From the IMG/VR virus record IMGVR_UViG_3300036851_000165, positions 1 through 39,144 of that record: DNA of 39,144 bases, one strand, 5' to 3'. This document shows, one piece after another, positions 1-39,144 of the stretch; position 1 is the stretch's first letter, and every line of letters starts with the position of its first letter. The position numbers and the translations under genes were made by a program. The DNA is from a virus. Under the pieces are notes generated by a model that searched no databases, was not told the origin of the DNA, and saw only the letters and a program-made list of their open reading frames with translations.

Positions 1-391
1 CGTCGCCGACTACGGTCAATGCAAGCAACGGCCCGTAAACAGCGGGCGCTTTGATCTTCGTCGGGTGGCCGGTGCCATTGCTCAGGGGCCGCACGTGCCC
101 GTTGTCCTCAACGACCCCGAAGACGGGTACGTGTTGCCAGGACGCCTCGAATAGCTGCGGCACGGTAGTGCCGAGCGCCTTGGCGACCCGCTCAAGGCTC
201 TCTCTGGAGAATCCCTTCTGATTTCTCGCCATGTTGGAGAGTTGCGCTAGGGATACCCCTGACTGGTTCGATAACTCTTGCAATGTCCACCCCCGCTCAT
301 CCAGCAGCTCATTGATCCTGAGCCTCGCTAGGAAGTCCTCAGTCGGTTCCACCACAGTTGGCTGTTTCTTGCGCCTGCGCCGCTTCACCAT
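1..391 (-). CDS. CI-like XRE-family repressor (partial, runs off left edge)
   Basis: Leftward reading frame open from an ATG at 391-389 to the window edge, 130 codons visible. The N-terminus is basic (MVKRRRRKKQ). A Cro/CI-type helix-turn-helix follows at about residues 25-81, with the pattern LQELSNQSGVSLAQLSNMAR and then SLERVAKALG. Translation continues with VPVFGVVEDNGHVRP, which may lead into an effector or dimerisation domain outside the window. A strong Shine-Dalgarno (GAGGGGG, complement of 399-405) lies 7 nt before the ATG. The gene diverges from the small HTH gene at 542, the classic lysogeny-switch arrangement. By family knowledge it should bind operators and repress early transcription. 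That it is the prophage repressor is inferred from position; whether it has a LexA-type protease domain cannot be seen. Confidence 0.85.
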   Translation of the reverse strand, partial: MVKRRRRKKQPTVVEPTEDFLARLRINELLDERGWTLQELSNQSGVSLAQLSNMARNQKGFSRESLERVAKALGTTVPQLFEASWQHVPVFGVVEDNGHVRPLSNGTGHPTKIKAPAVYGPLLALTVVGD

Positions 392-421
392 GCACGGTCC
401 CCCTCAGGAAGTTGACCGTGC
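392..421 (-). promoter_or_regulatory. Inverted repeat in the repressor leader
   Basis: GCACGGTC (392-399) and GACCGTGC (414-421) form a perfect 8-bp inverted repeat with a 14-nt loop. The loop holds most of the repressor's Shine-Dalgarno (399-405). In the leftward mRNA this would be a hairpin directly before the start codon, able to affect repressor translation; as DNA it could be a protein site. Function is inferred only. Confidence 0.45.
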
Positions 422-451
422 GTTTAGACACTACCTGCGTGACGCCGAAAA

Positions 452-531
452 CGGCCTCACAGGCAAAAGTGACGCTTGACGATGATTTGCCCTTGAGGCA
501 ATATAAGCTCATACATTCGCCTATGAGGCAA
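452..531. promoter_or_regulatory. Early promoter region with three operator-like repeats
   Basis: Three imperfect palindromes share the core GCC-N5-GGC, each followed by AA: 452-466 (CGGCCTCACAGGCAA), 487-501 (TTGCCCTTGAGGCAA) and 517-531 (TCGCCTATGAGGCAA). Their centres are 35 and 30 bp apart, close to three helical turns. A plausible rightward sigma70-type promoter (TTGACG at 476-481, TATAAG at 502-507, a long 20-bp spacer, or AATATA with 18) overlaps the middle copy. The position between divergent HTH genes matches CI/Cro operators. The repeats are seen; their function is inferred. A weaker fourth copy (ACC-N5-GGCAA) lies at 908-920. Confidence 0.65.
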
Positions 532-541
532 GTAACAAGCG

Positions 542-799
542 ATGAAGCTCCACGAGTGGCTGGCCACCAATGGCAAGACCGCAACATGGCTCGCGGAGGA
601 GACGGGGCTGTCCGTCTCCCACGTCTCGCGTCTCATTGAGCGGGATGGCGTAGCTGAGAAGTCCCCGTCGATGGAGGCGTGCGCCGCGATATCAGTGGCG
701 ACCGGCGGTGATGTCACCGCCAACGACTTCATGCCGGAGCCAAAGCCGAGGAAGCGCCGAATTGCGCGTAAGCGCCAAGGAATGTGCGCAGCTGCGTAA
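542..799 (+). CDS. Cro-like / YdaS-like HTH regulator
   Basis: An 85-residue protein, almost entirely one helix-turn-helix domain: LHEWLATNGKTATWLAEETG, then SVSHVSRLIERDG, then ACAAISVATGGDVTANDF. This is the layout of Cro/YdaS-type regulators, including the characteristic ATGGxVTxxDF ending of the domain. The tail is basic (KPRKRRIARKR), suiting DNA contact. It is the first rightward gene after the operator cluster and is divergent from the CI-like gene, so by position it is the early, lytic-side regulator. No strong Shine-Dalgarno precedes the ATG (AAGTAACAAGCG), so translation may be weak or near-leaderless. Identification as Cro is an inference from size and position; the HTH itself is clear. 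Confidence 0.8.
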   Translation: MKLHEWLATNGKTATWLAEETGLSVSHVSRLIERDGVAEKSPSMEACAAISVATGGDVTANDFMPEPKPRKRRIARKRQGMCAAA

Positions 800-979
800 G
801 TAACTCAGTACAAGTCGCATGGCACGCGTTACCTGACTGTGTCGAGTGCGCCGACTTGTTGTTATTGCCCGTCCCCAAGAGCACCCCGCACGCTGATGCT
901 CTGGGTAACCTACTAGGCAAAGTTGTGGCGTCAACAAGAAAATGACTGAATCGTGACAGCGCCTAAGGTTGAACAGTAG

Positions 980-1013
980 TTCCACAGCCCTGTGGAAAAG
1001 TCACCTAGGTGAC
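980..1013. repeat. Two adjacent palindromes
   Basis: TTCCACAGCCCTGTGGAA (980-997) has perfect 8-bp arms around a 2-bp centre. Two bases later comes the fully perfect 14-bp palindrome GTCACCTAGGTGAC (1000-1013). TGTGGAAAA at 991-999 is one mismatch from a DnaA box (TGTGGATAA). There is no T-run, so they do not look like terminators. They are probably dimeric-protein binding sites in the spacer between the Cro-like and gcrA-like genes. Confidence 0.6.
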
Positions 1014-1038
1014 AGTGCAGTGAGTTTCCTGGCGTCGG

Positions 1039-1231
1039 CGTTCTGCGGCTCTCCCGGTGAAAGTCCCAACCGAGGCTCTGATCCGGGATCGGGAAAGCGA
1101 CAGTCGCCTGGGCCTTCCACGAGGTTCGGGGCGTGAGCTGATCGGGCGTCATCCGTGGGGATGGCAAGCGCCTGATCTGGGGCCGCAGAACGGCGCTGCA
1201 AGGCGTCAGCGTTGTTTCCTGACATAGCCTC
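1039..1231 (+). ncRNA. Candidate structured RNA upstream of the gcrA-like gene
   Basis: Several helices can be drawn by eye. A closing 11-bp helix joins CGTTCTGCGGC (1039-1049) to GCCGCAGAACG (1182-1192). A 6-bp helix joins 1052-1057 to 1083-1088. A 9-bp helix with one G-U pair joins GATCGGGCG (1140-1148) to CGCCTGATC (1169-1177), capped by CATCC-GTGG-GGATG (1150-1163). An intrinsic terminator follows at 1232. No open frame here has a good start: a 56-codon GTG frame at 1057-1227 has no Shine-Dalgarno. The whole 800-1300 spacer holds no convincing protein gene. No known RNA family is recognised; that it is an RNA gene or leader is inference. Confidence 0.45.
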
Positions 1232-1251
1232 GGGAGGCCTTCGGGCCTCCC
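1232..1251 (+). terminator. Intrinsic terminator with UUCG tetraloop
   Basis: GGGAGGCC, TTCG, GGCCTCCC: a perfect 8-bp GC-rich stem closed by the very stable UUCG loop, followed by the pyrimidine tract TCCTTTCC. It ends transcription coming from the Cro-like gene or from the structured segment, about 50 bp before the gcrA-like start. Confidence 0.75.
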
Positions 1252-1299
1252 TCCTTTCCACCGCGTTGCGTCAGTATCCAGAACGAACAAGGCAAGGCG

Positions 1300-1875
1300 A
1301 TGGCGCAACGTGTCACCAACTGGAAAGACGAAGCGATCGCCGCGCGTCTTGCTGATCTCTGGAGCGCGGGGCACTCCTGCAGCACCATCGCCCGCATGCT
1401 CGGCAACGGTGTCACACGGAACTCCGTGATCGGCGCCGTCTCGCGTGCGGGACTCCCCAAGCGGACGACGCTAGTTCGGCAGCGCCATACCAACCGCGCG
1501 CTCGGCTCTGCCATGGCCCGGCTGAAATCGGCCGAGGTCAAGAGCGCAGGCAAGTCATTCAACTTCGCAACCTCACCCAACATGGTTCGCAGCCCTGGCT
1601 TGGAGCCGCTTCCACTTCCAATGCCCGCAGCCGACGACGTGGCGCGGGTAAGCTTCGCTGATCTCGACACCAAGCACTGCAGGTGGCCGGTAGGTGAAAC
1701 CGGCAATGTGTCTCTCGACACCCCCATCTTCTGCGGCTTGGACCGCATACCCGGTGGCATCTCGTCTTACTGCCCCGGCCACCACGCCCGTGCCACCGTT
1801 CCAGTGAGGCCTCGCCCGCCGGCAGCGCCCATGGTCGCCGCCCCCGTCATCGAGAAGCAGTTGGAGGCGGCATAA
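1300..1875 (+). CDS. gcrA-like: GcrA-family cell-cycle regulator
   Basis: A 191-residue protein with both parts of the GcrA family. The N-terminal DNA-binding part has W-KDEAIAARLADLWSAGHS, then IARMLGNGVTRNSVIGAVSRAGLP (about residues 7-55). The C-terminal part has a zinc-like CRWP motif at 127, with further Cys at 145 and 158 and His at 161/162. In Caulobacter, GcrA binds sigma70 and activates promoters carrying CcrM-methylated GANTC sites. The middle of the chain is a proline-rich linker. It probably redirects host transcription during infection. Its stop overlaps the next ATG (TAATG), so the two are likely coupled. The upstream AAGGCAAGGCG gives only a weak Shine-Dalgarno. Function in the phage is inferred from family membership. 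Confidence 0.88.
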   Translation: MAQRVTNWKDEAIAARLADLWSAGHSCSTIARMLGNGVTRNSVIGAVSRAGLPKRTTLVRQRHTNRALGSAMARLKSAEVKSAGKSFNFATSPNMVRSPGLEPLPLPMPAADDVARVSFADLDTKHCRWPVGETGNVSLDTPIFCGLDRIPGGISSYCPGHHARATVPVRPRPPAAPMVAAPVIEKQLEAA

Positions 1876-2510
1876 TGCAGAAGATCGCCGCCCTGTTCGT
1901 CATGCCGGATGGCGTCTACGCCAACCTCCCGCACGTCGATATCTGGGACAAGGCGCGTGATGCGCGCACCTACGCCGGCCCGTGGCCCGTGGTGGCGCAT
2001 CCGCCGTGTGAGCGGTGGGGACGGTACTGGAGCGGCGGGCCGTCGGCGCGCGAGCGGCGCGAGCTCGGTGACGACGATGGTTGCTTCGCGGCGGCTCTCG
2101 CCGCAGTGCGCAGATGGGGCGGCGTCCTGGAGCATCCAGAGGGCAGCCACGCTTGGCGCCGTTTCGAACTCATGCCGCCGCTACGAGGGGGAGGCTGGTC
2201 GTTTGCTGACTGGCAGGGTGGTTGGACATGCTGCATCGAGCAGGGCGCCTACGGACACCGCGCGCGCAAGGCAACGTGGCTCTACGCATGCGGCGTGGAC
2301 ATCCCGTCGCTGGATTGGGGCCGTGCGCCTGGCGACTTCGTGCGCCTCGACCAGGGCTTCCACTCGAAAGAGGAGCGTGCCCGCGCGGTCAAGACGGGAG
2401 CCTGTCAGCTGCTCTCCAAGCGCCAGCGCTCTTCCACACCAGAGCAATTCCGCGACCTGCTGATCTCCATCGCCCAGACGGCGAACGGGGTCATGAGCCA
2501 GGCCGCATGA
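1875..2510 (+). CDS. Phage protein with HPPCxxWG motif, methyltransferase-like
   Basis: 211 residues. The key segment is VVAHPPCERWGRYW (about residues 40-53), followed by VRRWGGVLEHPEGSHAW and GHRARKATWLYACGVD. This belongs to a widespread phage family usually annotated as hypothetical. The PPC motif and the LEHPEG strand recall the catalytic loop and a neighbouring strand of C5-cytosine methyltransferases, but no SAM-binding FxGxG motif is visible, so catalysis is unproven. It overlaps the gcrA-like gene by one base (TAATG), which ties it to a DNA-modification or expression theme. A short spacer then separates it from the membrane protein at 2563. The family resemblance is from memory; the biochemical function is unknown. 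Confidence 0.6.
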   Translation: MQKIAALFVMPDGVYANLPHVDIWDKARDARTYAGPWPVVAHPPCERWGRYWSGGPSARERRELGDDDGCFAAALAAVRRWGGVLEHPEGSHAWRRFELMPPLRGGGWSFADWQGGWTCCIEQGAYGHRARKATWLYACGVDIPSLDWGRAPGDFVRLDQGFHSKEERARAVKTGACQLLSKRQRSSTPEQFRDLLISIAQTANGVMSQAA

Positions 2511-2562
2511 ACGATCGAGCTGCGTGAGTGCTTGCGTCCAAGAACAAGCAGGTAAGTGAGAA

Positions 2563-3687
2563 ATGTCTGATGTCGTGAAGGCGAGGATCTGCGGATGGGG
2601 CCTCCTACTAGGAGGGCTGATCTTGCTGGGTCTCACCGGCGCAATGAACTGGTTCCAGGGTGACCACCTCGGTGTCACCCAGGCCGGCAAGTTCCTGACC
2701 AGCGTCGGCTCGGTTGCCGTTGACGTGGTCGGTCTTCTGTTCTGCGGCGTCGCTGTTGGGGTCTGTCTTGCCCACAAGCGCTGGGGTTGGGGCTTCGTCT
2801 TCGCGCTTGCTGTGCTCCTGAGCGCCGGGTGGTCCTTCAACTCCATGTGGAGCTACCAGGCGACCGAGCGTATCTCCGCCAGCAAGACGCACGAGGCCGA
2901 GGTCAGCCGGAGCAAGGACGCCGACAAGCTGGAGGCGGACAGCGCCAAGAAGGCGATGGACCTTGCAAAGAGCGCCGGCACCCGCTCCGCCCGTAAGGAT
3001 TTCATCACCGCCAACCAGGACGCGATCAAGAGTTTCAGGGAGGCCAAGATAACGGTCCTGGTCGCCCCTGACCGCGGCGCGCAATCCATGGCTGAAAAGC
3101 TGGGGTGGGCGGTTGAAAGCGTCCAGTTCGTGCAATCCGGGTACTTTGCACTTCTCATCATCTTTCTCAAGATGGTTGGATTTCCCGGCGCTGGCTTCTT
3201 GCTTTCATGGAAGCCGGAACCTACCGACCCTGACAATCGCAAGCTTTCAGGCTCCCCGGAAGGCTCTGGCGGCAAAGACAAATCGCAGCCTGCAACGGTT
3301 GCAGAGAGGGGTGAAAACGTTGTCGACCTCCCTGCAAAGATCGCCACGTCCCCACAATTGCAGGCAGCACCAGCCACCGTTGCAGACAGCCATAAAGTGA
3401 GTAGCGAGCCGCCGCGAGTACCGGCGCCCGCCCCGAAGCCTACCGTTCCACTTACCCTGAAAACCACCCCATCTGTATCTGTTCACGCGCTCCTTGCAGC
3501 CAACCCTGGCAGAACATGGGACAGTATCACCGACCTTGCAAAAGAGGCTCGGGTCTCAACAGCAACGGCATGGCGTGCAGTTGCTAGGGGTAAGGGTCAG
3601 GGAAAAGTTGAAAAGTCGCGCAAAGGTCGCGGCTTTCAGGTGACCAGCAAGCCCCGGAGGAATGGTGGCCTCCATGCCCTGGTCTGA
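2563..3687 (+). CDS. Membrane protein with C-terminal HTH-like domain
   Basis: 374 residues in four parts. Three N-terminal membrane segments lie at about 9-28, 48-70 and 74-92. A charged helical region rich in Lys, Glu and Ala (100-180) follows. A fourth membrane segment is at about 192-214. After a long Pro/Ser/Ala linker, the C-terminal region (306-360) reads as a helix-turn-helix: DSITDLAKEARVSTATAWRA, then a basic stretch ending GRGFQV. An HTH tethered to the membrane is unusual for a phage and suggests DNA or transcription control at the membrane, or anchoring of phage DNA. It stands between the GcrA pair and the structured non-coding segment. I do not recognise a named family. The membrane segments are clear; the HTH is a pattern call. 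Confidence 0.65.
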   Translation: MSDVVKARICGWGLLLGGLILLGLTGAMNWFQGDHLGVTQAGKFLTSVGSVAVDVVGLLFCGVAVGVCLAHKRWGWGFVFALAVLLSAGWSFNSMWSYQATERISASKTHEAEVSRSKDADKLEADSAKKAMDLAKSAGTRSARKDFITANQDAIKSFREAKITVLVAPDRGAQSMAEKLGWAVESVQFVQSGYFALLIIFLKMVGFPGAGFLLSWKPEPTDPDNRKLSGSPEGSGGKDKSQPATVAERGENVVDLPAKIATSPQLQAAPATVADSHKVSSEPPRVPAPAPKPTVPLTLKTTPSVSVHALLAANPGRTWDSITDLAKEARVSTATAWRAVARGKGQGKVEKSRKGRGFQVTSKPRRNGGLHALV

Positions 3688-3826
3688 TCTGCCGGCGCAC
3701 GAGATCTGGCGCTGGCCGTGGCCTCGTCTGGCTTGAGTAACGGAACGCGCCTGTGTGCCGGCTGAGAATGGGGTCCGTAACGTAGCGTGGAGAGTACAGC
3801 ACCGTGTTCACCACAAAAGGACGGTA

Positions 3827-3970
3827 GCCGAGCTCGGTAGGGAAACCACTGGGCTCGGCACCAGTCCCAAGGCGGTAGCGGCACGGAGATGGGGTTCTGC
3901 CGGCGTCCTGTCGGGGCGGCAGCACTAGAGGGCGGTGATGGCTTGTCACGCCGCCAGCGTCCATCTCCGT
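3827..3970 (+). ncRNA. Candidate structured RNA with pseudoknot and junction
   Basis: The 320 bp between 3688 and 4009 hold no good gene but strong pairing. Hairpin ACTGG (3848-3852) with CCAGT (3861-3865) presents an 8-nt loop GCTCGGCA. Seven loop bases (3853-3859) match upstream GCCGAGC (3827-3833), giving a possible pseudoknot. A 10-bp helix ACGGAGATGG (3883-3892) with CCATCTCCGT (3961-3970) encloses CTGCCG/CGGCAG (3897-3902/3917-3922) and GGC-GTGA/TCAC-GCC (3931-3938/3946-3952), a three-way-junction shape. GGCGGTAG at 3871-3878 equals the core of the RfaH ops element. It lies 40 nt before the next gene, as a leader would. No known family is recognised. Confidence 0.45.
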
Positions 3971-4009
3971 CCCCCTGGTGCCTGCAGAAACGAAGGAAGA
4001 GAAAGCAAA

Positions 4010-4288
4010 ATGAACAAAGCAGCCGAACGTCTCCGTCGTTACGCTCAGAGTTTGAGAGCAGATGCGGAAGAGAACAAACAAGAGGCAGAGGAACTTCAGC
4101 GAAGGGCACTCAAGGTCAGTGAGAAAATGACCGAAGACCTCAAGCTAGCCGATGAGTACGAGGCCGCCGCGAACATCCTTGATCCTACTGGTGCAGCTAA
4201 GCCAGCCCAGCACGCGGCGTACCCAGCATTTGGACCGTTGACCGGCCCAGTTACCGGCCCATCTTCCATGATCGGAGAGACCCCATGA
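4010..4288 (+). CDS. Small coiled-coil protein, unknown function
   Basis: 92 residues. The start is set at the ATG at 4010 because AAGGAAGAGA lies just upstream; the same frame runs further back but through the foldable non-coding segment. Residues 1-60 are a charged, heptad-like helix (ERLRRYAQSLRADAEENKQE and on), and the tail is rich in Pro, Gly and Ala. It is the first of four small genes joined by ATGA overlaps, each start codon overlapping the previous stop, so they are probably one translationally coupled unit. I do not recognise a family. Small early coiled-coil proteins of phages often act by binding a host protein, but nothing here shows which. Confidence 0.7.
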   Translation: MNKAAERLRRYAQSLRADAEENKQEAEELQRRALKVSEKMTEDLKLADEYEAAANILDPTGAAKPAQHAAYPAFGPLTGPVTGPSSMIGETP

Positions 4289-4530
4289 AGGTCAAAATCA
4301 CCGCCACCGTCACCTATGAAACCGACCTGGAGCCGGAGTGGTACGAGGGCATCGCCGACGGCCCCAAGACCGACGACGAGATCATCACCTGGGAGACCCA
4401 GCAGGCCACCAGCGATGATCTCGACGCTGACGACACCCTACTCGATGCGCTCATGACAGAAGGCGAGATCGCCGACTTCAAGATCGAGAAGATCGAGGAA
4501 GCCGCTTCAGCGCAGGAGCGCGCCGCATGA
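4285..4530 (+). CDS. Small acidic protein, unknown function
   Basis: 81 residues, strongly acidic, with an opening beta-strand pattern (MKVKITATVTYETDLEPEWY) then Asp/Glu-rich helices. It overlaps both neighbours by 4 bp (ATGA at each end). The acidity and small size are reminiscent of DNA-mimic or inhibitor proteins, but there is no motif to support that; treat as a conserved-looking hypothetical of the early region. Confidence 0.7.
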   Translation: MKVKITATVTYETDLEPEWYEGIADGPKTDDEIITWETQQATSDDLDADDTLLDALMTEGEIADFKIEKIEEAASAQERAA

Positions 4531-4769
4531 TGCGTGACCGCGGAGCTCGCAAGCCAGGCGGTGCATTTGCCGACCTTGTCGGCGGCAGAGCGCTCAATCG
4601 CATCCGCGGTCACTGCGAGATGTGCGGCGCTGGTGTGAACAACCACCGACGCTTCTGTCTGCCTTGCACCGACGCCCGCCACGACGACGCGCAGAAACGC
4701 ATGAGAGCGCGACGACGGGCGGCCCGCAAGGAGTTGGAAGCCACGACACCGCAACCGGAGGCGTCATGA
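4527..4769 (+). CDS. Small zinc-ribbon protein
   Basis: 80 residues with two CxxC knuckles, CEMC (residues 31-34) and CLPC (47-50), followed by a very basic helix (QKRMRARRRAARKE). The pair of knuckles 12 residues apart is typical of a small treble-clef or zinc ribbon, and the basic helix suits nucleic-acid binding. The start codon overlaps the previous stop (ATGA) and its own stop overlaps the next ATG. Probably a DNA- or RNA-binding accessory protein; the partner is unknown. Confidence 0.7.
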   Translation: MMRDRGARKPGGAFADLVGGRALNRIRGHCEMCGAGVNNHRRFCLPCTDARHDDAQKRMRARRRAARKELEATTPQPEAS

Positions 4770-4927
4770 AGACCACCCGCTACGTGCTGCTGGGCACCGC
4801 CTGCGTCCTGTTTGGAGCGGCTTTCCTCCGTGCCACTCAGTCTGGAGACTGGCTCGCCGCCGTCGCTGGCGCTGCCCTCATGCTGGGTGGCGCTGGACTG
4901 ATCGGGAAGCTCATGAAGCGGGCCTGA
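4766..4927 (+). CDS. Small membrane protein
   Basis: 53 residues from the ATG at 4766, which overlaps the previous stop by 4 bp; a longer frame upstream would run over the zinc-ribbon gene and is rejected. Two hydrophobic segments are visible, RYVLLGTACVLFGAAFL (about 5-21) and LAAVAGAALMLGGAGLIG (about 30-47), joined by a short polar turn and ending KLMKRA. It may be a two-span inner-membrane protein. Size and topology would also fit a holin-like or superinfection-exclusion protein, but its early position argues against lysis. A hairpin terminator follows 8 bp downstream. Confidence 0.65.
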   Translation: MKTTRYVLLGTACVLFGAAFLRATQSGDWLAAVAGAALMLGGAGLIGKLMKRA

Positions 4928-4934
4928 AAATGAC

Positions 4935-4964
4935 GAAGGCTCCCACCGCCAAGTAGGAGCCTTC
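4935..4964 (+). terminator. Hairpin closing the small-gene cluster
   Basis: GAAGGCTCC (4935-4943) pairs perfectly with GGAGCCTTC (4956-4964) across a 12-nt loop. The T-run is poor (TGGATTGGT), so it may be a weak or factor-assisted terminator, or an mRNA end. It sits between the four-gene cluster and the replication module. Confidence 0.5.
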
Positions 4965-5058
4965 TGGATTGGTCTGGCTCGCGATCGCTGCCAACGATCT
5001 GGAGCCTGAGTTTTGAGAGTGCTGGTGCTAACAACAATCCTCATTGGGTGGGGTATCT

Positions 5059-6042
5059 ATGACCAAAAACACACAAGATGTCAACAGGCCGCCAGTTGCC
5101 AATGCACAGCCAGGCATCGGTCATAACGGCGCTCCACCCGACATCTACGTCCGTGAGATAAAGAAGCTGACGGCAATCGAAGCCGTCCTCAAGAACCCAA
5201 AATTCAATCAGACCCAGGCGCTGATCCTGATCGGGCTCATCGTCCGTAGCGACGGGTCCTATGGCAACGCCTTCCCCGGTGGTGCGACGCTCGCCGTGTA
5301 CGCCAAGGTGAAGCGTACTGACGCCGTTTTCAAGGCGCTCAGGGAACTAGAAGACCAGTTCAACGTCATCCGCCGCGAGAGCCGCGGGCAGGGCAAGAGC
5401 AACGCCTACACTGTCATCCCCGAGCGGGTCGCTGACGCCGTTGTCGCGGCCTATGAGGAGCGGAAAGCCGCCAAGCTGGCCGCTGCTGCAACTCAAGAAA
5501 CCCACCCGTCTAAAGCGGGTGACTTGCCAAAACCAACTAATACGGCTGAAGCGGGTGAGTTTGCGGAACTAGTACGCCCAAAGCGGGTGGGTGGTGCTGA
5601 CGAACCCACCCGCCTGAAGCGGGCGCCCGCCCAAACAGGTCACCCGCCTGAAGCGGGTGCAACCCACCCGCCTAAAGCGGGTACATATCCGGTTAGTATC
5701 CGGTCTAAAGAAAATAACCCCCTTTTACCCCCCAAGCCGAATTTCTGGCAGGGCGCTCTCAACCCATCGCATGACGTGCTGTTCGAGGACGGCAAGCTGA
5801 CATTGGTCAACGGGTTCCGCGTTCAGTGGCTGGAGGAGTTCGGCAGCGAGAAGGACCTAGACTTGGCGCTGATGCAGGCGGCGTCCTACGTCCAGCCTAA
5901 CAGCAGCCGTCCTCTTGACGTGCAGGTTTCCAGTCAGCTCGCACGGATCGTCCGGGACAAACGCGACAAGGACGCGCGCTACGCGAAAGCGGCTAGCGCC
6001 AAGGCCACCCCTGCCAAGCCCTTCAAGCCGTCGAGGTGGTGA
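5059..6042 (+). CDS. Replication initiator (lambda O-like, winged-helix)
   Basis: 327 residues from ATG 5059, preceded by GGGTGGGG; a TTG five codons upstream is less likely. Residues 45-115 form a winged-helix domain: NQTQALILIGLIVRSDGS, then GGATLAVYAKVKRTDAVFKA, then NVIRRESRGQGKSNAYTVIP, the HTH_36/phage O style. The middle (about 145-215) is low-complexity because the DNA there carries six 17-bp iterons. The C-terminal 90 residues are a separate domain that could recruit the helicase encoded next. The arrangement (initiator, origin inside the gene, helicase downstream) matches lambda O/P logic. It probably binds the iterons and melts the AT-rich DNA after them. An IGHNGAPP motif lies near residue 20. 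The family is inferred from the domain pattern and context. Confidence 0.78.
   Translation: MTKNTQDVNRPPVANAQPGIGHNGAPPDIYVREIKKLTAIEAVLKNPKFNQTQALILIGLIVRSDGSYGNAFPGGATLAVYAKVKRTDAVFKALRELEDQFNVIRRESRGQGKSNAYTVIPERVADAVVAAYEERKAAKLAAAATQETHPSKAGDLPKPTNTAEAGEFAELVRPKRVGGADEPTRLKRAPAQTGHPPEAGATHPPKAGTYPVSIRSKENNPLLPPKPNFWQGALNPSHDVLFEDGKLTLVNGFRVQWLEEFGSEKDLDLALMQAASYVQPNSSRPLDVQVSSQLARIVRDKRDKDARYAKAASAKATPAKPFKPSRW
5504..5735. other. Replication origin: six iterons plus AT-rich segment
   Basis: Six copies of a 17-bp element with consensus ACCCGCCTRAAGCGGGT, itself an imperfect palindrome, start at 5504, 5540, 5572, 5608, 5642 and 5666. Copies 1, 5 and 6 are the best conserved; 2 and 3 have degenerate left arms. 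Spacings are 36, 32, 36, 34 and 24 bp. The copies fall in two different reading frames, so they are kept as DNA rather than as a peptide repeat. Directly after them (5683-5735) the sequence becomes AT-richer, with ACATAT, TTAGTAT and AAAGAAAATAA, a fitting unwinding element. The layout matches the lambda origin inside gene O. Confidence 0.8.
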
Positions 6043-6044
6043 CC

Positions 6045-7256
6045 ATGAGCGACCGCACCACCATGCAGCCCCTAATCGTGACCCTCGGCGAGAAAGCCGT
6101 GGCCATGTGCCGGGAGGCCGGCTGCAAGCACGTCCACGATGGCAGCCGTCCAGAGTTCTTGCTTGACAGCGACGGCCGCGTCCGCGGCGAGATCGGTTTC
6201 TTTGGCCGGTACGTCATCCTGATCCCAGAGGGTGGGGAAGGCTGGCGCGACGCTGTTGGCGTCAACCTCGGCGACGAGCGGTGCAAGTGGGCCTACCTGC
6301 CGGGCAAGATCGGCGCGATCTCTGACGCAATCGCCAACGCTCGTCCGATGTGGCTCGATGAGGTCGCCACCATCGACGACATCCCGGAGCCGACTCCTCC
6401 AACCGACTACAAATCCGGGTTCGGCAAGTTGGACGAGCACGGGTTCCGCATCGTGCTGCCAGCGTTCATGCCGATCATCGGCCCGTACGGTTCCGGCAAG
6501 AGCGTGTTCTTGCGCCAGATGCTGGTCAACCTCTGGCGGCTTCACGGCTGGAAGTTTCTGCTCACGAGTTTCGAGGAGCGAGTCAAACCGCGGTATCTGC
6601 GCGACCTGCGCAGGCATCTGATCTGCGGGAAATGGAAGCAAGGCGCACACGACGAAAACGGCGAAGTATTTTGGAACGTCTACATGAAGCAGTTTAAGCC
6701 GTCGGAGGCTGCTGTTGCGTGGGCGGATGCGGAAATCCGGAAGTCTGCGGTCTTTCTTCGCCGCAAGCGTAACGCCACGCTCGACTTGGGGCGCCTGCTG
6801 GACCGCATCGAGTTCGCTGTCCGTGTCCATGGCGTCAAGGTCGTGGCCATCGACCCCGTCAATGAAATCGACCACCAGGTCGGCAAGGGCGAGTCCAAGA
6901 CCGACTACATGGGCCGCTTCATCATGGCCCTGAAGGCGCTGGCCGACGACTACGAGCTGCTGATGATCTGCTGCGCTCACCCACCCAAGGACGGCGTGGA
7001 GAAGCGCCTCTCCAAGAACGGGGTGCTGACGCTCAACGACGGTGCCGACACAGCGCACTGGGGCAATAAGGCAGACATCGGCTTCTGCGTCTGGCGCAAC
7101 CTCGACGGCCCGACCTACCTGCACGGCGACAAGCTGAAAGATCATGAGGCTATGGGCCAGCCGTTCCTAGCCGAGATGCTGCTCGACGAAGGGACCGGGA
7201 AGTTCCGGATTGAACGCATGGGCTACGACATTCTGAAGAAGGGCGAGGCTGAGTGA
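6045..7256 (+). CDS. DnaB/Twinkle-type replicative helicase
   Basis: 403 residues from ATG 6045 with GAGGTGGTG just upstream (a GTG at 6036 is the alternative). The RecA-fold core is clear: Walker A GPYGSGKS at about 146-153, Walker B VKVVAIDPVNEID near 263-275, and a C-terminal sensor strand LLMICCAHPPKD near 305-316, then a DGADTAHWGNKADIGF segment typical of DnaB-like helicases. The N-terminal 130 residues (PLIVTLGEKAVAMCREAG and on) resemble a decayed TOPRIM domain of T7 gp4/Twinkle proteins, with no zinc ribbon, so primase activity is doubtful. It overlaps the next gene by TGATG and follows the initiator by 2 bp. It should unwind DNA at the iteron origin. Confidence 0.82.
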   Translation: MSDRTTMQPLIVTLGEKAVAMCREAGCKHVHDGSRPEFLLDSDGRVRGEIGFFGRYVILIPEGGEGWRDAVGVNLGDERCKWAYLPGKIGAISDAIANARPMWLDEVATIDDIPEPTPPTDYKSGFGKLDEHGFRIVLPAFMPIIGPYGSGKSVFLRQMLVNLWRLHGWKFLLTSFEERVKPRYLRDLRRHLICGKWKQGAHDENGEVFWNVYMKQFKPSEAAVAWADAEIRKSAVFLRRKRNATLDLGRLLDRIEFAVRVHGVKVVAIDPVNEIDHQVGKGESKTDYMGRFIMALKALADDYELLMICCAHPPKDGVEKRLSKNGVLTLNDGADTAHWGNKADIGFCVWRNLDGPTYLHGDKLKDHEAMGQPFLAEMLLDEGTGKFRIERMGYDILKKGEAE

Positions 7257-7453
7257 TGGAGACGATCATCCAGAAGGAACGCCGCTTGCTGGCCTATCTC
7301 AGCCAAGCCCTGGTGCTGGCGGAAACCGGCCAGATGCCCATGCGAGAGGTCGAGGGTCGCCGTCACGATCTGCGCGAGTTCTACGCTGAAGTGTTCGGCG
7401 CCTCGATGCTCGCCAAGCGGGAGAAGCTTAGGGCGGGGGTGCTGGGGAGATGA
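7256..7453 (+). CDS. Small hypothetical protein
   Basis: 65 residues from ATG 7256 (TGATG overlap with the helicase stop). Predicted helical and charged (IIQKERRLLAYLSQALVLAE, then RRHDLREFYAEVFGAS). No family recognised. Its stop overlaps the methyltransferase start (ATGA), so it is coupled to both neighbours. Because it follows the helicase directly, a role as helicase partner or loader is possible but unsupported. Confidence 0.65.
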   Translation: METIIQKERRLLAYLSQALVLAETGQMPMREVEGRRHDLREFYAEVFGASMLAKREKLRAGVLGR

Positions 7454-8139
7454 GCTTCAGGAAGGAAACAATCGGCGCGCACGATCTGTGGCTGGGTGAC
7501 TGCCGTGAGGTGCTCCTGACACTCGGCAAGGTCGATACGGTGGTGACGGACCCGCCGTATGGGATCAATTGGATTCCGCGCGTCAATCACCGCGAGCAGA
7601 TTTGGGTGGACGACAAAGCCTTCGACCCCCGTCCGTTCATGATCGGGCGGGAGCATCTCTTTTTTGGTGCAAACTACTTTTCGCATCTGCTGCCGCCCTC
7701 TGAGGCTTGGTTCCTTTGGATGAAGCGTCCGGCTGCTCACGACTACGACAGGGCCACCAGTTATGCGCCTTGCGAAATGGCATGGAGCGATCTCAGCGGA
7801 AAGCAGCGCGTTAGGCATCATGTTTGGGATGGCGGGATGCGTGCTGGGGCAGCCGCAAATAGGACATTCTGCCATCCCTCACAGAAGCCGATTGAGATCA
7901 TGGAATGGTGCGTCGGAGAAACATCAGGGCAAACCGTTCTTGACCCTTTCATGGGCAGCGGCACCACGGGCGTTGCCTGCGTCAAGCTCGGCCGTCGCTT
8001 CATCGGAATAGAGGTGGAGCCCCGCTACTACGAGATCGCGCTGAAGCGCATCGAAGCAGCCACCCGCCAGCCCGACCTCTTCATCGAGCAGCCCCGCAAG
8101 TCTGAGCAATTGAGCCTGTTGGAGGCTGCCGCCGAATGA
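7450..8139 (+). CDS. DNA methyltransferase, beta class (N6-adenine or N4-cytosine)
   Basis: 229 residues. The catalytic motif DPPYG is at 34-38 and the SAM-binding motif DPFMGSGTT at 165-173, with HPSQKP just before it and FIGIEVEPRYYEIALKRI after. Catalytic motif before SAM motif defines the beta class, the class of CcrM (GANTC). It is shorter than CcrM (about 358 residues) and has only about 125 residues for target recognition, as is common in phage enzymes. No restriction endonuclease is adjacent, so it is an orphan methyltransferase. It may protect phage DNA or write marks read by the GcrA homologue; target sequence unknown. Good Shine-Dalgarno (GGGGAG). Confidence 0.88.
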   Translation: MSFRKETIGAHDLWLGDCREVLLTLGKVDTVVTDPPYGINWIPRVNHREQIWVDDKAFDPRPFMIGREHLFFGANYFSHLLPPSEAWFLWMKRPAAHDYDRATSYAPCEMAWSDLSGKQRVRHHVWDGGMRAGAAANRTFCHPSQKPIEIMEWCVGETSGQTVLDPFMGSGTTGVACVKLGRRFIGIEVEPRYYEIALKRIEAATRQPDLFIEQPRKSEQLSLLEAAAE

Positions 8140-8321
8140 CCAAGCGCAAGGACACCCAGATCCGCACCCTCAAGCGCCAGCTCCGCAAGGCATTCCTCAG
8201 GGAATGGCTCTGGAGGGCGGTGACTGCACAGATTGACCTCGAACTGGCGGCTGACGATCTCGACTTCGTCGATGAGATCAGAGCGCACCAGTTTCAGCGG
8301 GACATGGGGAGGCTGCACTGA
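8136..8321 (+). CDS. Small basic hypothetical protein
   Basis: 61 residues, opening with a strongly basic stretch (MTKRKDTQIRTLKRQLRKAF) and continuing as an amphipathic helix with acidic end. ATGA overlap with the methyltransferase and TGATG link to the next gene. No family recognised; may be a nucleic-acid-binding or methyltransferase accessory peptide. Confidence 0.6.
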   Translation: MTKRKDTQIRTLKRQLRKAFLREWLWRAVTAQIDLELAADDLDFVDEIRAHQFQRDMGRLH

Positions 8322-8644
8322 TGAGTGAACAGCGAATGATCGACCGCATCGCCGATGTCATCAATCGGTACCAGTACACGCACGATGAGTATCCGCTGGC
8401 GCGACTGATCCTGCAAGCGATGCGCGAGCCCACCGAGGCGATGATCCGCTCCTGCGACTGGCCGAACACGGACAGGAACAGCGGATTGGATGACGTATGG
8501 AGGGTCATGATCGACGCCGCTCTCTCAGGATCGAGCGTAGGGCCACCAGGCGCGTTCGTGGCGCCCGTTCTCGACCCCGCCGCTGTCTCGGATAGGGCGA
8601 ACGAGGAAAGGCTTCCTGAGCCAAAAAATGGGGGTTCCAGATGA
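8321..8644 (+). CDS. Conserved phage hypothetical protein
   Basis: 107 residues of a type common in phages and prophages of alphaproteobacteria: an opening helix (MIDRIADVINR), a helix with LARLILQAMREPTEAMI, then VWRVMIDAALSG and a disordered Pro/Gly tail. The pattern AMREPTxxMI followed by VWRxMIDAAL is familiar from many annotated hypothetical proteins. No catalytic residues are evident. It overlaps its neighbours at both ends (TGATG, ATGA). Function unknown. Confidence 0.65.
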   Translation: MSEQRMIDRIADVINRYQYTHDEYPLARLILQAMREPTEAMIRSCDWPNTDRNSGLDDVWRVMIDAALSGSSVGPPGAFVAPVLDPAAVSDRANEERLPEPKNGGSR

Positions 8645-8949
8645 GGTTCACGAACACCCAACTGGAATGGCTCTCCAAAATGGCCAATGACGGCCGATTG
8701 ATTGTGCGGCCGATCACGGCGGAGCCTGTTCCGGAATGGGCGAAGCACGAATTCCTGCTAGCCAAACAACTTCTGCGGGAATTGTTCGAGATGAAACGCT
8801 TAGTTCCGGCCGAAATCCTAGAAAAATCAGCGTCCACCAAGATGCGCCGGTACCAAAAGGCGGCCAGCAAGGGCTGGAAAACCCGCCGGGCGCTCGCCTC
8901 CGCTCGCCAGGCGATGGCGGAGAACAACGAACGCGGGAGGGCAGCTTGA
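8641..8949 (+). CDS. Hypothetical protein
   Basis: 102 residues, helical, with a basic C-terminal half (KMRRYQKAASKGWKTRRALA). No motif recognised. It starts inside the previous stop (ATGA), and its own stop overlaps the TTG start of the methyltransferase-fold gene that follows. The basic tail suggests nucleic-acid contact, not shown. Confidence 0.6.
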   Translation: MRFTNTQLEWLSKMANDGRLIVRPITAEPVPEWAKHEFLLAKQLLRELFEMKRLVPAEILEKSASTKMRRYQKAASKGWKTRRALASARQAMAENNERGRAA

Positions 8950-9497
8950 GCCAGCGAGATAGCGGATACGCGCGCAAAGAGCGCGACCTTTACGAAACAC
9001 CCGGGTGGGTAACGGAGGCGCTTCTCCCGCATCTGCGGCGGCCGGTCGGCGGCTGCATATGGGAGCCGGCTGCTGGCAGCGGGAAGATGGTCGAGGTTCT
9101 ACTTGCCTATGGTTTCTGCGTCAGCTTCTCGGACATTGACGCTGGTCAGGATTTTCTAAGGTGTTCTGGACACCCAGATGGCGCCAAGTGCGGAGCAATT
9201 ATCACCAACCCGCCATACGATTCGGCGCAAGCGTTCATAGAACACGCGCTCAGGATGATGGAGCCGGCAGGCGGTCAAGTTGCCATGCTGCTGCGCACCG
9301 ACTTCGACCACGCGAAGTCTCGAACGCACCTCTTCCGGGACTGCCCGGCATTCGCGAAGAAGCTCGTCCTGATGAAGCGCATCGTGTGGTTCGCGGAAGC
9401 CAACGGCAAGCCGAAAGCGTCGCCGTCGTTCAATCATGCTTGGTACTTGTGGGACTGGCGGCATGAAGGTGCGCCAGCAGTTGCGTACGGACCATGA
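8946..9497 (+). CDS. Methyltransferase-fold protein with NPPY motif
   Basis: 183 residues from TTG 8946. The start is chosen because GGGAGG ends 5 nt before it and the TTG overlaps the previous stop (TTGA); upstream ATGs would overlap the previous gene by 200 bp. SAM-binding motif WEPAAGSG is at about 39-46 and the catalytic NPPY at 88-91, the gamma-like order, with DIDAGQDFL between as the ribose-contacting loop. This compact phage family is generally annotated as an N6-adenine methyltransferase. No target-recognition domain is visible, so it may have broad specificity, modify another substrate, or work with a partner. It is the second methyltransferase-fold gene in 2 kb, separated from the first by three small genes. 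Confidence 0.78.
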   Translation: MSQRDSGYARKERDLYETPGWVTEALLPHLRRPVGGCIWEPAAGSGKMVEVLLAYGFCVSFSDIDAGQDFLRCSGHPDGAKCGAIITNPPYDSAQAFIEHALRMMEPAGGQVAMLLRTDFDHAKSRTHLFRDCPAFAKKLVLMKRIVWFAEANGKPKASPSFNHAWYLWDWRHEGAPAVAYGP

Positions 9498-9533
9498 TGG
9501 GGATCGAGTGCGCGTCGGCAAACAAGGTGCACA

Positions 9534-10250
9534 ATGACACAGACTGGCTTCAGATGGCTCTTCGCTGCGGTCGCCGTGGTGCTGGGGTTTATCGCCATCG
9601 CGACGGCAAGGGCAGACTGGCCGGAGAACGCCTTCAGCTGCAGGGCAATGCGCGCCGATCTCGCGTACCAAGACTGGGCCGAGAGGCACTGCGGCCGACG
9701 CTGGCGCCATCATCATTCCTACCACAAGCCTTCCCCGGATGCCGACATAATGTCCGCGCAAGTCCGCTTGCAGGCATTGGGCTACGAACTTGACGTCGAC
9801 GGTTTCATTGGCCCTGAAACTCGAGAAGTCATCACCCAATTCCAGCACGAGAAAGGGTTGCCGGTAACCGGACAGTTGGACCGGGCAACCAAGTACGTCC
9901 TGCATGAAACGAAAGGGGAGTATGGAAAGGACAGAAGCCAGTGTCTCACGGAACCGTTGCACGTCTGGAGCGGTCAGCACCAACAAGAGGCTACTTCAAA
10001 GGGCGACGCCCAAAAACGGTGGATGATCGGCGTTCAAGCCAAGCACGGCTCGATCTACATGAACTTCGCCAACGCTGATCCGAGCTCGGTAAGCTGGCGT
10101 TGCTTCCAGTCCCAGTCCCACGACACTTTCTTGGGGAAGGTGCAGTCCGGCGCCAGCAAGATCCTGGGCGGTGAGGGGTACTTCGTCGTCTGCGAATTGT
10201 GGGCGCGGCCGTGCGCAGCCCCGGTGGAGAAAGCGGCGGAGGACGACTGA
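9534..10250 (+). CDS. Exported peptidoglycan-binding protein
   Basis: 238 residues. An N-terminal hydrophobic segment (about 8-26, FRWLFAAVAVVLGFIAIATA) ends in ARA, consistent with a signal peptide. Residues 73-125 form a peptidoglycan-binding domain (PG_binding_1): QVRLQALGYELDVDGFIGPE, then VITQFQHEKGLPVTGQLD. The remaining 110 residues contain paired cysteines and no recognised hydrolase motif. It should sit in the periplasm attached to the cell wall. Being in the early/middle region and followed by a two-TM protein, it could belong to a lysis or superinfection-exclusion pair, but no muralytic active site is visible. Shine-Dalgarno AAGGTG. Confidence 0.78.
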   Translation: MTQTGFRWLFAAVAVVLGFIAIATARADWPENAFSCRAMRADLAYQDWAERHCGRRWRHHHSYHKPSPDADIMSAQVRLQALGYELDVDGFIGPETREVITQFQHEKGLPVTGQLDRATKYVLHETKGEYGKDRSQCLTEPLHVWSGQHQQEATSKGDAQKRWMIGVQAKHGSIYMNFANADPSSVSWRCFQSQSHDTFLGKVQSGASKILGGEGYFVVCELWARPCAAPVEKAAEDD

Positions 10251-10253
10251 GCT

Positions 10254-10562
10254 ATGAACCACGTCAAGAACATTGCAAGCGGAACTCTGGCCATTCTGGT
10301 CTTTAGCGTCTTATGCGGGCTCGTAACGATCTTTGTTGGCGTGACTAGCGTGACGTGGGCGCTCAACACCCTTGGCTACCATCGGGAGAACACGCCTGAT
10401 TGGGTCATTCATCTAGCAGTGATTCACGCGGTCTCCTTCGGGCCATTTCTGAGTATCGGAGTTATCAGCCTGATTGCCTACATCTCCGACCAGCGCAAGG
10501 CAGCAAAGCAGAGAATGCCGACCGTCCAGTTGGAACTGCCGATCGAGAGCGCGAAGTCATGA
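10254..10562 (+). CDS. Two-span membrane protein
   Basis: 102 residues with two membrane segments, SGTLAILVFSVLCGLVTIFV (about 9-28, possibly extended to 36) and HAVSFGPFLSIGVISLIAYI (about 58-78), and a basic cytoplasmic tail (DQRKAAKQR). Topology and size fit a holin-like protein, and it directly follows the exported peptidoglycan-binding gene, but there is no family signature and it is upstream of the late operon, so a membrane accessory role is equally likely. Overlaps the next gene by 4 bp (ATGA). Confidence 0.65.
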   Translation: MNHVKNIASGTLAILVFSVLCGLVTIFVGVTSVTWALNTLGYHRENTPDWVIHLAVIHAVSFGPFLSIGVISLIAYISDQRKAAKQRMPTVQLELPIESAKS

Positions 10563-10705
10563 CAGAAACCGTCACCCGCATCGAGGTCATCGACGAAACC
10601 GGCCGCGTCTACGTCAAGTATGGCGTCGAGGTGGAGTTGTCCTACCAGGATGGTGGAAAGACACTGAAGGTGTTCGTGAAGGCGAGGGATAAGGGGGCAG
10701 AATGA
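10559..10705 (+). CDS. Very small beta-rich hypothetical protein
   Basis: 48 residues from ATG 10559, which overlaps the previous stop; the longer frame upstream would cover the membrane-protein gene and is rejected. The sequence alternates in a beta-hairpin pattern (VTRIEVIDETGRVYVKYGVE, then GKTLKVFVKARDKG). Its stop overlaps the next ATG. No family recognised; such small beta proteins in phages are often host-factor binders. Confidence 0.6.
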   Translation: MTETVTRIEVIDETGRVYVKYGVEVELSYQDGGKTLKVFVKARDKGAE

Positions 10706-10962
10706 GCGTCCTTTCTGTCGTTGAGAGGCTCCCCCAAGCGGTGGCCAATCGCGAGGTCGTTGAGACACTGGAATCATATCTTGCCGATGCCAAATCAGGC
10801 CGGATCGCATCGATGGCGATTGCGGCCATCACGGCCGATGGTGAGGCGCTGACGGTCGCGACCCGGACGGATGACCGCATGCGGCTCTTGGGGTCGCTCA
10901 CGCGCCTCATCGCACGTATCAACGCAACGATTGATGCAGACGACACGGAGGCAGCCGAGTGA
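10702..10962 (+). CDS. Conserved small phage protein
   Basis: 86 residues, alpha/beta: an opening helix (VVETLESYLADAKSG), then a strand IASMAIAAITADGEALTVAT and a helix MRLLGSLTRLIARINATI. The pattern (strand with A-I-A-x-x-x-x-D-G, then LLGSLxxL) recurs in many alphaproteobacterial phage hypotheticals. It is joined to both neighbours by 4-bp overlaps and immediately precedes the NusG-like gene through GTGA. Function unknown. Confidence 0.65.
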   Translation: MSVLSVVERLPQAVANREVVETLESYLADAKSGRIASMAIAAITADGEALTVATRTDDRMRLLGSLTRLIARINATIDADDTEAAE

Positions 10963-11498
10963 GCAATTGGTTCGTCCTGCAAGTCTTGCCAAGAATGGAG
11001 ATCACAGCCGAGAAACTCGTGAGGCGTCTCGGCTATCAGGCTATGGTACCGTACGAGGAAAAGCTCGTACGGTGTGGCAGGTCTCGCCATCCGCGTCCGT
11101 GGAAATGCGCCCTGTATCCTGGATACCTGTTCGCGAGCGGCCCAGAGTGGAGCCGCCTGTGGGACCACGTGAACGGAAAGCTCCCGGAAAGAGAGGTCGA
11201 TAACATTGCCGCCATCTACAGCTATCTCCACCCGGTGTGGACACCAATGCCGTACTTCCTGCCGGCGGCCGACGTGGAGTACTTGGTCAGCATCGCGGAT
11301 GGTAGGTATCAGCCTAATCCGGAGGAGCCTCCGAAGAAGCTGCAGGTAGGCGACAGGGTCATCTTGCCGGACGGCCCGATGCAGGGTTACGAGGGGACAG
11401 CTACGGAAATAAGTGGCGAAAACGTCACTGTTGACATCAAGAGAGAGAAAAACACCATCAAGATCAAGACGAAGCTTGCGAAGCTGGAAAAAGTGTGA
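10959..11498 (+). CDS. NusG/RfaH-family transcription antiterminator
   Basis: 179 residues from GTG 10959 (GTGA overlap with the previous stop). The NGN domain opens with the family hallmark NWFVLQVLPRMEITAEKLVR, then WKCALYPGYLFA near residue 50, equal to the R-x-x-x-x-F-P-G-Y-v-F strand of NusG. A KOW domain follows at about 126-160: LQVGDRVILPDGPMQGYEG, then TATEISGENVTVDI. NusG paralogues bind RNA polymerase and make it processive. As the last gene before the packaging/head genes it is placed like lambda Q, and probably controls late transcription through the leader at 11499-11729. Specialised paralogues (RfaH, LoaP) need a nucleic-acid signal; see the ops-like GGCGGTAG at 3871. Confidence 0.85.
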   Translation: MSNWFVLQVLPRMEITAEKLVRRLGYQAMVPYEEKLVRCGRSRHPRPWKCALYPGYLFASGPEWSRLWDHVNGKLPEREVDNIAAIYSYLHPVWTPMPYFLPAADVEYLVSIADGRYQPNPEEPPKKLQVGDRVILPDGPMQGYEGTATEISGENVTVDIKREKNTIKIKTKLAKLEKV

Positions 11499-11518
11499 AT
11501 AGTCTTCACATGTGATTT

Positions 11519-11681
11519 GCGTGGCGTGGGTAAGTGTACCCCTAGCGACCCCAGATTAGCTTCATGCGGATCGGAGTGTCGCGCCACGCCCCAGCGGCGA
11601 CCCCAAGCCGGGATTGCCCCCTGAGCATCCCCAATATAGTGACGGCCCGAGCTGTATAGCAGCCGGGCCGTTTGGTATAGT
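11519..11681 (+). promoter_or_regulatory. Late-operon leader with repeats and TATAGT boxes
   Basis: The 231-bp gap 11499-11729 has no gene. It holds an 8-bp inverted repeat GCGTGGCG (11519-11526) with CGCCACGC (11582-11589); inside it a small hairpin GGGTA-AGTG-TACCC (11528-11541); a direct repeat GCGACCCCA at 11545-11553 and 11597-11605; and two promoter-like TATAGT boxes at 11635-11640 and 11676-11681, the first with GATTGC 17 bp upstream. The gap separates the NusG-like gene from the first late gene, so it is the best candidate for the late promoter and the site where polymerase is modified. Function is inferred. Confidence 0.5.
11642..11671 (+). terminator. Long hairpin in the late leader (terminator or pause site)
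   Basis: ACGGCCCG (11642-11649) pairs with CGGGCCGT (11664-11671), extended by GCTG/CAGC (11651-11654/11660-11663) with one bulged A and loop TATAG. The 12-bp stem is followed by TTTGGT. If the promoter at 11635 is used, this would be the first thing transcribed. It could be an intrinsic terminator overcome by the NusG paralogue, or a pause hairpin. Confidence 0.55.
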
Positions 11682-11729
11682 GCACGCAGGACAACGGTGC
11701 TTCGTGTAGCCATCCTTTGAGGCTGAAAG

Positions 11730-12071
11730 ATGTTGACCGCTGACGCGTGGGCAATCATCAAAGAGGGTATCGGCAAGTTCGTTTCGGGTTTCGCCGATCC
11801 ACTCTCGTTTGAGAGCCTGAAGACTGATGCCGAGAAACTCCCCAAGACGTTCTCTGCCGTCAAGGTGAGCGATACGCCGGACGGCGTCGAGATTTCCATA
11901 TCGTCCGCTGTCCCGCCGATCCTCTATCCTGGGCTTCGCATGTGGGTAGGGCAGATGGTGGAGGCCACACTTAGCCGAAAGCCGCCGAAGCCTATCGACT
12001 GGAGCGCCGAAATCCGCGCCTACGATTGGCAAAACGTTGAGCCGTTCCTCCATTACGAGTGGAAGCCATGA
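11730..12071 (+). CDS. Hypothetical protein, first late gene
   Basis: 113 residues, no recognised family. Helical start (ADAWAIIKEGIGKFVSGFAD), then a strand-rich middle (FSAVKVSDTPDGVEISISSA) and an aromatic C-terminus ending HYEWKP. It is the first gene after the late leader and overlaps the next by ATGA. Being just upstream of the terminase genes it may be a packaging or head accessory protein; nothing in the sequence proves this. Confidence 0.6.
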   Translation: MLTADAWAIIKEGIGKFVSGFADPLSFESLKTDAEKLPKTFSAVKVSDTPDGVEISISSAVPPILYPGLRMWVGQMVEATLSRKPPKPIDWSAEIRAYDWQNVEPFLHYEWKP

Positions 12072-12412
12072 ACCCCTCTGAACTCGCCAATAAGATCGCC
12101 GAAGAGGTCTTCCGCACCATCGAGCGGGAGAAGGCAATCATCAAGGCTGAGGTCGTGGAGGCTGTCGAGCGGGTGCTGGCGAAAGAGCTGCGCAATATCA
12201 TGGCGGCTGCCGGCGGCGGTTTCATCGGCCGCGGTGTATCGGACCAAGTGGTGGACGCCTACCGAACCGTAAAGCTTGGCGAGTGGAAGATCATCTCCAA
12301 GGAAGATCTGGCCGCCCAGCAAAGAGAGGCGCAGGTCAGATACGAAGCAATCCTAGGCGGTGCCGTCTCTCGGCTTAGCGCGATACAGCCTGCAACGCCT
12401 TTGAAAGATTGA
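12068..12412 (+). CDS. Small protein carrying a portal-like GGGFIGRGVS segment
   Basis: 114 residues from ATG 12068 (ATGA overlap; an in-frame GTG at 12059 is less likely). Residues 1-45 are a charged helix. Residues 49-58 read GGGFIGRGVS, and LGEWK follows 11 residues later. The same two blocks occur in the portal at residues 454-463 (nt 16991-17020), with LGEWK 9 residues after. The DNA of the ten-residue block differs at 5 of 30 positions, all silent. The C-terminal part is a charged helix with no portal counterpart. It may have captured a portal segment, mimic the portal for the terminase or another partner, or be an assembly factor. Gene reality is supported by the Shine-Dalgarno GGAAG and packing. 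Confidence 0.65.
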   Translation: MNPSELANKIAEEVFRTIEREKAIIKAEVVEAVERVLAKELRNIMAAAGGGFIGRGVSDQVVDAYRTVKLGEWKIISKEDLAAQQREAQVRYEAILGGAVSRLSAIQPATPLKD

Positions 12413-12435
12413 AATAAATCAAAGGAATCAAACCT

Positions 12436-12810
12436 ATGTCGCGCGGCGGCAAGCGCCAAGGCGCTGGTCGCAAGAAGTCTGCGCTGACAAAGCGAACCCA
12501 GGAGATTGCGGCCAAAGCGTCTAAGGACGGCATTACACCTCTTGAGGTTATGCTGGAGAATATGCGCTTTGCCCACGTTGAAGCACAACGGTTGGCGGAG
12601 ATGATTGCGGGTGAGGGCGCAACGATTGAGAACCTGAAGGGGCTGCTCGACATGCGCAAGATCGCCGAGGAATGCGCTAAGGATGCAGCCCCCTACGTCC
12701 ATCCACGCCTCCAGGCAGTCCAGCATTCAGGTCCCGGCGGCGGCCCCATTCAGCAGCAACTCACCAGGATCGAGCGTGTCGTCGTCGATCCTGAAAATCC
12801 AGACGCCTAG
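12436..12810 (+). CDS. Terminase small subunit-like protein
   Basis: 124 residues. It opens with the small-terminase style basic motif GGKRQGAGRKKSALTKRT, then GITPLEVMLENMRFAH, and closes with AAPYVHPRLQAVQHSGPGGG, a combination seen in many phage small terminase or terminase-adjacent proteins. It should recognise the packaging site on phage DNA and hand it to the large subunit. Its 3' end overlaps the large subunit start by 35 bp. The basic N-terminus is the likely DNA contact. No classic HTH is obvious, so this is a family-pattern and position call. Confidence 0.72.
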   Translation: MSRGGKRQGAGRKKSALTKRTQEIAAKASKDGITPLEVMLENMRFAHVEAQRLAEMIAGEGATIENLKGLLDMRKIAEECAKDAAPYVHPRLQAVQHSGPGGGPIQQQLTRIERVVVDPENPDA

Positions 12811-14566
12811 AGCGTTCTTGCCGCTTCTAGAGCCCAAGCGCTTCCGCGGCGCCAAGGGCGGCAGAGGCGCCGCCAAGTCGCATTTCTGGTGCGAGCTGCT
12901 CGTCGAGGAGATGCTGACCGAGCACCATCGCGTCGCCTGCCTTCGCGAGGTTCAGTCCAGCATCAAGGACAGCGTCAAGCAGCTCGTAGAGGACAAGATC
13001 AAGTCTCTCGGCGTCGAGAGCAGTTTCAAGATCACGGAACAGGAGATCGTCGGGCCGAATGATAGCCTGATGGTGTTCAGAGGCCTCAAGAACCACACGG
13101 CGTCGTCGATCAAATCGCTGGAGGGGTTCACCCGCGCCTTCGTAGAGGAAGCGCAGACCATCACCCAGCGCTCGCTGGACATCCTGACGCCGACGATCCG
13201 CGCGCCCGGCTCTGCGCTCTACTTCGGCTGGAACCCGCTGTCTCCGAAGGACCCGGTTGACGCCTTCTTTGAGGCCAACAAGAACGACCCAGACTTCGCT
13301 CTCGTGGCAGTTACATACCGGGACAATCCGTGGTTTCCCGCGGAACTTCGGCGGGACATGGAGCGTGACAGAACACGTGACCCTGAGAAATATCATCACG
13401 TATGGCTCGGCAGCTACCAGAAGAACTCCGAAGCCCGCGTCTTCCGCAATTGGAAGATCGACAGCTTCGATGTCCCCAAGGACGCCCGCCCCTACTACGG
13501 CGGTGACTGGGGCTTCGCGATCGATCCGACAGTTCTGATCCGCTGCTGGATCGTCGGCCGCACGCTCTACATCGATCAGGAAGCCTACGAGGTTGGTTGT
13601 CCTATCGACAAGACGCCGGCTCTCTTCGACCAGGTGGAGGGCTCGCGGAAGTGGCCGATCACAGCGGATAGCGCCAGGCCTGAGACCATCGACTACATGC
13701 GCCGGCATGGCTTCCCGCACATCCAGCCAGCGCGCAAGGGACCGGGGAGCCTTGAGGACGGTATCGAGTTCCTGAAGTCCTTCGACATCATCGTTCACCC
13801 GAACTGCAAGCACGTGATCGATGAGCTGAGCAGCTACAGCTACAAGACCGACAAGCTCACGGGAGAAATCCTGCCGGTGCTGGACGACAAGAAGAACCAC
13901 ACGATCGACGCCGTGCGCTACGCAGCAGAGCAAGTCAGAGCCTTCGACGGCGGGACCGTGTACGCGACACCTGAGACTGAGATCGTCATCGACGCTGAGC
14001 GCAAGATCCCTCGCTACTGGCCGCGGGTGTGGGCGCTCGACATCGACGGCTCGAAGGCCTCCGTCCTCTGGGGCGCTCACGACCGGGAGATGGATACGCT
14101 CTACATCTACGGCGAACTTGTGGTGCCACGTCATGAGCTTGCTCTTGTGGCGGATGCCATCAAGACCCGCAACCGCGCCTTCGGCAACATGCCGGGCCTG
14201 TTCAACCACCTCGCCCGCAAGCGGAGCCAGCAGCAAGGCCAGATCATAATCGATGCTCTGCTTGACCTGCATCTCGACATCTTCACGCCGAGAGTAGAGG
14301 CGGACGCCGCAGTCGCTGAGGTCTCCCGCCGTCTATCCACCAAGCGCCTCAAGGTGCTCTCATCCTGTTTGCAGTGGCTGGCTCAGTATCGGTCGTACCG
14401 GCGGAACAAGGATGGCGACCTCGTTGAGGAATCCGATGGCTTGATGCGGGCGATGGACCTGCTTGTTGTGGAAGGCGTGAGGACGGCGACGCTGGATGAT
14501 GCCTCGGTGGCAGAAGCTCAGGGCGACCACGCGGGGCGGACGCGAAACTCGATTACAGGGTACTGA
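12776..14566 (+). CDS. terL: Terminase large subunit (PBSX-type) with extra C-terminal nuclease-like domain
   Basis: 596 residues from GTG 12776, chosen for AGGA 6 nt upstream and the family-typical opening ILKIQTPRAFLPLLEPKRF. ATPase: Walker A-like GAKGGRGAAKS at 25-35, Walker B FTRAFVEEAQ near 117-126. First RNase H-like nuclease: GGDWGFAIDPT with Asp at 244, ITADSARPETIDYMRRHGF, and KKNHTIDAVRYAAEQVRAF, which completes a normal PBSX terminase by about residue 400. A further 200 residues follow, looking like a second terminase-type nuclease: RVWALDIDGSKASVLWGAHD with Asp 422 and 424, VVPRHELALVADAIKTR, STKRLKVLSSC and ESDGLMRAMDLLVVEG. It is the motor that cuts and pumps DNA through the portal. 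The tandem nuclease-like arrangement is unusual. Confidence 0.88.
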   Translation: MSSSILKIQTPRAFLPLLEPKRFRGAKGGRGAAKSHFWCELLVEEMLTEHHRVACLREVQSSIKDSVKQLVEDKIKSLGVESSFKITEQEIVGPNDSLMVFRGLKNHTASSIKSLEGFTRAFVEEAQTITQRSLDILTPTIRAPGSALYFGWNPLSPKDPVDAFFEANKNDPDFALVAVTYRDNPWFPAELRRDMERDRTRDPEKYHHVWLGSYQKNSEARVFRNWKIDSFDVPKDARPYYGGDWGFAIDPTVLIRCWIVGRTLYIDQEAYEVGCPIDKTPALFDQVEGSRKWPITADSARPETIDYMRRHGFPHIQPARKGPGSLEDGIEFLKSFDIIVHPNCKHVIDELSSYSYKTDKLTGEILPVLDDKKNHTIDAVRYAAEQVRAFDGGTVYATPETEIVIDAERKIPRYWPRVWALDIDGSKASVLWGAHDREMDTLYIYGELVVPRHELALVADAIKTRNRAFGNMPGLFNHLARKRSQQQGQIIIDALLDLHLDIFTPRVEADAAVAEVSRRLSTKRLKVLSSCLQWLAQYRSYRRNKDGDLVEESDGLMRAMDLLVVEGVRTATLDDASVAEAQGDHAGRTRNSITGY

Positions 14567-14584
14567 TCAACAAAGGATCACCTG

Positions 14585-14776
14585 ATGCAATTGCTCGATG
14601 CAAGAGACGAGAGCGACAGGCTGGAAATTGCCAGGCAACTCTACGAGCGTTTTTGCGCTGATCTGGCCCGAGAGCCCGCGATGGCGCGCGCCCGCCTAAC
14701 GTCCGGAATCCAGGTGGCGCTGCGGGATGCTGCCCAGGGCGACAAGACGTATCCACCTTTTGAGAGGACAACCTGA
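14585..14776 (+). CDS. Small hypothetical protein
   Basis: 63 residues, helical and charged (DESDRLEIARQLYERFCADL). Good AAAGGA Shine-Dalgarno and TGATG coupling to the next gene. Between terminase and portal, so possibly a head-assembly accessory; no family recognised. Confidence 0.6.
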   Translation: MQLLDARDESDRLEIARQLYERFCADLAREPAMARARLTSGIQVALRDAAQGDKTYPPFERTT

Positions 14777-14973
14777 TGCCAGACAAAGCCGACAACGGCG
14801 GCCAGCCGACGCTGGAAAAACTCCAGGCCGAAGGCGTCTCCATCCGCAAGTGCATCGCCTCTGAGGGCCAGCCTGGCTACGGCGGCGGCAATTCGAGCGG
14901 CGCCAAGACGGCGAAGCAGGTGCCGGCGCTCAGCTCGTTCGGGCCGGTGCGCAGAGGCGGCAGAGGTTATTGA
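14776..14973 (+). CDS. Small Gly/Ser-rich hypothetical protein
   Basis: 65 residues. Residues 10-30 (QPTLEKLQAEGVSIRKCIAS) form a helix; the rest is Gly, Ser and Ala-rich ending FGPVRRGGRGY. No family recognised. Coupled to the previous gene by TGATG. May be a small structural or head-completion protein. Confidence 0.55.
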   Translation: MPDKADNGGQPTLEKLQAEGVSIRKCIASEGQPGYGGGNSSGAKTAKQVPALSSFGPVRRGGRGY

Positions 14974-14981
14974 AACCTACC

Positions 14982-15632
14982 ATGCCTTACGACTTGCTAT
15001 CTCTCCTCTGGGCTCAACGTCCAGCGCCCTATGCGCCGGATGTTTCGTCGGAGTTCACAACCCCCGAGGATCTACGTCGGGCGCGCATCTCAGAGGCACT
15101 GGGGTGGGATGTCGGCCGTCCAGGTCAGGAATTTCTGCGTCGTTTGTTTTCCGATGTGTTGCCCATGATGCCAGGCCGCGGGGCTGGAACGGTGCGCGGC
15201 GCTCGTGCACCTGTGGCGCAACCCGACCCGCGCGCGACGCTGGTGCAGGATTATGTTGCACGTTTTGGTTATCCCCCTCCATCCATAATGTCTAATGATG
15301 CTATCAGGACTTGGATAAATGGCCCATTCAGCCGAGGTCCGCGCGGCGACTATGCTCCACGCACACCCGTCCCGCCGGTTGCGCCAGCGCCATTATCCCA
15401 ACCACCTCCGGCGCCGCCACATTCGGCGCCGCCGCAAGCGCGGCGCGACCTCAGCGCCCTCAACCATGACGGCGTCGACTATGGCTTGCGCTGGGGCGAC
15501 CCTGTTAGGGCGCAGTCGTACTTGAGTGCTCTTGAGGCATTCCAGCAAGCGAGGCCGCCGATGTCACGTCGGTTGCTGCATGGAGCTGCCCCATTGGGCC
15601 TGCTAGACATCGATCGAGACAGCCAACCGTAA
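14982..15632 (+). CDS. Proline-rich protein with WAQRP leader motif, probable virion protein
   Basis: 216 residues from ATG 14982; a TTG at 14970 overlapping the previous stop is the alternative and has the better Shine-Dalgarno. The ATG is preferred because the first 14 residues (MPYDLLSLLWAQRP) align without gaps with those of the ADP-ribosyltransferase-like protein at 29079 (MADPLLDVWWAQRP). The body is disordered, with a Pro/Ala-rich stretch (PPVAPAPLSQPPPAPPHSAP) near 145-165 and no enzyme motif. It lies between terminase and portal and overlaps the portal start (TAATG). The shared N-terminus suggests a virion-incorporation signal, which is inference. Confidence 0.65.
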   Translation: MPYDLLSLLWAQRPAPYAPDVSSEFTTPEDLRRARISEALGWDVGRPGQEFLRRLFSDVLPMMPGRGAGTVRGARAPVAQPDPRATLVQDYVARFGYPPPSIMSNDAIRTWINGPFSRGPRGDYAPRTPVPPVAPAPLSQPPPAPPHSAPPQARRDLSALNHDGVDYGLRWGDPVRAQSYLSALEAFQQARPPMSRRLLHGAAPLGLLDIDRDSQP

Positions 15633-17956
15633 TGCCTCCTATCGACGATCTCGACCTGATGCTGGACGACCCGGCCGCCGCCATGGGCATGGCGCGCGAC
15701 TACCTCTCATTGGAGGAGCCGGAGGAGCTTGCGCTCGACGAGATGGAGCCGCAAGAGGACGATCCGCGCGCCGTCTATGAGCAGCTGATCGCCAACATCC
15801 AGTCCACCAACATCGCCGCCGACCTCGACGACACCGAGCTCAACGCCATCGGTCAGAAGGTGCTGCGCGAGTACGAGATCGACCTCCAGTCCCGCTCCGA
15901 ATGGGAGGACAAGTCCCGCAAGGCCATGGACCTTGCGATGCAGATTGCGAAGGAAAAGGTTCATCCGTGGCCAAACGCCAGCAACGTCGTCTATCCGCTG
16001 ATGACGATGGCGGCTGTCAATTTCAATGCAAGGGCGTACCCGGCCATCATCCAGGGCCGTTCCGTCGTCAAGGGCGTTGTGGTCGGCAAGGACGACGGCA
16101 CCCCGATGCCGCCCGAGATGGTGCAGCAGCTGATGATGGGGATGGGCGGAAGGCCGGGCGGAGTCGCTGGGCCCATGCCAGGCATAGGCGCACCGGGAAT
16201 GGACCCCGGCATGCCTATGCAGATCCCGTCGCCCCGCATGGGCCACAACGGCGGCCCGCAGATGGAGCAGGAGCAAGGGCAGCCGCCGCAGCAGCAACAG
16301 GTCTGGATCGTCCCGCCTGGCGCCAAGACCGAGCGCGCAACCCGCATCGGCGAACACATGTCGTGGCAGCTCCTGGAGGAGATGCCGGAGTGGCAGGACG
16401 AGACCGACAAGCTTCTGCTGATCCTCCCAATTGTCGGCTGCGCGTTCCGCAAGAGCTTCTTCGACCACGCCTTGGGTCACAACTCCTCCCTGCTTGTGCT
16501 GGCGCAGAACCTCGTCATCAACTACCACGCCAAGAGTGTTGAGAGCGCGCCGCGCATCACCGAGCAGATCCAGTTCTACCCATACGAGATCAAGGAGCAG
16601 GTCCGCGCCGGACTGTGGATCGACCACGACTACGGCGCCAACAACAACAACAACGGCGATGACGATGCCCCTCACGACTTCCTGGAGCAGCACCGCTGGC
16701 TTGACCTGGACGAAGACGACTTCCCCGAGCCCTACATCGTCACTGTCCACAAGCCAACCGGCAAGGTCGCCCGCATCGTCGCAAGGTATGACGCCGAAGG
16801 CGTGATGCTCAATCAAGAGGGCAACGTCGCCAAGATCAGGCCCGTCCACTACTACACCAAGTTCGACTTCATTCCGAACCCTGACGGCGGCATCTACGGT
16901 GTCGGCTTCGGCCAGCTGCTGACACCGATCAACGAGGCAACCAACACCACGCTCAATCAGCTATTCGATGCCGGCTCGCTCGCCAACACGGGCGGCGGGT
17001 TCATCGGTCGCGGCGTCTCCATGCACGCCGGCAGTCTGAAATTCAGGCTCGGCGAGTGGAAGCAGCTCAATGTCCCAGGCTCCACCGTCAAGGACGCCAT
17101 CGTCCCGTTCAACCACCCAGGCCCGAGCCCGGTGCTCATCCAGCTTCTCGGCCTCCTGATCGAGGCCGGCAAGGACTTGAGCGGCAACAAGGACGCGCTG
17201 TCTGGTGATATGGCTGCGGCCACAATGCAGCCCACGACCTTGATGGCTGCAATCGAGCAGGGGCTGAAGGGCTTCATCGCCGTATTCAAGCGCGTTCACA
17301 CCTCGCTTAAGGCCGAGTTCGACAAGCTCTATCGCCTCAACAGCATCTATCTCCAGCAACAGGCGCAGTACGAGGTTGGAGGCGAGTGGCGTACGGTCAC
17401 CAAGGACGACTATGTCCGGGGCTCAGGTGTGGAACTGGTATCCGACCCGAACATGGTCTCGGACATGCAGCGCATGGCCCAGGCGCAACTGTTGCAGGGC
17501 TACCAGACCGACCCGTTCTGCAATCCGATCAACATCCGCAAGCGCATCTTCACGACGGCTCAGATTGAGAAGATCGACGAACTGCTTGTCGAGCAACTTC
17601 CACCCAACCCTGAAATCCTTGCAAAGACCGCGGAACTGGAGGCGCGCAATCGTGAACTAGATCTCAGGGAGCGTGAAATCGTCTCCAAAGAGGCGAGCGC
17701 GAAGACCGGCCAGATGAAAGACATGAGCCAGGTCGTCCTCAACCTTGCGCAAGCCGACAAGGCGAACGGCGATATGGATCTGGCCTGGACGATCCAATAC
17801 GTGGAAGTGATGCGGGCGCAGATGGAGCAGGCGCAGAGGGAACTGACGCAGCCGGCCAACAGAGCGCAGCAAGGCGCACAGCAGCCGCAGCTTCAGCCGC
17901 CGGCTGGTCCGGTGCCTCCTGAATACCAGTTTGCACCGCCGGGCGTGCTGCAATGA
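15632..17956 (+). CDS. Portal protein (P22 gp1-like, long type)
   Basis: 774 residues. The acidic N-terminus leads to WEDKSRKAMDLAMQIAKEKV and HPWPNASNVVYPLMTMAAVN, typical of large podoviral portals. A Met/Gly/Pro/Gln-rich insert at about 150-225 (including GMGGRPGG, MGHNGGPQ and a poly-Gln run) interrupts the fold. The core continues with LPIVGCAFRKSFFDHALGHN and NQLFDAGSLANTGGGFIGRG. The C-terminal part is helical and Gln-rich, as expected of a barrel in the head interior. Twelve copies form the DNA entry pore and connect to the gp4-like adaptor at 26673. The small gene at 12068 shares its GGGFIGRGVS block. Confidence 0.87.
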   Translation: MPPIDDLDLMLDDPAAAMGMARDYLSLEEPEELALDEMEPQEDDPRAVYEQLIANIQSTNIAADLDDTELNAIGQKVLREYEIDLQSRSEWEDKSRKAMDLAMQIAKEKVHPWPNASNVVYPLMTMAAVNFNARAYPAIIQGRSVVKGVVVGKDDGTPMPPEMVQQLMMGMGGRPGGVAGPMPGIGAPGMDPGMPMQIPSPRMGHNGGPQMEQEQGQPPQQQQVWIVPPGAKTERATRIGEHMSWQLLEEMPEWQDETDKLLLILPIVGCAFRKSFFDHALGHNSSLLVLAQNLVINYHAKSVESAPRITEQIQFYPYEIKEQVRAGLWIDHDYGANNNNNGDDDAPHDFLEQHRWLDLDEDDFPEPYIVTVHKPTGKVARIVARYDAEGVMLNQEGNVAKIRPVHYYTKFDFIPNPDGGIYGVGFGQLLTPINEATNTTLNQLFDAGSLANTGGGFIGRGVSMHAGSLKFRLGEWKQLNVPGSTVKDAIVPFNHPGPSPVLIQLLGLLIEAGKDLSGNKDALSGDMAAATMQPTTLMAAIEQGLKGFIAVFKRVHTSLKAEFDKLYRLNSIYLQQQAQYEVGGEWRTVTKDDYVRGSGVELVSDPNMVSDMQRMAQAQLLQGYQTDPFCNPINIRKRIFTTAQIEKIDELLVEQLPPNPEILAKTAELEARNRELDLREREIVSKEASAKTGQMKDMSQVVLNLAQADKANGDMDLAWTIQYVEVMRAQMEQAQRELTQPANRAQQGAQQPQLQPPAGPVPPEYQFAPPGVLQ

Positions 17957-18225
17957 TCGACATCACCGAGGCCGACTTCAACGCCTGGAAACACAACCCG
18001 GTCACGAAGGTCTATCTGCAATATCTCGCGAAGTACGAGGCGGACTTGACTCTCCATCAGGTCCAGTCCCTTCGCATGATGCATGCAGCGCCTGACCCGT
18101 TCCAACTCGGCGTGTTCAAGGGGGAATGCAACGCTGTGCACAACCTCGCCAACCTTTCATTTGGCGTCTTGGTCGACGCCTTAACCCCTCCAGAGCAGGA
18201 GGAAACGCAGGAGAAAGAGGACTGA
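17953..18225 (+). CDS. Small head-region protein
   Basis: 90 residues: DITEADFNAWKHNPVTKVYL, then a helix and a cysteine-containing segment (GECNAVHNLANLSFG), ending in an acidic tail (EQEETQEKED). Start overlaps the portal stop (ATGA). Proteins of this size and pattern commonly follow portal genes in podoviral head clusters. No enzymatic motif. Function unknown. Confidence 0.65.
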   Translation: MIDITEADFNAWKHNPVTKVYLQYLAKYEADLTLHQVQSLRMMHAAPDPFQLGVFKGECNAVHNLANLSFGVLVDALTPPEQEETQEKED

Positions 18226-18696
18226 ATGACACCCAAAGTCATCCGCACTCCAAATGGAGAATTCCTGCCGGCAGATTGGACCGGCAAGAACGAGTCCGGC
18301 ATTGAGCCGTTTGGGGATCGCATACTCATTCTTGGAGATACGTTCGCTCCCGAGAGCTCGGGCGGCATCAAATGGCCCGATGATCTGATTGAGCGCATGA
18401 CCGAGGCGGCAGAAACTGGCGTCCTCGTCGCCGTTGGCAGCGAGGCATGGGCCTGGAACAGCGATCGCACGCGGCGCTTTGAAGGGGAGAAGCCGGAGAT
18501 CGGACAGCGCATCATCTTTGAGCGCTACGCTGGGCAATACCATTTCGGCGCTGACGGTCGGCGGTACCGCATCATGGATGATCGCTGCGTCGGCGGCCTC
18601 TTCGCAGAGGACGCGGTGATTAGGACAGCACCGAAGCCGCAGGCTCCCGCGACCCTCACTAAGGTCACTAAGCCGCCGCTAGTCGCGGCGCGCTAA
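18226..18696 (+). CDS. GroES-like co-chaperonin
   Basis: 156 residues. From about residue 25 it follows the Cpn10 fold: IEPFGDRILILGDTFAPESS, GGIKWPDDL in the mobile-loop position, TGVLVAVGSEAW, then KPEIGQRIIFERYAGQYHF and RRYRIMDDRCVGGLFAEDAV. These match the GroES order (PLxDRVxV, GGI, G-x-V-x-A-V-G, V-K-x-G-D-x-V-x-F, YAG, ILxExDILA). The mobile loop (SSGGIKWPDD) is where GroES touches GroEL. Placed between portal and scaffold, it likely adapts host GroEL for folding capsid protein, as T4 gp31 does. The C-terminal 25 residues are an extra disordered tail. Identification is from pattern. Confidence 0.78.
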   Translation: MTPKVIRTPNGEFLPADWTGKNESGIEPFGDRILILGDTFAPESSGGIKWPDDLIERMTEAAETGVLVAVGSEAWAWNSDRTRRFEGEKPEIGQRIIFERYAGQYHFGADGRRYRIMDDRCVGGLFAEDAVIRTAPKPQAPATLTKVTKPPLVAAR

Positions 18697-18709
18697 TCAC
18701 GAGGACATC

Positions 18710-19555
18710 ATGTCAATAGAAACCAACGGGGTCACCGCCCCGAACGACCCCGCGTTGGCGGAAATCGATGCGGTGATCGACGATGACCAACAGCCGGTCA
18801 TCGAGGAGACGCACAAGCTCGCGTCGAAGCTCTCCGAATTGGAGCAGCAGCTCCGCGCCAAGGATGAGGTGATCTCGCGCCGCGACCGAGACTACCAGTC
18901 CCTGGTTGAGACATCCCGCAAGCAAAGCGAAATGCTCTCCGAACTCGTCGGCGACATACGCGACGCCAAAGACCGCGGCTATCAGTACGAGCGCGAGCGG
19001 CTCCAAGGTATTCAGCGCAAGGCTGCGACAGAAGCCGACGTGGCGGCGTACGACGACGCGGAACGCGCCATCAGGGCTCTCGACCACCATAGGGCAACAG
19101 CAGAGACAAAGCCGGCGGCTGATGCCCCGAAGTCGGCGGCAACGCCTCAGTCGCAGCCCGATCCTGCGGCCATCGCTTGGGTTTCGGAAAATCCCTGGTT
19201 CCACGCCGACCCCGATCTGTACGAGTACGCCCTTATGCGGGAACGCAAGGTTGGCACCTCTAACCCTCACATGAGCACAGCCGAGCGATTGGCCAAGGTG
19301 AAGGAGGACGTGCTCAAACGCTTCCCCGAGAAGTTCCCGAATGCAGCACGTCAGCAGCCGCCGACCGTGAGCCGCCCGGGGCCTCAGGCTGCCGGCAGGC
19401 CGAAGCCGAAAGAGCCGACGCTCGCGGATCTCGATGAGGATCACAAGGCGGCGCTCGCGGCGATCAAGAGAGTCGACCCCAAGTTCAAGGATGAAACGTA
19501 CCTCAAGGGCTTCAAGGCTCGCGAGGCGCGGCAGAAGGAAATTGGCAGACTATGA
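18710..19555 (+). CDS. Scaffolding protein
   Basis: 281 residues, highly charged and helical. Residues 35-110 form a long coiled coil (ELEQQLRAKDEVISRRDRDY and on). An Ala/Pro linker follows, then VSENPWFHADPDLYEYALMR and a C-terminal basic region (KGFKAREARQKEIG). Composition, size and position directly before the capsid genes are those of podoviral scaffold proteins, which guide capsid assembly and then leave. The C-terminal basic helix is the likely capsid contact. It overlaps the next gene by ATGA. Confidence 0.78.
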   Translation: MSIETNGVTAPNDPALAEIDAVIDDDQQPVIEETHKLASKLSELEQQLRAKDEVISRRDRDYQSLVETSRKQSEMLSELVGDIRDAKDRGYQYERERLQGIQRKAATEADVAAYDDAERAIRALDHHRATAETKPAADAPKSAATPQSQPDPAAIAWVSENPWFHADPDLYEYALMRERKVGTSNPHMSTAERLAKVKEDVLKRFPEKFPNAARQQPPTVSRPGPQAAGRPKPKEPTLADLDEDHKAALAAIKRVDPKFKDETYLKGFKAREARQKEIGRL

Positions 19556-20148
19556 GCATGGAAACTGTAGAGCGCCCACGCGCGGCACGTGCCAAGCGCA
19601 GCGACACCGCATTGGACGCCAATCCAATTTCAGCACCAGCGGTTGGCGAGATTGCGCCGACTGCACCGGCTCAGCCCGCGCCAGACGCTGAAGGCCGTCC
19701 CTCTGACGACTGGGGTATGCTCGGCCCCAATCCAATCACCGATGAAACCCGTCGCCCGCTGGGCCGGCTCAAGCCGAAGCTTGAGATGGGCAACGTTCCA
19801 GCCGGCTACCACTGCCGATGGATCAATGACACGGACAAGGGTCGCGTTAGGGATGCGCTCGAGGCCGGCTACAGCTTCATGAAAGGCGACGACGGCAAGC
19901 CTGTTCAGCGCGTGGTCGGCGTTAAGAAGGGCGGCGGCCCGCTGATCGCCTTCCGCATGATGATCCCGCTGCATTGGTACCTGAAGGATCAGGCAGACAA
20001 GGCCAACAACCGTGCCGAGCGCCGCGCCGACATGATGCGTGGCGTGACGGATCGCGGCGGCCCCGGCAGTGACGGTCGATACCTGCCCGTGCGCGGCAAC
20101 GCTCCGGTCAGCAGGATCGAACACGAAGATCTCGGCAAGAAGGGGTGA
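19552..20148 (+). CDS. Conserved head protein upstream of capsid genes
   Basis: 198 residues. A disordered Ala/Pro-rich first third is followed by a conserved block: VPAGYHCRWINDTDKGRVRD, then ALEAGYSFM, VQRVVGVKKGGGPLIAFRMM and IPLHWYLKDQADK, ending GRYLPVRGNAPVSRIE. This block is familiar from hypothetical proteins in the same position in many podoviral head clusters. It may be a capsid-assembly or head-stabilising factor. Its stop codon sits inside the left arm of an 11-bp inverted repeat (20138-20192). Confidence 0.68.
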   Translation: MSMETVERPRAARAKRSDTALDANPISAPAVGEIAPTAPAQPAPDAEGRPSDDWGMLGPNPITDETRRPLGRLKPKLEMGNVPAGYHCRWINDTDKGRVRDALEAGYSFMKGDDGKPVQRVVGVKKGGGPLIAFRMMIPLHWYLKDQADKANNRAERRADMMRGVTDRGGPGSDGRYLPVRGNAPVSRIEHEDLGKKG

Positions 20149-20192
20149 TCCCTGCGCCGTGAGTAGATGTTGCGTCGAGTGTCACCCCTTCT
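20138..20192 (+). promoter_or_regulatory. 11-bp inverted repeat at the start of the capsid transcript region
   Basis: AGAAGGGGTGA (20138-20148) pairs perfectly with TCACCCCTTCT (20182-20192) across 33 nt. The left arm covers the end of the previous gene. There is no T-run. A TATAGG and a strong AGGAGG Shine-Dalgarno follow before the ATG at 20218. It may stabilise or process the mRNA, so that decoration and capsid proteins are made at higher level than the scaffold genes. Confidence 0.5.
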
Positions 20193-20217
20193 CAACCACC
20201 TAGTATAGGAGGCCAGA

Positions 20218-20838
20218 ATGGCCAATCCTACGGGCGCATTCGGCCTTCGTCCGGTGCGCCGCGGCGGCGGACCCTGGACTGGGCAGCCTGTCCGCGCTCT
20301 CATCACGTCTGCTATCGCTACTGCGCAGTTCATCGGTGATCCGGTGGTTGCGCTTGGTGCGGGCAGCACTACCGAGTTCACGCACGTCGGTAGCGGCAAG
20401 CAGAACCCCGGCATGCCGACCGTGACCATCGCAACGGCCGGCGCCACCCAAAAGATCTACGGCGTCATTGTCGGCTTCGATATGGTCCATCGCGATTCCA
20501 CGATCTACCGCGAGGCTTCGACCAACCGCATCGCGCTGATCGCTCCGGCATGGGATCCGGACGTCGTGTTCCAGGTGCGCGACGATGGCACTGGTGTCAT
20601 CGGTACAGCAGGGGTCATGGGCAACGCCAACCTCACTGCGGGCGCCGGCGGGAGCATCGTCACGGGGCTTTCGAGCTGGGCGCTCAGTCCCACCAGCGTA
20701 GGCGCCCAGCCCACATTCCAGACGACCATCCTGCGCGCGGCAAACCTCATCAACAACGATGCCACGCTGACCAATACGGTCTGGGAAGTGACCATCAACC
20801 TGCCGCAGCCGTTCCCCGGCATCACCGGCCTCGTTTGA
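20218..20838 (+). CDS. Putative head decoration / cement protein
   Basis: 206 residues, beta-rich, with an opening typical of small head proteins (MANPTGAFGLRPVRRGGGPW), repeated short strands and Gly/Ala/Thr-rich loops, ending NLPQPFPGITGLV. It has the strongest Shine-Dalgarno of the head region (AGGAGG) and lies directly before the major capsid gene, so it should be abundant. Decoration or head-stabilising role is inferred from position, composition and expression signals; no domain name is certain. Confidence 0.62.
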   Translation: MANPTGAFGLRPVRRGGGPWTGQPVRALITSAIATAQFIGDPVVALGAGSTTEFTHVGSGKQNPGMPTVTIATAGATQKIYGVIVGFDMVHRDSTIYREASTNRIALIAPAWDPDVVFQVRDDGTGVIGTAGVMGNANLTAGAGGSIVTGLSSWALSPTSVGAQPTFQTTILRAANLINNDATLTNTVWEVTINLPQPFPGITGLV

Positions 20839-20865
20839 TCCTGAGCCGGGAAAGGAAATCATCAC

Positions 20866-21768
20866 ATGTCTCAGATCATCACTACCGGGAACACACCAAA
20901 AGCCATGTGGCCCGGCATCAATGCTTGGTGGGGCCAGGCCTACGAAGAGCACGAGGCGGAGTGGACCGACCTCTTCGACCAGCTCACCTCCGGCAAGGCA
21001 TATGAGGAGGTCGTCGAGTCGATCGGCTTTGGCCTTCCCTCCGTCAAGCCGGAGGGCGAGTCCATCTCCTACGACACCACGAGCCAGGGTTACACCACGC
21101 GGTTTACCCACGTGGCTTGGGCCTCCGGCTTCATGGTGACCTTCGAGGAGATGCGCGACAACCTCTATGCCGAGGTTGGCCAGCGGCGCACTCCTGATCT
21201 CGCCTTCTCCATGCGGCAGGGCCACGAGATCAACTGCGCCGACTTCTACAACGACGGCTTCACCGCCAACGGTCCTGACAACGTACCGTGGTTCTCGGCC
21301 TCGCATCCGACCTACAGCGGAAACCAGTCCAATCTCCTTGCTGCTGCCGACCTGTCGGAGGCGGCCTTGGAAGACGCTGGCATCGCGGTCATGACGGCCA
21401 ATGACAGCCGCAACCGCAAGATCGGCCTCAAGATGCAGTCACTCCATGTGCATCCGTCCAACTGGTACGAGGCCAACCGCATTCTCTACTCCGTGCTCCA
21501 GAACGACACGGCGATGAATGCAATCAACGCGCTCAAGTACACGGGCGAGTTCCCGAAGGGCATCAAGGTCAACCACTATTTCGACGACCCGGATGCTTAC
21601 TTCATCCGCACCAACGCCCGGCGCGGCGCCATGCATTTCCAGCGCGATCCTATCGACTTCTCGGAAGATGGGGCATTCGACAACAAGGCGCAGAAATACA
21701 TGGCCTACGAACGGTACTCTGTCGGACGCGCGGACTGGCGCGGCGCGTACGCGAGCGCGGGCGGGTAG
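20866..21768 (+). CDS. Major capsid protein (Mu gpT-like, HK97 fold)
   Basis: 300 residues. The pattern KAMWPGINAWWGQAYEEHEA, YEEVVESIGFGLPSVKPEGE, SYDTTSQGYTTRFTHVAWAS and VTFEEMRDNLY matches the Mu gpT-like major head subunit family, followed by FSMRQGHEINCADFYNDGF and HPSNWYEANRIL. It forms the icosahedral shell. Shine-Dalgarno GGAAAGGAA. A strong hairpin terminator lies 18 bp after the stop, so head and tail transcripts may be separated here. Family-typical length. Confidence 0.88.
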   Translation: MSQIITTGNTPKAMWPGINAWWGQAYEEHEAEWTDLFDQLTSGKAYEEVVESIGFGLPSVKPEGESISYDTTSQGYTTRFTHVAWASGFMVTFEEMRDNLYAEVGQRRTPDLAFSMRQGHEINCADFYNDGFTANGPDNVPWFSASHPTYSGNQSNLLAAADLSEAALEDAGIAVMTANDSRNRKIGLKMQSLHVHPSNWYEANRILYSVLQNDTAMNAINALKYTGEFPKGIKVNHYFDDPDAYFIRTNARRGAMHFQRDPIDFSEDGAFDNKAQKYMAYERYSVGRADWRGAYASAGG

Positions 21769-21786
21769 AGCGCCACTGGCAAGACT

Positions 21787-21814
21787 GAGCGAGGCGCGCA
21801 TATCCGCCTCGCTC
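21787..21814 (+). terminator. Intrinsic terminator after the capsid gene
   Basis: GAGCGAGGCG (21787-21796) pairs perfectly with CGCCTCGCTC (21805-21814) around an 8-nt loop, followed by TTCCTGT. It ends the capsid transcript or weakens read-through into the tail genes. Confidence 0.75.
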
Positions 21815-21848
21815 TTCCTGTCGTACCCTCTGAAGGAAAGAGATCATC

Positions 21849-22151
21849 ATGGCTGAGAAGGCACTCTGGAAGATCGGCGGCACCGCCGGTCACGGCACGT
21901 TCGCGGTCGTGGACGTGGATGGCGTACCAACAATTGAGATCAACGGCGTCGCCGTTGCAACGATCACGGCCCAGGGCGCCATCGCCGAGCTTACCAACAG
22001 CACCGGAGGAACCCCCGGCGCCACGCTGGTCGCTGTCGGCGACACCACGACCAACCAAGCCGTCCCCATCAACAACAACTTCGCCAGCATAAACGCCAAG
22101 CTCAACGCGCTGATCACAGCATTGGAAGGCGCTGGCGTCATCGCATCCTAA
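21849..22151 (+). CDS. Small structural protein
   Basis: 100 residues, beta-rich (HGTFAVVDVDGVPTIEINGV), then NNFASINAKLNALITALEGA, a helix often seen at the end of small phage tail or head-fibre proteins. Separated from the capsid gene by a terminator and preceded by GAAGGAAAGAG. A head-tail or fibre accessory role is likely; no family name is certain. Confidence 0.65.
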   Translation: MAEKALWKIGGTAGHGTFAVVDVDGVPTIEINGVAVATITAQGAIAELTNSTGGTPGATLVAVGDTTTNQAVPINNNFASINAKLNALITALEGAGVIAS

Positions 22152-22169
22152 AAAGCATGGGAGGTTGAG

Positions 22170-22568
22170 ATGGCAGACACGGTTACGACCGAATTCATCT
22201 TCAATGGCCGGCGACGGAAGATTGTGCATCTCACGTCCGTCTCAGACGGCACTGGAGAAACCAATGTGGTCAAGGTCGACCTGTCGGCCATCACCTTCAG
22301 TGGCGGCGAGACACCCACCTACTCGGTGGTCGATATGATCGACTATGATATCGGCGGCATGGATAGCGTCCGGCTTTACTGGGACCATACGGCGGACGAT
22401 GTGATCGCCATCCTTCCGCCGGGGCAGGGGACGGTTGATTGGAACGCTCTGGGCGGCAAAGTGGACCCGAGATCGCCGGGAGGGACCGGCAACATCATTC
22501 TGACGACGAACGGCGCCGAAAGCGGCGGCACCTACAATATCACGCTCTACATCAGGCCTAAGGCCTAA
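22170..22568 (+). CDS. Conserved phage structural protein
   Basis: 132 residues, all beta. The pattern TEFIFNGRRRKIVHLTSVSD, DGTGETNVVKVD, then VRLYWDHTADD, DPRSPGGTGNIILTTNGAES and YNITLYIRPKA is one I associate with small conserved structural proteins found near capsid and tail genes in many podoviruses. Likely a virion component (connector or fibre accessory). Function not established. Confidence 0.68.
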   Translation: MADTVTTEFIFNGRRRKIVHLTSVSDGTGETNVVKVDLSAITFSGGETPTYSVVDMIDYDIGGMDSVRLYWDHTADDVIAILPPGQGTVDWNALGGKVDPRSPGGTGNIILTTNGAESGGTYNITLYIRPKA

Positions 22569-22571
22569 GCC

Positions 22572-22790
22572 ATGATGGGCCGCAGCCTGCGGGGGCGCCC
22601 GCTTTCCGGACGCGTTCGCGGCCAGCATGTTCAGCGTCCGCATCGTCCCCCGCGCCGTCCTGGTGATCCTCCTGACTTCCTGCCCCCTGGCGAGGATCTT
22701 CTGCAATGGGACGCGGACGCTGGGCCTGCGCCTTATCTCGCCTGGGACGACGATGCAGCTGTCGAAACATTCATCACGTGGGACACGTGA
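22572..22790 (+). CDS. Small Arg/Pro-rich protein, possible gene
   Basis: 72 residues. The first half is Arg/Pro-rich and low in complexity, while the second half (EDLLQWDADAGPAPYLAWDD, then AAVETFITWDT) repeats a W-D-x(0-2)-D pattern. It fills the gap between two clear genes with 3-bp spacing on each side, which supports it. No family known; could be a small structural protein. The weak Shine-Dalgarno and odd composition leave doubt. Confidence 0.45.
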   Translation: MMGRSLRGRPLSGRVRGQHVQRPHRPPRRPGDPPDFLPPGEDLLQWDADAGPAPYLAWDDDAAVETFITWDT

Positions 22791-22793
22791 ACC

Positions 22794-24275
22794 ATGGCTG
22801 ACTCCATCAATATCAAGAATGCTCCCGAGCGCACTCTGACGCATGTGGTTGGGCATGACGTCAATGGAAAAGGGGGCCGTCAGAACGTTGGGCAGGCCGG
22901 TGGCTTGGCGGGTCCGTTGGATGGCAGCGGCAAGGTTCCCGCATCACAGCTTCCGCCCCTGGACCATGATGTCGGTCAGGCTGCCAACCAAGCCGCCATG
23001 CTGGCCCTGCCGGTCACCGCCCCGGCGGTATGCATTCGCACCGACTTCGCGCCAGCGCACGTCTTCTACCTGACCGCCGATCCGGCCTCCACGCTGGCCA
23101 ACTGGGTGGACACGGGCGAGTTCGGCGCAGGCGGAGCTAATCCTTCGGCTCCAGTTGGTCTAACCGCCGTCAATGGCGCGGCCGCCACCTTCATGCGCTC
23201 GGACGCTGCGCCTTCCTTGAGCCAAGCCATCACGCCGACATGGACGGCGCATCACGTCTTCGCTGCCGTGTCCGCAGCGACAACCCCTTCGGTCGCCGTC
23301 ACGTCCACCAACCCGCAGATTGACTTCAACCTGTCCAGCGGCGCAGTGGACGCCAAGCGCTGGAACTGGACCGCGGGCACCAACACGTACGGCCTGCGCA
23401 CGCTGAACGATGCTGGCACGACGGGCAGCAATGCCTGGAATCTGACGCGCACCGGCAACGCTGTCACGCAGCAGAACTGGTATATATCTGGTACCGCCTT
23501 GCTGGGGCTCAATGCCACGGGCTTCGTCACCATCGTGCCTCATACCGTGGTGGTCAGCGGAGCCAACGGCAACAAGCAATGGCTGGCGCGATTCACCAGT
23601 GGCACAGGGCACACCAACGCACCGACCGCCTTCGACGCCACCGCCAACTATCTGCAGGTCGGTGGTCGCGAGTACGGCAACAACGGGTTCTCCGGCATCG
23701 GTTTCGGCTACGTGGGCGATACCACGCAGCACCCGTGCGTGATGATCGGCCACGAGGAGAAGCAGACGGCGGCCAACACGGCGGGCGATTTCATCGTCGC
23801 CACGCGCAACGCCACCACCAACACGCCGCCGACAATCCAATTGCGCGTCACGATGGCTGGCCAGATCCTCGCCGAGCAGGCCAGCTATACGCCCGGTTCC
23901 GATCAAGCGCTCGCCACCAAGAAGTACGTGGATGACTCTGTCAGCTCAGCCATTGTCGGCAACGGCAATTGGGGCGCCCCAGTTGATCACAGCGGATCGG
24001 GTGACATCTTCATTGAGCCGACCAGCGCAATGGTCCATCGCGTCAGCGCGACCACGGGCGACGTTTTCGTAAGACTTAGCGATGCCCCAGCTGGCACCGT
24101 CAAGATCATAAAGCGCATGGACGATTCCGCGCACGGTTTCCATGTGAACCTAGAGATCGCCAGCCCGAACACCATTGACGGAGTGCAGGACATCGGCATA
24201 GCCGATCAATATTCCTGCCGCATCTTCATGAGCGACGGCACGAACTGGTCCATCATCGGCACCTTCGGTAATTGA
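22794..24275 (+). CDS. Tail fibre protein
   Basis: 493 residues. The N-terminus (MADSINIKNAPERTLTHVVG) is followed by a collagen-poor, Thr/Ala/Asn-rich beta body. GGANPSAPVGLTAVNGAAAT and FMRSDAAPSLSQAITPTWTA are linker repeats common in tail fibres, and TPGSDQALATKKYVDDSVSS is the typical fibre segment. It ends with a compact C-terminal domain (VFVRLSDAPAGTVKIIKRMD and on to SDGTNWSIIGTFGN) that probably caps the trimer or binds receptor. It should attach to the tail and contact the cell surface. Receptor unknown. Confidence 0.75.
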   Translation: MADSINIKNAPERTLTHVVGHDVNGKGGRQNVGQAGGLAGPLDGSGKVPASQLPPLDHDVGQAANQAAMLALPVTAPAVCIRTDFAPAHVFYLTADPASTLANWVDTGEFGAGGANPSAPVGLTAVNGAAATFMRSDAAPSLSQAITPTWTAHHVFAAVSAATTPSVAVTSTNPQIDFNLSSGAVDAKRWNWTAGTNTYGLRTLNDAGTTGSNAWNLTRTGNAVTQQNWYISGTALLGLNATGFVTIVPHTVVVSGANGNKQWLARFTSGTGHTNAPTAFDATANYLQVGGREYGNNGFSGIGFGYVGDTTQHPCVMIGHEEKQTAANTAGDFIVATRNATTNTPPTIQLRVTMAGQILAEQASYTPGSDQALATKKYVDDSVSSAIVGNGNWGAPVDHSGSGDIFIEPTSAMVHRVSATTGDVFVRLSDAPAGTVKIIKRMDDSAHGFHVNLEIASPNTIDGVQDIGIADQYSCRIFMSDGTNWSIIGTFGN

Positions 24276-24292
24276 TCTTTCCAGGTGAACTT

Positions 24293-24865
24293 ATGCAGCG
24301 GCGCCCAAAAACACGCGACGGGGACTTTAAGGTCGTCTGCGACAAGAGCGGCTTCACGTTCAACCGCTCCCAGTGCGTGAAAGAGTGGAACGGCCTTCTT
24401 GTCTACAAGGGATACAGTGAGGCTCGCCACCCGCAAGACTTTCTGCGTGCCCGACGCGAAGACTTCCGTATCCCCGATGCTCGACCAGCTCCTGCCATTG
24501 CGGATTTGCCGTCCGTTGGGCCTCTCATCACGGAGATCGCCGAGGACATCCCAGGCAACAACAATGAGTATGCCCCCATGGGGCCGCTCGGCGCCTTCGC
24601 GCTTGGGCAGACCGAAGACGACTTCGGCGACCAGCAGGAATCCAACACCGCCGGCTCGCTCAGCATCACCGTCACTTCGACGCGCCGCATGCGTCCGGCC
24701 GACCGCATCGGGGTCATCCTCGATAGCGGCGACCTGTTCATGACCCACATCGACTACGTCACCAGCGCGACCACGCTGCAGATGACGGATGCGCTGCCAG
24801 GCTCCACATCAGCCGGCAATCGCGTGTTCGACTACACCGCATCAACCTCCGGCTCACTCGGATAA
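24293..24865 (+). CDS. Conserved podoviral protein with decayed zinc knuckles
   Basis: 190 residues from ATG 24293 (AGGTGA upstream); a TTG at 24272 overlapping the previous stop is the alternative. The N-terminal block GDFKVVCDKSGFTFNRSQCV, KEWNGLLVYKGYSEARHPQD corresponds to a conserved structural-protein block I know with CDRCG and VCxxC. Here the second Cys of the first pair is Ser and the second pair is gone, so zinc binding is probably lost. The C-terminal half is a beta domain (SITVTSTRRMRPADRIGVIL). Between two fibre genes; likely a fibre-attachment or tail accessory component. Confidence 0.65.
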   Translation: MQRRPKTRDGDFKVVCDKSGFTFNRSQCVKEWNGLLVYKGYSEARHPQDFLRARREDFRIPDARPAPAIADLPSVGPLITEIAEDIPGNNNEYAPMGPLGAFALGQTEDDFGDQQESNTAGSLSITVTSTRRMRPADRIGVILDSGDLFMTHIDYVTSATTLQMTDALPGSTSAGNRVFDYTASTSGSLG

Positions 24866-24875
24866 AGTCCCCTAT

Positions 24876-26669
24876 ATGGCGCTCTTTTACAACCTCGCCC
24901 GCGTCACTACGCCAACGACCGGGACTGGCACGCTCACATTGGGCGGCGCGGTGACGGGCTTCCTAACCTTCGCCCAGTCGGGCGTACAGAATGGCGACGT
25001 GGTAGCCTACGCCATTCGCGATGGCGTCAACAGCGAGATCGGCTTTGGCACCTACACAGCCTCCGGTGCCACGCTTACGCGCACCGTGCGAAAGTCCACC
25101 AACGGCGATGCTGCGATCCCGCTATCCGGCAATGCTGAGGTAGTGATCACGCCTTCGGCGGAGGATATAGAGGAGACTGCGGACGCCGGCCTAGCGGCTC
25201 ATATCGCCGATCCGACTGGGGCACATGCGGCGAGCGCAATCGCGTTCACGCCTGTGGGCAGCGTTGCCGCTACCGATGTTCAGGCGGCAATCGCGGAATT
25301 GGACGGCGATCTCACGAGTGGTCTCGCTGGCAAGCAACCCCTTGACGCCGACCTGACGGCTATCGCGGCGCTGGCCACGGCGTCTTTTGGGCGGTCGCTG
25401 CTGACACTTGCCGATGCAGAGGCGCTTCAGGATATAGTGGGCGTTCGCACGGCTCTCACCGCGAACACAACCATCACCGTCGGCTCCGGGCAAGACTTCG
25501 AGACACTGCAGGCGGCATGGGATCACGTCTGCACCAACCTTGATCTTGCAGGTTTCGACGTGACCCTCGACCTGATCGATGGCACGCACGCAGGGTTCTC
25601 CGACTACACGGGGACAGGTGGCATAGGTCCGTACATCGGCGGTGGCCGGGTCATCATCAACGGCAACTCCGGCACGCCTGCAAATGTCATCGTCACCCAG
25701 GCCAGCGGCTACACGCTCCACATCGTCAACAGTTATGTGCTGTTGCAAAACTTCGAGGTGCGTTCCACTGGTGAAGGCGGCATCGGCGTAGCGTGGCGCG
25801 GCGTTGTCGAGTTCGGCTCCGGCATGCGCACGGGCGCCTGCACCAACGAGAAAGTACACGCGTCCAGCGGCGGCCAATTCCGCGCCTTGCAGAATTACAC
25901 AGACGTCGGCAACGCTGCGAAACATGCCTTCGCCGGGCAGGGCGGGCAGATGCGCATTTTTGGCATCACGGTTACGCTGTCTGGCACGCCGGCCTACAGC
26001 GAGTCGTTCGCCTATGTCGGCACCGACGGCATTTTCGACGCGCGCGGCACGACGTTTTCGGGGTCAGCAACGGGTGCTGCGTTCATCGCGGAGCCGGGCG
26101 GCAAGATCCTCCGCGACACCAACGACCTCAATGACCTCCCCGGAAATGCCGAGGGCACGCTTGGCGCTGGAGCGTTGTATGACGAGTTCGTCGGCCCACT
26201 GCCGACGGAGATCGCAGCGGGCTCGTTCTCCGGCGCGACGGTCGTCGTTGCCATTCCGGTCTGGGCCAAGCGCCTCTTCATACACGTGGCTGGGGTATCC
26301 TCGAACACGGCAACGCGACATCCGATCATCCTCGCCTCCATGGACGGCGGCGGGACGTACCCGATCACTGACTACAGTTGCTTTGGCTTGACGGCGGCGC
26401 CCGCCTTCGTCAGCGACGATGCGATGGTGTCGATGTTCACCGATGTCGCCGCCGCGCGCAGCTGGGACTACGACGCCTGGGTCGACGGCGTCGAAGGCGG
26501 TGGGCTGCACGCGCGCTGGCAGGGCGTCACGGATGACTCCTCGGCTGGTGTCGCAACGGGGCAGAGCTTCAACGCCGCGCTCGACGGCCGTATCACGCAC
26601 ATTCGCTTCGGGTGGAATGCATCGGGCAACCACGACGCCGGCACCTACAGCGTGCGGGGAATGGGGTAA
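24876..26669 (+). CDS. Tailspike / second tail fibre with beta-helix
   Basis: 597 residues from ATG 24876, avoiding overlap with the previous gene. The N-terminal head-binding style block reads GDVVAYAIRDGVNSEIGFGT, then LTRTVRKSTNGDAAI and VVITPSAEDI, typical of fibre attachment domains. A spacer with AATDVQAAIAELDGDLTSGL follows. Residues 210-430 look like a right-handed beta-helix opening: VGSGQDFETLQAAWDHVCTN, then stacked short strands such as GGGRVIINGNSGTPANVIVT. The C-terminal 150 residues are a separate beta domain. Such proteins bind and often cleave surface polysaccharide; no catalytic residues can be named from sequence alone. Confidence 0.72.
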   Translation: MALFYNLARVTTPTTGTGTLTLGGAVTGFLTFAQSGVQNGDVVAYAIRDGVNSEIGFGTYTASGATLTRTVRKSTNGDAAIPLSGNAEVVITPSAEDIEETADAGLAAHIADPTGAHAASAIAFTPVGSVAATDVQAAIAELDGDLTSGLAGKQPLDADLTAIAALATASFGRSLLTLADAEALQDIVGVRTALTANTTITVGSGQDFETLQAAWDHVCTNLDLAGFDVTLDLIDGTHAGFSDYTGTGGIGPYIGGGRVIINGNSGTPANVIVTQASGYTLHIVNSYVLLQNFEVRSTGEGGIGVAWRGVVEFGSGMRTGACTNEKVHASSGGQFRALQNYTDVGNAAKHAFAGQGGQMRIFGITVTLSGTPAYSESFAYVGTDGIFDARGTTFSGSATGAAFIAEPGGKILRDTNDLNDLPGNAEGTLGAGALYDEFVGPLPTEIAAGSFSGATVVVAIPVWAKRLFIHVAGVSSNTATRHPIILASMDGGGTYPITDYSCFGLTAAPAFVSDDAMVSMFTDVAAARSWDYDAWVDGVEGGGLHARWQGVTDDSSAGVATGQSFNAALDGRITHIRFGWNASGNHDAGTYSVRGMG

Positions 26670-26672
26670 CGC

Positions 26673-27632
26673 ATGGCGGTCTCAGGTTCTTCTGATTTCA
26701 CGCGCACGCGCGATCAGATCATCCGCCGTGCCTTCCGGGTAATCAGCGTCGTCAAGTCCGGCGATACGCCGGGCGCACAGATCGTCACCGATGCAGCCGA
26801 AGCGCTCAACGCCATGGTGAAGCGCTGGCAAAAGAAGGGGCTGCACGTCTGGACGGTGACGGAGGCCACGCTGTTCCCGCAAGCGTCGCAGGTGCGCTAT
26901 GCTCTGGCCTCCGGCAGTGCCGACCATGCCACGGAGAGTTACGTCGCGACCGAGCTCACCGCGAGCGCGTCGTCTGGCGCCACCAGCATCACCGTGGACG
27001 CCATCACCGGCATATCCAGCGGCGACAACATCGGCACCGTGCTGGACGATGGCTCGATTCATTGGACGACCGTCAATGGTGCGCCGGCAGGATCGAATGT
27101 AACCCTCACGACCGGGCTTGACGATAGCGCCTCCGATGGGGCGGCGGTCTTCACCTACACCACCAAGATCGTCCGCCCGCTCAAGATCGTAGACGCGCGG
27201 CGCTTCAACATCGCCAGCCAGCTTGAGACGACGATATCGGAGACGCAGGGCAGCCTGATGGCGCGTCTCGACTACCAGGCGCTGCCGAACAAGGCGCAGA
27301 CCGGCACCATCAACAGGGCGTTCTACGATCCGCAGCGCGATACTGGCTATCTCTATCTGTGGCAGCCGCCGTCCATCGTTACCGACCTCGTCAAGTTCAC
27401 GTGGCACCGGCCGATCATGGACTTCGACAATGCGTCCGATAACCCGGACCTGCCGCAAGAGTGGTTCGACGCGCTGGTGTACAATCTTGCGATCTCCCTA
27501 TGTGATGAGTTCGACGTGCCGCTTGAGAAGCAGCAGAGCGTTGCGCTTAAGGCCGCCTCCTACTTGGAGGACGTGCAGGGCGATGACCGGGAAGGCGAGT
27601 CTCTCTACATGCAAGCCGATATGGGCTACTGA
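26673..27632 (+). CDS. P22 gp4-like tail accessory factor (head-tail adaptor)
   Basis: 319 residues. Opening helices (IIRRAFRVISVVKSGDTPGA, then VTDAAEALNAMVKRWQKKGL) are the adaptor helices of the gp4 family. A beta insert of about 100 residues follows (VDAITGISSGDNIGTVLDDG). The C-terminal helices are PQEWFDALVYNLAISLCDEF and the helix after it. It docks under the portal ring, closes the head after packaging and carries the tail hub. The next gene starts on its stop codon (TGATG), and that gene is the gp10-like partner, matching P22 order. Confidence 0.8.
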   Translation: MAVSGSSDFTRTRDQIIRRAFRVISVVKSGDTPGAQIVTDAAEALNAMVKRWQKKGLHVWTVTEATLFPQASQVRYALASGSADHATESYVATELTASASSGATSITVDAITGISSGDNIGTVLDDGSIHWTTVNGAPAGSNVTLTTGLDDSASDGAAVFTYTTKIVRPLKIVDARRFNIASQLETTISETQGSLMARLDYQALPNKAQTGTINRAFYDPQRDTGYLYLWQPPSIVTDLVKFTWHRPIMDFDNASDNPDLPQEWFDALVYNLAISLCDEFDVPLEKQQSVALKAASYLEDVQGDDREGESLYMQADMGY

Positions 27633-29074
27633 TGCCTCCCGTCCCCTTCGCTTCGCAATCCTATCGTCACGAAACCGCGCAGATCTCATCGCAGCGCGTC
27701 TTGAATTGCTATGCCGAGATGCAGCCGCCTGGCGCCAAGTCTCAGGTGACAGTGCACGGTGCTCCTGGCATCATCACTTACGCTACGTGCGGCGTCGGCC
27801 CCGTCCGCGGCGCGCATATGCTGGGTGGCGTGCTCTACGTCGTCTCTGGTGGGTTCCTCTACAGGGTTACCAACGATCCAACTCCGGTTGCGACCCAGCT
27901 CGGCGGCGTCATCTCCGGCTCTGGCGTGGTCTCGATGGCCGACAACGGTAACGAGATCATGATCGTCAACGGGAGCAACGGCTACCTGTACGACACGCTG
28001 AGCGGGTTCCGGCTGGTCACGGATACAGATTTCATTGCTGGCAGCACGGTTGCCTACTCTGACGGCTTCTTTTTGGTGCCGCGAGCAAACACCAATGAAT
28101 GGGCGCGGTCGGACTCGCTGGACGGCTCCTCCTGGAATGCGCTCGCGTTCGCCACCAAGGAATCCCAGTCCGATAATCTCCGCGCCGTCCTGAACATCAA
28201 TGAGGTGATCCACCTTCTGGGGGAGAAATCCTCCGAGCTCTGGGGCAACAACGGGGCGGCGAACTTCCCGTATCAGCGCGTCCCAGGCGGTACGCTGGAT
28301 CGCGGCACACTCGCCGCCTATGCCAATGCACGCGAGGACCAAACGCTGTTCATCCTCGGCAATGACCGCGTTGCCTACCGCATGAGCGGCACCCAGCTTG
28401 CCCGTATTTCGACGCATGCGATCGAACAGACGTGGCAGGGCTACACCGCGACCTCCGACTGCTTCGGCCTCGCCTATCCCTGGAACGGCCACAAGTTTGT
28501 AGTCTTCACATTCCCGACCCAGCAAGCGGCGCTTGGGGACACGACCTCCTGGAGCTTCGACATCTCCTCCGGCCTCTGGCATGAGCGGCTGTCCTATGAT
28601 TTCAACGGTACGCCTCTTGGGCGCTGGCGCGGGAACATTGCGATTGAGGCCTACGGCAGGATCCTGATCGGCGACGCCTTCTCCGGCAAGATCGGCTATC
28701 TCAGCAAGGAGGTTACAACCGAGTTCGATTGCCCGATGCGGTGGACGGCAACGAGCCCGCCCTATGGGGCCGGCGACAAGTCCCTGTTCAACTCCAACCT
28801 CACGCTCGACATGGAGGCTGGCGTCGGTCTTTCGAGCGGCCAGGGGTCTGACCCACAGATCATGCTCGACGTGTCCGACGACGGCGGCAAGACCTGGAGT
28901 TCGGTGCAGCACTGGTCCTCCATGGGTGCTATGGGCGCCTTCAAGACGTGGGTGCGCTGGATGCAACTCGGGCGCACGGAGAAGGGCGGAACACGGGTCT
29001 ACCGCGTGACGGTCTCCGACCCGGTGCGCCGGACGATCATCGGGGCTTACGCCAATATGCATCCGGGGCTGTAG
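27632..29074 (+). CDS. P22 gp10-like packaged-DNA stabilisation protein (tail hub)
   Basis: 480 residues, all beta. The opening PFASQSYRHETAQISSQRVL, NCYAEMQPPGAKSQVTVHG and APGI pattern is the signature of the gp10 family (phage stabilisation protein), followed by blade-like repeats (GGVLYVVSGGFLYRV, DNGNEIMIVNGSNGYLY, DTTSWSFDISSGLWHERLSY). Six copies form the tail tube/hub that keeps packaged DNA in and holds the fibre or spike proteins. Order after the gp4-like gene supports the call. Confidence 0.83.
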   Translation: MPPVPFASQSYRHETAQISSQRVLNCYAEMQPPGAKSQVTVHGAPGIITYATCGVGPVRGAHMLGGVLYVVSGGFLYRVTNDPTPVATQLGGVISGSGVVSMADNGNEIMIVNGSNGYLYDTLSGFRLVTDTDFIAGSTVAYSDGFFLVPRANTNEWARSDSLDGSSWNALAFATKESQSDNLRAVLNINEVIHLLGEKSSELWGNNGAANFPYQRVPGGTLDRGTLAAYANAREDQTLFILGNDRVAYRMSGTQLARISTHAIEQTWQGYTATSDCFGLAYPWNGHKFVVFTFPTQQAALGDTTSWSFDISSGLWHERLSYDFNGTPLGRWRGNIAIEAYGRILIGDAFSGKIGYLSKEVTTEFDCPMRWTATSPPYGAGDKSLFNSNLTLDMEAGVGLSSGQGSDPQIMLDVSDDGGKTWSSVQHWSSMGAMGAFKTWVRWMQLGRTEKGGTRVYRVTVSDPVRRTIIGAYANMHPGL

Positions 29075-29078
29075 GTCT

Positions 29079-30266
29079 ATGGCTGATCCGCTCCTTGATG
29101 TGTGGTGGGCTCAGCGCCCGTCAATGGACGACATCACCCTTGCGGGCCGCTCGATCCGCCGTCCAACAGAATCAGTCCTCGGCCAGGCTCCTCCACCTTC
29201 GAGTGGCCAACGCTTCGCTAATTGGCTAACCACTTGGGGGATGCCCAGGTGGCAGGCGGAACGCATCGGGGCGCTGGTGCCGTGGACGCCCCCTGGGGCA
29301 GCCTACGATTCAGGTCAGACGATCGGGGCAGGGATTGAGGAGGGCAGCCCTGGCACGGTCGGGCTCGGAACGCTTGGCGTGCTGGCGTCGCTGCCGTTTG
29401 CTGTGCGGCCTCCGGTGCGACCGGCTACGCGCATTGCGAGCCCGATCCGGGCCTACCATGGCTCGCCGCACCAGTTCGACGAGTTCGATATCTCCCGCAT
29501 AGGGACCGGGGAGGGGGCGCAGGCCTACGGGCATGGGCTGTACTTCGCGGAGGCGGAGCCGGTGGCGCGGAGCTATCGTGACCGGCTTACAGGCGATGCC
29601 ATTGCAAGCGGAAGACTCCCGGCGCCGACATTGAACGGCCGTCCACTTTTTAATGCCGATGACGAATTTGTCGGTGCCACAGGTAATGCGTTCCTGGACA
29701 GAGTATTTCGTAATGAGGCATTCGACGCATTCGCCGCTAGAGATACGCTGCGGGCTTACATAGAACGAGGCGGTGCACGAATCAGCCAAGAGGCTGCTGC
29801 AGCGCTTCGGCATCTTGATGCCTTGGAGGACTCCGGGGCACTCTTGCCGCGCGGCCACATGTACGAGGTCGCCCTCCACGCCCGGCCGGAGCAGTTCCTG
29901 GATTGGGATGCGCCGCTGAGCAGGCAACAGCCTGGAGTGCGCGAGGCTCTTGGTAGAGTGCTCGCTGAGGCAAGGGGTGGGCCGGTGGGTGACTCGTTCT
30001 ATGGTAGCTTCGGCGAAAGCGGATCAGGTCTCTACAATCTCGTCTCAGCATGGACCCGTCATCATCCTGAATCCACAGCAGGCGCCCTGCGCGGCGCAGG
30101 CATCCCAGGCATCCGCTATCTCGACCAAGGCTCCAGGACCGCAGGCGCCGGCTCCCACAACTACGTCGTCCTCGACCCGTCCATCATCGAGATCCTGCGG
30201 CGGTACGGTATCCTTGGTCCGATCGCGGGGATAGGGGCAGCGTCGACGCTGATGGGCGACCAATAA
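29079..30266 (+). CDS. Putative virion-delivered ADP-ribosyltransferase
   Basis: 395 residues. The ADP-ribosyltransferase-like core begins IRAYHGSPHQFDEFDISRIG (His at 127), then GTGEGAQAYGHGLYFAEAEP, and ends near 341-365 with GIPGIRYLDQGSR and SHNYVVLD. YHGS-F-FD followed by GxGLYFA is the hallmark of the ART-like domain found in phage polyvalent proteins. A variable middle region (165-290) includes an ALHARPEQFLDWDAPLSRQQ helix. The N-terminal 14 residues match those of the protein at 14982. It sits among ejection-protein genes, so it may be packaged and injected to modify host proteins, as T4 Alt is. The third catalytic residue cannot be assigned with confidence. Delivery is inference. 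Confidence 0.7.
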   Translation: MADPLLDVWWAQRPSMDDITLAGRSIRRPTESVLGQAPPPSSGQRFANWLTTWGMPRWQAERIGALVPWTPPGAAYDSGQTIGAGIEEGSPGTVGLGTLGVLASLPFAVRPPVRPATRIASPIRAYHGSPHQFDEFDISRIGTGEGAQAYGHGLYFAEAEPVARSYRDRLTGDAIASGRLPAPTLNGRPLFNADDEFVGATGNAFLDRVFRNEAFDAFAARDTLRAYIERGGARISQEAAAALRHLDALEDSGALLPRGHMYEVALHARPEQFLDWDAPLSRQQPGVREALGRVLAEARGGPVGDSFYGSFGESGSGLYNLVSAWTRHHPESTAGALRGAGIPGIRYLDQGSRTAGAGSHNYVVLDPSIIEILRRYGILGPIAGIGAASTLMGDQ

Positions 30267-30269
30267 GCC

Positions 30270-30731
30270 ATGGCCATCCCCGCCGCAGCAAAACCAACGC
30301 CGATCCCCAGGATCGATGTCAGCACGAGGTTGGTCGATCCGAAAACCGGCGTGCCGGATACCCACGGCCTCCAGAGGATCGAGCGCTTGCGCGGGTACGT
30401 GTCCGGCATGGGGCGGTGTATCCCCTGCGCTGCATCTGGAACCAACGTCATCACGCTTACCCCAAACGGTCACGGCAGCGAGGACGGAGAGGCGCCAGTC
30501 ATCGAGAAATACGTCTTCGGTGACTCGTATCTGTTCTGGGCGGCGGAGACCTCTACCGGCGATGTGACGGCGACCGTGGTGCCCAAGACCGGGACTTTGT
30601 CAACGCTCAAGGTCTTCGTCGATGACGGCGCAGCGCAGGCGACAACGGGCGATGTGGTGCAGAACTCGGTGTACGAGGCGTTCTATGCCCCGCACCTCGA
30701 CGCGAACAACGGTGGCCTAGTCCTCAAGTAG
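30270..30731 (+). CDS. Small tail/structural protein
   Basis: 153 residues: PRIDVSTRLVDPKTGVPDTH, then GLQRIERLRG, and a beta region (RCIPCAASGTNVITLTPNGH, SYLFWAAETSTGDVTATVVP, LSTLKVFVDDGAAQATTGDV). It ends NNGGLVLK. Such fibre-like beta proteins are common in podoviral tail clusters. Its 3' end overlaps the leftward gene at 30724-30930 by 8 bp. Function unknown, virion component likely. Confidence 0.65.
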   Translation: MAIPAAAKPTPIPRIDVSTRLVDPKTGVPDTHGLQRIERLRGYVSGMGRCIPCAASGTNVITLTPNGHGSEDGEAPVIEKYVFGDSYLFWAAETSTGDVTATVVPKTGTLSTLKVFVDDGAAQATTGDVVQNSVYEAFYAPHLDANNGGLVLK

Positions 30732-30930
30732 GCGGCACGGGGCGCGCGGCGCCACCCAGACGGACGAAGCGCGCGTAAGTTCTCGCCCACGGTTCGCGCA
30801 TGCTCATCAGAGCAAGCCACGCAGCGCCCAGCGGGGGGAACCGGGTAATGACCTTTAGCGCTGGTCCAAACGGAGGCTGCCAATTCTCTCGGCCTCGAAA
30901 CACACGATAGCTCACCAGAAGCCGCCGCAT
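30724..30930 (-). CDS. Leftward small basic protein in the late region
   Basis: 68 residues from ATG 30930-30928, the only supported leftward gene apart from the repressor. A near-perfect Shine-Dalgarno AGAAGGAG (complement of 30938-30945) lies 7 nt upstream. The protein is basic and aromatic: RRLLVSYRVFRGRENWQPPF, then VITRFPPLGAAWLALMSMRE with a possible amphipathic or weak membrane helix, ending Pro-rich. The alternative GTG at 30954 is less likely. It occupies an otherwise empty 230-bp gap. The 13-bp palindrome TCCTTCTGAAGGA (30939-30951) also supplies the Shine-Dalgarno of the rightward gene at 30964. No family recognised; a lysogenic or regulatory product is possible. Confidence 0.55.
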   Translation of the reverse strand: MRRLLVSYRVFRGRENWQPPFGPALKVITRFPPLGAAWLALMSMREPWARTYARFVRLGGAARPVPPT

Positions 30931-30963
30931 GCCGATTCTCCTTCTGAAGGACACGTCATATTA

Positions 30964-31734
30964 ATGCAAGTTGACATCCAGCGCCACACCGAAGCCGCGC
31001 ACCTCAACAGCATCCTGAACCATCCCGAGGTTCACGCCAGCGTAGCTTATGACGACAAGCCGCTCGACCTGACCCCTGTCATGGAGAGTCCCAACGTCAT
31101 CGCCTTATACGGCGAGCACGGCGGGCAGGTTTATCACCGGCTGCAGCCGGGTCTCTTTGAGGCGCACAGCGCTTTCAAGCCAGAGGGGCGGGGAGAGTGG
31201 GCGCTTGCGGCGACCAACGCGACCCTGAAATGGATCTTCACCCGCACTGAGGCCGTTGAAATCGTCACGCGCGTGCCGGCTGGAAACGTTGCAGCGAAGG
31301 CGCTCGCGAAATCCATCGGCGGCGTCCACGATTGCACGCTTCCTCATGGGTGGGTCAAGGACGGAGCGCCGATCCCCGCCGACGTTTTCAGTCTCACCAT
31401 TCAAGGCTGGATGAAATCCGCACCGACCCTTGCAGAGAGAGGGAAATGGTTCCACGCGCGGCTGGATGCTGAGTTCGACCGGCTTGGAATTTCAGAGCCG
31501 CCGCATGACGATTGCATCGTCCATGACAGGTATGTCGGCGCCGCCTGTGAAATGATGTTCGGCGGCCAGCCCGACAAGGCCTGTGTCTTCTACAACAGGG
31601 TGGGCGCGCTCGCCGGCTGGCATCCCATCGCGGTCGCCAACTATGACCCCCTCGTGGTCAACATCGGCTCCGCAATCCTCGTGATGTGCGGCGACGATTT
31701 CTTCGTGGTCCCGCCGCAGAAGTCCGCAGCCTGA
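30964..31734 (+). CDS. GNAT-like acetyltransferase family phage protein
   Basis: 256 residues. HTEAAHLNSILNHPEVHASV, then VIALYGEHGGQVYHRLQPGL, FEAHSAFKPEGRGEWALAAT, WIFTRTEAVEIVTRVPAGNV and AAKALAKSIGGVHDC follow the GNAT order: strand, strand, V-helix with NxxAxxLxxxxG for acetyl-CoA. I know this family from phage tail/ejection regions, where it is usually annotated as hypothetical or GNAT-like. The last 90 residues are an added domain (PHDDCIVHDRYVGAACEMMF). It may be a virion protein or modify a host or phage protein; substrate unknown. GAAGGA lies 12 nt before the ATG. Confidence 0.65.
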   Translation: MQVDIQRHTEAAHLNSILNHPEVHASVAYDDKPLDLTPVMESPNVIALYGEHGGQVYHRLQPGLFEAHSAFKPEGRGEWALAATNATLKWIFTRTEAVEIVTRVPAGNVAAKALAKSIGGVHDCTLPHGWVKDGAPIPADVFSLTIQGWMKSAPTLAERGKWFHARLDAEFDRLGISEPPHDDCIVHDRYVGAACEMMFGGQPDKACVFYNRVGALAGWHPIAVANYDPLVVNIGSAILVMCGDDFFVVPPQKSAA

Positions 31735-31748
31735 AAGGAAAATCCACC

Positions 31749-32417
31749 GTGCCTACAGCGGCGATAATCGGCGGCGCCACACTAGGATCTGCCGTCATCG
31801 GGTCAAACGCCGCCCAGAGCGCGGCCAAGACCCAGGCGCGGGTAGCCAATCAAGCCCGCGCGGACATGCAGCCGTTCATGATCCCCGGTCAGGGGGCCAT
31901 GGCGTCGCTTGCGCAGCTCTACGGCATCAATCCTCAGACGGGAGCCTATGATCCGAACCAGGCTTTTAACGAGGCCTCGCTGCAGGCGTTTCAGCGGTCT
32001 CCAGACTATCAGTTCGCTCTGCAGGAAGGCCTCGGGGCGGTGGAGAACAGCCAAGCCGGGCGGGGAATGCTCAGGTCTGGGAACACCCTTCGCGCGCTCA
32101 CGGAGTTCGGTCAAGGCCTCGCATCGCAGCAGTTCGGCAACTACCGGGGCGCGCTTACGCAGCTCGCCAGCATTGGAGCGGGAGCAGCCGGCGGTGCCGG
32201 CCAATCTGCGTTGCAGGCGGGCGCGGCGCAGGCGTCCGGCATCGTCGGAGCCGGGAACGCGTGGTCGGGCGCTCTCGGCTCTCTCGGCAACTACGCCATG
32301 ATGCAGCAGCAGCAGGCGCAGCAACAGAGCTTAATCCAGAGCCTGCTTCGGCCGTCGAGCTATACACCGACTGCGCCGCCTCCGGGCGTCGGAAACTGGG
32401 GTCTGCGTCCCGTCTAG
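31749..32417 (+). CDS. P22 gp7-like DNA ejection protein
   Basis: 222 residues from GTG 31749 (AAAGGA about 10 nt upstream). The N-terminus is a small-residue helix (AIIGGATLGSAVIGSNAAQS). Then come MIPGQGAMASLAQLYGINPQ, FQRSPDYQFALQEGLGAVEN, SQAGRGMLRSGNTLRAL and FGNYRGALTQLASIGAGAAG, the conserved pattern of podoviral gp7-like internal proteins, and a Gln-rich end. It should leave the virion with the DNA and help cross the envelope. It is first in the row of ejection genes. Confidence 0.75.
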   Translation: MPTAAIIGGATLGSAVIGSNAAQSAAKTQARVANQARADMQPFMIPGQGAMASLAQLYGINPQTGAYDPNQAFNEASLQAFQRSPDYQFALQEGLGAVENSQAGRGMLRSGNTLRALTEFGQGLASQQFGNYRGALTQLASIGAGAAGGAGQSALQAGAAQASGIVGAGNAWSGALGSLGNYAMMQQQQAQQQSLIQSLLRPSSYTPTAPPPGVGNWGLRPV

Positions 32418-32428
32418 GAGCCGATGAG

Positions 32429-33052
32429 ATGCCAACCCTTGCAGAGATGTACCCGGCCTACGGCATCCGTTCTCCAACCATCGGTGGCCAGCCGCCTGTT
32501 GGAGGTTTGGGTGGCCTTGGTCAGTCTGGCACTTTCGCCGGCCTGCCCATGGGGGCGCTCACAGCGCTGATCGCGCAGCGCGGCGGCCGTGGCCTGACGG
32601 TGCCGCCGGATGCCTCGTCATTGGCAAGCGTGGCCCCTCCGGTTGCGCCATCTCCTGGAGGCGGCAGCGATCTTGAGCGTGCGATGGCCTCGATCTCTCG
32701 GATCGAGAGCGGTGGGCGCTATGGCGAGCTCGGGCCAGTCACAAGCTCAGGCGACCGCGCCTACGGTCGCTATCAGGTGATGGGGGCGAACATTGGGCCG
32801 TGGACGCTCCGACACCTCGGCCGAGCGATGACGCCGCAGGAATTTCTCGCCGATCAAGCCGCCCAAGACGCCGTGTTCCGCGGCCAGTTCGGCAGCTACC
32901 TCACTCGCTACGGCAACCCGGCCGACGCCGCCTCGATGTGGTTCACCGGGCGGCCCTACGCCACCGGCCATACCCGATCCGACGCGATCCCCGGCGTGCA
33001 CCGGGGCCTCACTGGCGCGCAGTACGTCGCCCGCTTCCTCTCCGGCTTATAG
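32429..33052 (+). CDS. Virion-associated lytic transglycosylase
   Basis: 207 residues from ATG 32429, with AGGAG 8 nt upstream. After a Gly/Pro-rich first third, the catalytic domain is clear: MASISRIESGGRYGELGPVT with the likely catalytic Glu at 93, then DRAYGRYQVMGANIGPWTLR (the Y-G-x-Y-Q-V motif of SLT-type enzymes), MTPQEFLADQAAQDAVFRGQ and YGNPADAASMWFTGRP. It cuts peptidoglycan glycan strands so that the ejection tube can reach the inner membrane. The disordered N-terminus fits travel through a narrow tail. It lies between the gp7-like gene and the next ejection gene. Confidence 0.82.
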   Translation: MPTLAEMYPAYGIRSPTIGGQPPVGGLGGLGQSGTFAGLPMGALTALIAQRGGRGLTVPPDASSLASVAPPVAPSPGGGSDLERAMASISRIESGGRYGELGPVTSSGDRAYGRYQVMGANIGPWTLRHLGRAMTPQEFLADQAAQDAVFRGQFGSYLTRYGNPADAASMWFTGRPYATGHTRSDAIPGVHRGLTGAQYVARFLSGL

Positions 33053-33065
33053 GAGACGCTGACCC

Positions 33066-35318
33066 ATGGTCCAGCTCGCCGCACTCGCTGTACAGCAGCC
33101 GACATTCGACCCGATGCGGGCCACGCTCGCTGGCGCCCAGCTGTTTGGGAGCCAGATCCAGAACGCCACTTCGGCATTGCAGCTCAACCAAGCGCAGCAG
33201 CAGCACCAGGCGCTGACGGATTTCGCCGCGCGGGGTGGTTTCGGCAATCCTCAGTCGCTGCAGTCCCTTATCGGACAGCCGCAGATGTTCAGCGGCGCTT
33301 TGCAGGGCTTCACGCAGTACCAGCAGTGGCGCAACACGCAAAACGCTCTGGCGGCACAACGCGTGCTGGCTGCAGGCGCCGACGGCAGCGACGCTCGCTC
33401 GCAGGCTTGGCGCCAGGAGCTGGAGCAGGCATTGGCGCAGCAGCGCATCGATCAGAACACCTACGCTCAGTTCCTGGCGCAGCAGCCAAGCGATATGGTG
33501 CTCCAGAGACTGATCGACATGGCGCGTCCGCCGGGCGCTGAGATGACTCTCAGCGAGGTGATGCGGATGGGCATGCCTGGTGGTCCGGGAGGCGGGCAGC
33601 CGCCTCCGGGTGCGCCGAGGCCGGTTGACCCGCTCCTGTCGTATTATGGCCAGCAGGGCCGCGATCGTATCGGGGTCGGCGAGCCATCTCCTGATGTGGC
33701 GGAGAACCTGCGCGAGCTTGAGAGGCTTGGCTTTGTATCAGGCGTCACGCCGCCGCCGCGTCCGCCCGCGAGCCGTCTCCTTGCGCAGGGCGCCGACTAT
33801 GTAGGCACACCATATATGCGTCCTGATGAGGCGCCACCCGTGGCTCCGCCCGTCATGGGCGGCCCGCGCCGGGGCGACATGCTTGTTCCGCCTCTGACGC
33901 CTCTGCCGGTGGAGGCTCCTGCGCCTATGCCGCCGTCGCCGCGGGGCCGGGCCGGCATGCTAGTACCGCCACTGTCCCCGACAGCGCCGCCGCCAGTGGC
34001 GGCACCTCAGCCACCCGTGGCGGTCGCTCCACCTGTCTCCGGCGCTCCGCTTGGCGCGTCTCGCTTTCCGAGCGTCGAAGATCTGCGGCGCCTTGATCCA
34101 TCGGCGCCAATGTCGGTGGCGCCGCCACCAGCGCCGACGCCGGGGACTGCTATGGGGGCACTGCCGCCGCCGGGGGCGGGCGCTCCGCCTATCGCTCCGC
34201 CAGCACCGCCATCTGTCGGCAGCGGGCAGAAGGGCTCGCCTGGAAATCCTTACACGATGGCCGAGATGCAGGCGATCGGTCGGCAAACGGGAGAGTGGCC
34301 GGAAGGTGCGCATGTCAGCTACAATGGCCGCGTCTACCGTGTGCGTGGCGGCGAGCTGGAGCCCGTAGAATCGTCTGCGGCATCCGACCCCACCCGCGTC
34401 TACAGCTGGCTTGGAACGGCAGAGGCGCAGACACCTCCGCCGGGAGGCGGGCAGCCGCCTCCAGGGGCTCAGAGCATCCCCGGCATTACGGTCTCACCGC
34501 AAGGCGCCTCCACCTTTGCAACGCCATCGTGGGCGCCTGGTGGCGGCGGTCCTCAGCTGGGCGGCGATGCACAGCCCGGCGCCCCAGAAGCCGGTGGCGG
34601 ACAGGAAACCATCGGTCAGGTGATCCAACGCGTGATGGGCTCAGCGTCGGCTGCGCAGCGCGCCCGCTTCTGGACGCTCATGGCAAGAGCAAGCACACGC
34701 GACGACGCCATGAAGCTCCTGCAGGAGATCGAGAGCGGTGGGGCGCCGCTGACTGCCAGACAGCGCGCCGAGAGCGAAGAAGGGTTGCGGCGTGAGTTCA
34801 CGACCATGGCGAGACCATATTTCGATATGCGCGATGCGTTTAGCAGGCTCCAGGCGTCGACAGAAAACCCATCTCCAGCCGGCGACATCGCCCTCATCTT
34901 CAACTTTATGAAGATGCTCGACCCTGGGTCGGTGGTGCGTGAGGGCGAGTTCGCCACTGCGCAAAATGCGGGAGGTGTACCGGATCGCATACTTAATCTT
35001 TACAACCGTATTCTGAGCGGCCAAAGGTTGAATGCAGATCAAAGGGTCGATTTCGTCGATCAAGCTCGACGACTCCTAACATCTCAGCAGCGGCAATATC
35101 AAGCGATCCAGCGCCAATACGGATCAGTCGCTCAACGCATGGGCCTGAACACTGATAACGTTCTGATCGATTTCACGGCACCACCTACGCCACTTTCCGC
35201 CGCACAGCAGCAGTTAGTAGCCGAGGCGCGTCAGGCTATCGAGTCCGGCGCTCCTCCAGACGCCGTGCGTCGCCGTCTTGAACAGCGAGGCATCGATCCG
35301 ACCGTCCTGGACAGGTAG
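33066..35318 (+). CDS. Large internal virion (ejection) protein, Gln/Pro-rich
   Basis: 750 residues. The Gln/Ala-rich helical N-terminus (about 1-150) includes NATSALQLNQAQQQHQALTD. A long disordered Pro/Gly/Ala-rich middle (170-520) contains PPP-rich repeats such as GGGQPPPGA twice and RLDPSAPMSVAPPPAPTPG near 340. The C-terminal helical domain (520-750) holds GQVIQRVMGSASAAQRARFW and ends with QQLVAEARQAIESGAPPDAV. Composition and place match P22 gp20-like ejection proteins, which form part of the trans-envelope channel. The RLDPSAPMS stretch recurs in the protein at 37792. Confidence 0.7.
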   Translation: MVQLAALAVQQPTFDPMRATLAGAQLFGSQIQNATSALQLNQAQQQHQALTDFAARGGFGNPQSLQSLIGQPQMFSGALQGFTQYQQWRNTQNALAAQRVLAAGADGSDARSQAWRQELEQALAQQRIDQNTYAQFLAQQPSDMVLQRLIDMARPPGAEMTLSEVMRMGMPGGPGGGQPPPGAPRPVDPLLSYYGQQGRDRIGVGEPSPDVAENLRELERLGFVSGVTPPPRPPASRLLAQGADYVGTPYMRPDEAPPVAPPVMGGPRRGDMLVPPLTPLPVEAPAPMPPSPRGRAGMLVPPLSPTAPPPVAAPQPPVAVAPPVSGAPLGASRFPSVEDLRRLDPSAPMSVAPPPAPTPGTAMGALPPPGAGAPPIAPPAPPSVGSGQKGSPGNPYTMAEMQAIGRQTGEWPEGAHVSYNGRVYRVRGGELEPVESSAASDPTRVYSWLGTAEAQTPPPGGGQPPPGAQSIPGITVSPQGASTFATPSWAPGGGGPQLGGDAQPGAPEAGGGQETIGQVIQRVMGSASAAQRARFWTLMARASTRDDAMKLLQEIESGGAPLTARQRAESEEGLRREFTTMARPYFDMRDAFSRLQASTENPSPAGDIALIFNFMKMLDPGSVVREGEFATAQNAGGVPDRILNLYNRILSGQRLNADQRVDFVDQARRLLTSQQRQYQAIQRQYGSVAQRMGLNTDNVLIDFTAPPTPLSAAQQQLVAEARQAIESGAPPDAVRRRLEQRGIDPTVLDR

Positions 35319-35327
35319 GAAAGACCA

Positions 35328-37748
35328 ATGGCTGGAGAATTCGATGACCTGATCCCGAGGGCGGCACCTCGTGGCGCGTTTGACGATCTGATCCCAGGAC
35401 AAGCACCTAAAACTTGGGGCCAATGGGGGCGAAGCCTCTTCACGGGTGAGGGCCGTACCGAGTTCCCCGATGCCGAGGAATTCCACGTCGCGCTGCTCCG
35501 CGCGCAAAGCGCCGGCCTCACTCCTGAGCAGGTCCAAGCCCAGCCGCGCGGCCGTGACCCGCAGACGTTTTGGGAGCACGTCAGGCGAGCGCTCGGAAGC
35601 GCCGAGTTCGATGCTCCGTCAGCACCGCCTGGGCAAGGCTTCGACCCGTCCGCGATCGACAGGGCCGCCATTACGCCGGATCCGGCGGCGCAGGTCGATA
35701 TTCTCCGCCGCAACATTCCCGGCCTGGAGACCAGACCGGACCGCTACGGCAATGTCATGGTGCGGGCGCCGTCCATCGGCGTCGAATCCTGGACGTATCT
35801 CAATCGTCCCGGCATGTCCGCGCGCGACTGGCATGAGATCGCGACGCAGACCCTTGCAACGGCCCCACTGGGGGCGGCTGTAGGCCTTGGGCGAAACCTC
35901 GTTGGCCGCGCTGTCATCGGTGGCGCGGCATTGGGTGGCGCATCCTTGGCCCAGGATGCCGCCGCAATAACCATGGGCAGCGAGCAGGGTTTCGATCCGA
36001 CACGCGCCGCTGTCTCTGCAGGGTTCGGAGCGGTCGCTGGGCCGGTGGCCGGCTGGCTTGCCAACCGAGCCGCGCGAGCTCCAACTCCGCTTGCCGCACA
36101 GCGCGCCGCTGAGATCGGCGAAGATGCCGCCGCCCACACGCGACTGGAGGTTCGACCCTTCGGCCCTGGGTTCAATCAGGGGCCAGTGGCGAGCGTGGCT
36201 CGCCAGCTCGCTGAGACGCCAGTCGTTGGCTCTCCGGTGCGGAGAGCGCTGGAGGAGAGCGTATCGGAGACCGCGCGGGCTGCAGGCGGCATCGCCGGCA
36301 GGTTCGGAGCGGCGGCAACGGCGGACGAGGCCGGTCTTGTGGCGCGTGAGGGGCTCAATCGTTTCCGGAATGCGCGGGCCGATATTGCGGGGGGCGCGCA
36401 AAGGATAGCGCAAGAGCGCGGAGTTCCTCTGCCTGCCAATGCTGCGGGTCAGAGAGCATTGGTCATTTCCGCTCCAGCCGCCGCGACGTCGCTTAAAACA
36501 AGACAGGCGGCGCTCTATGATCAGGCATGGGCGCTTGTACCTGCTGATATGCAGGCAGGACGCGCAGTGAAAGGCATGCCGCGCGTGCTGGGGGCTATGT
36601 CTCAGACGCGTGCCGCGCTTGACGATATCGCTCAGCGCAACACGCGTATGACAAACTCGCAATCTGGCGCCGTCGAGGCCGGGACGGGTCGCACGTTGCC
36701 GGGTGGATTTCTTGGTCAAGTGATCGAAGCTGTTCGTGATCCGGATTGGAGGGCTGCGCTCCAGACGATGCGCGACATTCGTTCCGACTTCCGGCGGATT
36801 CAGTCTGGCATCGCGCAAACAGAAGGCGCCGTTCTGCGGCACTCCGACATTGATCGGATCGAGAGCGCCATCACGCGCGACATGGTCGATCTTCTGCAGC
36901 GCAACATTAACCGCTACACTCAGGTTGGGCAGCCCCAAGTCGCAGCGAGCATCCGGCGGGCGATATACGAATTCCGCCGCGCCGACCGCTACACACGACA
37001 AGCCATGAGAGGCATGGAGATTATCGAGCGCATCTTTGATGCCGATAACGCGACAGCTCTCTACCGAAACATAGCACAAGCTGCGCTCGGCGGCACGAGG
37101 GGAGATGTCAATAAGCTTCGCGTCCTTGCTCGCACGCTCAGACGCGACGAGATGAACGAGATCGCCTCCTATGTGCTGCGGGCCATGGGCGAGCCTGTCG
37201 CGTCGGCGAAAGGATTCGTGCAGCAGATCGGGTTCTCCCCCAGCTCCTTCATGACGCGCTTCGGCAACATGCAGCCTGAGGCGCGCAATATCATCTTTGG
37301 GCGCCAGCACGCGCAGGCCCTCGATGATCTGAGGCGTGTAGCGAACCGGCTTTCCAATGTCGAGGGGCTGGTGAACTCATCGCGTTCCGGCACGAACACG
37401 ATCAACACCGGCCTCCTGCTCGGCACGGGCGGCGCCATCTGGGCTGGCTTCGATGCGTTCATGACGGGCCTCGCCTCGGCCTCCGGCGCCTTCGCGGCCT
37501 CTGTCCTGTTCTCGCGTCCGGCCTATGTGCGGTGGGTTCAGAACTATCTCCAGTTGCGCGCGGCTGTCCAGCGGGCGCCGCAGCGGATGGGGCCGGCGCT
37601 GACTGCCCATGTCGCCCGTCTTGGGTCCATGGCTGCCAGCGACCCGGCTCTGCTTCCGATTGTGCGCAGCCTCAGGATGGGTCAGCCAATAGGTGAAGAG
37701 CATGGCGGCAACCCAAATCCAAACAAGGCCGCTCCACCACCCCAGTAG
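35328..37748 (+). CDS. Large internal virion (ejection) protein, P22 gp16-like position
   Basis: 806 residues. The first 25 residues contain FDDLIP twice (GEFDDLIPRAAPRGAFDDLI). Residues 120-160 carry AQVDILRRNIPGLETRPDRY, then GNVMVRAPSIGVESWTYLNR and PGMSARDWHEI, a block typical of phage internal virion proteins. A Gly/Ala-rich hydrophobic helical section follows (AVGLGRNLVGRAVIGGAALG, 180-260), perhaps membrane-inserting on ejection. The rest is helical, ending with another Gly/Ala hydrophobic stretch near 690-735 (LLLGTGGAIWAGF and on). Good AGGAAAG Shine-Dalgarno. Likely forms the inner-membrane pore for DNA entry. Confidence 0.72.
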   Translation: MAGEFDDLIPRAAPRGAFDDLIPGQAPKTWGQWGRSLFTGEGRTEFPDAEEFHVALLRAQSAGLTPEQVQAQPRGRDPQTFWEHVRRALGSAEFDAPSAPPGQGFDPSAIDRAAITPDPAAQVDILRRNIPGLETRPDRYGNVMVRAPSIGVESWTYLNRPGMSARDWHEIATQTLATAPLGAAVGLGRNLVGRAVIGGAALGGASLAQDAAAITMGSEQGFDPTRAAVSAGFGAVAGPVAGWLANRAARAPTPLAAQRAAEIGEDAAAHTRLEVRPFGPGFNQGPVASVARQLAETPVVGSPVRRALEESVSETARAAGGIAGRFGAAATADEAGLVAREGLNRFRNARADIAGGAQRIAQERGVPLPANAAGQRALVISAPAAATSLKTRQAALYDQAWALVPADMQAGRAVKGMPRVLGAMSQTRAALDDIAQRNTRMTNSQSGAVEAGTGRTLPGGFLGQVIEAVRDPDWRAALQTMRDIRSDFRRIQSGIAQTEGAVLRHSDIDRIESAITRDMVDLLQRNINRYTQVGQPQVAASIRRAIYEFRRADRYTRQAMRGMEIIERIFDADNATALYRNIAQAALGGTRGDVNKLRVLARTLRRDEMNEIASYVLRAMGEPVASAKGFVQQIGFSPSSFMTRFGNMQPEARNIIFGRQHAQALDDLRRVANRLSNVEGLVNSSRSGTNTINTGLLLGTGGAIWAGFDAFMTGLASASGAFAASVLFSRPAYVRWVQNYLQLRAAVQRAPQRMGPALTAHVARLGSMAASDPALLPIVRSLRMGQPIGEEHGGNPNPNKAAPPPQ

Positions 37749-37791
37749 CGTCGCGGCGACGAACAGAAACCCGTTACGATAGGCTCTACGC

Positions 37792-39144
37792 ATGGCCGAC
37801 ACACTAGAGACTCCGGCGACCGGCAGCATAGACAGCCATCCCGATTTCCCCGAGTTTTTCCGCCAAGCCCAGGAGGAAATGTGGGGCACGTTCGGGCCGC
37901 GCGTCGAGCAGGCGATGGCGGGCGGCAATCAGGCTGCCGTCGAGCGGATCATGGCGGAGATGGAGCGCCAGGCTCGCCAGCGTGCAGTCGTAGCGACGCG
38001 GGCGATGGTCAACTTCGGGTCTTCTCCGGGTGCAATGTTCAGCCGGCCGTTCGTCAGGCGGGACTCTTCGACGCTGGCCGGGGTAGAGGACCAGCCGGAA
38101 GCGCCGCCCGTGACTGCGCCGCCTATTGGGCCAACCGCTGCGGACTTCGGCAGGCTCGACCCGTCAGCGCCCATGTCGGCTCCTGTTACCCCGACGCCTG
38201 GCTCTATGCACGCGCAAGGGCGGACGATCGCCGATGATGTGACAGACCCTTCCCGCCCCAGTCTTGGGCGCAGCCTGCAGGCGTTCGGCGCCAGTCTCGC
38301 GACGCCATTCGGGCTAGGCAGAGGCGGCCCAGTCGAGGAGATCGGGCCGGCGCAGACGCTCTCAGGCGAGCAGACGCCTGTGCTCTATCAGGGGATAGAC
38401 ATGGGCGCGGTTGCAGCCCAGGATCCGATGGCCGATCTCCTCGGGCAGGTGGTCGGCACGGGGCCAGCGCTCAGAGGAGCTGGCGCCATCGGGCGCGCGG
38501 TCGCATCAAGCCCGCCCGTCCAGGCGATCGGACGCACATTGGCGCGCCCGGCGGTCGGCGTGCCTGCGGCTCTCGGCGGCTCTCTATTGGCGACGACAGG
38601 CGAGGCGCAGGCGCCGACGGCGTTAGACCAGGCGGCGTCCGTGCGTGCTAGCATTGCCGAACTGCAGGCGCAGCAGAAGACGCTCAACGCCGAAACCGCA
38701 GCCCTCGGTCGCGTACCCGATGGGAAGGGCGGGACCGCCACATTCCAAGAGCGGTTCGGCAATGTAGGTCCGAATTCGACCCGAGAAGAGATCAGAGCCC
38801 TGCAGGAGTTCCTAGCCAGCCCTCAAGGATACGGCCTCTACAGCGTGGATCAGCAGGGTCGGCCTGTCAGGCCTGATGGGATATGGTTCGGCCGCGGAGG
38901 CGCCACGAGCGGCACGCAGGCAGCAATGCAAGCGTACCTTAAGAGGCTTGACGATGAACGTAAGGCGAGATCATCGCGGCTGTCTGAGATCGGCTCTGAG
39001 CTTGGCCCCCTGCAGGCACAGCTCCGTAGACTCGACGCCAATGCGGCGTCCGCGACGGCTGAAGCCAATATGCCATGGTATCAGCGTTTAGTGCGGGACT
39101 ACGGGCCTATGGCTGCTGGTACGCTTGGAGCTGTCTTTGCTGGC
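37792..39144 (+). CDS. Internal virion protein (partial, runs off right edge)
   Basis: 451 codons visible from ATG 37792, with no stop before the window ends. Residues 20-75 form a charged helix (HPDFPEFFRQAQEEMWGTFG). Residues 120-145 contain GRLDPSAPMSAPVTPTPG, matching the ejection protein at 33066. A Gly/Ala-rich stretch (GRAVASSPPVQAIGRTLARP to LLATTGEAQAP, about 240-275) may be membrane-active. Next is a coiled coil (IAELQAQQKTLNAETAALG). Near 340-370, LASPQGYGLYSVDQQGRPVR and DGIWFGRGG look like a small folded domain. Another hydrophobic stretch begins at the edge (MAAGTLGAVFAG). Probably a further ejection-apparatus protein. The upstream 43-bp gap shows no strong Shine-Dalgarno. Confidence 0.68.
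   Translation, partial: MADTLETPATGSIDSHPDFPEFFRQAQEEMWGTFGPRVEQAMAGGNQAAVERIMAEMERQARQRAVVATRAMVNFGSSPGAMFSRPFVRRDSSTLAGVEDQPEAPPVTAPPIGPTAADFGRLDPSAPMSAPVTPTPGSMHAQGRTIADDVTDPSRPSLGRSLQAFGASLATPFGLGRGGPVEEIGPAQTLSGEQTPVLYQGIDMGAVAAQDPMADLLGQVVGTGPALRGAGAIGRAVASSPPVQAIGRTLARPAVGVPAALGGSLLATTGEAQAPTALDQAASVRASIAELQAQQKTLNAETAALGRVPDGKGGTATFQERFGNVGPNSTREEIRALQEFLASPQGYGLYSVDQQGRPVRPDGIWFGRGGATSGTQAAMQAYLKRLDDERKARSSRLSEIGSELGPLQAQLRRLDANAASATAEANMPWYQRLVRDYGPMAAGTLGAVFAG

What the first reader, a model, noticed from the sequence alone, without database searches (positions are those of the whole stretch)
29079..30266. ADP-ribosyltransferase-like effector encoded among tail and ejection genes
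YHGSPHQFDEFD with GTGEGAQAYGHGLYFAE is an ART-like signature of polyvalent phage proteins. The gene lies between the gp10-like hub and the ejection proteins, so the product may enter the host with the DNA and modify host proteins, as T4 Alt does, but in a small temperate podovirus.
Basis: partly seen in the sequence, partly recalled or inferred. Interest (0 to 1): 0.7.

Follow-up and report, generated by a model that had tools for sequence, protein, structure and literature searches.

The report
Virion-module phage ADP-ribosyltransferase-like gene
A short-tailed phage of an alphaproteobacterium carries, among the genes for its tail and DNA-ejection machinery, a gene for an ADP-ribosyltransferase-like enzyme that is probably packed into the particle and injected with the DNA; it belongs to a widespread, already proposed class of phage effectors, so it is a good example rather than a new kind.

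Summary
ORF 29079-30266 (+) encodes 395 aa with both motifs at the stated places (H127, Y155). A profile built without it scores 255 bits (E 9e-77); the best of 2,000 shuffles scores 2.9. It is a divergent member of Pfam ART-PolyVal: 27.1 bits against a cut-off of 31.2, matching only the N-terminal half, while two of seven large relatives or related late proteins that I scanned pass. More than 590 viral loci encode relatives. AlphaFold gives a confident core. A compact relative's model matches, apart from weak ART-fold toxins and PARPs, a chain of the cyanophage A4 pre-ejectosome. Relatives sit beside portal, terminase or gp10 genes, or inside large late proteins. The closest relative in the tree is fused to an SLT transglycosylase beside a portal gene. 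Virion packaging and injection are therefore likely but not shown. The idea was published in 2017 (PMC5512222), with a podovirus as its prototype. T4 Alt is an analogue of another clade (R-S-E, not H-Y-D). "Temperate" is unsupported: no integrase was found. The third catalytic residue is unsettled: D349 is invariant, D366 is not, and the PARP-glutamate position appears to be Asn361. Target, activity and virion presence remain untested. New member of a known kind.

The parts
29079..30266 (+). ORF, 395 aa, ART-PolyVal-like protein
29079..29438 (+). variable N-terminal region (aa 1-120); helices 42-52 and 57-66, the rest mostly disordered in the model; little conserved among relatives
29445..30206 (+). 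ART-like core, aa 123-376; strands 123-129, 154-157, 260-266, 344-347, 361-364, 370-376
   Evidence: AlphaFold2, blocks mostly pLDDT 80-97; fold matches
29457..29459 (+). H127, motif I (HGS), invariant in 73 of 73
29541..29543 (+). Y155, motif II (YFA), invariant in 73 of 73
29577..29855 (+). variable helical insert, aa 167-259, between strands 2 and 3
30123..30125 (+). D349, invariant in 73 of 73; candidate third catalytic residue
30159..30161 (+). N361, invariant; appears by eye to sit where PARPs have the motif III Glu
   Evidence: motif III described in PMC7955679; alignment by eye
30174..30176 (+). D366, Asp in 61 of 73; alternative third catalytic residue
26673..27632 (+). gp4-like head-tail adaptor
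27632..29074 (+). gp10-like hub / head closure Hc3, stop 4 bp before the ART start codon
30270..30731 (+). 153-aa protein of unknown function, starts 3 bp after the ART stop codon
30964..31734 (+). P22 gp14 / GNAT-like head morphogenesis protein
31686..32417 (+). gp7-like DNA ejection protein (phrog_598)

Best explanation
The gene encodes a stand-alone ART-PolyVal-type enzyme, made late with the tail hub, packed into the virion core with the ejection proteins, and released into the host at infection. There it would use host NAD+ to modify (most likely mono-ADP-ribosylate) host macromolecules and favour the incoming phage. Shown here: the gene, the family, the predicted ART-like fold, conserved His and Tyr, and the virion-module context. 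Inferred: packaging, injection, NAD use and modification of host protein. The target is unknown.
For: ART-PolyVal match in this protein and in 14 of 21 family members. H127, Y155, D349 and N361 are invariant in 73 sequences. The AlphaFold core is confident. There are 29 viral fold matches at E<=1e-3, several of them named ART-PolyVal. The compact relative's model matches chain B of the cyanophage A4 pre-ejectosome (9k3a, E 5.5e-4, prob 1.00), and weakly MbcT, tankyrase 2, NatT and diphtheria toxin, all ART-fold. That A4 chain carries YHGT...GTYFS...TLVINPDAV. Neighbours of relatives: at least 12 portal, 9 terminase and 8 head-tail adaptor proteins among 70 upstream genes, with scaffold and portal genes downstream. 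L061 has the same gp10-ART-ejection order. The sister in the tree (98/80 support), L045, is fused to an SLT transglycosylase beside a portal gene. L040 carries a phage lysozyme domain and L003 a PBECR5 nuclease domain.
Against: The protein scores under the Pfam cut-off and only its N-terminal half aligns. The model of the window protein itself matches no solved structure. The A4 similarity is by fold and motif only; profile comparison is not significant. The PARP Glu position appears to be Asn here. No virion proteomics for this phage. No conserved hydrophobic or packaging signal was found.
Confidence: 0.62

Rival explanations
1. It is an injected or late-acting NAD+-degrading enzyme rather than a transferase: it depletes or re-routes NAD+, for example against NAD-dependent defences.
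For: Besides the A4 ejectosome chain, two of the ART-fold matches of the compact model are MbcT and NatT, toxins known (from general knowledge) to consume NAD+ without transferring it to protein; an Asn at the apparent PARP Glu position would fit weak transfer.
Against: Those matches are weak (E 0.1-0.6), and tankyrase 2, a transferase, matches about as well. A released NADase would harm the phage's own host early.
Confidence: 0.18
2. It is made late but acts in the producing cell (host take-over, exclusion of other phages) and is not packaged.
For: Late-operon position alone would fit either; virion presence is not measured for this phage.
Against: Relatives are domains of large late proteins with virion peptidoglycan hydrolases, and an ART-like fold sits in the solved A4 pre-ejectosome.
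Confidence: 0.13
3. It is a catalytically dead ART fold used as a structural part of the ejectosome.
For: The apparent motif III Glu is Asn; a related fold is a built-in part of the A4 pre-ejectosome.
Against: His, Tyr and a nearby Asp are invariant in 73 divergent sequences. The gene moves between sites and fusions, unlike a fixed structural part.
Confidence: 0.07

Closest known systems
ART-PolyVal (Pfam PF18760; polyvalent-protein ARTs, Tox-ART-HYD2 clade; Iyer et al. 2017, PMC5512222)
   Same: HGS / YF motifs, ART-like fold, phage late-gene and multidomain context, proposed virion delivery
   Different: stand-alone; about 90-residue helical insert; C-terminal half (AGIPGIKYLDQGSR...NYVVFD) not covered by the Pfam match; scores below the curated cut-off
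phiGT1 gene 5 (QLB38217.1, Sulfitobacter podovirus) and BAR32501.1
   Same: stand-alone homologue (35% identity over aa 123-376) in the head-tail module of an alphaproteobacterial podovirus; BAR32501 is cited in Iyer 2017
   Different: lies between portal and scaffold, not after gp10; phiGT1 is lytic
Cyanophage A-4(L) ORF27 (PDB 9k3a chain B, pre-ejectosome)
   Same: ART-like fold and motifs inside a podoviral ejection complex
   Different: domain of a 1717-aa protein; no significant sequence similarity to this family; activity not known to me
T4 Alt
   Same: virion-carried, injected ADP-ribosyltransferase as functional analogue
   Different: Alt/VIP2 clade with an R-S-E site; myovirus

Membership tests
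ART-PolyVal / Tox-ART-HYD2 | profile match above the curated cut-off | tested here: not met
   27.1 of 31.2 bits for this protein. Among the seven large relatives or related late proteins scanned, L003 (35 bits) and Tunturi_5 gp273 (145 bits, whole-protein score that includes a canonical second domain) pass; L054, L040, L045, L051 and vir555 do not.
ART-PolyVal / Tox-ART-HYD2 | His in strand 1 | tested here: met
   H127 in strand 123-129, invariant 73/73
ART-PolyVal / Tox-ART-HYD2 | Tyr in strand 2 | tested here: met
   Y155 in strand 154-157, invariant 73/73
ART-PolyVal / Tox-ART-HYD2 | Asp in strand 5 | tested here: inconclusive
   D366 after strand 361-364 is Asp in only 61/73; D349 after strand 344-347 is invariant; active-site distances could not be measured
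ART-PolyVal / Tox-ART-HYD2 | ART fold | tested here: met
   predicted only: viral ART-PolyVal models; solved ART folds by a relative's model, weak except 9k3a
ART-PolyVal / Tox-ART-HYD2 | NAD-dependent activity | not testable with these tools
   needs purified protein
T4 Alt (Alt/VIP2) | R-S-E active site | tested here: not met
   HGS and YFA motifs instead
Virion-injected effector | present in the virion | not testable with these tools
   phiGT1 virion mass spectrometry exists (PMC10386132 Fig. 1, Table S3) but the supplement was not readable here
PARP-type H-Y-E | Glu in motif III | tested here: not met
   apparent equivalent is N361, invariant (placement by eye)

The most novel reading that the evidence does not exclude
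A large, so far unmodelled ART subfamily (helical insert between strands 2 and 3, invariant Asn at the apparent PARP Glu position, invariant D349) that has become a mobile cargo of podoviral ejectosomes, found both alone and fused to virion peptidoglycan hydrolases, with a chemistry or target differing from Alt and from canonical ART-PolyVal.
Probability: 0.3. Interest if true: 0.55.

Novelty: new member of a known kind. Interest (0 to 1): 0.38.

Why it matters
A 395-aa stand-alone version is far easier to express and delete than the giant polyvalent proteins, so it offers a direct test of the 2017 proposal that such ARTs are injected to modify the host. The phiGT1 homologue is in an isolated phage with virion proteomics already done.

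Tried and rejected
Membrane or packaging signal in the N- or C-terminal tail: 13 of 49 relatives have a hydrophobic N-terminal stretch, so not a family feature. Sequence search against solved structures: nothing relevant. Fold search with the window model against PDB: nothing; the compact relative L026 was used instead. Profile comparison with the A4 domain: not significant. Profile against the published prototype (RPP1 vRNAP): only 9.2 bits, at the expected ART segment, so kinship with the prototype is not shown directly. Prophage copies: one short contig of a Rhodospirillales MAG in the genome collection, and no further hit in 385 genomes of that class, a search that scores few candidates per genome. 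dN/dS from few close pairs: 0.10-0.32 in the more diverged ones, about 0.8-1.1 in pairs with dS below 0.06; not used as evidence. A4 ORF28 first taken for the 9k3a chain; it is ORF27.

Full report
What is there. It starts 4 bp after the stop of the gp10-like hub gene, and the next ORF starts 3 bp after its own stop, so it looks co-translated with the tail genes. The window reads as a P22-like late block: large terminase 12683, portal 15632, GroES-like 18226, major head protein 20866, gp4-like adaptor 26673, gp10-like hub 27632, the ART gene, a 153-aa ORF, a gp14/GNAT-like gene, a gp7-like ejection gene and two large late genes. A GcrA gene points to an alphaproteobacterial host. No integrase family turned up in the ORFs scanned, so 'temperate' is not supported.

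Is it an ART? By Pfam the protein matches ART-PolyVal at 27.1 bits, under the cut-off of 31.2, and only over profile positions 5-46. Of 21 family members, 14 match that family at E<=0.01. Of the seven large relatives or related late proteins scanned singly, L003 (35 bits) and Tunturi_5 gp273 (145 bits, which includes a second, canonical domain) pass the cut-off, while L054, L040, L045, L051 and vir555 do not. The family is large: 596 of the first 600 viral stretches examined encode relatives. In 73 aligned sequences H127, Y155, E158, Y262, D349, S352 and N361 never vary, while D366 is Asp in 61. A profile built without the window protein gives it 255 bits; the best of 2,000 shuffles gets 2.9.

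Structure. AlphaFold2 on the 73-row alignment gives mean pLDDT 74.9; the core is mostly 80-97 and the N-terminal 120 residues are largely disordered. That model finds 29 viral models at E<=1e-3, several named ART-PolyVal, but no solved structure. The core of a compact relative, L026 (pLDDT 84.2, pTM 0.80), finds one solved chain at E<=1e-3: 9k3a_B of the cyanophage A4 pre-ejectosome (E 5.5e-4). Weaker matches include MbcT, tankyrase 2, NatT, diphtheria toxin and a RES toxin, all known to me as ART folds, among unrelated acetyltransferases. 9k3a_B is ORF27 of Anabaena phage A-4L, whose residues from 1425 read YHGT...GTYFS...TLVINPDAV. Pfam finds no ART there and profile comparison is not significant, so this is resemblance of fold and motif only.

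Context. In 32 loci a homologue of a window late gene lies near the ART gene, 34 matches in all, every one on the same strand; L061 has the window's order gp10, ART, ejection gene, while in L068 and L081 the ART gene precedes gp10. Among 70 upstream neighbours at least 12 match a portal family, 9 a terminase family and 8 a head-tail adaptor family; scaffold and portal families lead downstream. Neighbours were chosen by a simple ORF rule, and some loci are near-copies. The domain also lies inside late proteins of 650 to about 3,100 aa, with an SLT transglycosylase (L045), a phage lysozyme (L040) or a PBECR5 nuclease domain (L003, L054). On the tree the window protein pairs with L045 (98/80), and change between stand-alone and multidomain forms is forced several times by well-supported branches; the bootstrap had not fully settled.

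How it likely works. The simplest reading is a late-made enzyme carried in the virion core and released with the DNA. This is inferred from context, fusions and the A4 structure; no virion data for this phage exist here. phiGT1 carries a homologue (gene 5, 35% identity) and its virion was analysed by mass spectrometry (PMC10386132), but the result for gene 5 is in a figure and a supplement that I could not read. The chemistry is open: the position of the PARP glutamate appears, by eye, to be Asn361, which would argue against poly-ADP-ribosylation, and the third catalytic residue may be D349 or D366.

What is known. Iyer et al. 2017 (PMC5512222) described these ARTs as the commonest protein-modifying domain of polyvalent proteins, gave the H-Y-D site, set them apart from T4 Alt (R-S-E) and proposed injection. 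Their prototype is in a podovirus of Roseovarius; my profile sees that prototype's ART only at 9.2 bits. The stand-alone form, the insert and the uncovered C-terminal half suggest a divergent subfamily; I file it as a new member of a known kind.

Noticed in passing
window 1300-1875: GcrA cell-cycle regulator gene (Pfam E 1e-21), with two DNA methyltransferase-like genes at 7450 and 8736; suggests an alphaproteobacterial host.
   Followed up: partly
window 18226-18696: GroES-like co-chaperonin gene between portal and the head genes.
   Followed up: no
window 30270-30731: 153-aa ORF directly after the ART gene, no PHROG or Pfam match; sits where P22 has its tail needle gene (P22 order from memory).
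   Followed up: no
window 10959-11498: NusG/antiterminator-like gene.
   Followed up: no
L029 (Tunturi_5 gp273): One protein holds a canonical ART-PolyVal domain, GNAT, NUDIX and a second ART of the window's subfamily.
   Followed up: partly
L114 (Anabaena phage A-4L ORF27, residues from 1425): ART-like motifs in a solved pre-ejectosome protein that Pfam does not detect.
   Followed up: partly
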